Source: Proteus mirabilis ATCC 29906
Lineage (GTDB): Bacteria; Pseudomonadota; Gammaproteobacteria; Enterobacterales; Enterobacteriaceae
DNA length: 64,000 bases
Assembly: GCF_000160755.1 (NCBI RefSeq)
Contig: NZ_GG668578.1
Location: forward strand, 265,895 to 329,894
Direction: 5' to 3'
Positions 1-64,000 of this stretch are shown piece by piece (position 1 is the stretch's first letter; each line of letters opens with the position of its first letter). The position numbers were made by a program, and so were the translations under genes. The notes under the pieces are model-generated. The model had not been told where the DNA came from. It saw only the letters and a program-made list of their open reading frames with translations, and searched no databases.

Positions 1-2
1 GA

Positions 3-554
3 TTAATTATTACCATCGCGTTATTGGGTCTTATTTTTTATTATTACAACCGTATTATCTCTATGCGTGAAGCGGTTATCTCAAGTGAAACAGAAATATC
101 GGTACAACTCGACCGTCGTGGTAAAGTGTTTGATAGCTTATTAGCTACAGTAAAAAAATATCTTAGTCATGAAGCCGATGTTTTTACTAAAATCACCGAA
201 TTAAGAGCTAAAACACAAAGTAGCAATAACCAAGAAGCAAAAGCGGCAGAAGATGAGCTATCAAAAATTGTTTCAAGTGGTGCGATTAATGTCGCTGTTG
301 AAAACTATCCTGAACTAAAATCAGATACTATCATGGCTAATTTACAAGAAGAGATTGTCTCAACAGAAAATAAACTCTCTTTTGCTAAACGTGGCTATAA
401 CCGTACCTTAGAGCAATATCGTGCGTTTATCGCCTCTATCCCTGCGGTATTTATTGTGAAGATTTTTCCAAGTCTCGTGATTAATAAAGAATACTGGCGT
501 CTTGATGAAACAGCGATTAAATCAGAAGAAGCGCGCCGTATTAACTTTGATTAA
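3..554 (+). CDS. LemA family protein (5' end outside window)
   Basis: LemA-family membrane-anchored protein; function poorly defined in the family. The reading frame is open to the window edge and begins inside a hydrophobic segment (LIITIALLGLIFYYYN), so the true start lies upstream; the TTG at 24 is not the real start. The rest is a helical, charged LemA domain ending in RRINFD. The M48 protease gene follows 59 bp downstream, and LemA-M48 pairs are common in bacteria, so the two probably form one unit. Family assignment is by overall sequence resemblance. Confidence 0.85.
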   Translation, partial: LIITIALLGLIFYYYNRIISMREAVISSETEISVQLDRRGKVFDSLLATVKKYLSHEADVFTKITELRAKTQSSNNQEAKAAEDELSKIVSSGAINVAVENYPELKSDTIMANLQEEIVSTENKLSFAKRGYNRTLEQYRAFIASIPAVFIVKIFPSLVINKEYWRLDETAIKSEEARRINFD

Positions 555-613
555 CACCACGCACCATAGCTTATACATAAAATAATACGGTAGATATTAT
601 TGGAGAATAATAA

Positions 614-1579
614 ATGGATTTCAGAAATGTACTGCGAAAAAATGCCATTCGCACTCGGTTTGTGATAGTCACCTATTTACTATTAATGCTAATGATCGGC
701 TTATTAGTTGATAGCGCGATAGGTGCCAATCCTCATTTAAGTTTAATTGATAATATGCTGGCATTTCTGACATTCCAATCACTGCCTATTGCTTCATTGA
801 TTATTGTTGCCATTTCAATTGTGTTGCTGATTATTGTTCACTTTAAAGGGCATAAAATCATGTTGACGGGCATGAAAGCACGATTAATTAATTCTGAAGA
901 GCCATTAAATGCCCAAGAGCGACAATTATTAAATATCGTGGAAGAGCTTAGTTTAAGTGCGACTTTGGGCTATATCCCTAAGCTTTATATTTTAGATACA
1001 CCAGAAGCCAATGCCTTTGCTGCCGGCTGGTCTGAAAAAAATGCCTTTATTGGTGTCACTCGTGGGTTGTTAAATCAACTTAATCGCCAAGAAATACAAG
1101 CCGTATTAGCCCATGAAACAGGTCATATTATTCATGGTGATACCCGTTTAACACTGTATGTGGGTATTTTAGCAAATGTTATTTTAACGGTAACAAATAT
1201 CTTTGGTAGCCGCTTATATATAGCCTCTGGTAACCGTGGTGGTAAAAGTAATGATGCCGCCAGTAAAGCACGATTGATTTTAATTGTACTCAACGTTGTT
1301 TTACCCATTATTACTCAAGTGCTCTATTTCTATTTATCGCGGACACGTGAATATATGGCAGATGCGGCAGCGGTTGATCTCACCCAAGATAATCAATCAA
1401 TGATCAATGCACTAAAGAAAATTGCAGCACAACACGAAACTGAAAATTTTGAAGATGGCTCTACAGGACGAGCATATCGCAAAGCAGCCTTTATTTTTAA
1501 TAAGGGAGACTCTCTTTTTTCAACCCATCCTTCGATTGAAAATAGAATAGCAGTGCTCGAAGGAAAAAAGACTTTTTAA
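614..1579 (+). CDS. M48 family (HtpX-like) membrane zinc metalloprotease
   Basis: Predicted inner-membrane zinc endopeptidase. The zinc-binding motif HETGH is at residues 167-171 and the third-ligand region EYMAD at 246-250. Hydrophobic segments lie at about 16-38, 55-77, 180-197 and 222-242, with the active site between segments as in HtpX. The start ATG follows a GGAG ribosome site. Likely co-transcribed with the upstream LemA gene. It is a paralogue-type M48 protein rather than certain HtpX: flanking genes are not the htpX neighbourhood, so no symbol is given. In the HtpX family the role is turnover of damaged membrane proteins; that is inferred here. Confidence 0.88.
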   Translation: MDFRNVLRKNAIRTRFVIVTYLLLMLMIGLLVDSAIGANPHLSLIDNMLAFLTFQSLPIASLIIVAISIVLLIIVHFKGHKIMLTGMKARLINSEEPLNAQERQLLNIVEELSLSATLGYIPKLYILDTPEANAFAAGWSEKNAFIGVTRGLLNQLNRQEIQAVLAHETGHIIHGDTRLTLYVGILANVILTVTNIFGSRLYIASGNRGGKSNDAASKARLILIVLNVVLPIITQVLYFYLSRTREYMADAAAVDLTQDNQSMINALKKIAAQHETENFEDGSTGRAYRKAAFIFNKGDSLFSTHPSIENRIAVLEGKKTF

Positions 1580-1595
1580 ACCAACAGATTAAAAC

Positions 1596-1646
1596 AAAAG
1601 CGTTTATCCATTATTATGGAATAAATACATGAAATAAACGCTTTTT
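1596..1646 (+). terminator. Rho-independent terminator after M48 protease
   Basis: Arms AAAAGCGTTTAT and ATAAACGCTTTT form a 12-bp stem with a long AT-rich loop, ending in a T run on the plus strand, 17 bp after the protease stop codon. It may also serve ydcY from the other side. Confidence 0.7.
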
Positions 1647-1671
1647 GATTATTCTATCATTATAAGGTTGC

Positions 1672-1854
1672 TTAGCGCTGTTTTTCACCATGATGAAAAA
1701 TAGCCGTGCGTAGACGCTCTTGCTGTTCATAACGCTGAGCAAAAGCTATTGTGTTATCTTTACCTAATTCCACCAGCAATTCATTCATCGTTTGTATGCT
1801 AGCACTGGCAATGGCCTCATCAACCTGCTTAATCACTTCCTCATAATGAGACAT
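1672..1854 (-). CDS. ydcY: YdcY family (DUF2526) small protein
   Basis: Sixty-residue protein closely resembling E. coli YdcY over its full length: MSHYEEVIKQVDEAI at the start, then MNELLVEL and YEQQERLRTAIFHHG. The E. coli protein as I recall it is 77 residues, so this copy lacks about 17 C-terminal residues. The start has a good AGAGGA ribosome site. Function is unknown in the family. It stands alone between the M48 protease terminator and an MFS gene on the same strand. Confidence 0.8.
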   Translation of the reverse strand: MSHYEEVIKQVDEAIASASIQTMNELLVELGKDNTIAFAQRYEQQERLRTAIFHHGEKQR

Positions 1855-1942
1855 AATTATTCCTCTTTTCCTATAAAATACTTATTAGCTATCATATAAC
1901 AAGAAAGGAGACGTTCTGTATTTTTAGTCATAAAAAAAGTGA

Positions 1943-3172
1943 TTAAATGGAATTAAGTGGTCTATTTTTGGTTTCTTTACCTAATAACATAACCGCTAGT
2001 ATCGCTATCACAATGGAAAGGCTAAAAATAAGAAAAATAGTGCTTATGTCAAATTGATATTGCACTAAATAGCCTACCATCAGTGGCCCTAATATTCCGC
2101 CAATACGGCCTATTGCCGTCGCCGTTCCAGCGCCTGTAGCTCGTATACCATCAGGATATTGTTCTGGGGTATAGGCATATAATGCCCCCCACGCACCTAA
2201 ATTAAAAAATGATAACAACATACCGAACACTAATAGTGTGGTTGTGGAATCGGCTACGCTAAAATAGTAAGCGCTAATCGCGGTGCCTGCTAAATAGGTG
2301 ATTAACACAAATTTACGACCATAACGTTCAATAAACCATGCTGCGGTAAAATACCCCGGTAACTGAGCGAGTGTCATGATCAACACATATTGAAAGCTTT
2401 TAATTAAACTAAAGCCTTTTAACATTGCGACACTCGGTAGCCATAAAAAAATGCCATAATAAGAGAACACCACACAAAACCATAATACCCACAACATCAG
2501 TGTTGAACGGCGATATTGAGGTGACCAAATCAATGCCATTGATTGGCGAAGAGATAAACGATTTTGTAATAATGACTGTGTGGAACTGGGTTCTGGTAAC
2601 TTTGAACGCAAATAGAGTGCATAAACTGCGGGTAGTGCGCTCAATAACATAGCCATACGCCAGCCATAATCAGGAATAATAAAATACGCTATTAACGCGG
2701 CAATTAACCACCCTACCGCCCAAAAACTCTCTAATAAAACAACAATACGACCACGCTCATGAGCTTTAACACTTTCACTCACCAATGTAGAAGCAACGGG
2801 TAATTCTCCGCCTAAGCCCATACCAATAAAAAAGCGTAAAATTAATACCACCATTAAGGAGCTTGCTAATGCGGTTAAACCGCAACCAAGGCTAAATAGC
2901 AGCAACGTTAAGATAAATACCGGTTTACGACCTTTTCTATCGGCCATAATGCCAAAGACAAAAGCACCTACGGCCATACCGATAGAATTAATACTGCCAA
3001 TCCAACCTAATTGCGCTGCTGTTAATCCCCAATCTTCTTTTAACGCCGTTAATAAAAAGGCGAGAAGCCCCACATCCATTGCATCGAAAGTCCACCCCAT
3101 TCCGGCAATACATAACAATTTACGACGAGAAAGTACCGTTGGTTCTTTTGCTGTTTCGCTTGCCACTGCCAT
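1943..3172 (-). CDS. MFS transporter, metabolite:H+ symporter type
   Basis: Twelve-segment major facilitator of about 409 residues. The loop 2-3 signature DRKGRKP is present, and the N-terminal half (GWTFDAMDVGLLAFLL) is typical of the aromatic acid/niacin-type metabolite symporters. An ATG at 3190 is also in frame, but the ATG at 3172 has AAGGA seven bases upstream and is preferred. Substrate is not deducible; niacin-transporter-like (NiaP) and aromatic-acid carriers look alike at this level. A perfect 22-bp palindrome sits just upstream at 3201-3222, suggesting local control by a dimeric repressor. Confidence 0.8.
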   Translation of the reverse strand: MAVASETAKEPTVLSRRKLLCIAGMGWTFDAMDVGLLAFLLTALKEDWGLTAAQLGWIGSINSIGMAVGAFVFGIMADRKGRKPVFILTLLLFSLGCGLTALASSLMVVLILRFFIGMGLGGELPVASTLVSESVKAHERGRIVVLLESFWAVGWLIAALIAYFIIPDYGWRMAMLLSALPAVYALYLRSKLPEPSSTQSLLQNRLSLRQSMALIWSPQYRRSTLMLWVLWFCVVFSYYGIFLWLPSVAMLKGFSLIKSFQYVLIMTLAQLPGYFTAAWFIERYGRKFVLITYLAGTAISAYYFSVADSTTTLLVFGMLLSFFNLGAWGALYAYTPEQYPDGIRATGAGTATAIGRIGGILGPLMVGYLVQYQFDISTIFLIFSLSIVIAILAVMLLGKETKNRPLNSI

Positions 3173-3200
3173 GCTTCTATCCTTTACCATCCCAAAGTTA

Positions 3201-3222
3201 TTTGTTTAGTATACTAAACAAA
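3201..3222 (-). promoter_or_regulatory. Perfect 22-bp palindrome, candidate operator
   Basis: Half-site TTTGTTTAGTA is followed immediately by its exact reverse complement, 29 bp upstream of the preferred MFS start. The position and perfect symmetry suggest an operator for a dimeric regulator (GntR-like sites often have this form). No regulator gene is adjacent, so the binding protein is unknown. Confidence 0.55.
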
Positions 3223-3296
3223 GAAATTAGACTTGTTAATAGCAAAAGACAAATTTAAATAAAATTTAACATAACTGAATGAAATTTAGCTAAAAA

Positions 3297-3328
3297 AAAT
3301 CGGCATCTGTTGTTGCAGACACCGATTT
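3297..3328 (-). terminator. Terminator of yadGH
   Basis: On the minus strand AATCGGTGTCTG pairs with CAGATGCCGATT around a short loop and is followed by eight T residues, 34 bp after the yadH stop. Confidence 0.8.
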
Positions 3329-3361
3329 TAATTTTTATTACCTTAAACACTAATTTGTAGA

Positions 3362-4132
3362 TTAGCTTCTTAAACCGCGACCTTTTTCAATTAAGTACCA
3401 GGCTACGATATAAAACACGGCAATAAACAGGCATAGTACCGTGATTGTCACCGTTAATGACACATCAGTGATCCCTAAAAAACCATAACGGAAACCGCTT
3501 ATCATATAAACAATCGGGTTTAATTTAGAAACACCTTGCCAAAATGCAGGTAATAAGGAGAGTGAATAAAACACACCTCCTAAATAAGTTAATGGCGTTA
3601 AAACAAAGGTGGGAATAATACTAATATCATCAAAGGTTTTCGCAAAAATGGCATTCAACAATCCTGCGAGAGAAAAAACAATCGAGGTCATTAATAATGT
3701 CACCACAACCATTGTCCAAGAGTGTATCTCTAGTGGTACAAAAAATAGTGAAACCAGAGTGACCAATATCCCAACACAAATACCACGGGCGACACCACCA
3801 CCCACAAATCCGGCAATAACAACATGGGTCGGTACTGGCGATACTAATAATTCTTCAATACTACGTTGGAATTTAGCGCCAAAAAATGAAGAGGAGACAT
3901 TAGCATATGAGTTTGTGATCACCGCCATCATAATCAAGCCGGGAACAATAAACTGCATATAATCAACACCGCCCATATCACCAATACGCTTACCAATTAA
4001 GTTACCGAAAATAACAAAATAGAGCGACATCGTGATAACAGGAGGAATTAAAGTTTGTACCCAGATACGACCAAAACGGGTCACTTCTTTAATCCAAATC
4101 GTCTTGAGGGCTACCCAATACAACTGAATCAT
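3362..4132 (-). CDS. yadH: ABC-2 type transporter permease YadH
   Basis: Inner-membrane permease of an ABC-2 exporter, 256 residues with about six hydrophobic segments and the ABC-2 signature region (LTPLTYLGGVFYSLSLLP). It overlaps the ATPase gene by four bases (ATGA), which indicates translational coupling. Together the two should form a homodimeric exporter; the substrate is unknown in the family. The pair lies next to can and hpt as in E. coli, which supports the yadGH assignment. Confidence 0.9.
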   Translation of the reverse strand: MIQLYWVALKTIWIKEVTRFGRIWVQTLIPPVITMSLYFVIFGNLIGKRIGDMGGVDYMQFIVPGLIMMAVITNSYANVSSSFFGAKFQRSIEELLVSPVPTHVVIAGFVGGGVARGICVGILVTLVSLFFVPLEIHSWTMVVVTLLMTSIVFSLAGLLNAIFAKTFDDISIIPTFVLTPLTYLGGVFYSLSLLPAFWQGVSKLNPIVYMISGFRYGFLGITDVSLTVTITVLCLFIAVFYIVAWYLIEKGRGLRS

Positions 4133-5070
4133 TCCCTCTCTCCTTTTTCTGTTTCTGTATGATCTTCATTAACTAAATGCACAAATAACTCTTCAAGGCG
4201 GTTAGCTTTATTACGCATACTTAAAACTTGAATACCTTGTGCATTGAGCTGAGCAAAAACCCCATTCAATCCTTGCTCTCTTTTCACATCAACTTCTAGT
4301 GTTGATGTATCGACTAAACGATATTGGTAATTTTGTAATTCAGGTAACGGACTTTTTGCCGCTAAGTCTAAAATAAAGGTTTCAGACTCTAATTTACTTA
4401 ATAAACCTTTCATACTGGTGTTTTCAACCAGTTCACCACGCTGAATAATACCAATATTCCGACACAGCATTTCTGCTTCTTCAAGATAATGTGTGGTTAA
4501 TATAATAGTGGTGCCCTGTGCATTTAAATGTTGTAAAAACGTCCACATTGAACGACGTAATTCAATATCTACTCCCGCCGTTGGCTCATCGAGGATCAGC
4601 AATTTAGGCTCATGCATTAATGCACGCGCAATCATTAAACGCCGTTTCATTCCCCCAGATAAAAAACGTGCTCTATCATCTTTTTTCTCCCATAAATCTA
4701 ATTGGGTTAAATATGTTTTTGCACGCTCTAATGCCACTTTTCGTGGTACACCATAGTAGCCAGCCTGATTAAGGACAATTTGTAATACGGTTTCAAAAGG
4801 GTTGAAATTGAATTCTTGTGGCACTAATCCGAGTTGTCTTTTAGCATTAACCATATCGGTATCAGTGTCATAGCCAAATACTTTGACTTTACCACTGCTC
4901 TTATTCACCAAAGAGCTGATAATCCCTATGGTGGTCGATTTTCCTGCACCATTAGGGCCTAATAGCGCATAAAAATCCCCCGCTTCTACGGTTAAATTAA
5001 TTCCTTTAAGCGCTTTGACACCATTATGGTAAGTTTTCGTTAACTCGGTTAACTCCAATGCATAAGTCAT
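4129..5070 (-). CDS. yadG: ABC transporter ATP-binding protein YadG
   Basis: ATPase subunit of the YadGH exporter, 313 residues. Walker A GPNGAGKST is at residues 38-46, the signature LSGGM at about 137-141 and Walker B LLILDEPT at about 157-164, followed by the H-loop in LTTHYLEEA. A C-terminal region of about 80 residues is typical of drug/antibiotic-type ABC-2 ATPases. It is the first gene of a two-gene operon with yadH. Substrate unknown. Confidence 0.92.
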   Translation of the reverse strand: MTYALELTELTKTYHNGVKALKGINLTVEAGDFYALLGPNGAGKSTTIGIISSLVNKSSGKVKVFGYDTDTDMVNAKRQLGLVPQEFNFNPFETVLQIVLNQAGYYGVPRKVALERAKTYLTQLDLWEKKDDRARFLSGGMKRRLMIARALMHEPKLLILDEPTAGVDIELRRSMWTFLQHLNAQGTTIILTTHYLEEAEMLCRNIGIIQRGELVENTSMKGLLSKLESETFILDLAAKSPLPELQNYQYRLVDTSTLEVDVKREQGLNGVFAQLNAQGIQVLSMRNKANRLEELFVHLVNEDHTETEKGERE

Positions 5071-5603
5071 AAGTGGAAATTACCTTTTATCAACTGCATT
5101 ATTCAGCATTGACTGAGCTGAAATCAGAAATAGCTATTCAACTAAGCCTTACTCCCCTGAGTGCAAATCAGGATAGGTATAGAAAATGGGCTTAGTTCAA
5201 TAGGATCAAAATGGAATAAGATATTCTAGAGAAAAATAAGACGTAAATAAACCGTTTTACAGATAATGCCTCAAACAGATAAATAAATTTTATTTAACTA
5301 TTTTAATAGTCAATAGAGCGAACACTGCAATTACTGATCAATAAAAATGACGATTAATTGTAGCTATTTTCCAGTATTAATCTCAATAAAAAGCCAATAA
5401 TAACTAAATGTTATTATTTAGCCTGTTTGATAGCAATAAATTTATTGGCCTTATTACTCAATCTGACTGATAGATATTATCATGCGCTTTATTACCTCCA
5501 ATAATTTATCAATAAAAAACGGACAGATACCGTTAACAGGTTTTATCCTCATCATTCGCCAGCCCAAATAAACATTAATATTTTTTATGAAAAAATAATT
5601 ACC

Positions 5604-5632
5604 CTCGATTATTCAAAATAAGAATAATCGAG
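5604..5632. repeat. Inverted repeat, 11-bp arms
   Basis: CTCGATTATTC, a 7-nt AT loop, then GAATAATCGAG. The arms are perfect. There is no T run on either side, so it may be a regulatory dyad rather than a terminator. Confidence 0.5.
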
Positions 5633-5659
5633 TTAACAATCAGTTATCTTTTTATACAT

Positions 5660-5673
5660 TTGATTTACATCAA
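5660..5673 (+). promoter_or_regulatory. FNR/CRP-family box, perfect FNR consensus
   Basis: TTGATTTACATCAA matches TTGAT-N4-ATCAA exactly. It lies 249 bp upstream of the chosen can start. FNR would place a class II start near 5708; a TACTGT-like -10 follows nearby. Binding is inferred from sequence only. Confidence 0.45.
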
Positions 5674-5921
5674 ATAATGTGTTGATAAATTCATTAAACA
5701 AATACTGTAAAAAGTTCTATCTTATTTGAAAGCAAAAATAGACAAGCAATTAACTGTCACTTGGCTCAAAAAAAGCCTTCTGATTCATTTAAAAGTAATG
5801 GTATAAAAATACCCTTTCTTTATTGAGCTTAAACATCCAACAATAACACTAAAGCTATTTCGTGTTGGCCTACTGTCAGCGCAAATGGTGGGAAACTGAA
5901 TTTACAGGCAGTCACATCATG

Positions 5922-6572
5922 ATGAGAAAAATTGAAGAACTGTTAGCCAACAATAAACAATGGTCAAGTTCTGTTACAGAAGAAAACCCGCAATTTTTTA
6001 AAGAGCTGAGTAAAGGCCAAAAACCTCATTTCTTATGGATTGGTTGTTCAGACAGCCGCGTCCCCGCTGAAAAATTAATTAATGCCGCCCCTGGTGATTT
6101 ATTTGTACACCGCAATGTGGCAAACCTTGTGATCCACACCGACTTAAACTGTCTTTCTGTTATTCAATATGCCGTTGATGTCCTACAAGTTGAGCATATT
6201 ATTGTTTGTGGTCATTATGGCTGTGGTGGTATTGAAGCTGCTATTGAAGGGACTGAACTGGGCTTAATTAATAACTGGTTACTGCATATCCGTGATATCT
6301 GGTATAAACATAGCTCCATGTTAGGTGAACTCGCACCACAAGATAGATTAAATTTACTCTGTGAACTTAACGTGATAGAACAAGTTTATAACCTTGGTCA
6401 CTCAACTATTATGCAAGCCGCATGGAAACGTGGACAAAAAGTGATGATCCACGGTTGGGTTTACGGTTTAAACAATGGTGAATTACACGATTTAGATATC
6501 ACCTCAGACAGTCGTGAAAAACTAGAACTCTCTTATCGCCAAGCTATTGCAAAATTAAGCCATCCACGTTGA
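5922..6572 (+). CDS. can: Beta-class carbonic anhydrase
   Basis: Zinc enzyme interconverting CO2 and bicarbonate in the cytoplasm. With the start at 5922 the protein is 216 residues and the ligands fall at Cys42, Asp44 (GCSDSR), His98 and Cys101 (CGHYGCGG), the positions known for E. coli Can. The open frame extends upstream to 5862, but the extra 20 residues ([14 protein letters not shown]...) have no counterpart and I reject them; ATG at 5919 is an equal alternative. Convergent with hpt, as in E. coli. Confidence 0.95.
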
Positions 6573-6585
6573 TTTTCTAATATTA

Positions 6586-6608
6586 AACCCGCCAAAGCGG
6601 GTTTTTTA
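6586..6608 (+). terminator. Terminator of can
   Basis: AACCCGC, loop CAAA, GCGGGTT, followed by a T run, 13 bp after the can stop. Confidence 0.85.
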
Positions 6609-6631
6609 ATATACGATATAAATCAACAAGA

Positions 6632-7174
6632 TTATTCATCTAGTAGCGTTACATGACCAATATAAGGTAGGTGACGATAACGTTGTGCATAATCAATGCC
6701 GTAACCTATAACAAACTTATCTTCAATAGAGTAGCCAATCCACTCTACTGGCACATCCACTTCACGACGTGATGGCTTATCAAGTAGCGTACAGATAGCA
6801 ATAGAGGCAGGCTCACGTAAACTTAAAATCTCTTTAACACGGTTTAAAGTATTACCTGAGTCAATAATATCTTCAACAATCAGAACATCTTTACCACGAA
6901 TGTCTTCATCAAGATCTTTAATGATTTTAACGTCTCTTGTTGACGTCATTCCATTACCGTAACTTGATACTGTCATAAAATCGACTTCATGTGGCACTTC
7001 AATTTCACGACATAAATCCGCCATAAAAATAAAAGAGCCTTTTAATAAGCCAATTAAGACCAAATCGTGTTTTTCTTGACGAGAACGATAATGTTCTGTG
7101 ATTTCACGACCTAATTCAGCAATACGCTGTTTGATCTCTTCTTCAGAGATCATGACATCAACAATATGTTTCAT
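6632..7174 (-). CDS. hpt: Hypoxanthine phosphoribosyltransferase
   Basis: Purine salvage enzyme joining hypoxanthine (or guanine) to PRPP. The PRPP-binding loop reads [14 protein letters not shown] at about residues 97-110, and the C-terminal region ([22 protein letters not shown]) is the usual substrate-binding end. At 180 residues the length matches the family. It is convergent with can and followed by cueO on the same strand, the E. coli-like neighbourhood. Confidence 0.96.
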
Positions 7175-7332
7175 GATTTATTTCGATTGGGTTAACGGGG
7201 AAAGCAACCGATTGTACCAGAATTTCTATCATCATGCGACGTTGTCAACGAAGGAAAATAAGGGAATAAAATATTAGCTTTACTCCCTTTGCAAACTTTT
7301 ATCGCTAATTTTGTTACTTATTACAGTAAAAA

Positions 7333-8913
7333 TTATCGACTCACCGTAAAGCCCGCCATCATTCCTGTATCTTCATGTTCTAATAAGTGACAGTGAGCCA
7401 TAAATGGGTGTTCCTTTGTCGCTAAATGGTCAAATTTTACAAGGATCTCGCTAATTTGCCCTTCCACTCTGACAATATCTTTCCAACCTTGGCGATGTTT
7501 TTCAGGTTTACGCCCATTTTCCGATAAAATACGAAACTGTGTTCCGTGAACATGGAATGGATGTAACATCATGTCGCCACGACCAGAAACCAGCCAGCGT
7601 TCATAAACCCCTTGTTTAACATCAAATGCAGGTTCGGTCATTGAGAATGGGATCCCATTGATGCTATTTGCATTATAAATATCAACATCCGCAGAGCCAT
7701 GACCACAATTCATGCCGCCCCCCATCATGCCATTTCCATTGCCCTGACGCATATGACTCATACCATGGTGAATTCCCGCTAACGCTTTATCACCGTAACG
7801 CTCCGTTAGCGCCATCATACCTTGCATATCTAAACGCATATCCATACGTAAATGTAATGAACGTGTCGCAATATGACTTAGTGATGGTAATGCAGGAATT
7901 AAGGCTAATTGATCAGGTAAAATACCCACCGCTTTTTCTGCTGAAGGCAGTAGACGTAATACAGGTAATACATTATCAAATGGCGCTAATACCATCCCCA
8001 TTTGTCGGACAGGTAAAGTGACAATATCGAAATCACGTCCATCTGAGGTATCAACCAGTACTTCAAAACGCTCCCCCATTAAAATAGGGAGTTCTGTCAC
8101 TTTGACTGGTTCCGCTAATAACCCACCATCGCTAGCAATTACATACATTGGTCGGCCATCACTGGTGGCTAAATTAAGACTACGTGCATTACAACCATTG
8201 AGGAAACGTAATCTAATCCAACCTTTTGGTACAATGTGTTGCGGTTGAATCGCACCATTAGTGAGCATCATGTCGCCAAACCAACCTACTGCAGCACTCA
8301 TCACATCAAGTTGATAGTCAATTTGACCGTTACTGTCTAAGCGTTTGTCTTGTAAAATAACCGGTAAATCATCCACTCCCCAGCGGTGAGGTAACTTTCG
8401 CTTGGCCGTTTCGTCATCCTCGATGATCACTAATCCCCCTAACCCCATTGCCACCTGTTTTCCGGTGATCCCATGAGTATGGGGATGAAACCAACATGTC
8501 GACTCCGCTTGATCTGGCGTAAAAGTTACTGTTCGTGATTTACCCGGTGCGATAGTTGCTTGAGGACCTCCATCTTGTTCACCACTTATCTCAAGACCAT
8601 GCCAATGCACCGTCGTAGTCTCTGGCAGCGTGTTATTGATCTCAATAGTAACAGGTTCACCACGTTTTAATTTTAATGCTGGGCCTAATAAGCTACCGTT
8701 ATATCCCCAAGTAGTTGTACTTGCTGTAGCAGTAAACTGGGAAACACCTTGTTGGATATTAAGAACAATCTTTTGTTGTTTGTCTGGGCTAATTTGAGGT
8801 GGAATAGCGAGTGAAGGCGTGTTAGTTTGGGCGAATGCGAGACGGCTCCAACTTGGTAATAGTGTGACGGCGCTTAATGTTGCCCCTAATTTTAAAAATT
8901 CACGACGTTGCAT
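7333..8913 (-). CDS. cueO: Multicopper oxidase CueO (cuprous oxidase)
   Basis: Periplasmic Cu(I) oxidase for copper tolerance, 526 residues. The N terminus has a Tat signal (RREFLK at residues 3-8, cleavage near SRLAFA). Copper ligand motifs HWHG, FHPHTHG, HPFHVHG and [13 protein letters not shown] are all present. A methionine-rich insert ([30 protein letters not shown]) matches the regulatory copper-binding loop of CueO. A MerR-type promoter lies upstream, suggesting induction by copper through CueR. Confidence 0.96.
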
Positions 8914-8993
8914 AATGTATTCCTTTGAATAAAATCAATTACTCTATATTTGTCATAATTAGGTAAATAAATTTATCGATAAACTATTGAGCA

Positions 8994-9024
8994 ATGCTAA
9001 AGTCTCCCCTTACTGGAAGGTCAA
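8994..9024 (-). promoter_or_regulatory. CueR-type (MerR family) promoter of cueO
   Basis: On the minus strand -35 TTGACC (9019-9024) and -10 TAGCAT (8994-8999) are separated by 19 bp, the abnormal spacing activated by MerR-family regulators. The spacer carries CCTTCC-N7-GGAGAC, an imperfect dyad like CueR sites. The ATG is about 75 bp downstream of the expected start point. Confidence 0.7.
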
Positions 9025-9125
9025 ATAGAAACCACACAAAGCAACGGGTCTTTGCAAAACTTTTAACTTAATTAAGTCAAATAACAAATCTTGTGAAATC
9101 ATCACATATAGGAATGTCACCACTA

Positions 9126-9476
9126 ATGAAAAAAATGTTCGCTTTGTTCTGCACTATTATTCTTTCTTTTGCCACGCTTTTTTCTTCTAGTGCAAAAGCA
9201 CTCACTTATACTCAAGCAGAAGACTTAGCTGATTTAACCGCGGTATACCTGTTTTTAAATAATGATTGTGGTTATGAGCAGATCTCAAAACAAAAAATAG
9301 AACGAGCGCTGATTATTTTTTCACAATCTCAGCAGTGGGATGTCTCTAATTATTCAATGCTCCCAATGAGCAAGCTTAATGAAGATAGTTATCAGGATTT
9401 AAAAAATATACAAATTGCTCATAACAAAAAATGTCAACTACTAGCCCAAAAATCACTTAGCTTACTAAACTATTAA
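9126..9476 (+). CDS. yacC: YacC family pilotin-like exported protein
   Basis: Small periplasmic protein resembling E. coli YacC (SEAEDMADLTAVFVFLKNDCGY there; QAEDLADLTAVYLFLNNDCGY here). The ATG at 9126 gives a clean signal peptide (MKKMFALF...SSAKA). In-frame GTG at 9093 and ATG at 9114 only lengthen its N terminus. Two cysteines (NDCGY, KKCQL) could form a disulfide. The family resembles T2SS/T3SS pilotins (ExeS/AspS-like), but no secretion genes are near. Its place beside cueO matches E. coli. Confidence 0.8.
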   Translation: MKKMFALFCTIILSFATLFSSSAKALTYTQAEDLADLTAVYLFLNNDCGYEQISKQKIERALIIFSQSQQWDVSNYSMLPMSKLNEDSYQDLKNIQIAHNKKCQLLAQKSLSLLNY

Positions 9477-9482
9477 TTGTAT

Positions 9483-9522
9483 AAAAAAGCCACTCTATCA
9501 AACTGATACAGTGGCTTTTCAA
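9483..9522. terminator. Bidirectional terminator yacC / abrB-like gene
   Basis: AAAAAGCCACT and AGTGGCTTTT form the stem around an AT-rich loop between two convergent genes. Confidence 0.75.
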
Positions 9523-9560
9523 TTTATTATATCTGTCGATATCTTACTGTTATTGCTATT

Positions 9561-10601
9561 TTACTCACGTTTTCTTTTCTGCTTTCGTTCACTGTAAAAC
9601 AAGGCAATAGAAGGAATACTTTGAATGATCAACATGCGCAATATATGATTCGACATCACAAAAGCCGCATCGACATTCATAGTGATCGCGGCAAATGTCA
9701 TTGCTTCCATACTTCCCGGTGCCCAAGCTAATACCAGCGTTGTCCAGGGAGCCCCTGTTAAATAAGCTGCGCTCAATGCAACGATCACCGTTAAAATAAC
9801 GTTGATAATGACCACCTGCACAGAGGAAAAAGCATTTTTAATTAACGAAGCAAAAGGAAAAACCACAAAATGTGCGCCAATATTCATCCCAATTAACACC
9901 ATACTGAGTTCATTTAATAGCATTGGAAAAGCAATCGGCTCACTGACAAAAGATTGTACCAATATTGCACTGCCTAATGATGTCAACATAAACGGTGCTG
10001 GAAAATGAATTTTCTGTAATAAAAGCCCAGATACTAGCCCTAACGCGACAATTAATAATAACCACATCGATGACAACAGTGTCATTTCAGGTAATGTAAA
10101 CTCCGTAAGGGTTGCTTTATCTGAGCCAACAATAAATCCAGCCATAATAATCAATACGATTAAACGAATAGTATGAGAAATAACAATTTTTTGTGGTGGT
10201 GTTTTGGTATGATCTGTTAAAGCAAGAATAGCCGCCATCGCGCCAGGTACAGCGCCTAACATAGCCTCTTCTTTTGTCCAACCAATATGACGATGAAACC
10301 ATAAGAAACTGACAACAAATTGAATGGCTAAACAAATAACGAGGATAATCAAAAGAAGCACTAAATTATCCGCACTCCCTAAATGTACTTGGTTAAACAT
10401 CAATCCAACAGAGGTGCCTAAGGTCAGTTGGATAAAAGTCAGTGTATGCTTAGGAACAGAGAGCTGCCATTTAAAACGATAAGCAATAATAACCACGACG
10501 ATTGGCCCAAACATCAACGCCATCGGTAGACCAGATAATGTTAATAACCCACCAATTAGTGCACAAAACAGAATTCCCGGTAGTTTTTTTAAAAATGACA
10601 T
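9561..10601 (-). CDS. AbrB family transporter (PF05145-type)
   Basis: Integral membrane protein of 346 residues with about ten hydrophobic segments and the internal duplication typical of the AbrB (formerly 'ammonia monooxygenase') family: GLMFGP-like motifs recur in each half (LPMALMFGPIVVV, FPAPFMLTSLGSAIL), and each half ends in PGAMAAI or PGSMEAMTF. The family is named for E. coli AbrB; substrate unknown. Monocistronic, convergent with yacC and divergent from the GNAT gene. Confidence 0.8.
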   Translation of the reverse strand: MSFLKKLPGILFCALIGGLLTLSGLPMALMFGPIVVVIIAYRFKWQLSVPKHTLTFIQLTLGTSVGLMFNQVHLGSADNLVLLLIILVICLAIQFVVSFLWFHRHIGWTKEEAMLGAVPGAMAAILALTDHTKTPPQKIVISHTIRLIVLIIMAGFIVGSDKATLTEFTLPEMTLLSSMWLLLIVALGLVSGLLLQKIHFPAPFMLTSLGSAILVQSFVSEPIAFPMLLNELSMVLIGMNIGAHFVVFPFASLIKNAFSSVQVVIINVILTVIVALSAAYLTGAPWTTLVLAWAPGSMEAMTFAAITMNVDAAFVMSNHILRMLIIQSIPSIALFYSERKQKRKRE

Positions 10602-10714
10602 GTTGTGTTATCCAGTTTTTTTAATTATGGTACTAATCCTATCACTGGTATAAATATTTAATAAACAAATAATGATAATTTAAATATTATTTTTATTAAT
10701 ATTAAGAGCTAATT

Positions 10715-11125
10715 ATGTCATTAAAAATTACTACCGCCCCGACGACGAATGAAATCAACGAAATTTATGAAGGCTTATTAACACATAACCTTCAGTATAT
10801 TCAGATGGAGCAATATACGCCCTTAGCCGTTTTTAAAGAGGAAAATGGTAAAAAAATAGGTGGGATCACTGGTGATATATTAGGTAATTGGCTACGTATT
10901 CGTTATCTATGGGTTGATAAGGCCTATCGTGGTAACAATATTGGTACAGAATTACTGCAAGCAATGGAAAATACAGCTAAAAAGAAAGGTGCCAAATATG
11001 CTGAGGTGGATACTTTTAGCTTTCAAGCCCTGCCTTTTTATCAAAAGCAGGGATTTGAAGTTTTTGGCACCTTAGAAAATTATCCGATTAGTGACAAAAA
11101 ATATTATTTAAACAAAGTATTATAA
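10715..11125 (+). CDS. GNAT family N-acetyltransferase
   Basis: Acetyl-CoA-dependent acyltransferase of 136 residues. The acetyl-CoA loop is RGNNIG (within DKAYRGNNIGTELLQAMEN), preceded by the beta-4 strand LRIRYLWVD and followed by FYQKQGFEVFG, the usual C-terminal GNAT motif. The substrate cannot be told from sequence. Single gene in an AT-rich setting; convergent with the repeat-protein gene. Confidence 0.85.
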   Translation: MSLKITTAPTTNEINEIYEGLLTHNLQYIQMEQYTPLAVFKEENGKKIGGITGDILGNWLRIRYLWVDKAYRGNNIGTELLQAMENTAKKKGAKYAEVDTFSFQALPFYQKQGFEVFGTLENYPISDKKYYLNKVL

Positions 11126-11155
11126 ATATTTTATACTATAAAATATTTATTTTCC

Positions 11156-12949
11156 TTATTCAGATGAGAACGCATAGTCGCTATCTATTATGTTAAATCC
11201 ATCTACATTTAATTGTGTAAATACTTGATCTTCAATTAATTCAACAATATCAGCATATTTTATATCACCTTCTTTTAAATTACCCTTATTTATATTATCT
11301 TCATCTAGTTCTGTTTCTTCCTGAATATAAGTTAAATTATATATTCCTTTCCCTATTAATTTACCTTGTTCTATCTCTTTCAGAAGAGGAATTAAAGTAT
11401 ATATTTCTTTCGATTCTAATTTACCTAGTTCTAACCCTTTCAGAATAGAAATTAAAGTATATATTTCTTTCAATCCTAATTGACCTAGTTCTATCTTTTT
11501 CAGAATAGAAATTAAATTATATATTTCTTTCGATTCTAATTTACCTAGTTCCATCCCTTTCAGAATAGAAATTAAATTATATATTTCTTTCCATTCTAAT
11601 TTATCTAGTTCCATCCCTTTCAGAATAGAAATTAAAGTATATATTCCGTCCCATTCTAATTTATCTAGTTCTATCCCTTTCATAGTAGAAATTAAAGTAT
11701 ATATTTCGTTATCTTCTAATTTACCTCGTTCTATCTCTTTCAGAATAGAAATTAAAGTATATGTTTCTTTTCCTCCTATTTTATCTATTTCTATTTGTTC
11801 CAGAATAGAAGTTAAATCAGATATTTCATCGCCTTTAACATATTTATTTAATTTTCCCTGAATAATTTCACTTACTTCAGAAAGATTACGTTCAGAATCT
11901 AACTTGACATTATTAGTACTATTAACTCCATCAAGATCATCATCATCCCACTCAAAATCCCCCACAAAATAAGCGACATTATCATCTGTACTTTTATCCA
12001 TTATTATTTCTTCACCACCATAAAACTTATTTATATATTCTTCAATCCAAATATTTTGCACTTTATTAAGTGAATACTTATATACGCAATCAATATTCGC
12101 TTCATTAAGAATTTCACCCATTATACTTTCTTCATAAAGAATTTTATTCATTATTTCCCGTAACTGTACTGGAAATTCTTCTTTAAGCTGCTCTACCTCT
12201 ACCATAAGAGGAAGATTATATTTTGAAACACAGACTAGAAAATTTATTTTAGACAGAAATTTTTCTTTCTCCTTATTACTTGAAAAATTAGCTAGTATTC
12301 TTTCATTGCTATTTTTAAATCGAGTTTCATTATCATACCTTACCAACACTTCATTAAATATTTTTATAACATCTTCTTTTTTTATTCTTTCAACTCTTTC
12401 CTTAATAATATTTTTAAATTCATCCGCCAGACGATTATAATCTGTATTTGATGAATTTCTGCAAAAGGCCTCCGCTCGTTGCAACTCATTTAAATAATTG
12501 AAAAAACTATATCTATCTTTAAAACTTGAATTTTCATTCTCTATTAAAGAGAGAAAATGGTTTAGGTTATGATATTCAGCTGTAATTGTAGCTATCTCAG
12601 CTTTTTCCTTATCTACTGTATCTTTTTTTATTAGTTTATTATTAAACTCATCTATCTTACACTTTAAATCTTTCACCTTAATCTTTAAATCAGTAAGTGT
12701 TTCAGTATATCTATTTAAATTTCCATCTCTATTACTTATTCCCATTCTACCGGTTTGGCTAATTGCAAAAAACATTGTAAATCGTTCCATCATATGAATA
12801 ACTTTTTTTATAAAACTGGGCTTAGCCGTTGTATTAGAAATATCCTTTATGTTCTTTGCAAAAGTTACATAACATGATCCTAAATAATCTTTCTTAGTAG
12901 ATAACTCTATTCCCTTATTAAATACATCAATACCATTAACTCTATTCAT
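11156..12949 (-). CDS. AT-rich orphan protein with nine 20-residue tandem repeats
   Basis: I do not recognise this 597-residue protein. No signal peptide or membrane segment is evident. The N-terminal half is charged and helical, with a probable coiled coil at about residues 85-115 (LTDLKIKVKDLKCKIDEF). The C-terminal part holds nine head-to-tail 20-residue repeats of the form KEIYTLISILKGMELDKLE, encoded at 11294-11833 with an exact 60-bp period. Base composition is far more AT-rich than the housekeeping neighbours, suggesting horizontal origin. A secreted effector or a surface/adhesion factor is conceivable, but nothing proves either. Confidence 0.75.
   Translation of the reverse strand: MNRVNGIDVFNKGIELSTKKDYLGSCYVTFAKNIKDISNTTAKPSFIKKVIHMMERFTMFFAISQTGRMGISNRDGNLNRYTETLTDLKIKVKDLKCKIDEFNNKLIKKDTVDKEKAEIATITAEYHNLNHFLSLIENENSSFKDRYSFFNYLNELQRAEAFCRNSSNTDYNRLADEFKNIIKERVERIKKEDVIKIFNEVLVRYDNETRFKNSNERILANFSSNKEKEKFLSKINFLVCVSKYNLPLMVEVEQLKEEFPVQLREIMNKILYEESIMGEILNEANIDCVYKYSLNKVQNIWIEEYINKFYGGEEIIMDKSTDDNVAYFVGDFEWDDDDLDGVNSTNNVKLDSERNLSEVSEIIQGKLNKYVKGDEISDLTSILEQIEIDKIGGKETYTLISILKEIERGKLEDNEIYTLISTMKGIELDKLEWDGIYTLISILKGMELDKLEWKEIYNLISILKGMELGKLESKEIYNLISILKKIELGQLGLKEIYTLISILKGLELGKLESKEIYTLIPLLKEIEQGKLIGKGIYNLTYIQEETELDEDNINKGNLKEGDIKYADIVELIEDQVFTQLNVDGFNIIDSDYAFSSE
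11294..11833 (-). repeat. 60-bp in-frame tandem repeat, nine units
   Basis: Nine contiguous 60-bp units inside the orphan gene, each encoding a 20-residue helix-like unit. The central units (about 11400-11760) are closest to each other; the outer two are more diverged. Exact periodicity and in-frame length mean unit gain or loss would change protein length without breaking it. Confidence 0.9.
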
Positions 12950-13080
12950 TTTATTGCCCTTACATTAATAAATTAACTGTTTATTTTATTCTTTTTATCA
13001 ATTTATACTTACAAAAATAACACAGTAGTAATTAATTAATCATTTACAATAAAAATCACATTTAATTTAAAATAGAAATA

Positions 13081-13110
13081 AAAAAAGATATCAAAAATGA
13101 TATCTTTTTT
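13081..13110 (-). terminator. Terminator after YheO-type regulator gene
   Basis: AAAAAAGATATCA, loop AAAA, TGATATCTTTTTT. The symmetric stem gives a T run on both strands. It lies 53 bp after the stop codon of the minus-strand regulator. Confidence 0.8.
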
Positions 13111-13162
13111 TAGTTTAATGATTTGTATTCCGCTGTAATTTAAAAAATAATTTATCGTTTAA

Positions 13163-13795
13163 TCATTCTTTTAAATCGTTATACACTGTTGCTCTTGAAA
13201 CACCGAGATATTGCGCAGTAATTTCCATCGCTTTGCGAAGTGAAAGGTAACCTTCATCCTGTAAACACAATAGCAATTCGCGTCGTTGATGCGGTTTCAA
13301 TGCTCTTGGTGTCACTGAATAAGTTGCAGAAAATTCATCAATACGTTTTTTCAACGAATCTTCTGTTACTGAGCTAAAAGTTTCAATGATATGATTTCCC
13401 TCTTCAAGAGTCGAAAATTGATTTAATACCATTTGTAAACCTTTAATCATCGATATATCAATATTTAAACATAAAGCAGCAACATAATTGCCTTGTTTAT
13501 CTTTAATACCAATCGATGTACTTTTAGCTGTTCTACCATCAGGAAACTGATTAGGATAGTTTGCAACAATTTGTGGAAAATCAGACGATTCAATCCTTGC
13601 CATACCTAGCTCAGTTGCTCTATCCCCCACTTTTCGACCTGATAGATTATTTTCAATCACCATAATGGTATTTTCACTATCGGTCAGATCATGAAGTACA
13701 ACTTCACAAAAAGGCGATAATGTTTTACCAATGCCTTGTGCAATATATTTTAGTTGTTCTACCAGCCACTCTTGGTCTGCAGTTTTGTGTGACAT
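13163..13795 (-). CDS. YheO/DauR-type transcriptional regulator (PAS-like + HTH)
   Basis: DNA-binding regulator of 210 residues. The N-terminal PAS-like YheO domain covers about residues 15-125 (EVVLHDL, KSTSIGIKDKQGNYVAALCLNID). The C-terminal HTH spans about 160-210 and ends ITAQYLGVSRATVYNDLKE. Family members such as DauR control D-amino-acid or other catabolic genes; the target here is unknown. It sits beside a damaged TetR gene and the UPF0261 unit, so one of these could be its target. Monocistronic with its own terminator. Confidence 0.85.
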   Translation of the reverse strand: MSHKTADQEWLVEQLKYIAQGIGKTLSPFCEVVLHDLTDSENTIMVIENNLSGRKVGDRATELGMARIESSDFPQIVANYPNQFPDGRTAKSTSIGIKDKQGNYVAALCLNIDISMIKGLQMVLNQFSTLEEGNHIIETFSSVTEDSLKKRIDEFSATYSVTPRALKPHQRRELLLCLQDEGYLSLRKAMEITAQYLGVSRATVYNDLKE

Positions 13796-13858
13796 AACGA
13801 TCCTACAATAGCTAAAACGTAAATGATTTATACAATTTTAACCGATTTATTCAAATAA

Positions 13859-14501
13859 TTAATCGTTATCTATCGGAAAATCTGACTTTGCCTGATTTAA
13901 AATAGCTTTAGCCATCCATTGGGTCATATCAATGACCTGCTGATCGCTGATCATCCATTTTCCAGATATCTTTCATTACTAAAAAAACTTCAGAACCATA
14001 AATAAGTGAGAAAGCTTTTATCACTTTATCCCACATTTCTTGCGGATAATGCGCTTTTAATGGTTCGATGACTTTAAGTAAGATCTCTTTACGATGACCA
14101 CGAATAAATCGTTTTTCTGTATATTCGCTTGATTGTCGCTCTTTAGCCCACTGCTGTAATGAAACCTGCAATGCGCCACGCAACGCCCCTTCATGTTTAA
14201 ACATTTGTGGATAAGCAAGATTGAGCAACGCAGTAATGCGCTGTTGTGTATTATCTTCTGGAGTGGGCTGCCATGCAATGATCGGTGCTAAACTTGCATC
14301 AACAGTAGCACTAATTAAATCACTTTGAGTGGGAAAATAGCGATACGCCGTTGCCCTTGAAACACCAGCATGTGCTGCAAGCTCTGATACGGTAGGTAAC
14401 ATCCCTTGTTCAAAAAGTTGCAATGCCGTTGTCACCAATAATTGGTAGGTTCTTTTTCGAGTACCTGACATTGTATCTATTTCATTACGACTAAAACTCA
14501 T
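13859..14501 (-). CDS. TetR family regulator, 3' end frameshifted by a 7-bp duplication
   Basis: TetR-type repressor with a normal N-terminal HTH (TVSELAAHAGVSRATAYRYFPTQSDLI, residues about 37-61). As written, translation stops at 13929 after 190 residues with the tail RSAGH. GATCAGC occurs twice in tandem at 13939-13952. Removing one copy restores the frame to a stop at 13859, giving 211 residues with a TetR-like end (QQVIDMTQWMAKAILNQ). Most likely it controls the divergent UPF0261 unit, whose upstream region carries paired dyads. The truncation removes the last 26 residues; activity may be lost or altered. Confidence 0.8.
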
Positions 14502-14549
14502 AAAAATTCCTTCGCTATTACTCCACTTTTCGTGGCTACTATACTGATT

Positions 14550-14566
14550 TTAAGAACTATTCTTAA
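14550..14566. promoter_or_regulatory. Inverted repeat between tetR and UPF0261 unit
   Basis: TTAAGAA-CTA-TTCTTAA, perfect 7-bp arms, 49 bp upstream of the TetR start. Candidate operator or promoter element for the tetR side of the divergent region. Confidence 0.4.
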
Positions 14567-14636
14567 TACGATTAAAGTTTACTTTAGGCGATTGAGTGTA
14601 CCTAAGCGACATTTAAAAGAGAAAAAATAAAAATAA

Positions 14637-14652
14637 TGAGACATGGGTCTCA
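14637..14652. promoter_or_regulatory. Candidate TetR operator, copy 1
   Basis: TGAGAC-ATGG-GTCTCA, perfect 6-bp arms. A near-identical copy lies 34 bp downstream. Location between the TetR gene and its divergent target unit is typical for autoregulated TetR systems. Confidence 0.6.
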
Positions 14653-14670
14653 AAATAATGCTATTATAAA

Positions 14671-14686
14671 TGAAACTCAAGTCTCA
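14671..14686. promoter_or_regulatory. Candidate TetR operator, copy 2
   Basis: TGAAAC-TCAA-GTCTCA, one mismatch from copy 1 in the left arm, same spacing, 51 bp before the UPF0261 start. Confidence 0.55.
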
Positions 14687-14736
14687 TTGTGATTATAATC
14701 TACACGTCAATAATCATAAAAGGTAAGGGAAGGCTT

Positions 14737-15948
14737 ATGAAACAGTATGCTGGCTTCATTTATATTGCGACTACGCTTGATACTAAAAGCGCTGAAATTT
14801 TTTATGTCAGTGAATTAATAAAAAAAGCAGGCCTTCCTGTCAAAACCGTAGATTTGACAACCAAACCTACAGCATTAGAAAGAGAAGCTGACGTCACAGC
14901 TGCACAAGTTGCTAGTTACCATCCAGATGGAAAAAACGCCGTGTTTTGCGGTGACCGCGGGAAAGCTATCGCAGCAATGTCCGTCGCTTTTGAACGTTAT
15001 TTAACCCACTGTGACGATGTCCTCGCTATTTTAGGATTAGGCGGCTCAGGGGGAACGGCATTGATTACACCAGCAATGCAATCTTTGCCCATTGGCGTAC
15101 CTAAATTGATGGTATCGACTATGGCTTCCGGTGATATCTCCGGATATATCGGCGCTAGCGATATTTCAATGATGTACTCCGTAACAGATGTATCCGGCTT
15201 AAACCGTATCTCTCGTAAGGTATTGAGAAATGCGGCCAACCAAATTGCCGGCGCTGTTTATTTTTACCAAGACGAAAATAGTGTTGATAAACCGGCTGTT
15301 GCATTAACGATGTTTGGTGTAACTACGCCTTGTATTCAACAACTAACTAAAAAACTTGAAAATAATTATGACAGTTTAGTTTTCCATGCGACGGGGAGTG
15401 GCGGTAAAGCCATGGAAAAACTGATAGACAGCCACTTACTTCATAGTGTTCTGGATCTAACAACAACCGAAGTATGTGATTATTTATTTGAGGGTGTCCT
15501 TGCTTGTGATGAAGATCGTTTTGGTGCCATCGCCCGCACTAAAACACCTTGTATCGTCTCTTGTGGCGCGTTGGATATGGTGAACTTTGGTCGCCCTGCT
15601 ACCGTTCCTGAGAAATATAAAGATCGTCATTTCTATCACCATAATTCGCAAGTCACCTTAATGCGTACAACACCAAGGGAAAATTGTCAAATGGGGATCT
15701 GGATCGCTGAAAAATTGAATCAGTGTGAAGGCCCACTGACGTTTATTTTTCCACAGGGCGGTTTTTCTGCTTTAGATATTGAAGGGGGACCATTCTGGGA
15801 TCCTCAAGCAAACCAAGCATTTTTTGATGCATTTATAACAACATTTAAAGAGACCGAGACTCGTCAATTAGTCATCAGTCCATATCACATAAATTCTGCT
15901 GAATTTAATCAGCAAGTTTATGATTTACACCAGGAACTTATTTGTTAA
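14737..15948 (+). CDS. Tm-1-like ATP-binding domain protein (UPF0261)
   Basis: UPF0261/Tm-1-like protein of 403 residues. The N terminus ([22 protein letters not shown]) and the glycine-rich [16 protein letters not shown] match the family's nucleotide-binding half; [14 protein letters not shown] starts the second domain. The open frame reaches 14689, but the ATG at 14737 has GGAAGG upstream and fits the family start. The next gene, a PEP-hydrolase-like TIM barrel, starts 16 bp downstream; such pairs recur in bacteria and fungi with no settled pathway. Probably repressed by the divergent TetR protein. Confidence 0.85.
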
Positions 15949-15964
15949 CCACGGAGAAAGAAGT

Positions 15965-16792
15965 ATGACTTATTCACGTGAAGTGTTACTCAAAAAATTT
16001 AATGACATGATCGCACGTAAAGAGCCTATTATTGGTGGCGGTGCGGGAACAGGCCTTTCCGCAAAATGCGAAGAAGCAGGCGGTATCGATCTGATTGTTA
16101 TCTATAATTCAGGTCGTTATCGTATGGCGGGTCGTGGCTCTCTGGCAGGATTATTAGCCTATGGCAATGCCAATGAAATTGTTATGGATATGGCAAAAGA
16201 AGTATTGCCTGTTGTAAAACAGACACCTGTACTTGCCGGGGTTAATGGTACAGATCCATTCTGCAATTTTGATAAGTTTTTAGATGACGTTAAAGCCATC
16301 GGTTTTGCTGGCGTACAAAACTTCCCAACCGTTGGTTTAATTGATGGTAACTTCCGCGCTAATCTAGAAGAAACGGGTATGGGTTATGCTCTTGAAGTAG
16401 AGATGATCCGTAAAGCACATGAAAAAGGCTTACTCACAACACCTTATGTTTTTAGTCGTGAAGATGCCATTGCAATGACACAAGCTGGTGCAGATATTAT
16501 TGTTCCTCATATGGGTTTAACCACTGGTGGCAATATTGGTGCAGAAACAGCCGTTACTTTAGATGATTGTGTCGCCCTTATTAACGATTGGGCAAAAGCA
16601 GCAAAATCCGTACGCTCTGACGTGATTGTACTTTGTCATGGTGGCCCTATAGCAACACCAAAAGATGCGCAATATATCCTTGATAACTGTCCTGATTGCC
16701 ATGGTTTTTATGGCGCAAGTTCAATGGAACGTTTACCAACAGAAGTCGCTTTAACTGCAACAACAAAAGAGTTTAAAAATATTAAACGCTAA
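15965..16792 (+). CDS. Phosphoenolpyruvate hydrolase-like TIM-barrel protein
   Basis: TIM-barrel protein of 275 residues of the PEP-hydrolase/IGPS-like family (PF09370-type). Typical blocks are [48 protein letters not shown] and [13 protein letters not shown]. The ATG at 15965 follows GGAGAAAG and is preferred over the upstream in-frame ATG at 15920. Co-transcribed with the UPF0261 gene. Real substrate unknown; the name reflects family annotation only. A good terminator follows. Confidence 0.85.
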
Positions 16793-16827
16793 TCTCAAAT
16801 CATCAAGTTTGCCTAAGCGTTGATCCT

Positions 16828-16860
16828 ATTGCCCACATCATGTGGGCAATATTTTATTTG
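16828..16860 (+). terminator. Terminator of the UPF0261 unit
   Basis: ATTGCCCAC, short loop, GTGGGCAAT, then ATTTTATTT, 36 bp after the TIM-barrel stop. Confidence 0.8.
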
Positions 16861-16876
16861 CAAGAAGCCTAACTGA

Positions 16877-17776
16877 TTACACCAGTTTTGCGATTAATGT
16901 ATTTAAATCCCCTGCTAAAAAATCAACGGGGGGAATTTCAATCACAGTATAGGCACCCGCTTGTTGTTTCATACTTGCTCTGGCTGCAGAAACCATAAAT
17001 TGAGATGTTAATGCTGGATTATTAATATGCATAGCATATTCAAATAATTGATTGTGTGTTTTGCCTGACACCCCTTTATGGGTCATTTGTACTCCGTGAC
17101 CAACATCTTTTAAGCTATCAACACTATCAACTTGTTTAATATGTGTTTCATCAGATGAGAAATAGCTGTCGGCCTTAATGGCTTGCTCAACCTGTGCAAA
17201 GTTAGCACCCGTTTCTAATTCAACATAAACCATACGCCGATGAACACCAGTACCTAATGGAATAGTCATTGATAACGCATCTCTTACCCCATCAATAGCT
17301 TTAGCGGCAACACTATGACCCATACTCATACCGGGACCAAAATTAGTGTAGGTAATACCTTTAGGTGCCATAGCTAACATTAAGGTACGAATAATAGAGT
17401 CTGAACCCGGATCCCAACCCGCTGAAATCACTGCAACACGGTTATGCTTTTTCGCCACCTCATCCAGTTCTGTTTTTAATGCAACGATATCACTGTGGAC
17501 ATCAAAACTATCAACGGTATTAATACCTAAGCTCAATATCGATTTAGCCAAATCTTTAATGGCTCTCGTTGGTGAACATAATAAAGCAACATCCACCTTA
17601 CCTAAGCTTTTAATATCATTTGTTACTGTTATATTTCGCAGTTCATCTGGAATATTTTGACTATCACGGCGAACTACCCCCACTAACTCAAAATCAGGTG
17701 CTGCAAGTACTGCATCTAGTGCAAAGCGCCCAATATTGCCATAGCCCACAATAGCGACTTTTATTTTAGTATTCAT
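16877..17776 (-). CDS. ddh: meso-Diaminopimelate dehydrogenase
   Basis: NADP-dependent oxidoreductase of 299 residues that reductively aminates tetrahydrodipicolinate to meso-DAP or runs the reverse reaction. The Rossmann motif GYGNIGRFALDAV is at about residues 11-23; SAGWDPGSDSIIRTL and GPGMSMGHSVAAKAI match the Ddh substrate-binding blocks. Diaminopimelate dehydrogenase is known from Proteus, which fits the host. A 2,4-diaminopentanoate dehydrogenase is a less likely alternative. Single gene, convergent with the TIM-barrel unit. Confidence 0.85.
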   Translation of the reverse strand: MNTKIKVAIVGYGNIGRFALDAVLAAPDFELVGVVRRDSQNIPDELRNITVTNDIKSLGKVDVALLCSPTRAIKDLAKSILSLGINTVDSFDVHSDIVALKTELDEVAKKHNRVAVISAGWDPGSDSIIRTLMLAMAPKGITYTNFGPGMSMGHSVAAKAIDGVRDALSMTIPLGTGVHRRMVYVELETGANFAQVEQAIKADSYFSSDETHIKQVDSVDSLKDVGHGVQMTHKGVSGKTHNQLFEYAMHINNPALTSQFMVSAARASMKQQAGAYTVIEIPPVDFLAGDLNTLIAKLV

Positions 17777-17974
17777 TTATTTCCCTGTTCTCGTTGTTAA
17801 TCATTATTGAATGATAATAATGTTTAATAATCAACGAATAAACCATATAAAAAGTTTTTTTGCTACTGGTTCATCAATTTAGCTATTCCCTTATTCATAA
17901 AGCATGTAAAATCGCTCCACTTTCCTCTGATTATATTTACAACACTATTTCACTCGTTTTTAAGAAGGTTTTCA

Positions 17975-19315
17975 ATGCATCAATCTGATGTAGCGGATCG
18001 CTCACTTTTTTCCCTTAGCTGGCCTATTTTTATTGATATTTTTCTTCATCTTGCCACGCTATTGATTAACACTTACATGATAAGTCATGTCTCTACTGCC
18101 TATTTAGCTGCAATGGGCGTAGGTAACCAAGTTTTTGATCTTTTTATCACCATATTTAACTTTATTAGCGTGGGATGTAGCGTTGTTATTGCTCAATATT
18201 TAGGCGCCGGTAAGCGCGATAAAGCCAGTCAAGCTATTCATATTTCTATCGCCTTTAACTTTTTGCTGGGCTTTAGTAGTGCCATTATTATTCTCTTTTT
18301 TGGCTACAACATTCTAAATGTAATGAATACGCCAGAGCATTTAGTACAAGATGGCTATAACTATCTCCATATTTTGGGGATTTGTCTTATTCCTGAAGCA
18401 ATTTCAATTATCTTAGCAGCCTGTTTGCGGGTTTATGGTAAATCGAAAGCGGCGATGTATGTGACGTTAATTGCCAATATTGTCACTGTTATCGGCAATA
18501 TGATTGTACTATATGGTTTCTTTGGGCTTCCACAATACGGTTTAGTGGGTGTTGCATGGTCAACGGTTGTCGGTCGTATTATTGCCGTTGTCTTATTATG
18601 TGGTCTTTTATTCTATGGATTAAGAATTAAGTTCGATATAAGACTATTAGTGATTTGGTCTAAAAATATGTTAGCTAAAATTCTACATATTGGTTTACCT
18701 GCTGCAGGTGAAAACCTAGTGTGGATTCTACATTATATGACCGCCTCTGCCTTTATAGGATTAATGGGAGAAGTTCCTCTCGCCGCACAAACACTCTATT
18801 TCCAACTATCATTATTCTTAATGTTATTTGGCATTGCGATTAGCATTGGTAATGAAATATTAGTCGGTCATTTAGTTGGTGCAAAACGATTTGATGATGC
18901 ATTTACACGGGGTTTTAAAAGCTTAAAAGCAGGTGTGCTATTTACTATTGGTGTGGTGATTATTTATTGGTTTATGCGTGATCCTATTTTGTATTCTATC
19001 ACCGAAGATCAACGCATTATCGACCAACTGTTGCCTTTATTTATTTTATCGGTCTTTTTGGAGCCTGGGCGTACATTTAATATTGTTATGGTTAATGCGT
19101 TACGTGCAGCCGGAGATGCCAAATTCCCACTCATTACAGCCGTTTGTTTTATGTGGGGAGTTGCTATTCCTATTGGCTATTTCCTTGGTATAAAAATGGA
19201 AATGGGTTTAATTGGGATTTGGATAGGTTTTCTTTGCGATGAGTGGCTACGAGGCTTAACAAATGCATGGCGTTGGCGCTCTCGTAAATGGCAAGCTAAG
19301 CGCTTAGATATTTGA
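17975..19315 (+). CDS. MATE family efflux transporter
   Basis: Twelve-segment multidrug/toxin extrusion carrier of 446 residues. MATE blocks include AAMGVGNQVFDLF near residue 45, YGLVGVAWSTVVGR near 190 and VNALRAAGDAKFP in the C-terminal half. It differs in detail from NorM, so no symbol is assigned. It exports cationic compounds against Na+ or H+ in family members. Monocistronic, followed by a 30-bp perfect palindrome. Confidence 0.88.
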   Translation: MHQSDVADRSLFSLSWPIFIDIFLHLATLLINTYMISHVSTAYLAAMGVGNQVFDLFITIFNFISVGCSVVIAQYLGAGKRDKASQAIHISIAFNFLLGFSSAIIILFFGYNILNVMNTPEHLVQDGYNYLHILGICLIPEAISIILAACLRVYGKSKAAMYVTLIANIVTVIGNMIVLYGFFGLPQYGLVGVAWSTVVGRIIAVVLLCGLLFYGLRIKFDIRLLVIWSKNMLAKILHIGLPAAGENLVWILHYMTASAFIGLMGEVPLAAQTLYFQLSLFLMLFGIAISIGNEILVGHLVGAKRFDDAFTRGFKSLKAGVLFTIGVVIIYWFMRDPILYSITEDQRIIDQLLPLFILSVFLEPGRTFNIVMVNALRAAGDAKFPLITAVCFMWGVAIPIGYFLGIKMEMGLIGIWIGFLCDEWLRGLTNAWRWRSRKWQAKRLDI

Positions 19316-19322
19316 TGCTCTT

Positions 19323-19352
19323 TCAAGGCCTAATAATATTATTAGGCCTTGA
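19323..19352. terminator. Perfect 30-bp palindrome after MATE gene
   Basis: Half-arm TCAAGGCCTAATAAT followed by its exact reverse complement, 8 bp after the stop. No T run follows on the plus strand, so it may be a weak terminator or an mRNA 3' end-protecting hairpin. Confidence 0.55.
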
Positions 19353-19438
19353 GAAACTAGCTATAAATAAGTTAACTTGCTACATTATTCATTAATGATT
19401 TTAAATTTATTTAAGCTTTATAATTCATGCTTATCATT

Positions 19439-20080
19439 TTATTTATCGCCATTTTTTACAAGATTTTTATCTTTAGCCAGTGAACGACTAACCGTCTCAT
19501 TTATACTATTTGATAAAAAATATTTATAATTATTAATATTCCCAAATTCAGATTTTATTTTTTCGTCTGAAGTTAATATGCTATCGATGATTGATGCTAA
19601 AAATTTATTTTTAATCTCAGTTAAAGACAAGTCATTAGTAGATGATAAAATACTTTTAGAGTGAGAATGTAACTCATCCTCAAATTGTATAATTTTTCCT
19701 TTCTCTAATGTAGGTTTTTCTTCTAAAACAGAGATAATATCATTAATGATTAAATTTATTATTTCATCAACTTTAAACTTTTTGTGTACTTTAGATAAAT
19801 CTCCAAATTTATCATTATCATCTTTCATTGAGTGAGGCGTGTTTATTACTTTATTATCTGATTGTATATTTTCATTCTTTTTCATATTTTCAATATTAGA
19901 AATATGAACTTTAAATTCTGAATTATTTGAAGTTTTATGAAAAAATGGTTTTATAAAAGAGGATATTGTATTATAACAACTTAATATAGCTGATTTCAAT
20001 TTTGTATTAAATTTATAACTCTCATTATTAATGCTTTTTAGCGATAATGGAGTGTTTTTAAAATAACTTTTAATTTGCAT
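19439..20080 (-). CDS. AT-rich orphan hypothetical protein
   Basis: Unrecognised protein of 213 residues, rich in Lys, Asn, Ser and Ile. The start has a good GGGAG ribosome site and a TATAAT box lies upstream, so expression is plausible. The serine/asparagine-rich N terminus (KSYFKNTPLSLKSINNES) lacks a Sec signal or membrane segment; such starts occur in type III effectors but are not diagnostic. The C-terminal half is predicted helical. Composition is far below its neighbours in GC, suggesting acquisition. No domain named. Confidence 0.65.
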   Translation of the reverse strand: MQIKSYFKNTPLSLKSINNESYKFNTKLKSAILSCYNTISSFIKPFFHKTSNNSEFKVHISNIENMKKNENIQSDNKVINTPHSMKDDNDKFGDLSKVHKKFKVDEIINLIINDIISVLEEKPTLEKGKIIQFEDELHSHSKSILSSTNDLSLTEIKNKFLASIIDSILTSDEKIKSEFGNINNYKYFLSNSINETVSRSLAKDKNLVKNGDK

Positions 20081-20482
20081 ATCTGCTCCCTAATAGATTT
20101 AGCAGAATTAAATATTATACTTTCGCTAAATTCTATCAATAAGTAATTAATTTTTAGTTAATTACTCACCACTATCTTCACAAATAATTTTAAACATCAA
20201 AAATCACTAAAAAAATCAATAAATTACACTAGCAAAAACTTATTTTTGTTTTTTCTAAAAATAATTATACTTTAAAATATTTTCATAATTAAAAACAGTT
20301 TTTTAATAATGAAAAAACAAAAATTAAACATTGATTAACATTAAAATTTTCTTGTAAAAAAAATTATTTTTTTATAATTCTTTAATGCTTTTTTTGTGAT
20401 AAAAGTAACTGTTGTTCATTCTCAATAATGAGACAACAGAATTTTATTAAATAAAATACAAAAAACACAACGGAGTCTAATC
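20081..20482. other. AT-rich intergenic region upstream of pepT
   Basis: About 400 bp, extremely AT-rich. It holds the promoter of the minus-strand orphan near 20110-20130 and an FNR-like box plus TATAAT for pepT. No ORF seen. Confidence 0.6.
20331..20378 (+). promoter_or_regulatory. FNR-like box and -10 of pepT-dcuC
   Basis: TTGATTAACATTAA (20331-20344) matches TTGAT-N4-ATCAA with one mismatch, and TATAAT lies at 20373-20378. Salmonella pepT is known to be induced anaerobically by FNR, and dcuC is an anaerobic carrier, so the site makes sense. Spacing from the box to the start point is a few bases longer than ideal. Confidence 0.5.
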
Positions 20483-21736
20483 ATGAACATTGTTGATCGG
20501 TTTATTTCTTACACCAAGGTGAATACTACAACAAATAGAGAAAATGGCGCCGCGGGGATTATGCCTTCATCGGAAGGTCAGCGAGTCCTCGCTTTACAAT
20601 TAGTCGAAGAGTTAAAGGCGTTAGGTGTTGAAGATATCAAAATTCGCGATACCGCCATTGTTACCGCGACACTACCTTCTAACCTTGATTATGAGGTTCC
20701 TACCGTGGCTTTCTTTGGTCACTTAGATACCAGTGCAGAACAAACTAATGATACTAAAGCACAAATTTTACCTTATAAAGGTGGCGACCTTTGCTTAAAC
20801 AAAGAACTTGAGATTTTTTTACGTCAAAGTGAATTCCCTGAATTAGAAAACTATATTGGTGACGATATCATCGTAACAGATGGTACTAGCTTATTAGGCG
20901 CTGACGACAAAGCGGCTATCGCCTCTATTATGGATATGTTGCAATATTTTAAACAACATCCAGAAGTCAAACACGGTACAGTTAAAATTGGTTTTGTACC
21001 CGATGAAGAGCAAGGTTTACGTGGTGCAAAAGCCTTTGATGTAACAGAATTCGGCGCAGACTTTGCTTATACCTTAGATTGTTGTGGTATTGGTGAACTT
21101 GTATATGAAAATTGGAATGCCGGTGATGTTGAAATAACCTTTATCGGAACCTCAGCACACCCTATGTCAGCAAAAGGTAAATTAAAAAATTCACTGTTAA
21201 TGGCTCATAAATTTATTGCGATGTTACCGGGCGGTGAAGCACCGGAATATACTGAAGGTCGTGAAGGTTATTATTGGGTAAAACAACTGGCGGGTAATAG
21301 CGCACGTACTGTATTAAAAATGGATGTGCGTGATTTCACAGAAGCAGGCTACGCCCATCGTATGGCATTTTTAAAACAACTTTCAGAGCAATGTGAAGCG
21401 TTATGGGGTGAAGGGACTGTTGTTTGTAAGCAAGCCGATCGTTATGCAAATGTCTTTAATAGCCTACAAGGTGAAAATCGATATCCTATCGATATTGCTA
21501 TTGATGCTTATAAAGCCAATGGTATTACCCCTCGTCCAATCCCTATGCGGGGTGGCTATGATGGAGCAGCATTATCGCAAAAAGGATTACCTTGCCCTAA
21601 TATCTTTACCGGGGCGCACAATTTCCACTCTATTTATGAATATCTTCCCGTTAAATCGCTTTATGCTGCCAGCGATGTATTGAAATCTGTCGTTAAGATC
21701 ACCGCAGAGCGTTTTGCCCCCGGAGCTAAAGCATGA
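20483..21736 (+). CDS. pepT: Peptidase T (aminotripeptidase)
   Basis: Dinuclear zinc M20 aminopeptidase acting on tripeptides in the cytoplasm, 417 residues. Metal and catalytic residues are visible: His80 and Asp82 (FFGHLDTS), Asp141 (LLGADDKAA), Glu175-Glu176 (VPDEEQG), and the late His in GAHNFHSIYE. Length is slightly more than the E. coli enzyme (408 as I recall). It overlaps the dcuC-like gene by four bases, so peptide hydrolysis and dicarboxylate transport are co-expressed. Confidence 0.95.
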   Translation: MNIVDRFISYTKVNTTTNRENGAAGIMPSSEGQRVLALQLVEELKALGVEDIKIRDTAIVTATLPSNLDYEVPTVAFFGHLDTSAEQTNDTKAQILPYKGGDLCLNKELEIFLRQSEFPELENYIGDDIIVTDGTSLLGADDKAAIASIMDMLQYFKQHPEVKHGTVKIGFVPDEEQGLRGAKAFDVTEFGADFAYTLDCCGIGELVYENWNAGDVEITFIGTSAHPMSAKGKLKNSLLMAHKFIAMLPGGEAPEYTEGREGYYWVKQLAGNSARTVLKMDVRDFTEAGYAHRMAFLKQLSEQCEALWGEGTVVCKQADRYANVFNSLQGENRYPIDIAIDAYKANGITPRPIPMRGGYDGAALSQKGLPCPNIFTGAHNFHSIYEYLPVKSLYAASDVLKSVVKITAERFAPGAKA

Positions 21737-23100
21737 TCCAAATTCTTGCGGTCTTAATTGTCGTTATTATTGTCGCTAGAATGATCTTAAAAGGATATAA
21801 AGCCGAGCCGGTTTTGTTAGTTGCTGGTTTAATCTTAATGGCACTAACAATGATATTTGGTTGGGGAGATATTCTGCCTAAAAATGTCAAAACAACCGGT
21901 ATTAGCTGGCTAGATCCCTTTGAGGTTATGCGTGATCTCTTTAGTAGTCGTGCTGCAGATTTAGGTCTGATGATCATGGCACTCATGGGATTCGCCCATT
22001 ATATGGATCATATTGGTGCTAATGAAGCTGTTGTACGTGTTGCAACTCGCCCATTGAAAAATATGCGCTCACCTTATGTGTTGCTATTTTTCTCTTTTTT
22101 ACTCGCGAGTATTTTGCAACTTGCTATTCCGTCAGCCACAGGATTGGCCGTTCTACTAATGGGTACCATGTTCCCCATTATGATAGGACTAGGTTTATCT
22201 CCAGCATCTGCTGCCGGTGTCATTGCAACTTCATTAGGCGTTGCTTACACGCCAACAGCGATTGATGCTATTCGAGGTGCAAAAGCGGTTGACTTAGGCG
22301 TGGTTGAGTATGTGCTTTACTACCAAGGGCCTGCGGCGATTGCAACTGTATTAGCTGTTGGTATTACCCATATCTTCTGGCAACGCCATTGTGATCGCAA
22401 AGCGGGTTTTGTACCCCAATTAGGAAAAATAGCAGAAGAAGCCAAAAGTGATAAAAATATCCCCGGCTTTTATGCCCTACTGCCAATGTTACCTATTATT
22501 ATGGCAGTAAGTTCATCAAGCCTATTTGTTGAAGGTATTCACCTTGATGTCGTCACTATTGTATTAATTTCAATGGCAATTTGTATGCTGATTGAAACAT
22601 TACGCTTACGTGATTTTAAATCAGTGTGTGCAGGCTTCCAACATTTTCTAAAGGGTATGGGTTCTGCATTTAGTAATGTTGTTGGGCTATTAGTCGCAGC
22701 GGGTGTTTTTGCTCATGGTATTAAAGTCAGTGGTGCAATAGACAGCCTGATCGTTATGGCGGAATCTGTTGGTCTACCACCATTTGCCATGGCATTAGTG
22801 TTCGCTATCGTGACATTGGCTGCCGCAATTATTATGGGCTCAGGTAATGCACCTTTCCTTGCATTCGTTGAACTTATTCCACAAATTGCCCATAGCATGG
22901 GGGTTAATCCAATTGCAATGATTTTACCTATGCAGCAGGCGTCACATATGGGACGCGGCATGTCTCCTGTGGCAGGCGTGATCATTGCGGTTTCCAGTGG
23001 AGCTAAATTGCAACCCTTTGATGTGGTAAAAAGAACCGCTGTTCCTCTTATGGTTGGTTTTGTTTTCCACTGCGCCATTATTGCTATATTTTATTATTAA
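21733..23100 (+). CDS. dcuC: Anaerobic C4-dicarboxylate transporter, DcuC family
   Basis: Membrane carrier of 455 residues with about twelve hydrophobic segments, matching the DcuC family (SATGLAVLLMGTMFPIMI, GVAYTPTAIDAIRGA, GSGNAPFLAFVELIP, HMGRGMSPVAGV). DcuC exchanges or effluxes succinate during anaerobic growth. The ATG overlaps the pepT stop (ATGA), which is not the E. coli arrangement. The symbol marks the family; a paralogue with another dicarboxylate substrate is possible. Confidence 0.82.
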   Translation: MIQILAVLIVVIIVARMILKGYKAEPVLLVAGLILMALTMIFGWGDILPKNVKTTGISWLDPFEVMRDLFSSRAADLGLMIMALMGFAHYMDHIGANEAVVRVATRPLKNMRSPYVLLFFSFLLASILQLAIPSATGLAVLLMGTMFPIMIGLGLSPASAAGVIATSLGVAYTPTAIDAIRGAKAVDLGVVEYVLYYQGPAAIATVLAVGITHIFWQRHCDRKAGFVPQLGKIAEEAKSDKNIPGFYALLPMLPIIMAVSSSSLFVEGIHLDVVTIVLISMAICMLIETLRLRDFKSVCAGFQHFLKGMGSAFSNVVGLLVAAGVFAHGIKVSGAIDSLIVMAESVGLPPFAMALVFAIVTLAAAIIMGSGNAPFLAFVELIPQIAHSMGVNPIAMILPMQQASHMGRGMSPVAGVIIAVSSGAKLQPFDVVKRTAVPLMVGFVFHCAIIAIFYY

Positions 23101-23106
23101 GTAACT

Positions 23107-23134
23107 CGCCTGAAGCATTTATTTGCTTCAGGCA
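23107..23134 (+). terminator. Terminator of pepT-dcuC
   Basis: GCCTGAAGCA, loop TTTATT, TGCTTCAGGC, then AATTTAT. Six bases after the dcuC stop; modest T tract. Confidence 0.7.
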
Positions 23135-23421
23135 ATTTATAAATATTCACCATCTAAAAATTAATAGTAACTATTTTATTGTTAATCATTTTAAATAAAA
23201 AATAGTAAAGAATATTTTAATTATTATTTTACTATTATCTACATCATGCAAATAGATAAATATATTTATAAAAAAACCTCAGATTATTCTTATACCAAAG
23301 CTGCAAAAAGTCATAATATTCACTATGTTAAATAATGAGTGTAAGTGATGCTATCATCATCACTGGCTGGTCATTTATTTAACTATTCTGAGTTAGCCCA
23401 CATTAAGTATGATATTATACT

Positions 23422-23460
23422 AACAATAGAATGAGTCATTCATTCTATTGTTTTTTATTT
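23422..23460 (+). terminator. Strong orphan Rho-independent terminator
   Basis: AACAATAGAATGA, loop GTCAT, TCATTCTATTGTT: a perfect 13-bp stem followed by TTTTATTT. It lies 320 bp beyond dcuC, which already has its own hairpin, and 259 bp before cyuA. It may end a small RNA transcribed from about 23250. Confidence 0.75.
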
Positions 23461-23718
23461 ATAATCATCAACTATCATTAAAGAAATTATTTTGTTCGAT
23501 TTGATACTATTACTGCTACATCAAATTCTTCAATAACCCTCACTGATCCAAGATAAAATATTACTAATTTAATATCTGTAAATAGTATTTTTTTCTCAAA
23601 ATTTACACCCGCTTAGGAAATTCAGAAAACATTTTCTCCAATAGATTCAGTATGATCAAAGCATCAAAATTACAATATAACGCCTTGAATTATTAAACTA
23701 TTTATTGGACATAATGCA

Positions 23719-25041
23719 ATGAAAGAACAATTATCTTCCTACTGGAAAATATTAATTGAAGCTGTTAAGCAACAAGTGAAGCCAGCTTTAGGTTGTACCG
23801 AACCCATTTCACTTGCATTAGCTGCTGCCACTGCAGCTCGTTATCTGCAACATAATATCACCCGTATTAGCGCAGAGGTTTCTCCTAACTTAATGAAAAA
23901 CGGAATGGGAGTGACTGTACCGGGCACGGGTATGGTGGGATTATCTATTGCGGCTAGTTTAGGGGCTGTTGCTGGAGATAGTGAAGCAGGTCTAGAAGTA
24001 TTAAAAAATGCCACACCAGAACAAGTTGAGTTGAGTAAAAATCTATTAAATTCAGGCATTGTCTGCGTATCAATAAAAAAAGCCTGCCAAGAGGTGCTTT
24101 ACTCTGAGGTTACCGTTGAAGATGGTGAAAACAGTGCCACCGTCATTATTGCAGGTGATCATACTAATATTGTTAAAATTATCCATAATGGTCAGGTAGT
24201 GCTTGATAAATTATCATCACAATCTGAACAAACGGCCTCGCCTTGCCAAATTAAGCAAGCCTTAACCAACACTAACACACGAGAAATCTATCAGTTTATT
24301 ACTCAAGCTCCTGTAGAAGAAATTTCTTTTATTTTGCAATCGGCGCAATTAAATGACGCATTATCAAAAGAAGGCTTGAACAATACTTACGGTTTGCATA
24401 TTGGTCAAACCTTACAACGCCAGCAACAACGTGGCTTGTTAGCTAAAGATCTGCTTTCTGAAATTATGATCCGCACTTCAGCGGCTTCTGATGCACGTAT
24501 GGGCGGTGCCGTACTCCCCGCCATGAGTAACTCAGGTTCAGGAAATCAAGGTATTGCAGCTACAATGCCTGTTGTGGTGGTTGCTGAATATTTACAGGTT
24601 AGTGAAGAAAAAATGGCAAGAGCATTAATGCTTTCACATTTATTAGCCATTTATATTCACCACAAATTCCCGGCACTCTCCGCACTATGTGCTGCAACAA
24701 CCGCATCAATGGGAGCTGCTGGTGCTATTGCGTGGTTAATGGAAGAACGCTATGAACCCATGGCAATGGCAATTAGTAGTATGATTGGCGATATTAGTGG
24801 CGTGATTTGTGATGGTGCCTCTAACAGTTGTGCGATGAAAGTGTCGACAGGAGCAAGTGCCGCTTATAAAGCGGTATTAATGGCGCTAGATGATACCTGT
24901 GTGACGGGTAATGACGGCATTGTCACTCATGATGTTGATATGACAATCGAGAATCTTTGTGCATTAGCTAGTCGAGCAATGCAACATACTGATGTACAAA
25001 TTATTGAAATTATGGAATATAAAGCTGTTGCTAATGGCTAA
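23719..25041 (+). CDS. cyuA: L-cysteine desulfidase CyuA (YhaM/UPF0597)
   Basis: Fe-S enzyme of 440 residues that breaks cysteine into pyruvate, ammonia and sulfide. Conserved cysteine motifs are [11 protein letters not shown] near residue 25 and [15 protein letters not shown] near 365; these probably bind the cluster. In E. coli it is co-transcribed with the cysteine carrier cyuP and activated by DecR. Here the carrier is missing, but a DecR homologue is encoded at 51179-51640. Alone on its strand. Confidence 0.9.
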
Positions 25042-25049
25042 TTAGTATA

Positions 25050-25083
25050 AAAAAACACCCCATAATGGTTATTATGGGGTGAA
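25050..25083 (-). terminator. Terminator serving yjiA side (minus strand)
   Basis: CACCCCATAA and TTATGGGGTG pair around a short loop. On the minus strand seven T residues follow. It is 140 bp beyond the yjiA stop and also directly after cyuA, where it lacks a T run. Confidence 0.65.
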
Positions 25084-25222
25084 ACATAAGATCCCAGGAA
25101 CAGGATCCTCCTCAAGTCCAGGAGCATGATTAATATTCGTTACTGCTATTTACTGCTTACTACTTACTGCTATTACATCACTACCAACAAACACTTTTCT
25201 CAAACAATCGCTATTACTCATA

Positions 25223-26191
25223 TTATTTAGTGTTATGCATTAACGCATCGAAACTGGCTTTTATTTCTTCTTCTGGCAGATGAATACCAATAAAGACTAA
25301 GGTGCTTTGACGAGTTTCATTCTCTTGCCAAGGTCTATCCCAATCAGCGCTATATAATCGTTGCACTCCTTGGAATAACAACCGGTTAGGACTATCTTTA
25401 ATATTTAATATCCCTTTATAACGTAATAAGTTATCGGCAAAGCTCAATAACAAAGACTCCATAACATCAGAGACTGCTTGTAACTCAACGGGATAATCAA
25501 AATTTAGTACAATAGACTGAATATCATCTTGTTTTTCTGGCTGAAAACGAAACAGGGGTTGTTTGACCTCTAAAGTATCATTCAACATAAAGCCTTTTAC
25601 GTTAAATAATAGTGCTAAATCTATTTGCCCATTGATCACCGTATAGGTAGGCGCTCTAGCATTAATACGTCTTAAACGAGCAAGTAATTGTTGGCTCGCA
25701 GGTTGAATATCTGTTTTAGTTAATAGAATGCGATCCGCATAACCAATTTGAGATTGTGCAATAGCAAATTGATCTAACTGTTGCTGAGCATGGATTGTAT
25801 CAACCAGTGTAATAATGCCATCTAATAAATAGCGTTGGCAGATCATTTCATGAGAAAAAAATGTTTGTGTGATAGGCCCCGGATCAGCCATCCCTGTACA
25901 CTCAATCACTAGGCGATCAAACACAATGTCACCACGATCAAGGCTATCGCAGAGATCGAGCAAAGTATCTTCAAGCTCATTCGATTTACTACAACAGATA
26001 CAGCCATTGGTGAGTGTTTTTATTTGTGTTGCTCTATCACCAATAATTTCATCATCGATAGGCACTTCACCAAATTCATTTTCAATCACCGCAATTTTAT
26101 AGCCATGCTCCTCATTGAGCATATGGCGTAAAAGCGTTGTTTTTCCCGATCCTAAAAAGCCAGTCAATATTGTTACTGCAATAGGTTCCAT
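25223..26191 (-). CDS. yjiA: CobW/COG0523 family GTPase YjiA
   Basis: G3E-family metal-binding GTPase of 322 residues. Walker A GFLGSGKTT is at about residues 11-19, the metal-binding CxCC motif lies in NGCICCSKS near 64-67, and the NKxD-like motif is LTKTD. The C-terminal CobW domain covers about 225-318. Family members deliver or insert metal ions. It is third in the order btsT-yjiX-yjiA, the same as E. coli, and 22 bp from yjiX. Confidence 0.92.
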   Translation of the reverse strand: MEPIAVTILTGFLGSGKTTLLRHMLNEEHGYKIAVIENEFGEVPIDDEIIGDRATQIKTLTNGCICCSKSNELEDTLLDLCDSLDRGDIVFDRLVIECTGMADPGPITQTFFSHEMICQRYLLDGIITLVDTIHAQQQLDQFAIAQSQIGYADRILLTKTDIQPASQQLLARLRRINARAPTYTVINGQIDLALLFNVKGFMLNDTLEVKQPLFRFQPEKQDDIQSIVLNFDYPVELQAVSDVMESLLLSFADNLLRYKGILNIKDSPNRLLFQGVQRLYSADWDRPWQENETRQSTLVFIGIHLPEEEIKASFDALMHNTK

Positions 26192-26213
26192 TATTTGTCT
26201 CCTTTACAGATTA

Positions 26214-26420
26214 TTAGCAACAGCGGAAACCACCTTTACCATCACCGCCACCATAACGGGCTTCCTGACGTTCACGGAAAAACTCGTTATAGGTCATCAC
26301 TGGTTTATCAGGATGGTTGTCCTTCATGTGCTGCACATAGTTATCATAATCAGGAATACCTATTAACATACGAGCGGCTTGTCCTAGATATTTTCCAGCT
26401 TGCCCTAAATTACCAAACAT
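26214..26420 (-). CDS. yjiX: YbdD/YjiX family small protein
   Basis: Protein of 68 residues matching Yji[25 protein letters not shown] followed by [23 protein letters not shown], ending in FRCC. The family is always linked to CstA/BtsT-type pyruvate carriers and is needed with them in some bacteria. It lies 64 bp after btsT and 22 bp before yjiA, one operon. A short hairpin (CGCACTC...GAGTGCG) near 26434-26460 in the btsT-yjiX gap may adjust transcript levels. Confidence 0.92.
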
Positions 26421-26484
26421 AAGTTTCTCCTAAGCCCCGCACTCATTAAGTGAGTGCGAGGGTTTTTAGCCTATTCGCCTAAGA

Positions 26485-28635
26485 TTAATGACCTGAAGAT
26501 ATCTTCACATCTTTTGGCATAGGTACATATGGTGTTTCTTGTGCTGACTCTTTCGGATTTTTACGTGCTTTCATTGCGGTACGGATACCGTAGAAAATAA
26601 TGCTGTAAACAACCACTAAGAACAGAATACTTAAACCTGCATTGGTGTAGTTATTAATCACAATGTGGTTCATATTGGTGATTTCTGCGGCAGTAAGATC
26701 TGCCCCACCGGCTAAGATTTTCGCTTTGTACTCATTAGCAAGATAGAAGAAACCTTCCATTTGCGGATCATTACTGAGCAGTTTTAATCCTAGCGCCCAT
26801 GTTGTACAAATTAATAACCATACTGCAGGAATAACGGTTACCCAGATGTATTTCGTTCTCTTCATCTTGATTAAGATGACCGTACCTAAAACAAGTGCAA
26901 CAGCCGCTAACATCTGATTGGAGATCCCAAACAGTGGCCATAAGCTCTTAACACCACCCAGTGGGTCAACAACACCTTGGTACAATAGATAACCCCATAA
27001 ACCGACACAACCTGCTGTACCGATAACACCAGCAATAAAAGAGTCTGTTTTCTTCAAGTATGGGATAAAATTACCTAACAAGTCTTGCAGCATAAAACGA
27101 CCAGAACGAGTTCCTGCATCTAATGCTGTTAAAATAAAGAGTGCTTCAAATAAGATCCCAAAGTGATACCAGAAGCCCATATCTGCCGCAGGTAAAATTT
27201 TATGGAACACCATAGCAATACCCACCGCTAATGTAGGTGCACCACCAGCACGATTAAGTACAGAAGGCTCACCTATATCTTTGGCAGTTTGTAAAATCTC
27301 ATCAGGTGAGATAACAAAGCCCCATGAGCTAACTGTCGCAGCCGCGTGTACGGTGACATCTTTTAATTGATCCATAATCATTGCGGTGTTTTCACCCCCT
27401 AACTCATGCAGATTTGGCATTGTAATGCCTAATCCGGCAGGCGGTGTATTCATCGCAAAATAGAGACCCGGTTCAATAATAGAGGCAGCCACTAATGCCA
27501 TGATCGCAACAAATGATTCCATTAACATTGCGCCATAACCGATAAAACGCGCATCCATTTCATTGGCGATCAATTTAGGCGTTGTACCTGATGCAATCAG
27601 TGCGTGGAAACCAGAAACTGCACCACAAGCAATAGTAATAAATAAGAATGGGAATAGAGCCCCTTTCCATAATGGTCCTGTACCATCAATATATTGGGTC
27701 ATCGCTGGCATTTTTAACTCAGGATTTAGAATAACAATCCCGATAGCTAAACCAACAATTACACCAATTTTTAGGAAAGTCGCTAAATAATCACGAGGGG
27801 CTAAAATCAGCCATACTGGCAGTAAAGCAGAGATAAACGCATAACCAATCAACCCAAAAGTAATAGTGGTGTCTTTAAAGGTTAATGCAGGTCCCCAGTA
27901 AGGATCACTCGCGATAACGCCACCAAACCAAATAGCGGCAATCAGTAAAACAATACCAATAACAGAAACTTCACCCACACGACCTGGGCGAATATAGCGC
28001 ATATAGATCCCCATAAATAGGGCAATAGGTACTGTTGAACAGACGGTGAATACTCCCCAAGGACTTTCTGCTAATGCTTTCACTACAATCAGGGCTAGCA
28101 CCGCAAGAATGATGATCATGATAAGGAAACAGCCGAACAGCGCGATAGTTCCCGGTACAGGCCCCATCTCTTTCTTTATCATCTCACCGAGAGAGTTACC
28201 ATTACGACGCGTCGAAATAAACAGCACCATAAAGTCTTGTACGGCTCCAGCAAGTACCACCCCAGCTAATAACCACAGTGTACCGGGTAAATAACCCATT
28301 TGGGCAGCCAATACTGGCCCAACAAGTGGTCCAGCACCCGCAATAGCGGCAAAGTGGTGACCAAAGAGGACATAACGATTAGTTGGAACATAGTTCAAAC
28401 CATCATTATTAATTACTGAAGGAGTGGCTCGAGTAGGATCGAGCTTCATTACTTTTTGAGCAATATAAAGACTGTAATAACGATAAGCGACTAAGTAGAC
28501 CGCAACAGAAGCAACAACTATCCATAATGCACTGACGTGTTCACCACGGCGTAGTGCAACCACTGACAGACAAAAAGCACCAATAATCCCTAGGATCACC
28601 CAAGGTATGTGCTTAAGAAATGTATTTTTGTTCAT
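26485..28635 (-). CDS. btsT: Pyruvate:H+ symporter BtsT (CstA family)
   Basis: Carbon-starvation-family membrane carrier. With the ATG at 28635 (AAGGTG ribosome site) it is 716 residues, the length of E. coli BtsT; the longer frame to 28671 adds MAVRSCLKKRCL without support. Signature blocks are HHFAAIAGAGPLVGPVLAAQMG, VQDFMVLFISTRRNG and the late LWPLFGISNQMLAAVAL. Imports pyruvate under low nutrients. CRP-like sites lie upstream, as expected of the family. Confidence 0.93.
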   Translation of the reverse strand: MNKNTFLKHIPWVILGIIGAFCLSVVALRRGEHVSALWIVVASVAVYLVAYRYYSLYIAQKVMKLDPTRATPSVINNDGLNYVPTNRYVLFGHHFAAIAGAGPLVGPVLAAQMGYLPGTLWLLAGVVLAGAVQDFMVLFISTRRNGNSLGEMIKKEMGPVPGTIALFGCFLIMIIILAVLALIVVKALAESPWGVFTVCSTVPIALFMGIYMRYIRPGRVGEVSVIGIVLLIAAIWFGGVIASDPYWGPALTFKDTTITFGLIGYAFISALLPVWLILAPRDYLATFLKIGVIVGLAIGIVILNPELKMPAMTQYIDGTGPLWKGALFPFLFITIACGAVSGFHALIASGTTPKLIANEMDARFIGYGAMLMESFVAIMALVAASIIEPGLYFAMNTPPAGLGITMPNLHELGGENTAMIMDQLKDVTVHAAATVSSWGFVISPDEILQTAKDIGEPSVLNRAGGAPTLAVGIAMVFHKILPAADMGFWYHFGILFEALFILTALDAGTRSGRFMLQDLLGNFIPYLKKTDSFIAGVIGTAGCVGLWGYLLYQGVVDPLGGVKSLWPLFGISNQMLAAVALVLGTVILIKMKRTKYIWVTVIPAVWLLICTTWALGLKLLSNDPQMEGFFYLANEYKAKILAGGADLTAAEITNMNHIVINNYTNAGLSILFLVVVYSIIFYGIRTAMKARKNPKESAQETPYVPMPKDVKISSGH

Positions 28636-28850
28636 GAGACACCTTTTTTTCAGGCAAGACCGAACAGCCAAAGAGTAGTACGGGACAATTGATAATAATT
28701 TGAGCGAATATGAAAATAATGACCCGCAGTGACATCATATGAAGAATGTCTGATGAATAGTGTTATTAAATCGCTAAACGGTTATATAGTGAGTTAAGCG
28801 GTCTATTTTCTCAGTTGAGTGGTTTTACTGATGTTAAAAGGTGATTTTTT

Positions 28851-28866
28851 TGTGATCGAGATAACA
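28851..28866. promoter_or_regulatory. CRP-like site upstream of btsT
   Basis: TGTGATCGAGATAACA matches TGTGA-N6-TCACA at nine of ten core positions. It is about 215 bp before the btsT start. Confidence 0.5.
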
Positions 28867-28935
28867 AATTTATGACTATCAATAAGTTAGAAAACTATTA
28901 ATTACATAAAAAATCTTTTTTATTATGCAAAAAAG

Positions 28936-28951
28936 GGAGATTTAGATCACA
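28936..28951. promoter_or_regulatory. Second, weaker CRP-like site
   Basis: On the minus strand TGTGATCTAAATCTCC keeps one perfect half and three of five positions in the other. About 300 bp before btsT. Confidence 0.35.
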
Positions 28952-29029
28952 AATAAGCAACAAATAGTCATTATTAATATAATTGAGGCGATATTAACAA
29001 TATCAGTCAAGGTGACAGTAAAATCAAAA

Positions 29030-29069
29030 AAAAAGCACCTCATTATATTGATAACAAGGTGCTTTTTTA
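29030..29069 (-). terminator. Terminator of dnaX-ybaB-recR
   Basis: AAAAGCACCT and AGGTGCTTTT pair around an AT loop; both strands end in T runs. It lies 17 bp beyond the recR stop. Confidence 0.85.
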
Positions 29070-29085
29070 TTAAATCTTTTGTGTA

Positions 29086-29690
29086 TTAATAGTGGATCTT
29101 CTGGCGTCCCGCGATAGAGTGTGACAACGTGGTACCATCCACCATTTCTAATTCACCACCAACAGGCACGCCATGTGCTATTCTGCTAGCAGCAATATCA
29201 TATTGAGCGCATATCTCAGCAATATAGTTTGCTGTAGCTTCACCTTCCACCGTAGGATTGGTGGCTAAAATCACTTCTGATATAGGCTCTTGGCTTAGAC
29301 GCTCTTCAAGTCTATCTAAGCCAATATCCATGGGACCAATGCCATCTAGCGGAGATAGATGTCCCATTAACACAAAGTATCGACCTGCAAACTGCCCTGT
29401 CTGCTCGATAGCATGAATATCTGCCGGGCTTTCCACTACGCATATCTGACCATTTTGCTGACGTCGAGCATTAGCACAGATCGTACAACGCTCTTCTTCA
29501 GTAAATGTTCGACAATCACAACAGTGACCAATTTCAGACATTGCACGCGTTAATGCTTGTGCAAGTCGCATTCCTCCGCTTCTATCACGTTGAAGCAGAT
29601 GAAAAGCCATTCGTTGCGCTGATTTTGGCCCGACGCCGGGTAAACAACGCAACGCTTCCATTAATGATTCAAGAAGAGGGCTAGTTTGCA

Positions 29691-29691
<1 letters not shown>
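29086..29691 (-). CDS. recR: Recombination mediator protein RecR
   Basis: Part of the RecFOR complex that loads RecA on gapped DNA, 201 residues. An N-terminal helix-hairpin-helix ([20 protein letters not shown]) is followed by a four-cysteine zinc finger ([17 protein letters not shown]) and a Toprim domain ([17 protein letters not shown]). It overlaps ybaB by one base and follows dnaX in a three-gene operon, as in E. coli. The next E. coli gene, htpG, is absent here. Confidence 0.97.
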
Positions 29692-30041
<350 letters not shown>

Positions 30042-30074
30042 CTACGCTGTATAGAAATATACAACATGTTGCGA

Positions 30075-32051
30075 TTAAACAGGCCGGATACTCTCTTCAT
30101 CCAATTCAGCATCAAAATAGTGCTGTAATGTCTGAATGGTTTTATCCGTAGTAATCGATTGACGCGCTAACGCCAACTTCTCTTCATAAATGGCTTGTCG
30201 CCATTCTAACGGCGTTTTAACCGTTAGATTATCATCTTCTATAATTGTGAGTGAAATTGCTTTTCCATGCAATTCACTTAGCGCATTTGTCAGTGTTCGT
30301 AGTGCATTTGCTGAATTTAAATGTTTCTGCTTACTGCGTAAATGCAAAATGATCGTTTCTTCACCGACCGTCTCTTTATAGGCATTTAACGCTAACTGCT
30401 GCACTAACTTCGGCAATGGCATTTTAGCTATTTCCGCCGCCCACTCGTCCCGCTGTTGCGACTCTTGCGCAATTTTAGCGGCTAATTCAGGCGTTTTTTC
30501 ATACTCAAGAACTTCTTTGATCTCTTTCGGTGAAGAGACCACGGGCTCAGTTACTTGTGCCTGTGGATTTTGTGGCTTCCATTGATAAGCTTCTTTTTTC
30601 TTTTTCTCGACTGCAACAGATGACCGTTTTTCATTAACCCTTTGCTGGCGTTTTTCACTGACGGCTGCTAGCCGCTCTAATGCACTAGCAGCCGGCTTAG
30701 CCTGTTTAGGCGTCGCCGGTTGAGGCTTTTTTGGTGGCGTCTCTTGCTCGGCTCCCCTTATGGCTTGCCGTGCTCTTAACAGTTGTGCCGCAGGGCTATT
30801 TCCTAATGTAGCACTGTTTTCTGGCGACGGTGATACTTTAGGTGTCGCCGTTGCCATATTGCTTCTCACTTGAGGCGCCGATGTTTCAACTCGCTGTTGA
30901 TTCGGCTGTGATGCTAAAGGCAATGTTTGCGCTAAAGGAGCCGTAGGGATTTCATCAATGACAGTTTTAGGATGAAAAGCAAGCGCCCTGAGAAGGGTCA
31001 TTTCTACACCCATACGTCTGTCTGGCGCATAAGCCAGCTCTTTTCGCCCAACTAATAAAGTTTGATAATAAAGTTGTAAATCTTGTGGCGACACTGATTT
31101 GGCTAATAAACGTAAACGCTCTTGTGTAAATTGCTCTTGGGGATTATTTTCACTCGGCAAAAGTTGTAACATCGCAATTTGATGTAATAATGAGAGCGTT
31201 TCGACTAAAAAGTTTTCCCAATCCGTTCCTCTTAAAGCAACCTCATTAACCAACGACATCACTTGTTGACCATCTGCTTTTACTAAAGCTTCAATCAGTG
31301 CTAATGGTTGTGCATCATCGATCGTGCCTAGCATACGACTAACGACTTCTGTACTTACAATACCTTCGCCACTCGCAATTGCTTGGTCGGTTAAGCTTAA
31401 TGCGTCACGCATACTTCCATCTGCTGCACGGGCAATTAATTGGCGTGCTCGCACATCATTTTCAATGTGTTCTGCGGATAGTACTTTCTCAAGCTGTGTC
31501 GCTATTTGGTCAACATCAAGTGCCCGCAGGTGAAATTGCAAACAACGAGATAAGATAGTAACAGGTAGTTTTTGAGGATCTGTGGTAGCCAACAGGAATT
31601 TAACGTGTTCAGGTGGCTCTTCTAACGTTTTAAGTAACGCATTAAAACTATGACGAGAAAGCATATGCACTTCGTCAATAAGATAGACTTTAAAACGACC
31701 ACGAGCCGGCGCATATTGAACATTATCGAGTAGCTCTCGTGTATCTTCAACTTTCGTTCTTGATGCCGCATCGATTTCTATTAAATCAACAAAACGCCCT
31801 TGCTCTATCTCAAGGCAATTAGCACATTTACCACAAGGTTTACTGGTTATGCCTGTTTCGCAATTCAGCCCTTTAGCAAATAGACGGGCGATCGTCGTTT
31901 TTCCAACACCGCGAGTGCCAGAAAAAAGATAAGCATGATGTAACCTTTGGTGATCAAGACCATTAGCCAATGCGGTCAAAACATGACGTTGACCGACAAC
32001 ATCGTTAAAAGTTTGTGGGCGCCACTTTCGGGCAAGTACCTGATAGCTCAT
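30075..32051 (-). CDS. dnaX: DNA polymerase III subunit tau/gamma
   Basis: Clamp-loader ATPase of 658 residues. Walker A SGTRGVGKTT is near residues 44-53, a cysteine zinc module lies in CETGITSKPCGKCANCLEI, Walker B is LIDEVHML and the SRC motif is ILSRCLQF. The C-terminal tau part that binds DnaB and alpha follows a proline/lysine linker. An A-rich tract at 30591-30606 encodes KKKK. The E. coli heptamer for the gamma frameshift is not in phase there, so gamma production is uncertain. Confidence 0.96.
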   Translation of the reverse strand: MSYQVLARKWRPQTFNDVVGQRHVLTALANGLDHQRLHHAYLFSGTRGVGKTTIARLFAKGLNCETGITSKPCGKCANCLEIEQGRFVDLIEIDAASRTKVEDTRELLDNVQYAPARGRFKVYLIDEVHMLSRHSFNALLKTLEEPPEHVKFLLATTDPQKLPVTILSRCLQFHLRALDVDQIATQLEKVLSAEHIENDVRARQLIARAADGSMRDALSLTDQAIASGEGIVSTEVVSRMLGTIDDAQPLALIEALVKADGQQVMSLVNEVALRGTDWENFLVETLSLLHQIAMLQLLPSENNPQEQFTQERLRLLAKSVSPQDLQLYYQTLLVGRKELAYAPDRRMGVEMTLLRALAFHPKTVIDEIPTAPLAQTLPLASQPNQQRVETSAPQVRSNMATATPKVSPSPENSATLGNSPAAQLLRARQAIRGAEQETPPKKPQPATPKQAKPAASALERLAAVSEKRQQRVNEKRSSVAVEKKKKEAYQWKPQNPQAQVTEPVVSSPKEIKEVLEYEKTPELAAKIAQESQQRDEWAAEIAKMPLPKLVQQLALNAYKETVGEETIILHLRSKQKHLNSANALRTLTNALSELHGKAISLTIIEDDNLTVKTPLEWRQAIYEEKLALARQSITTDKTIQTLQHYFDAELDEESIRPV

Positions 32052-32278
32052 TGATTCCGCTAAATATGAACAAGATTTATCTCTATGCTAACACAGGGAT
32101 AGCCTATTGAGCGAGATCTGTAGGAAACAAATGAGATATTGATGAAATTATCCACACACTTTAAAGCGGTGACTATTGTGCGGGCTCAATGTATTGGGTC
32201 ATACATTTTGATACACCCGCACGATGATGGGCATTTACCAGCAAATGCATTAAGCATCTGATTGACACTAAAAAAGCA

Positions 32279-32830
32279 TTAATGCCCTGGGAAATTAACT
32301 AATGTGAAGCTATGGATCCCTTCTTTTTCTAGACGCTCAATACCGCCTAAATCAGGTAAACAGATAATAAATGCAGCTTCTGTTACAGTTCCACCTAAAC
32401 GACGAATAAGACGAGCAGTCGCTTCGATAGTACCACCAGTTGCTAATAAGTCATCAACCATTAATACTTTATCTTTATCCGTAATGCTGTCTTTATGGAT
32501 CTCTAATGTATCTGTACCGTACTCTAGATCATAAGTTTCACTAAGCGTCTCACGAGGCAATTTACCTTTTTTACGCACTGGCACAAAACCCACACCTAAA
32601 CGTAAAGCAACAGGGGCACCAAATAAGAACCCGCGGGCTTCGGTACCTACAACTTTAGTGATACCCTGACCTTGATAGTGCTCAACTAATAAATCAATCG
32701 TTGCCTGATATGCCGCGGGATTATCCAGTAATGTCGTAATATCACGGAATAAGATCCCTTCTTTAGGGTAATCAGGAATGGTTTCAATGCTGTCTTTAAT
32801 AAATTGCAGTTGTTGCGCGTTAGCAGTCAT
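32279..32830 (-). CDS. apt: Adenine phosphoribosyltransferase
   Basis: Purine salvage enzyme turning adenine plus PRPP into AMP, 183 residues from the start at 32830 ([15 protein letters not shown]), which matches E. coli Apt (MTATAQQLEY). The frame extends four codons to 32842. The PRPP loop is [16 protein letters not shown]; the family block [20 protein letters not shown] is intact. Upstream of dnaX as in E. coli. No ybaN between apt and priC. Confidence 0.96.
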
Positions 32831-32967
32831 AATCAGTGCCATAATAAAAAACGAAACGATAGAATCTATGCAATATGCCGTTAAAATGCAACAGAAAGCC
32901 AGTGAACAACTCTTTTTTGTTGCTTTAAGTCAATTCATGTTTTTAGCAAAACAGGTACAAAGCCCAA

Positions 32968-33510
32968 ATGAAAAAAACAGATCCATTGAGTTTGTTTAAA
33001 AAACAGATCGACAATCTCGCCGAAACCTTAGCGCCAATTGCAAACAAAAAAATTGCAGCACCTTGCTTCGACACAGCACTATTTCACCACCGTAGTGATT
33101 CTCTTGGTGGTTATATGCAACAGATCCGCGATAATTTTACTCAGTTAATAACTTGTGTTGAGGCACAACGTAGCCAGCAAGTTAAGTTTCTGGCAACACA
33201 AATCCTACAACAAATTGAAGCATTAACTCGTGAATTATCGACACAAACACTAAGAAAGCAAGAAAACCAGCTTAGTCAACGCAAAAAAAGTGTCGATTTA
33301 TACCAAAAACTTGCCCAACATCAGGATTACGAGCGCCGATTACAGTCGATGATCCAAGATAGAGAGCTTGCTTTAACTCAAGCACAAGGCTTTGTACGCC
33401 AACAAGAATTACAAAAAGAGATTGCTGCTCTTGAAAATCGCCTAGCGCGTTGTAAAAGTGCCCTAGTTTCTATAGAAAAGAGTATTGAACGACAAGAAGA
33501 TAAATATTAA
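32968..33510 (+). CDS. priC: Primosomal replication protein N'' (PriC)
   Basis: Replication-restart protein that helps load DnaB at stalled forks, 180 residues, mostly helical, with many Gln/Lys/Arg. Identification rests on similarity of the C-terminal helix block ([22 protein letters not shown]) and on position: divergent from apt and followed 11 bp later by ybaM, then mscK, as in E. coli. Confidence 0.88.
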
Positions 33511-33521
33511 TCGGAGCCATA

Positions 33522-33677
33522 ATGGAATTAAAAGATGCCCCTAAATCAGTTCAGTTAGCGGTTGATTTGATTTACTTATTTGAAACCAATCATATTGATC
33601 CCAACACCGTACTTGAGGCACTGGAAATTGTGCGAGTTGATTATGAGAAAAAACGAGATAATCAAACCGCTAACTAA
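33522..33677 (+). CDS. ybaM: YbaM family (DUF2496) small protein
   Basis: A 51-residue protein starting at ATG 33522 after a CGGAG ribosome site: [19 protein letters not shown], then ...[20 protein letters not shown]. It closely matches E. coli YbaM in length and pattern, and lies directly after priC as there. Function unknown. Probably translated from the priC transcript. It converges on mscK, 11 bp away. Confidence 0.88.
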
Positions 33678-33688
33678 ACATCTACTAT

Positions 33689-36600
33689 TTAATTAAATGG
33701 CGTATTCGCTTCAGGTGTTGAACCATCAAGAGGGCCTTTTTTTATTTCTTGCACTTCTTCCCCTTGTTTATTATGCAGATACACTTCTAATTGGTTAAAC
33801 GCGATATTGATATCATTTTCATTGCAAAGTTTATCAATAGCGCGGTTGACTTCGTCGATAGCAGTATTCCTATCCCCAAGCGTTCTAACATAAAAACGTA
33901 ATTCATGATTTAGCGTGCTAGCCCCAAATTCGGTAAACAGCACCACAGGCTCTGGCTCAGTCATCACTTTGGGATTATCTTTTGCTGCTTTCATTAAAAT
34001 GGTTTTCACTTTATCCAAATCAGAACCATAAGCAACACCGACTTGAATGATAATACGTGTGACAGTATCAGATAATGTCCAGTTGATCAGTCGTTCAGTC
34101 ACAAAGGCTTTATTCGGGATAATAACCTCTTTGCGATCAAAGTCCGTTACCGTGGTTGCTCGGATACGAATACGACTCACTGTTCCAGAATAAGAGCCAA
34201 TTGTCACCGTATCACCAATTCTGACCGGCCTTTCAAATAAGATAATTATCCCTGAAACAAAGTTAGCGAATATTTCTTGTAAACCAAACCCTAAACCAAC
34301 CGTTAAGGCTGCCGCCAACCATTGTAGTTTTTCCCATGCTACGCCTAATATCCCCAGCGAAACAATTGTACCTATCGCAATAATAATATAGGTCAGAATA
34401 GTCGTAATGGCATAAGAAGCGCCTTGCTGTAATTTAATTCTTGAAAGAATAAGAACTTCGAGTAAACCCGGTAGGTTTCTTATCATAAACCAAGAGATAG
34501 CCATAATGGCAAAAGAGAGGAGTAAGTCAGCAACCGTCACTGCTTTAACCACATTACCTAACTCAGTAGGCAAATTATAATGCCAAAGCGTAATACCATC
34601 TAAGTAAGTAAAGATTGTAATAAAGTCAGACCAAATACCATAAAAACTGGAAGCAAAGATAATAAATAAGATCATTGTGGTTAATCTTAATGATTGTTGG
34701 TTTATCTGCTCCATATCCATCGGTGGCTCTTGGATTGGCTCGAGAGTGTTATCGTCCCCCTCTTTTTTCTCTTTAAGCATCGCTTGTCGGCGCTCTAGCG
34801 CTCGACGATACGCCAGTCGTCTTGCAGCAACAGTAAGGCCGCGTAAACTCGCGTGGTAAGCAATAAACCACAACATAAGTAGATATAAACTATCAATCCA
34901 ACGATTGGCTAAACGTAGTGCGGTGTAATAATAACCAAAAATAACTAACCCCATTAAAAGTAAAGGCGAGAAAGTTAATAAGGTGATAACCACCGTTCTC
35001 ACAACATGATTACCCTTTTCTTGCCACATTTCACGACAAAAAGGTAATGCACACAGACTAATAAAAAAGAGTGAAATAATTGTCACTAATTGACCAATCA
35101 CATCGCCAACTAACAATAATGGGTTATTAATACCATAAGCGGAAAGTAAAATAATTGGCAACATGGGAAGCGATAAACGTAATAAACGTTTACGATTTTG
35201 TTGTACTCGCTCTAGGGGGATCTTAAAGTGATTAACGGCCACTCCATTATCCGACATTAAACGATAAGACCACTCAAACATCAGCCAAAATACCGCAAAC
35301 TGCCAAGTAAAAGACCAGATAAACTCTTGTTGCACATTAAAGCTATTAATTAGCCAATATCCTATCGCTAACACAATACAAGAAAGGGGTAATGTTTTTA
35401 AGAAAACAATCCCTAAAGCCAATGGAGTATGTAACTGCGTATCTTTATTAAGCTTATTAATATCAGCACTTAATTTATCAAACTGCTTATCAAATTTTTT
35501 ACGTTGCCAAATCAGTATGCTACTGAACAAAACTAGCGCAATCAGCACAGGATATGATTTTTTAGCCCCGGTCAACAGATTTTCATTTGACCAGTTGAGT
35601 TTAAAACTTTGAAATTCAGCCACTGCCTGCTCTGGAAAGGTTGAGAACCAACTGAGGTTAATCGGTTTATTACTGCTTACCCAGAATATTTGTTGCGCTA
35701 AGGTGCTTTCTAATGAACTCACCACACTACGTAGCTGTTGCTGATCCATCTGTAAATTAATAGATTCAGAAATTTGGCTACCCAGTTGATTATTGAGCTT
35801 ATCCAGTAGATCTCGTCGCGCATCAATCAGTTGTAATAATGCATTATGTAGCTCTTTTAGCTCATTTTTATCAGTAATTTCCGGATGTGCGGCTTGGTAC
35901 TCTTGCATTAATTGGTCGATATAGAGATTCGGCTGAAAAATCTGATCTCTTTGTTTATTGATTTCAAACTGTTCTAAACGTAAGTCAGCAATTTTATCCG
36001 GTAACTTATTGATAAAGATATCATCAGGTAGCTCAATTTGCTCTTCAAATAGAATACGAGAGAGCAACAGACTCCCTTTCAATACATCAATTTGCTCTTT
36101 AAGATTGCGCTCTGATTGGATAGCTCTATCTAGGCGGTTTTTGACCATTAAACTATGGCGATTTAACTCATTATTATTTTGTGTAGTAATAATCAGCTTA
36201 TCGCTGAGTTTTTTATTAATATCAGCTTGAGCTAAATAAAAAGCGTTATTTTTAATCGCCTGATTACTCAGCTCTGCCGTCTGCGCCTCTTTGGCAACCT
36301 CTTCTGAACTGTCTAAACGTTTATCACTTAAGATCTCTTGCAGTAGTTGAGCATGCTCTTGAGAGAGGTCAATATAGGCTGAACTATAATCACGCTGTAA
36401 TTGTAATAAGCTTTGTAGCTGTACATTAGATTGCAGTGTTCGTTTTTGAAAACTGTTTTGTTGTTGCAAATAATATTGTTCTAATTGTAAAAGTTGCACA
36501 GAAGAAGATCGCATTTGAGCTTTATCTGCACTGCTTTTATTTAATGCAATTCGTATTTGTTGCAATCTTTCTGAGTTATTAAATAAAACAGATTGCGCCC

Positions 36601-37117
36601 TTTCTGGTTGCGTTTGTAAAACAATAAGCTCATTACTGTAATTGGCTAAATCTTCCTGTGCTTTCGCTAAGGATTGTAAAACCTCTTCTAATTGCGACTC
36701 TAAAGTTGCAAGCGGTAGACTCTCTAAAGATTGACGGTAGTCATCAACTTCTTTGTTTGCTATTTTCTGTTTTAATTGACTTAATTGATTTTGAATACTG
36801 CGTAGCTTTTCTGGTAATTGCTCTACTGTCTTATTATAGTCGTCTGCTTTTTTCTCTAGTTGTTGAATATTATCAAGAAGTAGCAATGCCTGCTCTAGAT
36901 CACCAATAGTGAGTTTATCTTCGGCACTTAAGTCACTACGTTTATTTAATAAATTAAGCTGGTTTTGAATACTTTCTTTGGTGGGTAAATTATTGCTGAC
37001 TGTTTCTGCTTTAGCCGGGGTAAAAAGTATATTTCCTAACAAAACAAAGAGGATAGAGACAATAAATATTGTCGAAATAAAATGATTTAATCGAATAAAA
37101 ACGTTAGATCCACGCAT
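33689..37117 (-). CDS. mscK: Potassium-dependent mechanosensitive channel MscK (KefA)
   Basis: Large inner-membrane tension-gated channel of about 1142 residues. A signal peptide and long periplasmic coiled-coil region (to about residue 480) are followed by about eleven membrane segments. The MscS-like core near the C terminus has the pore helix AALTVGLGFGLQEIFANFVSGIIILFERPVRIGDTVTIG. The ATG at 37117 is preferred over an in-frame TTG at 37135. Position next to acrR and priC/ybaM matches E. coli mscK. Confidence 0.93.
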   Translation of the reverse strand: MRGSNVFIRLNHFISTIFIVSILFVLLGNILFTPAKAETVSNNLPTKESIQNQLNLLNKRSDLSAEDKLTIGDLEQALLLLDNIQQLEKKADDYNKTVEQLPEKLRSIQNQLSQLKQKIANKEVDDYRQSLESLPLATLESQLEEVLQSLAKAQEDLANYSNELIVLQTQPERAQSVLFNNSERLQQIRIALNKSSADKAQMRSSSVQLLQLEQYYLQQQNSFQKRTLQSNVQLQSLLQLQRDYSSAYIDLSQEHAQLLQEILSDKRLDSSEEVAKEAQTAELSNQAIKNNAFYLAQADINKKLSDKLIITTQNNNELNRHSLMVKNRLDRAIQSERNLKEQIDVLKGSLLLSRILFEEQIELPDDIFINKLPDKIADLRLEQFEINKQRDQIFQPNLYIDQLMQEYQAAHPEITDKNELKELHNALLQLIDARRDLLDKLNNQLGSQISESINLQMDQQQLRSVVSSLESTLAQQIFWVSSNKPINLSWFSTFPEQAVAEFQSFKLNWSNENLLTGAKKSYPVLIALVLFSSILIWQRKKFDKQFDKLSADINKLNKDTQLHTPLALGIVFLKTLPLSCIVLAIGYWLINSFNVQQEFIWSFTWQFAVFWLMFEWSYRLMSDNGVAVNHFKIPLERVQQNRKRLLRLSLPMLPIILLSAYGINNPLLLVGDVIGQLVTIISLFFISLCALPFCREMWQEKGNHVVRTVVITLLTFSPLLLMGLVIFGYYYTALRLANRWIDSLYLLMLWFIAYHASLRGLTVAARRLAYRRALERRQAMLKEKKEGDDNTLEPIQEPPMDMEQINQQSLRLTTMILFIIFASSFYGIWSDFITIFTYLDGITLWHYNLPTELGNVVKAVTVADLLLSFAIMAISWFMIRNLPGLLEVLILSRIKLQQGASYAITTILTYIIIAIGTIVSLGILGVAWEKLQWLAAALTVGLGFGLQEIFANFVSGIIILFERPVRIGDTVTIGSYSGTVSRIRIRATTVTDFDRKEVIIPNKAFVTERLINWTLSDTVTRIIIQVGVAYGSDLDKVKTILMKAAKDNPKVMTEPEPVVLFTEFGASTLNHELRFYVRTLGDRNTAIDEVNRAIDKLCNENDINIAFNQLEVYLHNKQGEEVQEIKKGPLDGSTPEANTPFN

Positions 37118-37241
37118 ATTGAGCAACTTGTTCAATGAATATTGAAAAACTGCCTCTTAGTATAATCCAATTACTTGAAATTGGCAGTGTCATTAGAACA
37201 AGTCGCCTAGATGTTTCTCCCCTGAGAAAACAGAATATTGA

Positions 37242-37595
37242 TCAGAAAGTCAAAATCTTATCCGCGTCGAGAGTCCATTGTGCTAAGTCCACCAATGTCC
37301 CAAGTTCAGCACCATCCACTAAAGGTAATTCACTGATACCACGAGTATCTGTACAGGTTTTGCATAACTTAACAGGGACGTTTTGTGCCGTTAAAATTTC
37401 TAACATTTGTTGGAGGTTGTAACCTTCTTTGGGTTGCTGATGAGCCAGTGCACCGGTTACCGCATCAGACATTAAAAAGATATTTAATTGCGTTTCTGGA
37501 TGTTGCTCTTTTAAAGTAATAGATAAACGCAGTGCGTTAAATAATGATTCATTACCGTATGCTGCACCATTTGCAATCACTAATACTTTGCTCAT
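37242..37595 (-). CDS. ychN: YchN family DsrE-type protein
   Basis: DsrE/DsrF-like protein of 117 residues, same length as and strongly resembling E. coli YchN (VIANGAAYGNESLFNALRL, MLEILTAQNVPVKLCKTC, LAQWTLDADKILTF). The conserved Cys pair in KLCKTCTD is the likely sulfur-handling site. YchN forms homohexamers; role unclear. In E. coli ychN is elsewhere, so its place between mscK and acrR is a local difference. Ribosome site GGAAG present. Confidence 0.9.
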   Translation of the reverse strand: MSKVLVIANGAAYGNESLFNALRLSITLKEQHPETQLNIFLMSDAVTGALAHQQPKEGYNLQQMLEILTAQNVPVKLCKTCTDTRGISELPLVDGAELGTLVDLAQWTLDADKILTF

Positions 37596-37623
37596 GAACT
37601 TCTTCCTTATGTTTAAGAATAAA

Positions 37624-38268
37624 TTAAGATAGCGCCGATATTCTCATATTTACGCTATGCTTAATCATATCAATAAAACTATCAACCAAATATTGACTTT
37701 CCTCTTTAATAGAAAAACTTTCTGGTGAAAATAACCAATTTTCAGCAAGCCCTGTCATCATAGCTCTTAACATAATCGCAGCTCTTCTTAAATCAAGGTT
37801 GGCTGGGAGTTGTTTTTTTTCGATACAGCGAGATAAAGATTGCTCTATTCTAGAGTAATCGGCTGCACATAATTCTCGGCGGATTTCAACAATTGGTGTC
37901 ATTTCACCAACAAATTCGCACTTATGGAAATATATTTCTAGAAGTGCATTATGTTTCGGATCTTCGACAATTGATGTCAATATGTAAATAAGCAATTCTC
38001 TTAATACAAATAGTGGATCATCTGGATATTTTGATTGATACTCTAATTCTAATGATTCTATTTTTAAGTCGGTGAGTTCACACGCTTCAGTAAATAAATC
38101 CACTTTATTCTTAAAGTGCCAATATATTGCACCTCGAGTTACTCCGGCCTCGGTTGCAATATCTGAAAGTGATGTGGCAGAAACACCTTGCACAGTAAAT
38201 AGCCTAAGTGCAGCATCAATAATCTGCTGTCTTGTCTCTTGTGCTTGGCGTTTAGTTTTTCGTGCCAT
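37624..38268 (-). CDS. acrR: TetR family repressor AcrR
   Basis: Repressor of the divergent acrAB pump genes, 214 residues. The N-terminal HTH reads TSLSDIATEAGVTRGAIYWHFKNKVDLF at about residues 33-60, close to E. coli AcrR; the C-terminal half is the ligand-binding helical domain. The operator is in the gap before acrA. Mutations here commonly raise efflux; no damage is visible in this copy. Confidence 0.94.
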   Translation of the reverse strand: MARKTKRQAQETRQQIIDAALRLFTVQGVSATSLSDIATEAGVTRGAIYWHFKNKVDLFTEACELTDLKIESLELEYQSKYPDDPLFVLRELLIYILTSIVEDPKHNALLEIYFHKCEFVGEMTPIVEIRRELCAADYSRIEQSLSRCIEKKQLPANLDLRRAAIMLRAMMTGLAENWLFSPESFSIKEESQYLVDSFIDMIKHSVNMRISALS

Positions 38269-38296
38269 TATTCCTCGATTTTGACTGAAGTTAATT

Positions 38297-38320
38297 TACA
38301 TACATTCATGTATGTTTGTA
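38297..38320. promoter_or_regulatory. AcrR operator
   Basis: ACATACAT-TC-ATGTATGT (38298-38315) is a perfect dyad; the E. coli AcrR box has the same TACATACATT outer sequence. It lies between the divergent acrR and acrA starts, near a TATACA -10-like element. Confidence 0.8.
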
Positions 38321-38393
38321 CTATACATCGCAATCATTCATCAACTTAATTATTTTTTATCCCGGGAAACAACTTTTGAATAGAGGTTTTCTT

Positions 38394-39584
38394 ATGCGAA
38401 AAAACAGAGGGGTTTTGCCTCTGGCTCTGTTAGTGCTTTCAGGCAGCTTGGTTATTGCTGGATGTGGCGACAAAAATCAGTCTGCTGGAGGTCCACCTCC
38501 TGCTCCTGCTGTAGGTGTTGTTACATTAGATGCGAAACCACTGACTATCACAACAGACTTACCTGGTCGTACATCTGCTTATCGTATCGCAGAGGTTCGC
38601 CCTCAGGTTGGCGGCATCATCTTAAAACGCAATTACACCGAAGGTAGTTATGTAGAAGCAGGAACATCTTTGTACCAAATCGATCCTGCTATTTTTCAAG
38701 CTACATTAAACAGTGCTCAAGCTAATTTAGCAAAAGCGAAAGCGAATGCTGAAATTGCTCGCCTAACTGTAGAGCGCTATAAACCTCTACTCGGCACCAA
38801 TTATGTCAGTAAACAAGATTTTGATACCGCAACATCTCAGTACGCTCAAGCTGTTGCTGCAGTAAAAGCAGCTGAAGCTACAGTGACTAATGCAAAAATT
38901 AATCTTGAATATACCAAAGTCACCGCACCAATTTCTGGCCGTTCAGGTAAATCAACGGTAACAGAAGGCGCATTAGTTGCACCTGGTCAGCAAGTGGCTT
39001 TAACAACCGTTCAGCAAATCGATCCGATTTATGTCGATGTGACACAATCGAGTGAAGATTATCTGAAATTAAAAAATGAAATTGAAAGTGGCATTGTTCG
39101 TCAAGAGCAAGGTAAACCTGTTGTTCACTTAACCTTAACCAATGGTCAATCCTACGCTCAAAAAGGTCATTTAGAATTTTCTGATGTGACCGTTGATGAA
39201 TCCACAGGCTCTATCACTATGCGTGCAATCGTACCTAATCCTAAAGGTGAATTACTGCCTGGTATGTTTGTTCGTACAAAATTAGAAAATGGTATTCGTC
39301 AAAATGCTATTTTGATCCCACAACAAGCTGTTATTCGTACTCCTCGTGGTGAAGCAACAACCATGGTCGTTAATAAAGACAACGTGGTTGAAGTGCGTAC
39401 TATTGAAGTATCACAAGCAGTTGGTAATAAGTGGCTAGTGAATAGTGGTGTTCAGGTTGGTGACCGCGTTATCGTTTCGGGGCTACAAAAAGCAAAACCT
39501 GAAATGAAGGTTACGCCACAAGAAGAAAATTTAGATGCAACAGCATCAACTGAAAAATCTGAACCAGCGAAGGATCCTCAATAA
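38394..39584 (+). CDS. acrA: Efflux RND periplasmic adaptor AcrA
   Basis: Membrane-fusion lipoprotein of the AcrAB-TolC pump. The ATG at 38394 (GAGG ribosome site) gives MRKNRGV... with lipobox LVIAGC, so the protein is anchored in the inner membrane facing the periplasm; 396 residues. The upstream frame to 38316 would spoil the signal. The hairpin domain (SAQANLAKAKANAEIARL) and lipoyl/beta-barrel parts (APISGRSGKSTVTEGALV) are typical. acrB follows after 14 bp. Confidence 0.95.
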   Translation: MRKNRGVLPLALLVLSGSLVIAGCGDKNQSAGGPPPAPAVGVVTLDAKPLTITTDLPGRTSAYRIAEVRPQVGGIILKRNYTEGSYVEAGTSLYQIDPAIFQATLNSAQANLAKAKANAEIARLTVERYKPLLGTNYVSKQDFDTATSQYAQAVAAVKAAEATVTNAKINLEYTKVTAPISGRSGKSTVTEGALVAPGQQVALTTVQQIDPIYVDVTQSSEDYLKLKNEIESGIVRQEQGKPVVHLTLTNGQSYAQKGHLEFSDVTVDESTGSITMRAIVPNPKGELLPGMFVRTKLENGIRQNAILIPQQAVIRTPRGEATTMVVNKDNVVEVRTIEVSQAVGNKWLVNSGVQVGDRVIVSGLQKAKPEMKVTPQEENLDATASTEKSEPAKDPQ

Positions 39585-39598
39585 GGAGTCGATGATCT

Positions 39599-42500
39599 AT
39601 GCCTAAGTTTTTTATAGACAGACCAATATTTGCGTGGGTAATTGCCATAATTACCATGCTTGCTGGTCTTTTGGCACTCATCAAACTGCCTGTTGCACAA
39701 TATCCAACGATTGCACCGCCAGCGATTTCCATCTCTGCGGTCTATCCAGGAGCTGATGCAACCACGGTACAGAATACTGTAACCCAAGTTATCGAACAGA
39801 ATATGAATGGTATCGATAACATGGTTTATATGTCTTCAACCAGTGATTCTGCAGGTATGATGAATATCACGCTGACCTTTGAAGCTGGTACTGACCCTGA
39901 TATTGCGCAAGTCCAAGTGCAAAATAAATTGCAATTGGCAATGCCTCTTTTACCTCAGGAAGTACAACAACAAGGGATTAGTGTCGATAAATCTTCTAGT
40001 TCATTCTTAATGGTTGCAGGTTTTATCTCTGGTGATGGCTCGATGTCACAAGATGACATCGCCGACTATGTAGGTGCAACAATTAAAGATCCATTAAGCC
40101 GTGTCACAGGGGTGGGTGAAACGCAGTTATTTGGTACACAATACGCGATGCGTATTTGGTTAGATCCAGATAAACTGGTGAAATATAACATGACCACACT
40201 TGATGTTATTAATGCGATTAAATCGCAAAATAACCAAGTGGCGGCAGGTCAATTAGGTGGTACGCCACCAGTGCCTGGTCAGCGTTTAAATGTATCTATC
40301 ATTGCGCAAACTCGACTTAATACACCTGAGCAATTTGCTGATATTCTGATGAAAGTCAATCAAGACGGTTCACAGGTTAAGCTAAAAGATCTGGGTATTG
40401 TTGAGATGGGGGCTGAAAACTACAGCACGATTGCTCGCTTTAATGGCTTACCTGCAGCAGGTATTGGTATTAAACTGGCAACAGGTGCTAACGCCCTTGA
40501 TACCGCAACAGCAGTACGTGCGGCACTGGCTGATATGGAGCCATTCTTCCCTTCTGGATTAGAGGTCGTTTATCCTTACGATACAACACCATTTGTTAAG
40601 ATCTCTATTTTTGAAGTGGTTAAAACGCTCGTTGAAGCCATTATGCTGGTATTTGTAGTCATGTATCTGTTCTTACAGAACTTCCGTGCTACATTAATTC
40701 CAACCATTGCTGTACCCGTCGTATTATTAGGGACTTTCGCCATATTGTCCGCGTTTGGCTATTCGATAAACACCTTGACGATGTTCGCGATGGTACTTGC
40801 CATCGGTCTACTGGTTGATGATGCTATCGTTGTAGTAGAAAACGTTGAACGTGTGATGCAAGAGGAAGGACTGTCACCTAAAGAAGCGACACGTAAGTCT
40901 ATGGGACAAATCCAAGGTGCATTGGTGGGTATTGCCCTCGTGTTATCTGCGGTATTTATTCCAATGGCATTCTTTGGTGGTTCAACGGGTGCGATTTACC
41001 GACAGTTCTCAGTTACTATTGTATCAGCGATGGTGCTGTCTGTTTTCGTGGCATTGATTTTAACCCCTGCACTTTGTGCGACATTGTTAAAACCAATCCC
41101 GAAAGGCAGCCATGGTGTACAAACAGGTTTCTTTGGTTGGTTTAACCGCGTTTTTGAAAAAAGTAGTCACCACTATACAGACAGTGTTTCTCGTACACTG
41201 CGTGGTACAGGTCGTTACTTACTGATCTACGTCTTACTTGTTGCTGCTATGGCAATTATGTTTGTGCGTTTACCGGCGTCTTTCTTACCAGAAGAAGACC
41301 AAGGGGTATTACTGACAATGGTTCAGTTGCCCGCTGGATCAACCCAAGAGCAAACTCAAGACGTATTAGCACAAGTCAATGACTACTTTAATACTAAAGA
41401 AAAAGATGTGGTTAAGTCGGTCTTTACCGTCAGCGGCTTTGGTTTTGGTGGTCAAGGTCAAAACATGGGGCTTGCTTTCGTCGTATTAAATGATTGGGAT
41501 GAGCGTAAATCAGACCAAGACAAAGTCCCTGCTATTGTCGGTCGTGCTAACCAAGCTCTTTCTCAAATTAAAGAAGCCTTTGTTTACTCCTTTAATATTC
41601 CAGCGATTGTTGAGTTAGGCTCTGCAGGTGGTTTTGAATTCGAGTTAATCGATAATGCCAACCTGGGACACGAAAAACTCATGGAAGCAAGAAACCAATT
41701 GCTTGGAATGGCAGCACAAGAGCCACAAATGTTGACGGGTGTGCGTCCTAACGGTCAAGAAGATACCTCTCAGTATCGTCTTTATATCGACTTAGAAAAA
41801 GCACAAGCTCAAGGTGTTGCGGTCAGTGATATCTACTCAACATTAGGTACGATGTTTGGTGGTAGCTACGTTAACGACTTTATCGACCGTGGTCGTGTGA
41901 AGAAAGTTTACGTTCAAGCAGAATCACAATTCCGCATGTTGCCACAAGATATTGCTAATCTTTATGTTCGTAACAATGCGGGTCAGATGGTGCCTTTCTC
42001 ATCCTTCATTGATACTAGTAAAGATCCTTGGTTATATGGCTCACCACGTTTAGAGCGTTATAATGGTTTACCAGCTGTCCAGATCCAAGGTAGTGCAACA
42101 CCAGGACAAAGTAGTGGTGATGCAATGCTAATGATGGAACAACTCGCCAGCAAATTACCAAGTGGTATTGGCTACGAGTGGACGGGTATGTCATACCAAG
42201 AACGTCTATCAGGTAACCAAGCGCCAGCACTGTATACTATTTCATTAATTGTAGTATTCCTTTGTTTGGCGGCACTCTATGAGAGTTGGTCAGTGCCTTT
42301 CTCAGTTATGTTAGTCGTACCTTTAGGGGTCATTGGTGCATTAGCATTTACTACATTGAGAGGGCTTGAAAACGACGTTTACTTTAAGGTTGGGCTACTT
42401 ACCACCATTGGGTTATCGGCGAAGAACGCCATATTGATTGTCGAATTCGCCAAAGACTTAATGGAAAAAGAGGGTAAAGGGCTAGTAGAAGCGACGTTAG

Positions 42501-42757
42501 ACTCCGTTAGAATGCGTCTACGTCCAATTCTAATGACATCGTTAGCCTTTATGCTTGGGGTTATTCCTCTGGTATTAAGTAACGGTGCAGGCTCCGGTGC
42601 GCAAAACTCAGTAGGTACAGGGGTATTCGGTGGTATGATTGCCGCGACATCCCTTGCTATTTACTTTGTTCCTATTTTCTTCGTTGTGATCCGCAGAAGG
42701 TTTGCGAAGAAAAACGAAGACTTAGAGCACCCAAACTATCCGCACCAAACTAAGTAA
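39599..42757 (+). CDS. acrB: Multidrug efflux RND pump AcrB
   Basis: Inner-membrane proton-driven drug exporter, 1052 residues, twelve membrane segments and two large periplasmic loops. The proton relay pair is in [18 protein letters not shown] (Asp pair near 407-408), with the matching Lys/Thr region in [15 protein letters not shown] and beyond. The N terminus [21 protein letters not shown] is the RND hallmark. Co-transcribed with acrA under AcrR; a terminator follows. Confidence 0.97.
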
Positions 42758-42801
42758 TCATTATGCTATACCACAGCCAACATAATTTGTTGGCTACCCA
42801 T

Positions 42802-42830
42802 CAAAAAGGTCGCTTAGCGGCCTTTTTGTT
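42802..42830 (+). terminator. Terminator of acrAB
   Basis: AAAAAGGTCGC and GCGGCCTTTTT pair with one G-T, followed by TTTATTTT, 45 bp after acrB. Confidence 0.85.
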
Positions 42831-43414
42831 TTATTTTAATTTTTCGTGTTAATCCCGCCCCTTTATATTGTTATCAATTAAAGAAAAACATATCCCTAAT
42901 CAATAAATCAGTTTAATTTTTTTCTTATATATGACTTTTTGTCAAATTTAACGCACTATTTTTTATTAATATCAGCTTATCACCAAGACTATTTAGCGAT
43001 ATAAGACATTTTTAGCAAACAAATACTAGGATAATCATCAAGTTAATTATCCTTACTTTTACGCTTCTCAACTAAATTTTTACGAAAATAGACAAATTTC
43101 TATCGCTCAGATAGTGACTTATGCAATAATAGTGCTATATTAAGCGTACAGTACTTTTATTTTGTACACTTTTTCAACTTGCATTGAATGTAGTTTCGTA
43201 TTTAAATACCTTTTTCAAATTACACCATTACTATGTAGAAATAATAAAAACAATTATTAAACATTATTGGTATATGAATAAAATATAAAGTTGCTGTTTA
43301 TTTTAAGATTGTTTAATTAATTCATTACTGAATTAAGCCGCAAGCTTCATTAATAGCTAATTTATCAGTATTAATTATTAGTGTTTCTTTAGCATAATTC
43401 AGTCACAATAAGCT
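42831..43414. other. AT-rich upstream region of tomB-hha
   Basis: About 580 bp, strongly AT-rich, no ORF worth reporting. Such curved AT-rich DNA before hha is a likely H-NS/Hha target (inference). No other element recognised. Confidence 0.45.
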
Positions 43415-43777
43415 ATGGACGAATATTCACCAGAAAAAATAGATTTAGCTGAATTGTCATTTTTATGTGAAGAGCTATTACAGCAAGCATTAAGCTCATT
43501 AGATAAAGGTACCGCAGTTTGGAACAATGATCTAAGTAGCACAAAAAGCGTTGACCTTAATGCCCTAATTGATCACATTATGGGCTTTAGTTGGCTGTTT
43601 AAGATAAAATATCCTGATAAACACGCTATTAACACTTTAATGGAAGAGTGCATAGAAGAGACTTATCGGTTATTCGGTAGTGACTCCATTTCCTACTCGG
43701 AATTGAATAATTGGAAAGAGTTAAACTATTCACTGTTAACGCTTATCGATAAAAATCCTAAAAGTTATATCAAGTAA
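43415..43777 (+). CDS. tomB: Hha toxicity modulator TomB
   Basis: Protein of 120 residues resembling E. coli TomB/YbaJ (MDEYSPEKIDLAELSFLCEEL; LNALIDHIMGFSWLFKIKYPD). It acts with Hha as an antitoxin-like partner and in biofilm control in E. coli. hha follows 45 bp downstream in the same order and strand as E. coli, just beyond acrAB. Confidence 0.9.
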   Translation: MDEYSPEKIDLAELSFLCEELLQQALSSLDKGTAVWNNDLSSTKSVDLNALIDHIMGFSWLFKIKYPDKHAINTLMEECIEETYRLFGSDSISYSELNNWKELNYSLLTLIDKNPKSYIK

Positions 43778-43822
43778 ATTAAATTACCTTTAGTTTTATT
43801 TAAATTATAGAGAAAAGACAAC

Positions 43823-44026
43823 ATGACTAAAACAGACTATCTAATGCGTTTAAGAAAATGCACCTCAATCGAAACCCTTGAAAGAGTGATTGAAAAGAAC
43901 AAATATGAACTGACCGATGATGAGTTAGAGCTATTTTATTCAGCTGCAGACCATCGCTTAGCAGAGCTAACCATGAACAAACTTTATGACAAGATCCCAG
44001 CATCTGTTTGGAAATTTGTAAGATAA
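43823..44026 (+). CDS. hha: Hemolysin expression modulator Hha
   Basis: H-NS-partner protein of 67 residues, near identical in pattern to the YmoA/Hha family ([30 protein letters not shown], then [28 protein letters not shown]). It silences AT-rich and horizontally acquired genes together with H-NS. Second gene of the tomB-hha unit. Confidence 0.96.
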
Positions 44027-44417
44027 TCGTATTAGCAAGTAACCATTAGTATCCTCTTATTTTTACTATCTCTTTATAGTAATTGGGTTAATAGTTCTTA
44101 TTTTTAGGTATCGTTTTATTCATGCTTTTTTAATAAGTAAAATGATTACACACTATCATGCCGTGCTTATAACGGCATGACGGCATAATTCTTACAACTT
44201 CTCTTATTATTCATCTATAACGCGTAGGCGATAATAGGTGAAAGGCATTCTGTTTCTTATTAATTCACCAAACCCATATTGAGAGTAAATATAGTTAAAA
44301 AAACTATTAATTAAACAATATGTAAATAGAAATATGTTTAGATGCAAACGTTCAACGATACGATTACGATGAAGAAAGTAACTGGATAAAAAATAGCGGG
44401 ATTGCAATGCAGAAATT
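44027..44417. other. Intergenic region hha-ffs
   Basis: About 390 bp. It contains an inverted repeat ATGCCGT / ACGGCAT (7-nt loop, 44159-44179) but no T run after it. ORFs here run into the SRP RNA gene and are not credible. E. coli ybaY and neighbours are absent. Confidence 0.5.
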
Positions 44418-44529
44418 GGGTGGGGCCTTGCCAGCGACATCCCGGCACACACGACACCTGCCATGGCTGCTTCCTTCCGGACCTGACCGAGTTAACAAGT
44501 TAGTGTTGCGGGAGAACCAACAAGACCCC
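44418..44529 (-). ncRNA. ffs: 4.5S signal recognition particle RNA
   Basis: The minus strand shows the universally conserved SRP domain IV loop GGTCAGGTCCGGAAGG followed by AAGCAGCC, enclosed by a long hairpin whose closing arms are GGGGTCTTG... and ...CAAGGCCCC. About 112 nt, close to the 114 nt of E. coli ffs. It binds Ffh and guides membrane-protein insertion. Position between hha and tesB fits the E. coli order. Ends are approximate by 1-3 nt. Confidence 0.96.
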
Positions 44530-44816
44530 ATAGATTGTCTTATTGCTAAGACGATATGCATTATCTTTTAAAGCTATCCAAATAGCAAGGAAAGCCCAAC
44601 CAAGTGCTGATAAATTACTCAATAAGGCCTTATGCTTTGCCAAATTCTTTCAATTTATACCCTCTATTAGCTAATATCGCGATTGCTCCCCTATCAAATA
44701 AGGTGTTACGGCATTTTTAGCAAAATATAAACAGCAGATTATTTTTTTATCCGATAGCGGATTGTATATAATCAAAACTATAAAACATAATCTATCCGAT
44801 GATATATAGGTAAACT

Positions 44817-45692
44817 ATGAGCCAGGCATTAAAAAAACTTATCAACTTAATGGAGCTTGAAAAAATAGAAGAAGGCCTATTTAGAGGTCAAAGTGAAGAT
44901 TTAGGTTTACCACAAGTCTTTGGTGGACAAGTTGTTGGCCAAGCTCTTTATGCGGCAAAACAAACAATTGCTGATAATCGCTATGTTAATTCATTTCACA
45001 GCTATTTTTTACGACCTGGTGATAGCCATAAGCCTATTATTTACGATGTGGAATCTATCCGTGATGGTGGCTCATTTAGTACTCGTCGCGTCAGTGCTAT
45101 CCAACAAGGTAAGCCTATTTTTTATATGACCGTCTCTTTCCAAGAGTTTGAAGAAGGCTTTGAACATCAAGATATGATGCCTGAAGTCCCTTTTCCAAAT
45201 GATTTGATCTCTCAAGATGAGATATTGAAAAAACTTGCCCCAAAATTACCCGAACCGCTAAGAACACTCGCATTAAGAGAAACACCTTTTGAAGCACGCC
45301 CCGTGCAATATTTTAGCCCGTTTGGTTATGAGAAAGCACCTGCGGAACGTTATGTTTGGTATCGTAGTCGCGGAGAAATGCCATCTGATCCTTTCCTACA
45401 CCAATACTTATTAGGTTATATCTCTGATTTTGATTTTTTACCCACCTCACTGCAACCTTATGGTTTAGGTTTTATGGATCCGAGTTTACAAGTGGCTACC
45501 ATCGATCATTCCATGTGGTTCCATCGCCCATTTCGTGTTGATGACTGGTTACTTTATGCTATTGAAAGTCCATCAGCCTCAGGTGGTCGCGGATTTGTGA
45601 GAGGAAAAATGTTTAATATGAGTGGGCAACTAGTTGCCTCTTCTGTTCAAGAAGGTGTTATCCGCCAAAAACGAATAAAATCAAACAAATAA
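44817..45692 (+). CDS. tesB: Acyl-CoA thioesterase II
   Basis: Double-hotdog thioesterase of 291 residues hydrolysing medium/long acyl-CoA. Conserved blocks are [47 protein letters not shown], and in the second domain [15 protein letters not shown] [21 protein letters not shown]. It is adjacent to ffs and convergent with amtB as in E. coli. Confidence 0.95.
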
Positions 45693-45703
45693 CGCAGTGA
45701 GAA

Positions 45704-45730
45704 TATTCCCCCCTCAGTTGAGGGGGAATA
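45704..45730. terminator. Hairpin between convergent tesB and amtB
   Basis: TATTCCCCC and GGGGGAATA form a strong stem, extended inside by CTCA/TGAG. No T run on either side; probably slows both polymerases or protects 3' ends. Confidence 0.6.
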
Positions 45731-45735
45731 GACCA

Positions 45736-47034
45736 TTACTGCTCGTACGCTCTTTCGCCATGAGTGGTTATATCTAATCCATCATGCTCTTCTTCTTGTG
45801 AGACACGCAATCCCACTAGCTTATCGGCAATTTTAAAGGCAATGTAAGCCACAACACTTGACCAAATAAGCGTAATCACAACACTAAATAATTGAGTTAG
45901 CACTTGCTTACCTAATGTCATATGCTCGCTATAACCAATGCCCCCTAAAAATGAAGCCGTAAATATGCCCGTTAATAAACAGCCCGCAATACCACAAGTA
46001 CCATGAATACCAAAAACATCACAGACATCATCTGCTTTTAACCAACGTTTAAGAACCACAACCCCCCAAAGCCCGATGATGCCAGCAATAATACCAATAA
46101 CCAAAGCACCAATAGGGCCTACGGTTCCCGCGGCTGGGGTAATAGCAACTAATCCCGCAATACATCCTGAACAACTACCTAACATAGAAGGTTTCCTTCT
46201 CACTAGCCATTCAGCAAATGTCCACGCAAGAACTGCACCTGCGGTAGCTACAACTGTATTTAAAAACGCCAATGCAGCAATACCATTAGCGCTCCCTGCA
46301 GAGCCTGCATTAAAACCAAACCAACCAATATAAAGTACCGCTGTACCAGTAAAGACCATAGGTAAATTATGTGGTTTAATCGCAGTATGTTGATAATCAC
46401 CTCGTTTACCTAGTAAGTAAGCACCAACAAGCGCTGCTACAGCGGCATTAATATGGACAACCGTCCCTCCCGCAAAATCTAATGCTCCATCATCGATAAG
46501 CCAACCACCTTCTCCCCATACCATATGGGCAATGGGAATATATGAAAAAGTAAACCAAATAACAGTAAAGATAAGCAGTGCTGAAAAACGAATACGTTCA
46601 CCTAATGCGCCAACAATCAGGGCCACGGTGATCACCGCAAAAGAGCCTTGAAATACAACATGCACATATTGATTAATTTCACCAGCAACAGAATCGACTG
46701 AAATATTATTGAGAAAAGTAAGTGACCACCCACCCCAAATCTTATTTCCAGCAGTAAACGCCAAACTATAGCCAAACATAATCCAAAGGATAATCACTAC
46801 ACTGAAAATCAACATCACTTGCGTCATTAGTGATAATACATTCTTACTGCGTAGTAACCCGCCATAAAAGAGTGCGATACCGGGAATAGTCATAAAAAAC
46901 ACCAATGCACTACAGATCAGCATAAAACTGTTGTCCGCTTTATCTATGTCTATTGTGGTGGCTCCAATCGCTAACTGAGGTAATAAAAAGTATGTAAGTG
47001 CTAACGTAAAAAAATAACTAATAAATCGTTTCAT
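45736..47034 (-). CDS. amtB: Ammonium transporter AmtB
   Basis: Trimeric ammonium channel of 432 residues. A cleavable signal (MKRFISYFF...AIGATT) is followed by eleven segments. AmtB landmarks include FFMTIPGIALFYGGLLRSKNVLS, the first pore His in GGTVVHINAAVAALVGA and the second in DVFGIHGTCGIAGCLLTG. It is the second gene of glnK-amtB, 12 bp after glnK, and is expected to respond to nitrogen limitation. Confidence 0.97.
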   Translation of the reverse strand: MKRFISYFFTLALTYFLLPQLAIGATTIDIDKADNSFMLICSALVFFMTIPGIALFYGGLLRSKNVLSLMTQVMLIFSVVIILWIMFGYSLAFTAGNKIWGGWSLTFLNNISVDSVAGEINQYVHVVFQGSFAVITVALIVGALGERIRFSALLIFTVIWFTFSYIPIAHMVWGEGGWLIDDGALDFAGGTVVHINAAVAALVGAYLLGKRGDYQHTAIKPHNLPMVFTGTAVLYIGWFGFNAGSAGSANGIAALAFLNTVVATAGAVLAWTFAEWLVRRKPSMLGSCSGCIAGLVAITPAAGTVGPIGALVIGIIAGIIGLWGVVVLKRWLKADDVCDVFGIHGTCGIAGCLLTGIFTASFLGGIGYSEHMTLGKQVLTQLFSVVITLIWSSVVAYIAFKIADKLVGLRVSQEEEHDGLDITTHGERAYEQ

Positions 47035-47046
47035 TTGTTAGCTCCT

Positions 47047-47385
47047 CTACAAGGCTTCTTCACCAGACTCTCCTGTACGAATACGGATCGCCTGCAATAA
47101 CTCTAAAACAAAAATTTTGCCATCTCCTACTTTACCAGTATCAGTAACTTGGCTTATGGCTTGTAGCACAGGCTCTAATTGCCCATCACAAACCGCTAAT
47201 TCTATTTTTACTTTAGGAAGAAAGTTAACCTCATACTCAGCGCCCCGATAAAGCTCGGCATGTCCTTTTTGTCGCCCATATCCTTTTACTTCACTGATTG
47301 TCATTCCGTTAATCCCAAGCTCAGAGAGTGACTCTCTTACATCTTCTAATTTAAATGGTTTAATAATCGCGATGATATATTTCAT
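47047..47385 (-). CDS. glnK: PII-type nitrogen regulator GlnK
   Basis: Trimeric PII protein of 112 residues from the ATG at 47385 (MKYIIAIIKPFKLEDV), which has GGAG upstream; the frame to 47418 would run over the promoter start point. The T-loop YRGAEYEVNFLPKVKIE carries the uridylylated tyrosine (Tyr51). GlnK blocks AmtB when nitrogen returns. A sigma-54 promoter with NtrC-like sites precedes it. Confidence 0.96.
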   Translation of the reverse strand: MKYIIAIIKPFKLEDVRESLSELGINGMTISEVKGYGRQKGHAELYRGAEYEVNFLPKVKIELAVCDGQLEPVLQAISQVTDTGKVGDGKIFVLELLQAIRIRTGESGEEAL

Positions 47386-47426
47386 ATAATTGCTCCATAC
47401 AGTTTTAGAAAGCGCCATACTGATAG

Positions 47427-47442
47427 AGCAAGAGATATGCCA
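47427..47442 (-). promoter_or_regulatory. Sigma-54 promoter of glnK-amtB
   Basis: On the minus strand TGGCAT-ATCTC-TTGCT: the GG (-24) and GC (-12) pairs are ten bases apart as required. The expected start lies about 30 bp before the glnK ATG. Confidence 0.8.
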
Positions 47443-47482
47443 ATACTTATTTCATTGATAAATAAATAAAAAATAAATATCA

Positions 47483-47541
47483 CTCACTAACTTAGTGCAA
47501 TAAATGCTCTTATCATGTCCACAATGCTAAAAATTGGGGCA
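47483..47541 (-). promoter_or_regulatory. Two NtrC-like enhancer sites of glnK
   Basis: Sites at 47483-47499 (minus strand TGCACTAAGTTAGTGAG, central dyad CACTAA-G-TTAGTG) and 47525-47541 (plus strand TGCTAAAAATTGGGGCA) resemble TGCACCA-N3-TGGTGCA. They fall about 75 and 117 bp upstream of the expected start, suitable enhancer distances. Confidence 0.5.
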
Positions 47542-47556
47542 AAAAGTGAGGCAATA

Positions 47557-47580
47557 AAAAACCCAGCATTGGCTGGGTTA
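47557..47580 (-). terminator. Terminator of mdlAB
   Basis: On the minus strand CCCAGC-CAAT-GCTGGG followed by six T residues, 25 bp after the mdlB stop. Confidence 0.85.
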
Positions 47581-47603
47581 GGATGAATGGAATTTAGATT
47601 ATA

Positions 47604-49391
47604 TCACTCAACAACGGCTGGCTCTTGAACTTGTAATGACTCTTTAACTTGTTGTAATTGGTACATATTGTAATAGCGACCTTTTTGTGCCAATAGTTGT
47701 GCATGTTTACCTTGCTCAACAATCTCACCACGATGAAGCACAACAATTTCGTCAGCATCGATAATGGTTGAAAGGCGATGAGCGATAACAATTAATGTGG
47801 TTTTTTCTCTTATTTGCGTAAGGGCTTTTTGAACAGCTTGCTCTGTACCCGAGTCGATATTTGCCGTTGCCTCATCTAAGATAAGAATACGGGGTGGAAA
47901 TAATAATACTCGAGCTAATGCTAATAACTGTTTTTGTCCCGCGGATAAGCGACTACCCTGTTCACCTAAGGGGGTTTCTAAACCATCAGGTAATGTTTTT
48001 ACCCAGCTATTTAATTGTACTGTTGCTAATACTTGCCATAAGTGAGCTTCAGAGCAGTGACGCCCTAAAGTAATATTGTCACGCAAAGTGCCTGATAATA
48101 AAACAGGATCTTGCTGTACCATCGCAATACCGCTTCTTAATGCCTGATGGGAATAACATTCTAATGGATGGTTATCTAAGTAGATATGTCCTTTCTGCCA
48201 TGGATAATTTCCCATAAGCAAACTGGCTAAGGTACTTTTTCCACTGCCAGTATGCCCCACAAAAGCGACAAAGTGGCGAGCAGGTATATCAAGATTAATC
48301 TCTTTTAATACCCACTGCTGTTTTAGATACGCAAACCACAAGCCGTTAATGGCTATATCTCCTTGGTTAATGGTATAGCTTGCATTGCCATATTGCTGCA
48401 TCGGGGCGTCCATTAACTCAAAGACTCGTTCACCGGAAACAACCGCTTGTTGTAATAAAGATTGTTGAGACGTCAGAGTAATAAGAGGTTCATTAAGACG
48501 ACCTAAATAGCTGATAAAAGCATAAATTACTCCAACACCAATCACAGCACTACCTTGATATCCAAACAGTATCAATAAGCCACATAGCACCAATGCAGAG
48601 AGCATACTGAGTAACGGGCGCAATAATAACCCGTCAAGTTTTAGTGCTTTCATTCGTGCTTGATAATGTTGCCAGCTATCATCTGACATTTTCTTACCGA
48701 AGCGAGCTTGTTGACGAAATTGCTGGATAACCGACATACCATTAATCACTTCATGAAAGCCATCATTAATATTGGCAAGATAATGACGCACATTGCGGAC
48801 AATCGGTGTACTTAGCCGTTGATAAAGCATCATCACACCAATAACCGCAGGGAAAATCGTCATCGCCACTAATGCCATTTGCCATTCGAGTAGAAACATA
48901 GCGATTAACATCACAACCACCAATGCTATAGCACGAAATAGAGCAGGAAAGACGTTAACAAATAGATCTTTGATAGTTTCTGTATCATTGGTAACACGAG
49001 AAATCAGCTGTCCTACAGGCTGATTATCAAATGCACTTAATGGCTGTTTTAGCGCAGCACTCATCACATCTGCTCGTAACTGTTGTACCACCCCAACAGC
49101 GGCATAATTAAAGACGATTGTTTGGTAATAGTGCAATAGTGCCGCAATAATTTGTAATAGAATAAAAGCAGCAGCAAGACCTAATGCGCCTCGCCATTCA
49201 ACTTGATGAGTCGCTACTTTAGCATCAATAAAATAACTAATAAGTAAAGGTCCACCCACTTCTGCAATCGCTGCCACCCATAACATCACCACACCTAATG
49301 TCATCGGTTTGCGATAGGTTTTGCCATAAGCTAATAATCTTTTTAAGGCCGGCAATAACGTTTTAATGGATTTATTATTATTTATCGTCAT
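47604..49391 (-). CDS. mdlB: ABC multidrug exporter half, MdlB
   Basis: Half-transporter of 595 residues: six membrane segments (to about 320), then an ATPase with Walker [10 protein letters not shown], signature [15 protein letters not shown] and Walker [13 protein letters not shown]. It overlaps mdlA by 14 bases, so the two are translated together and probably form the heterodimer known in the family. The signature has Ala in place of the second residue (LSAGQ), as in other MdlB proteins I recall; function of substrate export unproven. Confidence 0.94.
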
Positions 49392-51123
49392 CTAATGCGG
49401 CCTCGAGTTGTTGATAATGGTACATATCTTGATACCAACCTGGCATTGCAATAAGTGTTTGATGAGTACCTTGCTCTATGATTTCGCCTTGTTTTAATAC
49501 CAATATATTTGTTGCATCAACCAGTGCAGATAAACGGTGAGCACTAATAATAATGGTTTTCTCTTTACGCCATTGAGCCAGATTTTGTAAGATCTGGTAT
49601 TCAGTTTGTCCATCAACGGCTGATAACGCATCATCTAATAACAAGATTTCCGCATCTAACAGTAAAGCTCTAGCAATGGAAATACGTTGCTTTTGTCCCC
49701 CCGAGAGCATGACCCCTTTTTCACCAACTTGAGTCAGATATCCTTCGGGTAAATTTAAAATATCATCGTGAATATTGGCGATTTTGGCTACTGCCTCTAT
49801 CTCTTCTTTGGTAGCATCAGGGCGTCCTAAGGCTATATTTCCGGCAATCGTATCCGAAAAAAGAAACGGTGTTTGGTTGACAACAGCAAGTCTTCCCCGC
49901 CATTCATCCAATTTTAATTGGTAAAGGGGGACAGATTGAAAACGAATATCCCCTTCACTGACATCATATAAGCGCTGGATCAGCGCTAACAAAGTGCTTT
50001 TCCCCGCCCCAGTCATACCGCAAATACCCAACATCTCACCAGGAGAGAGTGTAAAATGAATGTTTTTTAGTACATCAACTTGCTGTTTGGGGTAATGAAA
50101 CGCTTTAATATCTACCGCTAAAGTTCCTTTTTGATGCATTGGTGATAATTGACCATCAACCATAGCCGGTTGCTCATTAAGTAATGCATTGATCCTGCTA
50201 TAAGCCGCACTACCACGCTCAACAATATTAAACATCCATGCCAGTGCTAACATAGGCCAAATCATTTGCCCTAAATACATTACAAAACTGGTTAATTCTC
50301 CCAATGTCATCGTGCCATTGAGAACAAAATAACTTCCTCCCGCCACAGCAAGTAAGTTAGCAAAACCAATTGCCATAAAAATCGTGGGGTCAAACAATGC
50401 ATCGACTTTTGCCACTCGCATATTTTGTCGACCCGTCTCTTTTGCAACCGTTTCAAAACGTGAAGCATGTTGCTGTTCAAGACCGAAAGATTTGATCATA
50501 CGAATGCTACTTAAACTTTCTTGCGCTTGATTATTCAATGAAGAAAATAGTGCTTGTGCACTTTTAAAGCGGTGATGTAGTTTATCGCCATAGCGTTTAA
50601 TTAATATTGCCATTAATGGCATAGGTAACAATGAGATAAGTGTCAATTGCCAACTTAACTGAATACTCATCATCACTAACACCGCAAGTCCCATTACCAT
50701 AGAGTCAACAAGGGTTAACACCCCTTCCCCTGCGGCGAAAACGACTTTATCAACATCATTAGTGGTACGTGCGATTAAATCACCCGTGCGATAGCGTTGA
50801 TAAAAAGCCGATGATTGAAGACTAAGTTGGCGATAGATTTGCATACGTAATTTCACCGCCAGTTGGTAAGAAGCACCAAATAACCACAGACGCCAAATAT
50901 AACGTAATAAATAGACAGCAAGGGCGATCAATACCATGATCCCGATCCACCCCATAATTTGCTGAAAAGACAGGCTATGGCTATCAACACCATCAACAAT
51001 AATCCCGACGATTTTCGGAGGGATCACTTGTAGAACGGCGATAACCATCAATAAGAAAATAGCACCGACATAACGACGCCATTCGCTGATAAAATACCAA
51101 CTGAGCTGTGAAAATAGAGCCAC
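49378..51123 (-). CDS. mdlA: ABC multidrug exporter half, MdlA
   Basis: Partner half-transporter of 581 residues. Walker [10 protein letters not shown], signature [16 protein letters not shown], Walker [14 protein letters not shown] and switch SAHRLSAL are present after a six-segment membrane domain. The Walker B catalytic glutamate position reads Asp (LLDDALSAV), a change typical of one degenerate site in heterodimeric exporters. It lies 55 bp downstream of decR on the same strand, order as in E. coli. Confidence 0.94.
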
Positions 51124-51178
51124 GCCTTAAATCCTAAGGTTGTACAAAAATAAAAGTGCCAGTTGGTAAAGAGGGATC

Positions 51179-51640
51179 TTATTCAGGTATCGGCATTGCC
51201 GTTGTGTATTTAATTTTTTCCATTGCAAAGTTAGAAGTTACGTCAATAAGCCCAGGAACGCCGTTAACCATGCGTTTGTAAAATTGGTCATAACTTTTCA
51301 TGTCTACAACTTCAACATGCATTAGATAATCACACTCACCCGCCATTCGATAGAATGTCAGTACTTCTGGCATTTGCTTAACGAATGATACAAATTGTTC
51401 ATACCACTCGCTATTATGTTGCTGTGTTCTTATCATAACAATAACTGTTAAGCCAAGCCCAATTTTTTCGCTGTCGAGTAATGCAACACGTTTACGAATA
51501 TACCCTTCATCCTCGAGTCTTTTCAATCGTTTCCAGCAAGGTGTTGAGGTTAGGTTAACCGCCTCTGCCAAAGTATTCAGTGAGAGGCTTGAATCTTCCT
51601 GTAATAGCGTTAATAGTTTTCGGTCAATCTTATCTAACAT
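51179..51640 (-). CDS. decR: Lrp/AsnC family regulator DecR (CyuR)
   Basis: Feast/famine regulator of 153 residues. The N-terminal HTH ([47 protein letters not shown]) and C-terminal RAM domain ([10 protein letters not shown]...[14 protein letters not shown]) match E. coli YbaO/DecR. DecR senses cysteine and activates cysteine desulfidase genes; the cyuA homologue is 26 kb away in this window. Position between mdlA and queC matches E. coli. Confidence 0.9.
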
Positions 51641-51797
51641 AAATACTCCTTTAACATATGCCCCTACAAAAAATAGTAATAATCTACCCCTGCTATAAGA
51701 ATAATCTCTTACTGATAATTTGGTGATAACTTGTCATAATATCTGCAATATTATGCGTATTAATCCTTAAAAAATATCAATATTCAGGAGTATTCTG

Positions 51798-52496
51798 ATG
51801 AAAAAAACGGTCGTTGTCTTTAGTGGTGGACAAGATTCGACAACCTGCCTAATCCAAGCACTAGAGCAGTATGATGAAGTTCATTGTATTACATTTAATT
51901 ATGGACAACGTCATAAAGAAGAAATTGAGGTAGCACAAAGAGTCAGTCAATTATTAGGTGCAACCGCACATAAAGTTTTGGATGTCAGTTTACTCAATGA
52001 ACTCGCTATCAGTAGCTTAACACGTGACAATATTCCTGTGCCTGATTTTAAACAGAGTGAACAAAGCGATATTCCTAGTACCTTTGTACCTGGTAGAAAT
52101 ATTCTATTTCTTACATTAGCCGCCATTTATGCTTATCAGATTGGTGCTGAAAGCGTTATTACCGGCGTATGTGAAACTGATTTCTCAGGTTATCCAGATT
52201 GTCGCGATGAGTTTGTTAAGGCTCTAAATCATGCGGTAAATTTAGGTATTGCTCGTGATATTCAGTTTATCACTCCGTTAATGTGGTTAGATAAAGCGCA
52301 AACTTGGGCACTCGCTGACTATTACGGTAAGTTAGATTTTGTACGCCACAACACCTTAACTTGTTATAACGGTATTCAAGGTGATGGTTGTGGTCAATGT
52401 GCCGCTTGCCATTTAAGAGAGCGTGGACTTCATGGCTATTTACAAGACAAAAATGCCGTCATGGACGCCATGAAAAATAAAGTTGGCCTTAAATAA
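51798..52496 (+). CDS. queC: 7-cyano-7-deazaguanine synthase QueC
   Basis: ATP-dependent enzyme that makes preQ0 for queuosine tRNA modification, 232 residues. The PP-loop [10 protein letters not shown] is at about residues 9-18 and the zinc site is the cysteine cluster [40 protein letters not shown] is the conserved central block. A CAGGAG ribosome site precedes the ATG. Divergent from decR. Confidence 0.97.
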
Positions 52497-52500
52497 TCTG

Positions 52501-52620
52501 TCAAAAATGTGTTAGCTTTGTTTTCTGTGCGTTTACACGCGTAGCAGTTATTTTTAATTCGTGACCTGTTTGGTTGCTAATAAAGTCGTCGAAGCCGTGA
52601 TAACTAATTAACCAGTTGTT
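52501..52620 (-). pseudogene. Possible 3' gene fragment
   Basis: Thirty-nine open codons ending in TGA at 52501, reading ...NWLISYHGFDDFISNQTG and HELKITATRVNAQKTKLTHF. Codon composition looks coding but there is no start codon after the in-frame TAA at 52621-52623, and no homologue is recognised. It may be the tail of a gene lost when the adjacent element inserted or decayed. Confidence 0.3.
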
Positions 52621-52694
52621 TTACCCAGTTTTCCCCTGTGATTTTCTCCGCCCTGAAAACAACAGAGCGGGGAATTATTCTATACCAAAACCAA

Positions 52695-52847
52695 TTGACC
52701 TCCTCCATGCCCTAAAGGACGTGGCTCCCTACAGCGGTTCAGACCACAGTCTGACTCGCCTCGGTGGGTTCCTGCTTCAGCGAGTGGGCTGACTACTCCC
52801 TCCCTTACACAGGTAAGTACGGTATATCCTGCCGCTAATATGTTACG
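52695..52847 (-). mobile_element. Relic of IS200/IS605-family tnpB 3' end and right end (omega-RNA-like)
   Basis: The minus-strand frame from 52847 reads RNILAAGYTVLTC, matching the C-terminal block of TnpB proteins (NILAAGxAVxACG). It is followed by a structured stretch: ACTCGC/GCGAGT stem, CAGAC-TGTG-GTCTG hairpin, and a terminal hairpin around CGTCC-TTTA-GGGC ending GGAGGTCAA. This is the layout of IS605-type right ends, where the omega RNA scaffold ends just before its guide. No tnpA, no TnpB body and no left end are present. GC content is visibly above the surroundings. Confidence 0.65.
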
Positions 52848-52888
52848 ATCACCGATAGAATTAGACGGTTAACTGGATAACATCAATG

Positions 52889-53296
52889 CTAATCAGCAGA
52901 CTGGCGTACATACTCCAATTTTTCTCGTAACTGATCTGTAAGTGTTAATGCTTTTTTAGTATTGATATCAACGAGTACAAAAGTCACTAATGCATCTGAA
53001 ATCAATGCACCATCTTGTTTTCTCACTATTTTTTGAGACAACACGCCACTTTTAATACCGACTTCTGCAATATCACAACTAATGATTAGTTCATCGCCTA
53101 AATTAGCGGGCAAACGATAGTTGATATTAATATTCGCGACAACGAGTGCTAGACCATGCCGTTTAAACCAAGCGAGATCTAAGTGTTGTTCAATCCAATC
53201 CCATCTCGCTTGTTCTAAAAATTCAAGGTAACGTGCATTATTCACATGCTCAAAAACATCTAAATGGAATCCATAAACTTTAATTAATGTACTCAT
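52889..53296 (-). CDS. fadM: Long-chain acyl-CoA thioesterase FadM
   Basis: Hotdog-fold thioesterase of 135 residues resembling E. coli FadM/YbaW. The 4HBT motif is VFEHVNNARYLEFLEQARWDW; NINYRLPANLGDELIISCDI is the second block. It cleaves long-chain or dienoyl-CoA in oleate breakdown in E. coli. Between queC and ybaV as there. Confidence 0.93.
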   Translation of the reverse strand: MSTLIKVYGFHLDVFEHVNNARYLEFLEQARWDWIEQHLDLAWFKRHGLALVVANININYRLPANLGDELIISCDIAEVGIKSGVLSQKIVRKQDGALISDALVTFVLVDINTKKALTLTDQLREKLEYVRQSAD

Positions 53297-53460
53297 ATGA
53301 CTTTATTACCTCTTGATATCCCTAACAAACTTTAGCTAAGAGAAATTTCTATGTAATATCTTAAATATAGTCAAAAATATCAAATAGGGTATATTTCATC
53401 CGATTATTTATTACCCAAATTAAAATACCATCTGATTATTAATATTATATAAAGGCAATT

Positions 53461-53496
53461 CTGTACCCCTTTTTGATCACAAAAAAGGGGTACAGT
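53461..53496 (-). terminator. Long hairpin after ybaV
   Basis: CTGTACCCCTTTTT and AAAAAAGGGGTACAG are nearly perfect complements with loop GATCAC, 13 bp after the ybaV stop. No T run beyond the stem, but the arms themselves give T tracts. Confidence 0.6.
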
Positions 53497-53508
53497 ATTA
53501 TCGAGTAA

Positions 53509-53883
53509 TTAGTTGATAATAATTAGATCTTTATTTTGTTCAATAAGCTTCATACCAATACCAAAGACCTTGGCGAGATCATCAAAAGAAGCAAAACGCC
53601 CCACTTTTTCTCGATAATCGATAATGGCTTGCGCTTTTGCTTTTCCGATCCCTTTTAGCGTCATTAATTCATCAAGTGTTGCACTATTAATATCCAACTT
53701 TCCTTGTGCACTAGCGTTTACCTCACTGACAGCACTCTCTTTTTGATCTCCTTTTTCAATCAACATGGTTGATGTTGAAGGCGATATATCATCGGCATAA
53801 GAGAGTGGTGATAACCCTAAACCTAATGTTAAACATATTGATGCCATAAATGCTGATAGTGTTTTTTTATCCATTTTAATCAT
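53509..53883 (-). CDS. ybaV: ComEA family helix-hairpin-helix protein YbaV
   Basis: Exported DNA-binding protein of 124 residues: signal peptide (LSAFMASICLTLGLGLSPLSYA) then a C-terminal HhH domain, LDINSATLDELMTLKGIGKAKA and VFGIGMKLIEQNK. Similar to competence protein ComEA's DNA-binding part. ppiD follows upstream on the same strand, as in E. coli. No competence pilus genes in view. Confidence 0.9.
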   Translation of the reverse strand: MIKMDKKTLSAFMASICLTLGLGLSPLSYADDISPSTSTMLIEKGDQKESAVSEVNASAQGKLDINSATLDELMTLKGIGKAKAQAIIDYREKVGRFASFDDLAKVFGIGMKLIEQNKDLIIIN

Positions 53884-54090
53884 CTCCTTTTTGTAAAAAT
53901 AACTGTATATTCAACAGCAAACAGCGATTACTGAATGCCATCAAATAATGCCAAGCCTTAAATAATTCAGCAATTAGCAACCATATGAATTACGAGAGAG
54001 TAAGAAAAATAAATTGAATAAAAAAATAGCGTTACAAAAAATGACGTGACTGCTCGCAATTTCTAATCTTGAATATAATTTTAGCCATAA

Positions 54091-54116
54091 AAAAACCCAG
54101 TCGAAACTGGGTTTTT
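54091..54116 (-). terminator. Terminator of ppiD
   Basis: AACCCAG and CTGGGTT pair around TCGAAA; on the minus strand seven T residues follow. 22 bp after the ppiD stop. Confidence 0.85.
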
Positions 54117-54137
54117 ATTCAATCAATCTAAGATAGT

Positions 54138-56015
54138 TTATTGATAATCTTTATCAAAAATCTCGATTTTTGCTTTTTCTCTTAAATCGCTGAGCATAAG
54201 TTGTAAAGCTTCTTCTCCCATTTGGGCGCGATAGAGATTAGTCATAAATTCAAGCTGTTCTGCCGTTGGCTTACCATCAGTGACACTATCTAATTGGATT
54301 AAGACCACTTTTGAACCCGGTACATTAGACATACCGTACTCTTTTTTACCTTCTGCTGGTTTTGGCATAGCAAAAATAGCACTTTGTATCGGATCTGTGG
54401 CTGATGAATGAACCACGCTTTCTACCTCACCAAACGAGATATTTGCTTCTTTCAATGCCGCCTCTCCTTTACCTTCTTTTAAGGCTGCAAGGAGTTTCTG
54501 AGCTTGCGCATTCATCGCTTGAGAAGCTTTTTGCTGTTTGACCAGTGTAATAACCTTGTCACGTACTTTATCTAATGGTTGGGTTGATGCAGGTTTATAT
54601 CCTTCGACACGAACAATATAAGCACTATCATTACCAAGGGTAACCATATCTGAGTTCATGCCTGTAGGGCCATTGTCATCAACCAGTGAACCACCAAAGA
54701 TAAGCTGTGTTAACTTTTCGTTATTCAAGGCTGCTGGTACATTGTTTTCATCAAACCAATCTGTATTGATTACAGTGACGTTCCCTGCTTTTGCTGCTGT
54801 CGCTAGCGTGTCGTTATCATTTGAAGCGGCTTGACTCACTTTTTGCTGCAATGCGAAGAAATCATCAATGGCTTTGTTTTCACGCATTTTTACTAATAAG
54901 TCAGCTTTAATGTCATCAAAAGGTTTTACCACCGAAGGTTTCATATCATCAAGACGGAAAATAGCATAACCGTTGCTGATTTTAACTGGCTGTGAAATTT
55001 GCCCCTTCTCAGTCAAACTCGCATTTGCTAATTCTGGTAGCTCTTGACCAATAGTGATCCAGCCTAATGAACCATTTTGTTTAGCAGAAAAAGTATCAAT
55101 AGATTTTTCTTTTACTAAAGTGACGAAGTCAGCGCCATTTTTCAACGCGTCTTCAGCTTCTTTCGCAGCGGTTTCATCTGCTAAGACAAGTAGACTGTAT
55201 TTTTTTTGTCCGGGGACAGTAAATTCACTGATATTACTATCGTAATAAGCTTTAACTTCATCATCTGAAATAGTGATGTTGCTTAAATCTTTTTGGGCTT
55301 CTAACTGAATATAGCTCACTTTAACTTGTGCTGGAGCGATAAACATAGAGGTATTTTGGTCATAAAAGGCTTTTAATTCTTCATCTGATACCGTCTCTTT
55401 TTCAAGGAATGGTTGAATATCTAATGAAGCGAGACGCACATTACGACTTTGTAGCATTAAGCCGGCAAAGTCTTTAACTTCGCTCTCTAAAGCAAAGTCA
55501 GTGCCTTGAATAGAATAACGTAATTGTTGATTAATCAGATTTTGACGAATTCCTTCAGCAAAGGCATCCGCGTCAATATTATTCGCCGTTAATAACTCAA
55601 CGTATTTTTTGTTATCAAATTTACCATCAGTTTGGAAATAAGGTAGCGCAAAAATCGCGTCTCTGATTTGCTGGTCGCCAGCAGAAATACCTAACTCTTG
55701 AGCAAATTGATCCAGCAAAGCTTGGTTAATCAGCACATTCAATGCTTGTTGGCGGATCATTTTTTGTCCCTCATCTGATGATGCGAGGGAAGCAAAATTG
55801 TCACCCATATCTTTTTGTAGTTGTGCTCGGCGTTGTTGATAAGCTTGCTCTAACTGAGCACGACTTATTTTATAACCGTTAACTTCAGCGGCATCATTAA
55901 CACCAGAACTAAAGAGATATCCGCCCACACCAGTTAGGACGAAAGAGAGGATGATCACAGCTAATAGTATCTTAATAAAAGGATTATTAGCAGTTGAACG
56001 AATGTTGTCCATCAT
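54138..56015 (-). CDS. ppiD: Periplasmic folding chaperone PpiD (SurA-like)
   Basis: Inner-membrane-anchored chaperone of 625 residues. One membrane anchor near residues 14-33 (FIKILLAVIILSFVLTGVGG) follows MMDNIRS, the same start as E. coli PpiD. A SurA-N-like helical part is followed by a parvulin domain at about 265-360 (KKYSLLVLADETAAKEAEDALKNGADF...GSLGWIT). It helps proteins leaving the Sec translocon. Between hupB and ybaV as in E. coli. Confidence 0.95.
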   Translation of the reverse strand: MMDNIRSTANNPFIKILLAVIILSFVLTGVGGYLFSSGVNDAAEVNGYKISRAQLEQAYQQRRAQLQKDMGDNFASLASSDEGQKMIRQQALNVLINQALLDQFAQELGISAGDQQIRDAIFALPYFQTDGKFDNKKYVELLTANNIDADAFAEGIRQNLINQQLRYSIQGTDFALESEVKDFAGLMLQSRNVRLASLDIQPFLEKETVSDEELKAFYDQNTSMFIAPAQVKVSYIQLEAQKDLSNITISDDEVKAYYDSNISEFTVPGQKKYSLLVLADETAAKEAEDALKNGADFVTLVKEKSIDTFSAKQNGSLGWITIGQELPELANASLTEKGQISQPVKISNGYAIFRLDDMKPSVVKPFDDIKADLLVKMRENKAIDDFFALQQKVSQAASNDNDTLATAAKAGNVTVINTDWFDENNVPAALNNEKLTQLIFGGSLVDDNGPTGMNSDMVTLGNDSAYIVRVEGYKPASTQPLDKVRDKVITLVKQQKASQAMNAQAQKLLAALKEGKGEAALKEANISFGEVESVVHSSATDPIQSAIFAMPKPAEGKKEYGMSNVPGSKVVLIQLDSVTDGKPTAEQLEFMTNLYRAQMGEEALQLMLSDLREKAKIEIFDKDYQ

Positions 56016-56482
56016 AACGAGACTAGGCTCCGTTTGGTGAAAAAATTATTTTTTATTGGTGTTACACGACTATTTTGAGCACAGCTAATTTAACATGCTC
56101 ATCGCTGGCTTAATATCAAAATGTCGCAACACGCGACAATCCTTAGAAATAGCCAATCCCGTATAAAATTTGAGTCTTAACACACATCTTACAGATACAA
56201 AATAAACAGCTCTAATTGACTCATTGGTCAGTTAAGTCTTTAGCTAACCATGAGATGCTCTCATGTTGTCTATTTCAGTTATAGAACAACGCGCTATTCT
56301 ATCAAATGACTACTTTAGTTTCACGTCTTATCACCAGAGAATACTCGGTTTAATCCCCTTTTCTGTGGTAAAAAAGAAAAGCGCATCCTTTAAAGATGCG
56401 CTTTATTTCTTAATCGATTCGTTTTCTGTTTATCCATAACGTCAACCCAATAACACATTAGGCAGAAAAACGATTTACTCAA
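56016..56482. other. Intergenic region hupB-ppiD
   Basis: About 465 bp without an ORF. It contains the hupB terminator (56378-56404) and the ppiD upstream region with two short dyads, TGTCGC/GCGACA (56122-56138) and CATGAGA-TGC-TCTCATG (56249-56265). Their role is unknown. Confidence 0.55.
56378..56404 (-). terminator. Terminator of hupB
   Basis: AAGCGCATC and GATGCGCTT form the stem; on the minus strand TTTTCTTTTTT follows. About 80 bp after the hupB stop. Confidence 0.8.
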
Positions 56483-56758
56483 TTATTGATTTACTGCGTC
56501 TTTTAGACCTTTACCCGCACGGAATGCAGGCACTTTGGCCGCAGCAATTTGAATTTCTTTACCTGTTTGTGGATTACGGCCAGTACGTGCTGCGCGATCA
56601 CGTACGGTAAATGTACCGAAGCCCACTAATGCAACGTCATCACCTTTTTGTAAAGATTCAGTGATTGAAGCTACCATTGCATCTACAACACGACCCGCTG
56701 CCGCTTTAGTGATATCTGCATTCGCAGCAATTTTGTCGATCAGTTGAGTTTTATTCAC
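56483..56758 (-). CDS. hupB: DNA-binding protein HU-beta
   Basis: Nucleoid protein of 91 residues. I choose a GTG start at 56758 ([24 protein letters not shown]), because E. coli HU starts at this MNK; GGGGA lies 8 bases upstream. The in-frame ATGs at 56773 and 56767 add MGMKS. The DNA-binding arm is [24 protein letters not shown]. Between lon and ppiD as in E. coli. Confidence 0.96.
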
Positions 56759-56904
56759 GCTTTTCATCCCCATAATTTATGCGTTATTTTTTACCATTAA
56801 TGGCAAATTTTGCAAACGTCGTTATATCAAGCCTTTTTATATATAGCAAGACTGATAAAACAGGACTATTAATTAATAAACCCCATTAAATTAACGACAC
56901 AAAA

Positions 56905-56942
56905 AAAGACTGGCAAGCTTTTATTGCTTATCCAGCCTTTTT
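56905..56942 (-). terminator. Terminator of lon
   Basis: On the minus strand GGCTGG...GCAATAAAAGC...CCAGTC forms an interrupted stem, followed by seven T residues, about 40 bp after the lon stop. Confidence 0.75.
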
Positions 56943-56979
56943 TTTAGTGAAATATTATGATTCACATCACGATTTAGTG

Positions 56980-59334
56980 TTATTTGTTAGTCACTACTTC
57001 GATGCCAAATGGCGATTTCTCTAGGGCTAACGTTAAAACTTCCTCAATTGTTTTCACTGGGTGAATATCCAGATCAGCAACAATGTTTTCAGGAATTTCT
57101 TCTAAATCACGTTTATTTTCATCAGGGATAAGAACTGTCTTAATTCCGCCACGATGTGCCGCAAGTAACTTTTCTTTTAATCCACCGATTGGCAATACTT
57201 GACCACGTAAGGTAATTTCTCCCGTCATTGCAACATCTGAACGAACTGGATTACCCGTTAAACTGGAAACCAACGCGGTACACATTGCAATACCCGCACT
57301 TGGACCATCTTTTGGCGTCGCGCCTTCTGGTACGTGTACATGAATATCACGTTTTTCATAGAAGTCGCCATTAATGCCCAGTTTGTCAGCTCGAGCACGA
57401 ACCACAGTCATCGCTGCTTGAATCGACTCTTGCATAACTTCACCTAACGAGCCAGTGAAGGTCAGTTTACCTTTACCCGGTACACTTGCCGTTTCAATCG
57501 TCAGTAGGTCACCACCAACTTCTGTCCAAGCAAGCCCTGTTACCATACCAATACGATTTTCTGTATCAGCACGACCATAATCGACTTTACGTACACCTAA
57601 ATAATCTTTCAGATTATTTTCATCGATTTCAATATGCTTGATAGTACTATCCATCAGCAGTTGTTTAACCGCTTTACGACATAATTTAGAAATTTCACGC
57701 TCTAAGCTACGTACACCCGCTTCACGCGTATAATAGCGAATAATGCCCATAATCGCGCTATCGTGGATTGTTAGCTCATTCTCTTTCAGTGCATTACGTT
57801 CAATCTGTTTTGGTAACAGATGCTGTTTTGCAATGTTGAGTTTTTCATCTTCGGTATAACCCGATAAGCGGATCACTTCCATACGATCGAGTAATGGCGC
57901 CGGAATGTTCATGGAGTTAGATGTCGCCACAAACATAACATCGGATAAGTCGTAGTCCACTTCAAGATAGTGGTCATTAAAGGCGATATTTTGTTCTGGA
58001 TCTAACACCTCTAATAGTGCTGAAGCTGGATCACCGCGCATATCTGATGACATCTTGTCGATTTCATCTAATAAAAATAGCGGGTTTTTAACGCCAACTT
58101 TGGCCATTTTTTGGATTAACTTACCAGGCATCGACCCAATGTAAGTACGACGGTGACCACGGATTTCAGCTTCATCACGTACCCCACCTAATGCCATACG
58201 CACATATTTACGCCCTGTCGCTTTCGCGATAGATTGACCTAGCGACGTTTTACCTACCCCAGGAGGCCCTACCAAACACAGGATTGGCCCTTTAATTTTG
58301 CTGACACGAGACTGAACCGCGAGATATTCAAGAATACGCTCTTTCACACGTTCTAAGCCATAATGATCCGTATCAAGTACTTCCTGCGCTTTCACTAAGT
58401 CTTTTTTCACTTTGCTACGGCTATTCCAAGGAACTTGTACCATCCAATCAATATAGCTACGGACTACTGTTGCCTCAGCAGACATTGGCGACATCATTTT
58501 TAATTTCTGAAGTTCAGCTTCTGTCTTTTCTCTCGCCTCTTTGGGCATTTTCGCCGCTTCAATTTTGCGTTTTAACGACTCCATTTCATCAGGTGCATCA
58601 TCCATCTCACCTAATTCTTTTTGGATCGCTTTCATCTGCTCATTGAGGTAGTACTCACGCTGGCTTTTTTCCATCTGCTTTTTAACGCGGTTACGAATGC
58701 GTTTTTCAACTTGTAGCAGATCGATTTCTGATTCCATCATCGCCATTAAATACTCTAGGCGTTCTGTTACATCAGACATTTCAAGCACAGCTTGCTTATC
58801 TTTTAATTTCAAAGGCATATGCGAAGCAATGGTATCAGCTAACTTCGCAGATTCTTCAATCGCATGCAATGAGGCTAATACCTCTGGCGGAATTTTTTTA
58901 TTCAGCTTGATATAACCTTCAAACTGATTGATCGCCGTGCGATTTAGTACCTCTTGTTCACGCTCATCAACAACGGGCGTGTCTAGATATTCCGCTTTAG
59001 CTTGGAAATACTCACCATTATCAGATAATGTGGTAATTTTTGCGCGGCGAATACCTTCAACAAGCACTTTTACGGTTCCGTCAGGCAGTTTCAGCATCTG
59101 TAAAACAGAAGCCACTGTCCCCACAGAAAAAAGATCATTAACACCTGGTTCGTCAGTAGATGCATCTTTCTGCGCAACCAGCATAATTTGTTTGTTGTCG
59201 TTCATCGCAGCTTCTAAGCAATGAATAGATTTTTCACGACCAACAAACAACGGGATCACCATATGTGGATATACAACGACATCACGTAATGGCAATACAG
59301 GTATTTCAATACGTTCTGGACGCTCAGGATTCAT
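56980..59334 (-). CDS. lon: ATP-dependent protease Lon
   Basis: Homohexameric AAA+ serine protease of 784 residues, the E. coli length. N-terminal substrate domain ([31 protein letters not shown]), Walker [10 protein letters not shown], Walker [11 protein letters not shown], and the Ser-Lys dyad with Ser679 in [11 protein letters not shown] and Lys722 downstream. It degrades misfolded and regulatory proteins; in Proteus it affects swarming. A sigma-32 promoter precedes it. Confidence 0.98.
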
Positions 59335-59425
59335 AGAGCTCTCTCTTCGTTTTTAGCTTAACGCTTTTACAGGTAATTTTATTCGCATCTCACCAAATAA
59401 AATTAATTCTACGGATTGTCAAAAT

Positions 59426-59453
59426 ATATAAGGGCAGTTTTCCGACATTCAAT
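59426..59453 (-). promoter_or_regulatory. Sigma-32 heat-shock promoter of lon
   Basis: On the minus strand ATTGAAT (-35) and CCCTTATAT (-10) are separated by about 13 bp; the E. coli lon promoter has the same TTGAATGT start. About 92 bp before the ATG. Confidence 0.6.
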
Positions 59454-59475
59454 AGCATTCCCTATTAAAAAAACA

Positions 59476-59503
59476 AAATGAGGGAAAATTCCCTCATTTT
59501 TAT
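59476..59503 (-). terminator. Terminator of clpX
   Basis: AATGAGGGAA and TTCCCTCATT form the stem; on the minus strand TTTTGTTTTTTT follows. About 90 bp after the clpX stop and just upstream of the lon promoter. Confidence 0.8.
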
Positions 59504-59591
59504 TGCGTTGGCACGCGTTATCCTATTTTTTTGCCCTAAAAGGGAGAAAATAGATAATATCAGACAAGAGGTATTGCTGATTTTCGCTATA

Positions 59592-60863
59592 TTATTCACC
59601 CGATGCCTGATTTTCAGGTTGACTATATATAATCAGCGGTTCAGATTTCCCATTGATTACATTTTCATCAATGACCACTTTCTCTGCATTTTCAAATGAA
59701 GGAAGATCGTACATTGTATCAAGTAATGCAGCTTCTACAATGGAACGTAAACCACGCGCCCCTGTCTTACGCGACATCGCTTTTTTAGCAATCGCGGTTA
59801 ACGCATCTTTACGGAACTCTAAATCTACACCTTCTAATTTAAACAATGCTTGATACTGTTTAGTCAGGGCATTTTTAGGCTCTTGCAGAATTTGAATTAA
59901 CGCATCTTCATTGAGCTCACCTAATGTTGCAACAACAGGCAAACGACCAATAAATTCAGGGATCAGACCAAATTTAATCAGATCTTCTGGTTCAACTTGC
60001 GCTAATAACTCCCCTTCACTCGCTTTCTCATTTTGGCTTTTCACTTCTGCACCAAAACCAATACCTGAATGGGTATTTAGACGTTGCGCAACTACTTTAT
60101 CCAGTCCGGCAAAAGCACCACCACAAATAAAGAGGATCTTCGAAGTATCTACTTGTAAGAATTCTTGCTGTGGATGTTTACGCCCGCCTTGAGGAGGTAC
60201 AGAAGCTACTGTCCCTTCAACTAATTTCAATAATGCTTGCTGTACACCTTCGCCAGAAACATCACGTGTAATTGATGGGTTTTCAGATTTACGAGTGATT
60301 TTGTCAATTTCATCAATATAAACAATACCACGTTGTGCTTTTTGCACATCGTAATCGCATTTTTGTAGTAGTTTTTGAATGATGTTTTCAACATCTTCCC
60401 CTACATAGCCCGCTTCTGTTAGCGTTGTCGCATCGGCCATGGTAAAAGGTACATCAAGATAACGTGCTAACGTTTCTGCTAATAATGTTTTACCACTACC
60501 TGTCGGGCCAATCAGCAGGATATTACTTTTCCCTAGCTCAACACCATCGGCTTTATCGCCATTACGCAGACGTTTATAGTGATTATAAACGGCAACTGCC
60601 AATACTTTTTTCGCCAGCTCCTGACCGATAACATAATCATCAAGATGTTTACGGATTTCATGTGGCGTTGGCAATTCACTGCGTTCATGATGAGGTGCTA
60701 ATTCTTTTATTTCTTCACGAATAATATCAACACAAAGGTCGACACATTCATCACAAATATAAACCGACGGGCCAGCGATTAATTTCTTTACTTCATGCTG
60801 GCTTTTACCGCAGAAAGAGCAATACAGAAGCTTCCCAGAGCTATCTTTGCGCTTATCTGTCAT
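59592..60863 (-). CDS. clpX: ClpX, ATPase subunit of ClpXP
   Basis: AAA+ unfoldase of 423 residues. The zinc finger has Cys15, Cys18, Cys37 and Cys40 (CSFCGK...ICDEC). Walker A is GPTGSGKT, Walker B IVYIDEID, and the ClpP-binding IGF loop appears in [12 protein letters not shown]. It delivers ssrA-tagged and other proteins to ClpP. clpP is 144 bp upstream on the same strand; the order clpP-clpX-lon matches E. coli. Confidence 0.98.
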
Positions 60864-61007
60864 CAGTTAACCTCACTTAGTTATTCCTCTTATCAGCAAA
60901 TAAGAGGAAGAAAGACTTTTTTATCTAGAGATTAATAGCAGCTTTCTTTATATCAATCTATAACAAAGAAAACCTGTTAACTCCATAGCTATTACAACGG
61001 AATATGA

Positions 61008-61631
61008 CTAGCTGCGTTGTGTATAAACTTTATCAACTAAACCATATTCTAACGCTTCGTTAGCGGATAAGAAACGATCACGCTCAGTATCTCTTTCTAT
61101 TTCTTCAATAGATTTCCCCGTATGTTGAGCCATTAACTCATTCATACGCGATTTCACTTTCAAAATTTCTTGAGCGTGGATTTGAATATCTGTCGCTTGG
61201 CCTTGGTATCCACCTAAAGGCTGGTGGATCATGACACGTGAGTTAGGTAGACAAATACGTTTACCTTTTGCACCTGCAGATAATAAAAATGCACCCATTG
61301 AACAAGCTTGTCCCATACAAATAGTGCTAACATCCGCTTTGATATATTGCATTGTGTCATAAATCGACATACCTGCAGTGATCACACCACCCGGTGAATT
61401 AATGTACAGGTTAATATCTTTTTCTGGGTTCTCAGCTTCTAAAAACAACATCTGAGCAACAATGAGATTGGCCATATGATCTTCAACTTGGCCAGTCAGG
61501 AAAATGATACGTTCTTTTAATAAACGTGAATAAATATCGTAAGAGCGCTCACCTCGTGAAGTCTGCTCTATAACCATCGGCACCAAAGCCATATTAGGTG
61601 CGAATTGTTCCTGGGTGTCGTTAAATGACAT
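61008..61631 (-). CDS. clpP: ClpP protease subunit
   Basis: Tetradecameric serine protease of 207 residues. The catalytic triad includes Ser111 ([11 protein letters not shown]) and His136 ([10 protein letters not shown]), with Asp further on in the C-terminal third. The first ~14 residues are the processed propeptide ([10 protein letters not shown] follows). Works with ClpX. AGGAGA ribosome site. Sigma-32-like promoter upstream. Confidence 0.98.
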
Positions 61632-61704
61632 ATCTGTCTCCTATTGCATTCTTATTGGTGCCAATGACAACAATTTTACTTGAGATAATTGATCATGACC
61701 ATTG

Positions 61705-61737
61705 CAAATGATCCAATCTCTCACAAGACATTCAAGG
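61705..61737 (-). promoter_or_regulatory. Possible sigma-32 promoter of clpP
   Basis: On the minus strand CCTTGAAT (61730-61737) matches the sigma-32 -35; GATCATTT about 16 bp later is a partial -10. About 75-80 bp before the ATG. Confidence 0.4.
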
Positions 61738-61830
61738 CGCCTCGCGAGGAGTGATAAAATGACTATAGAATTATCTGGAGATAATCGCTCAAATTTCAAG
61801 ACAAAATTTGATAAATATACACAAACTGAA

Positions 61831-61862
61831 AAAAACCCGTGGTTTTTACCACGGGTTTTTGC
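61831..61862 (-). terminator. Terminator of tig
   Basis: AACCCGTGGT and ACCACGGGTT pair around TTTT; T runs on both strands. 26 bp after the tig stop. Confidence 0.9.
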
Positions 61863-61887
61863 TTAAAACCGATATCGCGGTTAAAAA

Positions 61888-63192
61888 TTAACCCATCTGA
61901 ACTTCGTTCATTAGTTCAGTGAAGTTAGTTTCTTTTTCCGTTACTTTAGCAGTTGCTAAGATTTTTTCTACCGCTTGCTCTTCTAATGCTAAATTACGGA
62001 TGTTATTCATCAGTTGTTCGTTCTTATTGTAGAACTCAACAACTTCTGATGGATCTTCATAAGCTGAAGCCATTTCGTCGATCAACGCTTTCACACGCTC
62101 GTCTTCTGCTTTCAGTTCATTACTATTGATCACTTCACCTAACAGTAATCCAACGATAACACGACGTTTTGCTTGTTCTTCGAACAATTCACGTGGTAAT
62201 TGCAGAGCTTGTTTTTCATCACCACCGAAACGTTGTGCTGCTTGACGTTGCAGAACTTCAATTTCGCTATCTACCGCAGCTGCAGGTACGTCAACTTCGT
62301 TAGCTTTCACTAAGCCATCGATAACTTGTGATTTAACACGTGTACGGATCGCATTTTTCAGCTCACGTTCCATGTTTTTACGTACTTCGGCACGTAAACC
62401 ATCAACTGAACCATCTGCAATACCGAAGCGTTTGATGAACTCTTCAGTTAATTCTGGCAGTTCACGCTCTTCCACTTTTTTCAGGTTGATAGCAAATTGT
62501 GCTTTTTTACCTTTTAGGTTTTCAGCGTGGTAATCTTCTGGGAAAGTCACATCGATAGTGAATTCTTCACCTGCTTTATGACCGATAAGACCTTCTTCAA
62601 AACCTGGGATCATACGGCCTTGGCCCATTGCTAGTACGAAATCTTCAGCTTTTCCGCCTTCAAATTCTTCACCGTCAATAGAACCATTAAAATCAACAGT
62701 TACACGATCTTCTGCCGCAACTTCACCTTCTTTATCTTTCCACTCGGCTTGTTGTTTACGCAGAGTTTCTAACATGTTATCAACGTCTTCGTCTTTAACT
62801 GTCACGATAGGTTTTACCACTTCAATGCTTTCCAGATCTTTCAGTTCGATTTCTGGGAAAACTTCGAATTCTACAGAGTATACAAAGTCTTCACCTTCTT
62901 TGTATTGCTCTGGTTTGTAATCAGGTGCACCTACTGGGTTAACTTTGTTTTCGATGATAGCGTTGATGAAATTACGCTGCATCAGATCACCCAGAACATC
63001 ATTCAGAACAGACATACCGTAACGTTGTTTAACCATAGACATTGGTACGTGTCCTTTACGGAAACCATCAATGCGAACAGTTTTAGCAGCTTTTTTCAGT
63101 TCGCTGTCTACAGCTTTTTGGATATCAGCGGCTGGTACGGTGATTGTGACACGACGCCCTAGGCCTTGAGTCGTTTCAACAGAAACTTGCAT
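61888..63192 (-). CDS. tig: Trigger factor chaperone
   Basis: Ribosome-bound chaperone of 434 residues. The N-terminal ribosome-binding signature is [17 protein letters not shown] (about residues 43-59). The FKBP-type PPIase domain is at about 160-240 ([38 protein letters not shown]). The C-terminal helical arms follow. Upstream of clpP, order as in E. coli. Confidence 0.97.
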
Positions 63193-63514
63193 CTTGTTAC
63201 CTCAAAATAAGTTTTAGTGCTCGGTCTACTTTAAAGGAAGCTAATCTACGGCAAGTAGTATTAGACTTAATACTCCTTTCAGAACCGGGGCCGCCACATT
63301 TAAAAAAACGAGGATCCCTGATATCAGAAGCATCCCGAAACCTTACTGAAAATTAGACGCGACATTATAACGATCTAGAGGGGTTGAGTCGAGAAAGAGC
63401 CGTTTTATTCCTCAATTTTTTCATAAAAACAAGGTTAACACTGCTTTTTAGCCCCATAAAGAACAAAAAATACGCATCTTAGTCATCATTTACTCACGAT
63501 TAACAATCTTCTTA
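63193..63514. other. Upstream region of tig
   Basis: About 320 bp between tig and bolA without an ORF. It must hold the tig promoter; no distinctive element recognised. Confidence 0.4.
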
Positions 63515-63829
63515 TTAATCTTGTTGGCTTCCACCACGACATCCTGGAGAGTGTAATGCTTTATCTTGTTGTTCATCCCACTCGCTCAAGGTAAAAGTGT
63601 GCAGAGCTAAAGCATGAACGCCATTATCTAATTCATGAGATAACGTTTGATAAACATCACGATGACGTGACACACTGCGTTTATCATTAAATAAGTCACT
63701 CACAATAACGACTTTAAAATGGCTCTCCGAGCCTGCAGGTACATTATGACGATGGCTTTCGTTAATGACTTGCAAAAAATGGGGAGAAAAGCGTGAAATC
63801 AGCTTATTCTCAATATCATCACGGATCAT
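63515..63829 (-). CDS. bolA: BolA family transcriptional/Fe-S regulator
   Basis: Stress-induced protein of 104 residues. Conserved BolA features are the early helix ([23 protein letters not shown]), the strand [12 protein letters not shown] and the helix [13 protein letters not shown] followed by [14 protein letters not shown]. BolA proteins bind DNA and pair with monothiol glutaredoxins. It is at the head of the bolA-tig-clpP-clpX-lon order seen in E. coli. Confidence 0.94.
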
Positions 63830-64000
63830 CTCAGTCCTTATAACATAACAATCAAAAAAAGAAGTTATCTGTTAGTTAAGTGAATAAATAACTTTTAGTA
63901 ATACAGATAAATGGCTTTCTTGTCTTAAACATTACCTATGATAATCGCTTATTTTTTCTCTTGAGTAAAATGCTCACCTTAACAAGAGAAATAGCGTGAG

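What the first reader, a model, noticed from the sequence alone, without database searches (positions are those of the whole stretch)
52683..52850. Stand-alone tnpB 3' end with an omega-RNA-like right end between queC and fadM
The minus-strand frame reads RNILAAGYTVLTC, the C-terminal motif of TnpB nucleases. It runs into a GC-rich, hairpin-rich stretch ending in a CGTCC-TTTA-GGGC hairpin and GGTCAA, the form of IS605 right ends where the omega-RNA scaffold stops and the guide begins. No nuclease body or tnpA is present. If transcribed, the scaffold would carry the flanking sequence starting TTGGTTTTGGTATAG as guide and could be used by a TnpB encoded elsewhere, or could be a dead relic.
Basis: partly seen in the sequence, partly recalled or inferred. 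Interest (0 to 1): 0.72.

Follow-up and report, generated by a model that had tools for sequence, protein, structure and literature searches.

The report
Decayed TnpB jumping-gene stub beside fadM
A stub of a common IS200/IS605 jumping gene, probably 182 bases long, sits just after the fadM gene of what is almost certainly Proteus mirabilis; its transposase gene and nearly all of its nuclease gene are missing, 7 of 45 paired positions of the predicted guide-RNA scaffold no longer match, and it is likely a dead relic rather than a working guide RNA.

Summary
The minus strand at 52853-52695 carries the last ~37 codons of tnpB and an omega-RNA/right end of an IS200/IS605-family element. It is 81-84% identical to the closest right ends in Proteus, Providencia, Klebsiella and E. 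coli; most E. coli copies are 60-80%. A likely left-end tip at 52880-52861 would make it a 182-bp internally deleted element, 12 bp after fadM.

It does not look like a preserved guide RNA. It has two single-base insertions and breaks 7 of 45 consensus pairs (0-3 in 22 distinct relatives; random mutation gives about 9). It scores 122.7 bits against 168-184 for the 16 full-length references searched, all of which trained the model. It holds 3 of 28 differences between two P. mirabilis lineages over 6,168 bp (0.83 expected). None of 14 two-mismatch sites for the would-be guide follows the TTAT motif.

Another P. mirabilis strain has six full-length tnpB genes, and two copies probably sit in assembly gaps here, so use in trans is not excluded. 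Best reading: a dead, vertically inherited relic of a known family.

The parts
52889..53296 (-). fadM-type acyl-CoA thioesterase gene; the stub begins 12 bp after its stop codon, on the same strand
   Evidence: ORF; TIGR00051 YbgC/FadM family, 80.8 bits, above the cut-off 68.7
52877..52880 (-). TTAT, the likely original target/TAM beside the left end
   Evidence: TTAT precedes the left ends seen in H110, G000 C54, L041, L042 and L043
52861..52876 (-). likely remnant of the left-end tip (CCAGTTAACCGTCTAA); the left-end hairpin is missing
   Evidence: with TTAT, 16 of 20 positions of a pattern drawn from four left-end variants; joint best of all window positions, both strands. With one plain consensus it is not outstanding
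52739..52853 (-). remnant of tnpB, about the last 37 codons, with a one-base insertion and a stop
   Evidence: BLASTN to full copies and three-frame translation beside H110 TnpB
52695..52847 (-). decayed omega-RNA scaffold/right end
   Evidence: covariance model R1, 122.7 bits, full model length; HgcC sub-threshold match at 52682-52800
52705..52724 (-). subterminal right-end hairpin CCACGTCC-TTTA-GGGCATGG, with a C.A mismatch where 24 of 25 relatives pair C-G
   Evidence: pair 125-138
52679..52694 (-). would-be 16-nt guide TTGGTTTTGGTATAGA, host DNA after the right end
   Evidence: conservation among copies stops at GTCAA
51798..52496 (+). queC, convergent neighbour
   Evidence: NF008317, 454 bits

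Best explanation
The feature is a likely dead, probably internally deleted stub of an IS200/IS605-family element (the E. coli insQ/TnpB kind) that lies just after fadM in what is almost certainly Proteus mirabilis. Inferred history: a full element inserted beside a TTAT site in the queC-fadM gap, a deletion removed tnpA (if it had one), almost all of tnpB and the left-end hairpin, and the remainder has been inherited vertically while drifting. Shown: homology to the right ends of full copies, absence of the nuclease body, frameshift and stop in the tnpB remnant, mismatches at predicted pairs, presence at the same place in three P. mirabilis sequences (two of them identical here), and absence from that place in the other Proteus genomes examined. 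Inferred: without the left-end hairpin TnpA could not move it; if it is transcribed at all, it would be as the 3' end of fadM mRNA, and TnpB from full copies would bind it poorly.
For: Right-end homology. Frameshift and stop. Two single-base insertions, while 25 relatives align over 151 columns without internal indels. 7 of 45 pairs broken, against 0-3 (median 0) in 22 distinct relatives; random placement of the same substitutions breaks 8.7-8.8, and 7 or fewer in 23-26% of 5000 trials from each of three nearest relatives. 8 of 100 invariant columns changed, against at most 3 in leave-one-out relatives. 122.7 bits (H110 allele 115.7) against 168.0-184.2 for 16 full-length references. Fold z-score -1.12 against -2.54 for one copy with full tnpB. 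3 of 28 inter-lineage differences fall in the stub, 0.83 expected. A 254-bp internally deleted derivative of the same family in H110 shows that such deletions happen.
Against: The stub changes fewer invariant columns (8) than random placement gives (12.8-14.1; P 0.004-0.017). I read this as divergence from before its death, but weak remaining constraint would look the same. One of the 7 broken pairs (9-144) is also broken in two relatives. The references trained the covariance model, so they score high by construction. The left-end tip rests on 16 of 20 positions of a pattern that I widened after seeing several left ends; one other window site does as well, and with one plain 20-base consensus three places score better. 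The exact empty site could not be aligned.
Confidence: 0.9

Rival explanations
1. A stand-alone omega RNA used in trans: TnpB from full copies elsewhere in the genome would load the RNA read from the stub and cut alleles of this locus that lack the insertion, or another target.
For: Six full-length tnpB genes with open frames in strain H110; two gapped copies in this genome; the covariance model still matches over its full length; fewer invariant columns changed than at random. A trans role for the gRNA of a frameshifted locus is suggested for TldR in PMC13418256 (passages).
Against: 7 of 45 pairs broken, including one in the subterminal hairpin; no promoter-like site on the minus strand in or just before the stub; none of 14 two-mismatch guide sites follows TTAT; no allele without the insertion was seen in P. 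mirabilis, but only three sequences were available; 3 of 28 inter-lineage differences lie in the stub.
Confidence: 0.04
2. The stub has been taken over as a host element, for example as a structured 3' end that stabilises or terminates the fadM transcript.
For: It starts 12 bp after the fadM stop on the same strand and is GC-rich and hairpin-rich; it is kept in both P. mirabilis lineages.
Against: No terminator-like site was found within it; its fold is not clearly better than shuffles (30 of 200 as good); inter-lineage differences do not avoid it.
Confidence: 0.06

Closest known systems
IS200/IS605-family elements with insQ/TnpB (E. coli ydcM/insQ type; the ISfinder name IS609 is recalled, not tested)
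   Same: Same tnpB 3' end, right end, terminal GTCAA and, likely, left-end tip beside TTAT
   Different: No tnpA, no tnpB body, no left-end hairpin; two insertions and 7 broken pairs in the scaffold
TnpB right-end RNA / omega RNA (ISDra2 reRNA; PMC8612924, passages read; PMC10278001, passages read)
   Same: Same layout: tnpB 3' end, right end with a subterminal hairpin, then host-derived guide
   Different: No nuclease in cis; transcription and TnpB binding untested; scaffold decayed
Terminal-only (core-deleted) IS605-type elements and PATEs of Haloquadratum (PMC3119063, passages read)
   Same: Short, transposase-free, with ends like those of IS605-type elements
   Different: PATEs are mobile, multi-copy and keep near-terminal palindromes at both ends; the stub is single copy and has no left-end hairpin
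HgcC RNA, Rfam RF00062
   Same: The stub (26.1 bits) and 5 of 7 related loci (26.5-30.7 bits) match the whole model; three of five HgcC RNAs detected in T. kodakarensis start inside transposase genes (PMC4247193, passages read)
   Different: All scores lie below the gathering score of 50; two of seven related loci (L053, L071) did not match at E <= 0.1; HgcC is described from archaea

Membership tests
IS200/IS605-family element (remnant of) | Right end homologous to the ends of tnpB-carrying elements, with a subterminal hairpin | tested here: met
   BLASTN 81-84% to the closest copies; covariance model 122.7 bits
IS200/IS605-family element (remnant of) | Left end with subterminal hairpin beside a fixed target motif | tested here: inconclusive
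   TTAT and a 16-of-20 left-end tip are present; the hairpin is absent
IS200/IS605-family element (complete) | Encodes TnpA and/or TnpB | tested here: not met
   Only about 37 frameshifted tnpB codons; no tnpA in the window
Functional TnpB omega RNA | Scaffold keeps the conserved pairs | tested here: not met
   7 of 45 broken, against 0-3 in 22 relatives
Functional TnpB omega RNA | Transcribed, processed and bound by TnpB | not testable with these tools
   No RNA data at hand; no own promoter-like site found
Functional TnpB omega RNA | Guide has a target beside the TAM | tested here: not met
   In G000, which has N gaps, none of 14 two-mismatch sites follows TTAT. An allele without the insertion would be the natural target; none was available
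PATE/MITE-like mobile derivative | Several copies and both near-terminal palindromes | tested here: not met
   Single copy of this derivative in G000 and in H110; no left-end hairpin
HgcC RNA (RF00062) | Score at or above the Rfam gathering threshold of 50 bits | tested here: not met
   26.1 bits

The most novel reading that the evidence does not exclude
A solo omega RNA after fadM is still processed and loaded by TnpB from full copies of its family, giving P. mirabilis a chromosomal guide that cuts incoming or sister alleles lacking the insertion: a nuclease-less relic that keeps itself through another copy's nuclease.
Probability: 0.04. Interest if true: 0.6.

Novelty: new member of a known kind. 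Interest (0 to 1): 0.15.

Why it matters
As a relic it matters little: it explains a GC-rich, hairpin-rich stretch and warns against taking every right end for a working guide RNA. If it were active, it would show TnpB guide RNAs acting in trans from nuclease-less stubs in a bacterial chromosome. The weak match of Rfam's archaeal HgcC model to enterobacterial right ends is a small, testable annotation point.

Tried and rejected
Pfam PF07282 gave no hit in the own genome. I did not rely on it: the E. coli control did not ring either, although E. coli K-12 ER3413 carries insQ (the control strain is not named), so a full TnpB query was used. Rfam at gathering thresholds gave nothing at the site. 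At relaxed threshold, U7, snoR14 and RAGATH-18 matches had E 0.39-7.4 and were dismissed as chance. The flank 52497-52693 has matches only in the two P. mirabilis records of the plasmid collection and none in E. coli at E <= 0.01, so a second mobile element there is not supported. An alignment of the joined flanks with ten Proteus genomes did not locate the empty site. The first alignment of six full copies mixed orientations and was replaced. The display shows the wrong side of fadM for genomes with fadM on the minus strand (L011, L014, L017, L019, L021, and the own L010); absence there rests on the whole-genome searches. A weak model match in G011 (26.2 bits) lies beside what looks by eye like a different IS605-type element. 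Paper searches on stand-alone, trans-acting or PATE-borne TnpB guide RNAs, InsQ, TldR, HgcC and IS609 listed no paper on this locus; only open-licence papers are searchable, and Meers et al. 2023, recalled as relevant, is not held.

Full report
WHAT IS THERE. On the minus strand, 12 bp after the stop codon of a fadM-type thioesterase gene and convergent with queC, lies a GC-rich stretch that reads RNILAAGYTVLTC and then runs through hairpins to GGTCAA.

WHERE IT COMES FROM. The window is almost certainly Proteus mirabilis: 6,140 of 6,168 bases around the site agree with strains H110 and H63, which are identical to each other there. The 168-bp query hits 1764 of 72,556 plasmid records, 4847 of 5426 E. 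coli genomes and 8 of 50,697 phage records. A transposase, insQ or TnpB gene lies under the match in 19 of 30 plasmid rows and in 20 of 20 E. coli rows shown; in K-12 it is insQ beside ydcO. Identity is 77-84% to seven loci fetched with flanks (L008, L009, L041-L044, and the two partial own copies at 83-84%), and 60-80% for most E. coli records. The homology covers about the last 37 codons of TnpB and the right end, and stops at GTCAA, where host DNA begins.

THE SAME FAMILY IN P. MIRABILIS H110. The record holds 8 right-end copies. Six go with a full-length tnpB in an open frame that carries D-, E- and D-containing motifs and two CxxC pairs; that these are the RuvC triad and zinc finger is recalled. 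One of the six has lost its left end (L058). The other two are a 254-bp internally deleted derivative with both ends (L053) and the stub studied here.

OTHER COPIES IN THIS GENOME. G000 has three right-end matches: the stub and two others, at C49 and C54. Both abut N runs, of 1491 and 1290 bases, and the C54 run has a left end on its far side. Full-length copies inside these gaps are probable but not seen. The assembled sequence shows only a 55-codon 5' tnpB fragment with three stops, at C52:86650-86814.

ANATOMY OF THE STUB. Intact left ends begin at TTAT, then CC and a short variable stretch up to CCGTAAAA, followed by a CCCCG...CGGGG hairpin. In the stub, TTATCCAGTTAACCGTCTAA at 52880-52861 fits 16 of 20 positions of a pattern drawn from four left-end variants; one other place in the window fits as well. 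With one plain consensus it is not outstanding: 10 places fit 12 of 16, and three beat it over 20 bases. I take it as the likely left-end tip because it lies at the right place and in the right orientation. The hairpin is missing, and the join to tnpB would lie near 52854-52860. The element would then be 182 bp, 52876-52695. The tnpB remnant has a one-base insertion after LTC, and the original frame resumes behind a stop as SLKQEPTEASQTVV*.

IS THE SCAFFOLD ALIVE? Twenty-five right ends from Proteus, Providencia, Klebsiella, Serratia, Tatumella, E. coli and phages align over 151 columns without internal indels. Not all of their tnpB genes are intact: L042 is annotated as frameshifted and L053 is a deletion derivative. 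They share a predicted 45-pair consensus, 6 pairs of which show changes on both sides with the pair kept. The stub has two insertions and breaks 7 of 45 pairs; the 22 distinct relatives break 0-3, with a median of 0. One of the 7 (columns 9-144) is also broken in two relatives. When the substitutions that separate the stub from each of its three nearest relatives are placed at random, 8.7-8.8 pairs break on average, and 7 or fewer in 23-26% of 5000 trials, so the pairing looks unselected. Against this, the stub departs from 8 of 100 invariant columns where random placement gives 12.8-14.1 (P 0.004-0.017). I take this as divergence from the time when the parent element was still active, but weak residual constraint is not excluded. 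A covariance model scores the stub at 122.7 bits (H110 allele 115.7) and the 16 full-length references given to the search at 168.0-184.2; these had trained the model. The stub folds no better than many shuffles (z -1.12, 30 of 200 as good), the one intact scaffold tested better (z -2.54, 0 of 200). Between window and H110, 3 of 28 differences in 6,168 bp fall in the 182-bp stub, against 0.83 expected by length; the numbers are small.

GUIDE AND TARGET. The 16 nt after GTCAA are TTGGTTTTGGTATAGA. In G000 no second exact or one-mismatch site was listed; 14 sites have two mismatches and none of them follows TTAT. Matches at up to three mismatches (70 and 66 on the two strands) outnumber those of the reversed control pattern (47 and 50); I read this as composition, untested, and the three-mismatch sites were not checked for TTAT. 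A natural target would be an allele without the insertion; none was seen, but only three P. mirabilis sequences were available.

DISTRIBUTION. Of 19 other genus genomes, two (G003, G008) have a right end, about 91 kb and 705 kb from their fadM; none has it at queC-fadM. Ten named Proteus genomes lack the right-end core motif within 3 kb of fadM; some may be the same assemblies as among the 19. The insertion is thus probably particular to P. mirabilis and older than the split of the two lineages compared.

TRANSCRIPTION. The scan found no minus-strand promoter-like site in or just before the stub (the nearest, weak, lies within fadM) and no terminator-like site within it. If transcribed, it would be as the 3' end of fadM mRNA. 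This is inference.

COMPARISON WITH THE KNOWN. The layout equals that of ISDra2 reRNA: about 150 nt of tnpB 3' end plus right end, then about 16 nt of host DNA (PMC8612924, passages). TnpB can process its own mRNA to such an RNA (PMC10278001, passages). Core-deleted, terminal-only IS605-type elements and PATEs are described in Haloquadratum (PMC3119063, passages). A possible guide RNA in trans from a frameshifted locus is mentioned for TldR (PMC13418256, passages). The stub is a new member of a known kind. Rfam's archaeal HgcC model matched the stub and 5 of 7 related loci at 26-31 bits, below its threshold of 50. Since three of five HgcC RNAs detected in Thermococcus kodakarensis start inside transposase genes (PMC4247193, passages), some HgcC RNAs may be omega RNAs; I did not test that.

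VERDICT. Real, correctly recognised, and most likely dead. Interest is low; the in-trans reading stays possible at about 4% because full-length nucleases of the same family are present in the species.

Noticed in passing
L053 1398-1651 (P. mirabilis H110, right end at record 338972-339122): A 254-bp internally deleted derivative of the same element with both ends and left-end hairpin; the same site in G000 (C49) has a 1491-base N run beside the right end, so a full copy may sit there.
   Followed up: partly
RF00062 matches: window 52682-52800 (-); L008 1542-1664; L048 1545-1664; L041, L042, L043: Rfam's archaeal HgcC model matches enterobacterial tnpB right ends over its whole length, below the gathering score; HgcC and TnpB omega RNAs may overlap as families.
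   Followed up: partly
G000:C52:86650-86814 (-), L070; H110 record 940374-940541, L061: A 55-codon 5' fragment of a tnpB with several stops, in this genome and in H110: another old relic.
   Followed up: no
G000:C51:295800-296153 (-), L006: An IS200-type Y1 transposase gene with one internal TGA, the only Y1 match in the assembled genome.
   Followed up: no
NZ_OL790811.1 and NZ_OL790812.1 (plasmid collection): Two 4.1-Mb records labelled as plasmids that hold queC, fadM and their surroundings: evidently P. mirabilis chromosomes.
   Followed up: no
L151 (G011:C1:2389023-2389142 and flank): A different IS605-type element whose right end matches the covariance model weakly (26.2 bits).
   Followed up: partly
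window 44426-44522 (-): Bacterial small SRP RNA, 70.5 bits, the only Rfam match above threshold in the window.
   Followed up: no
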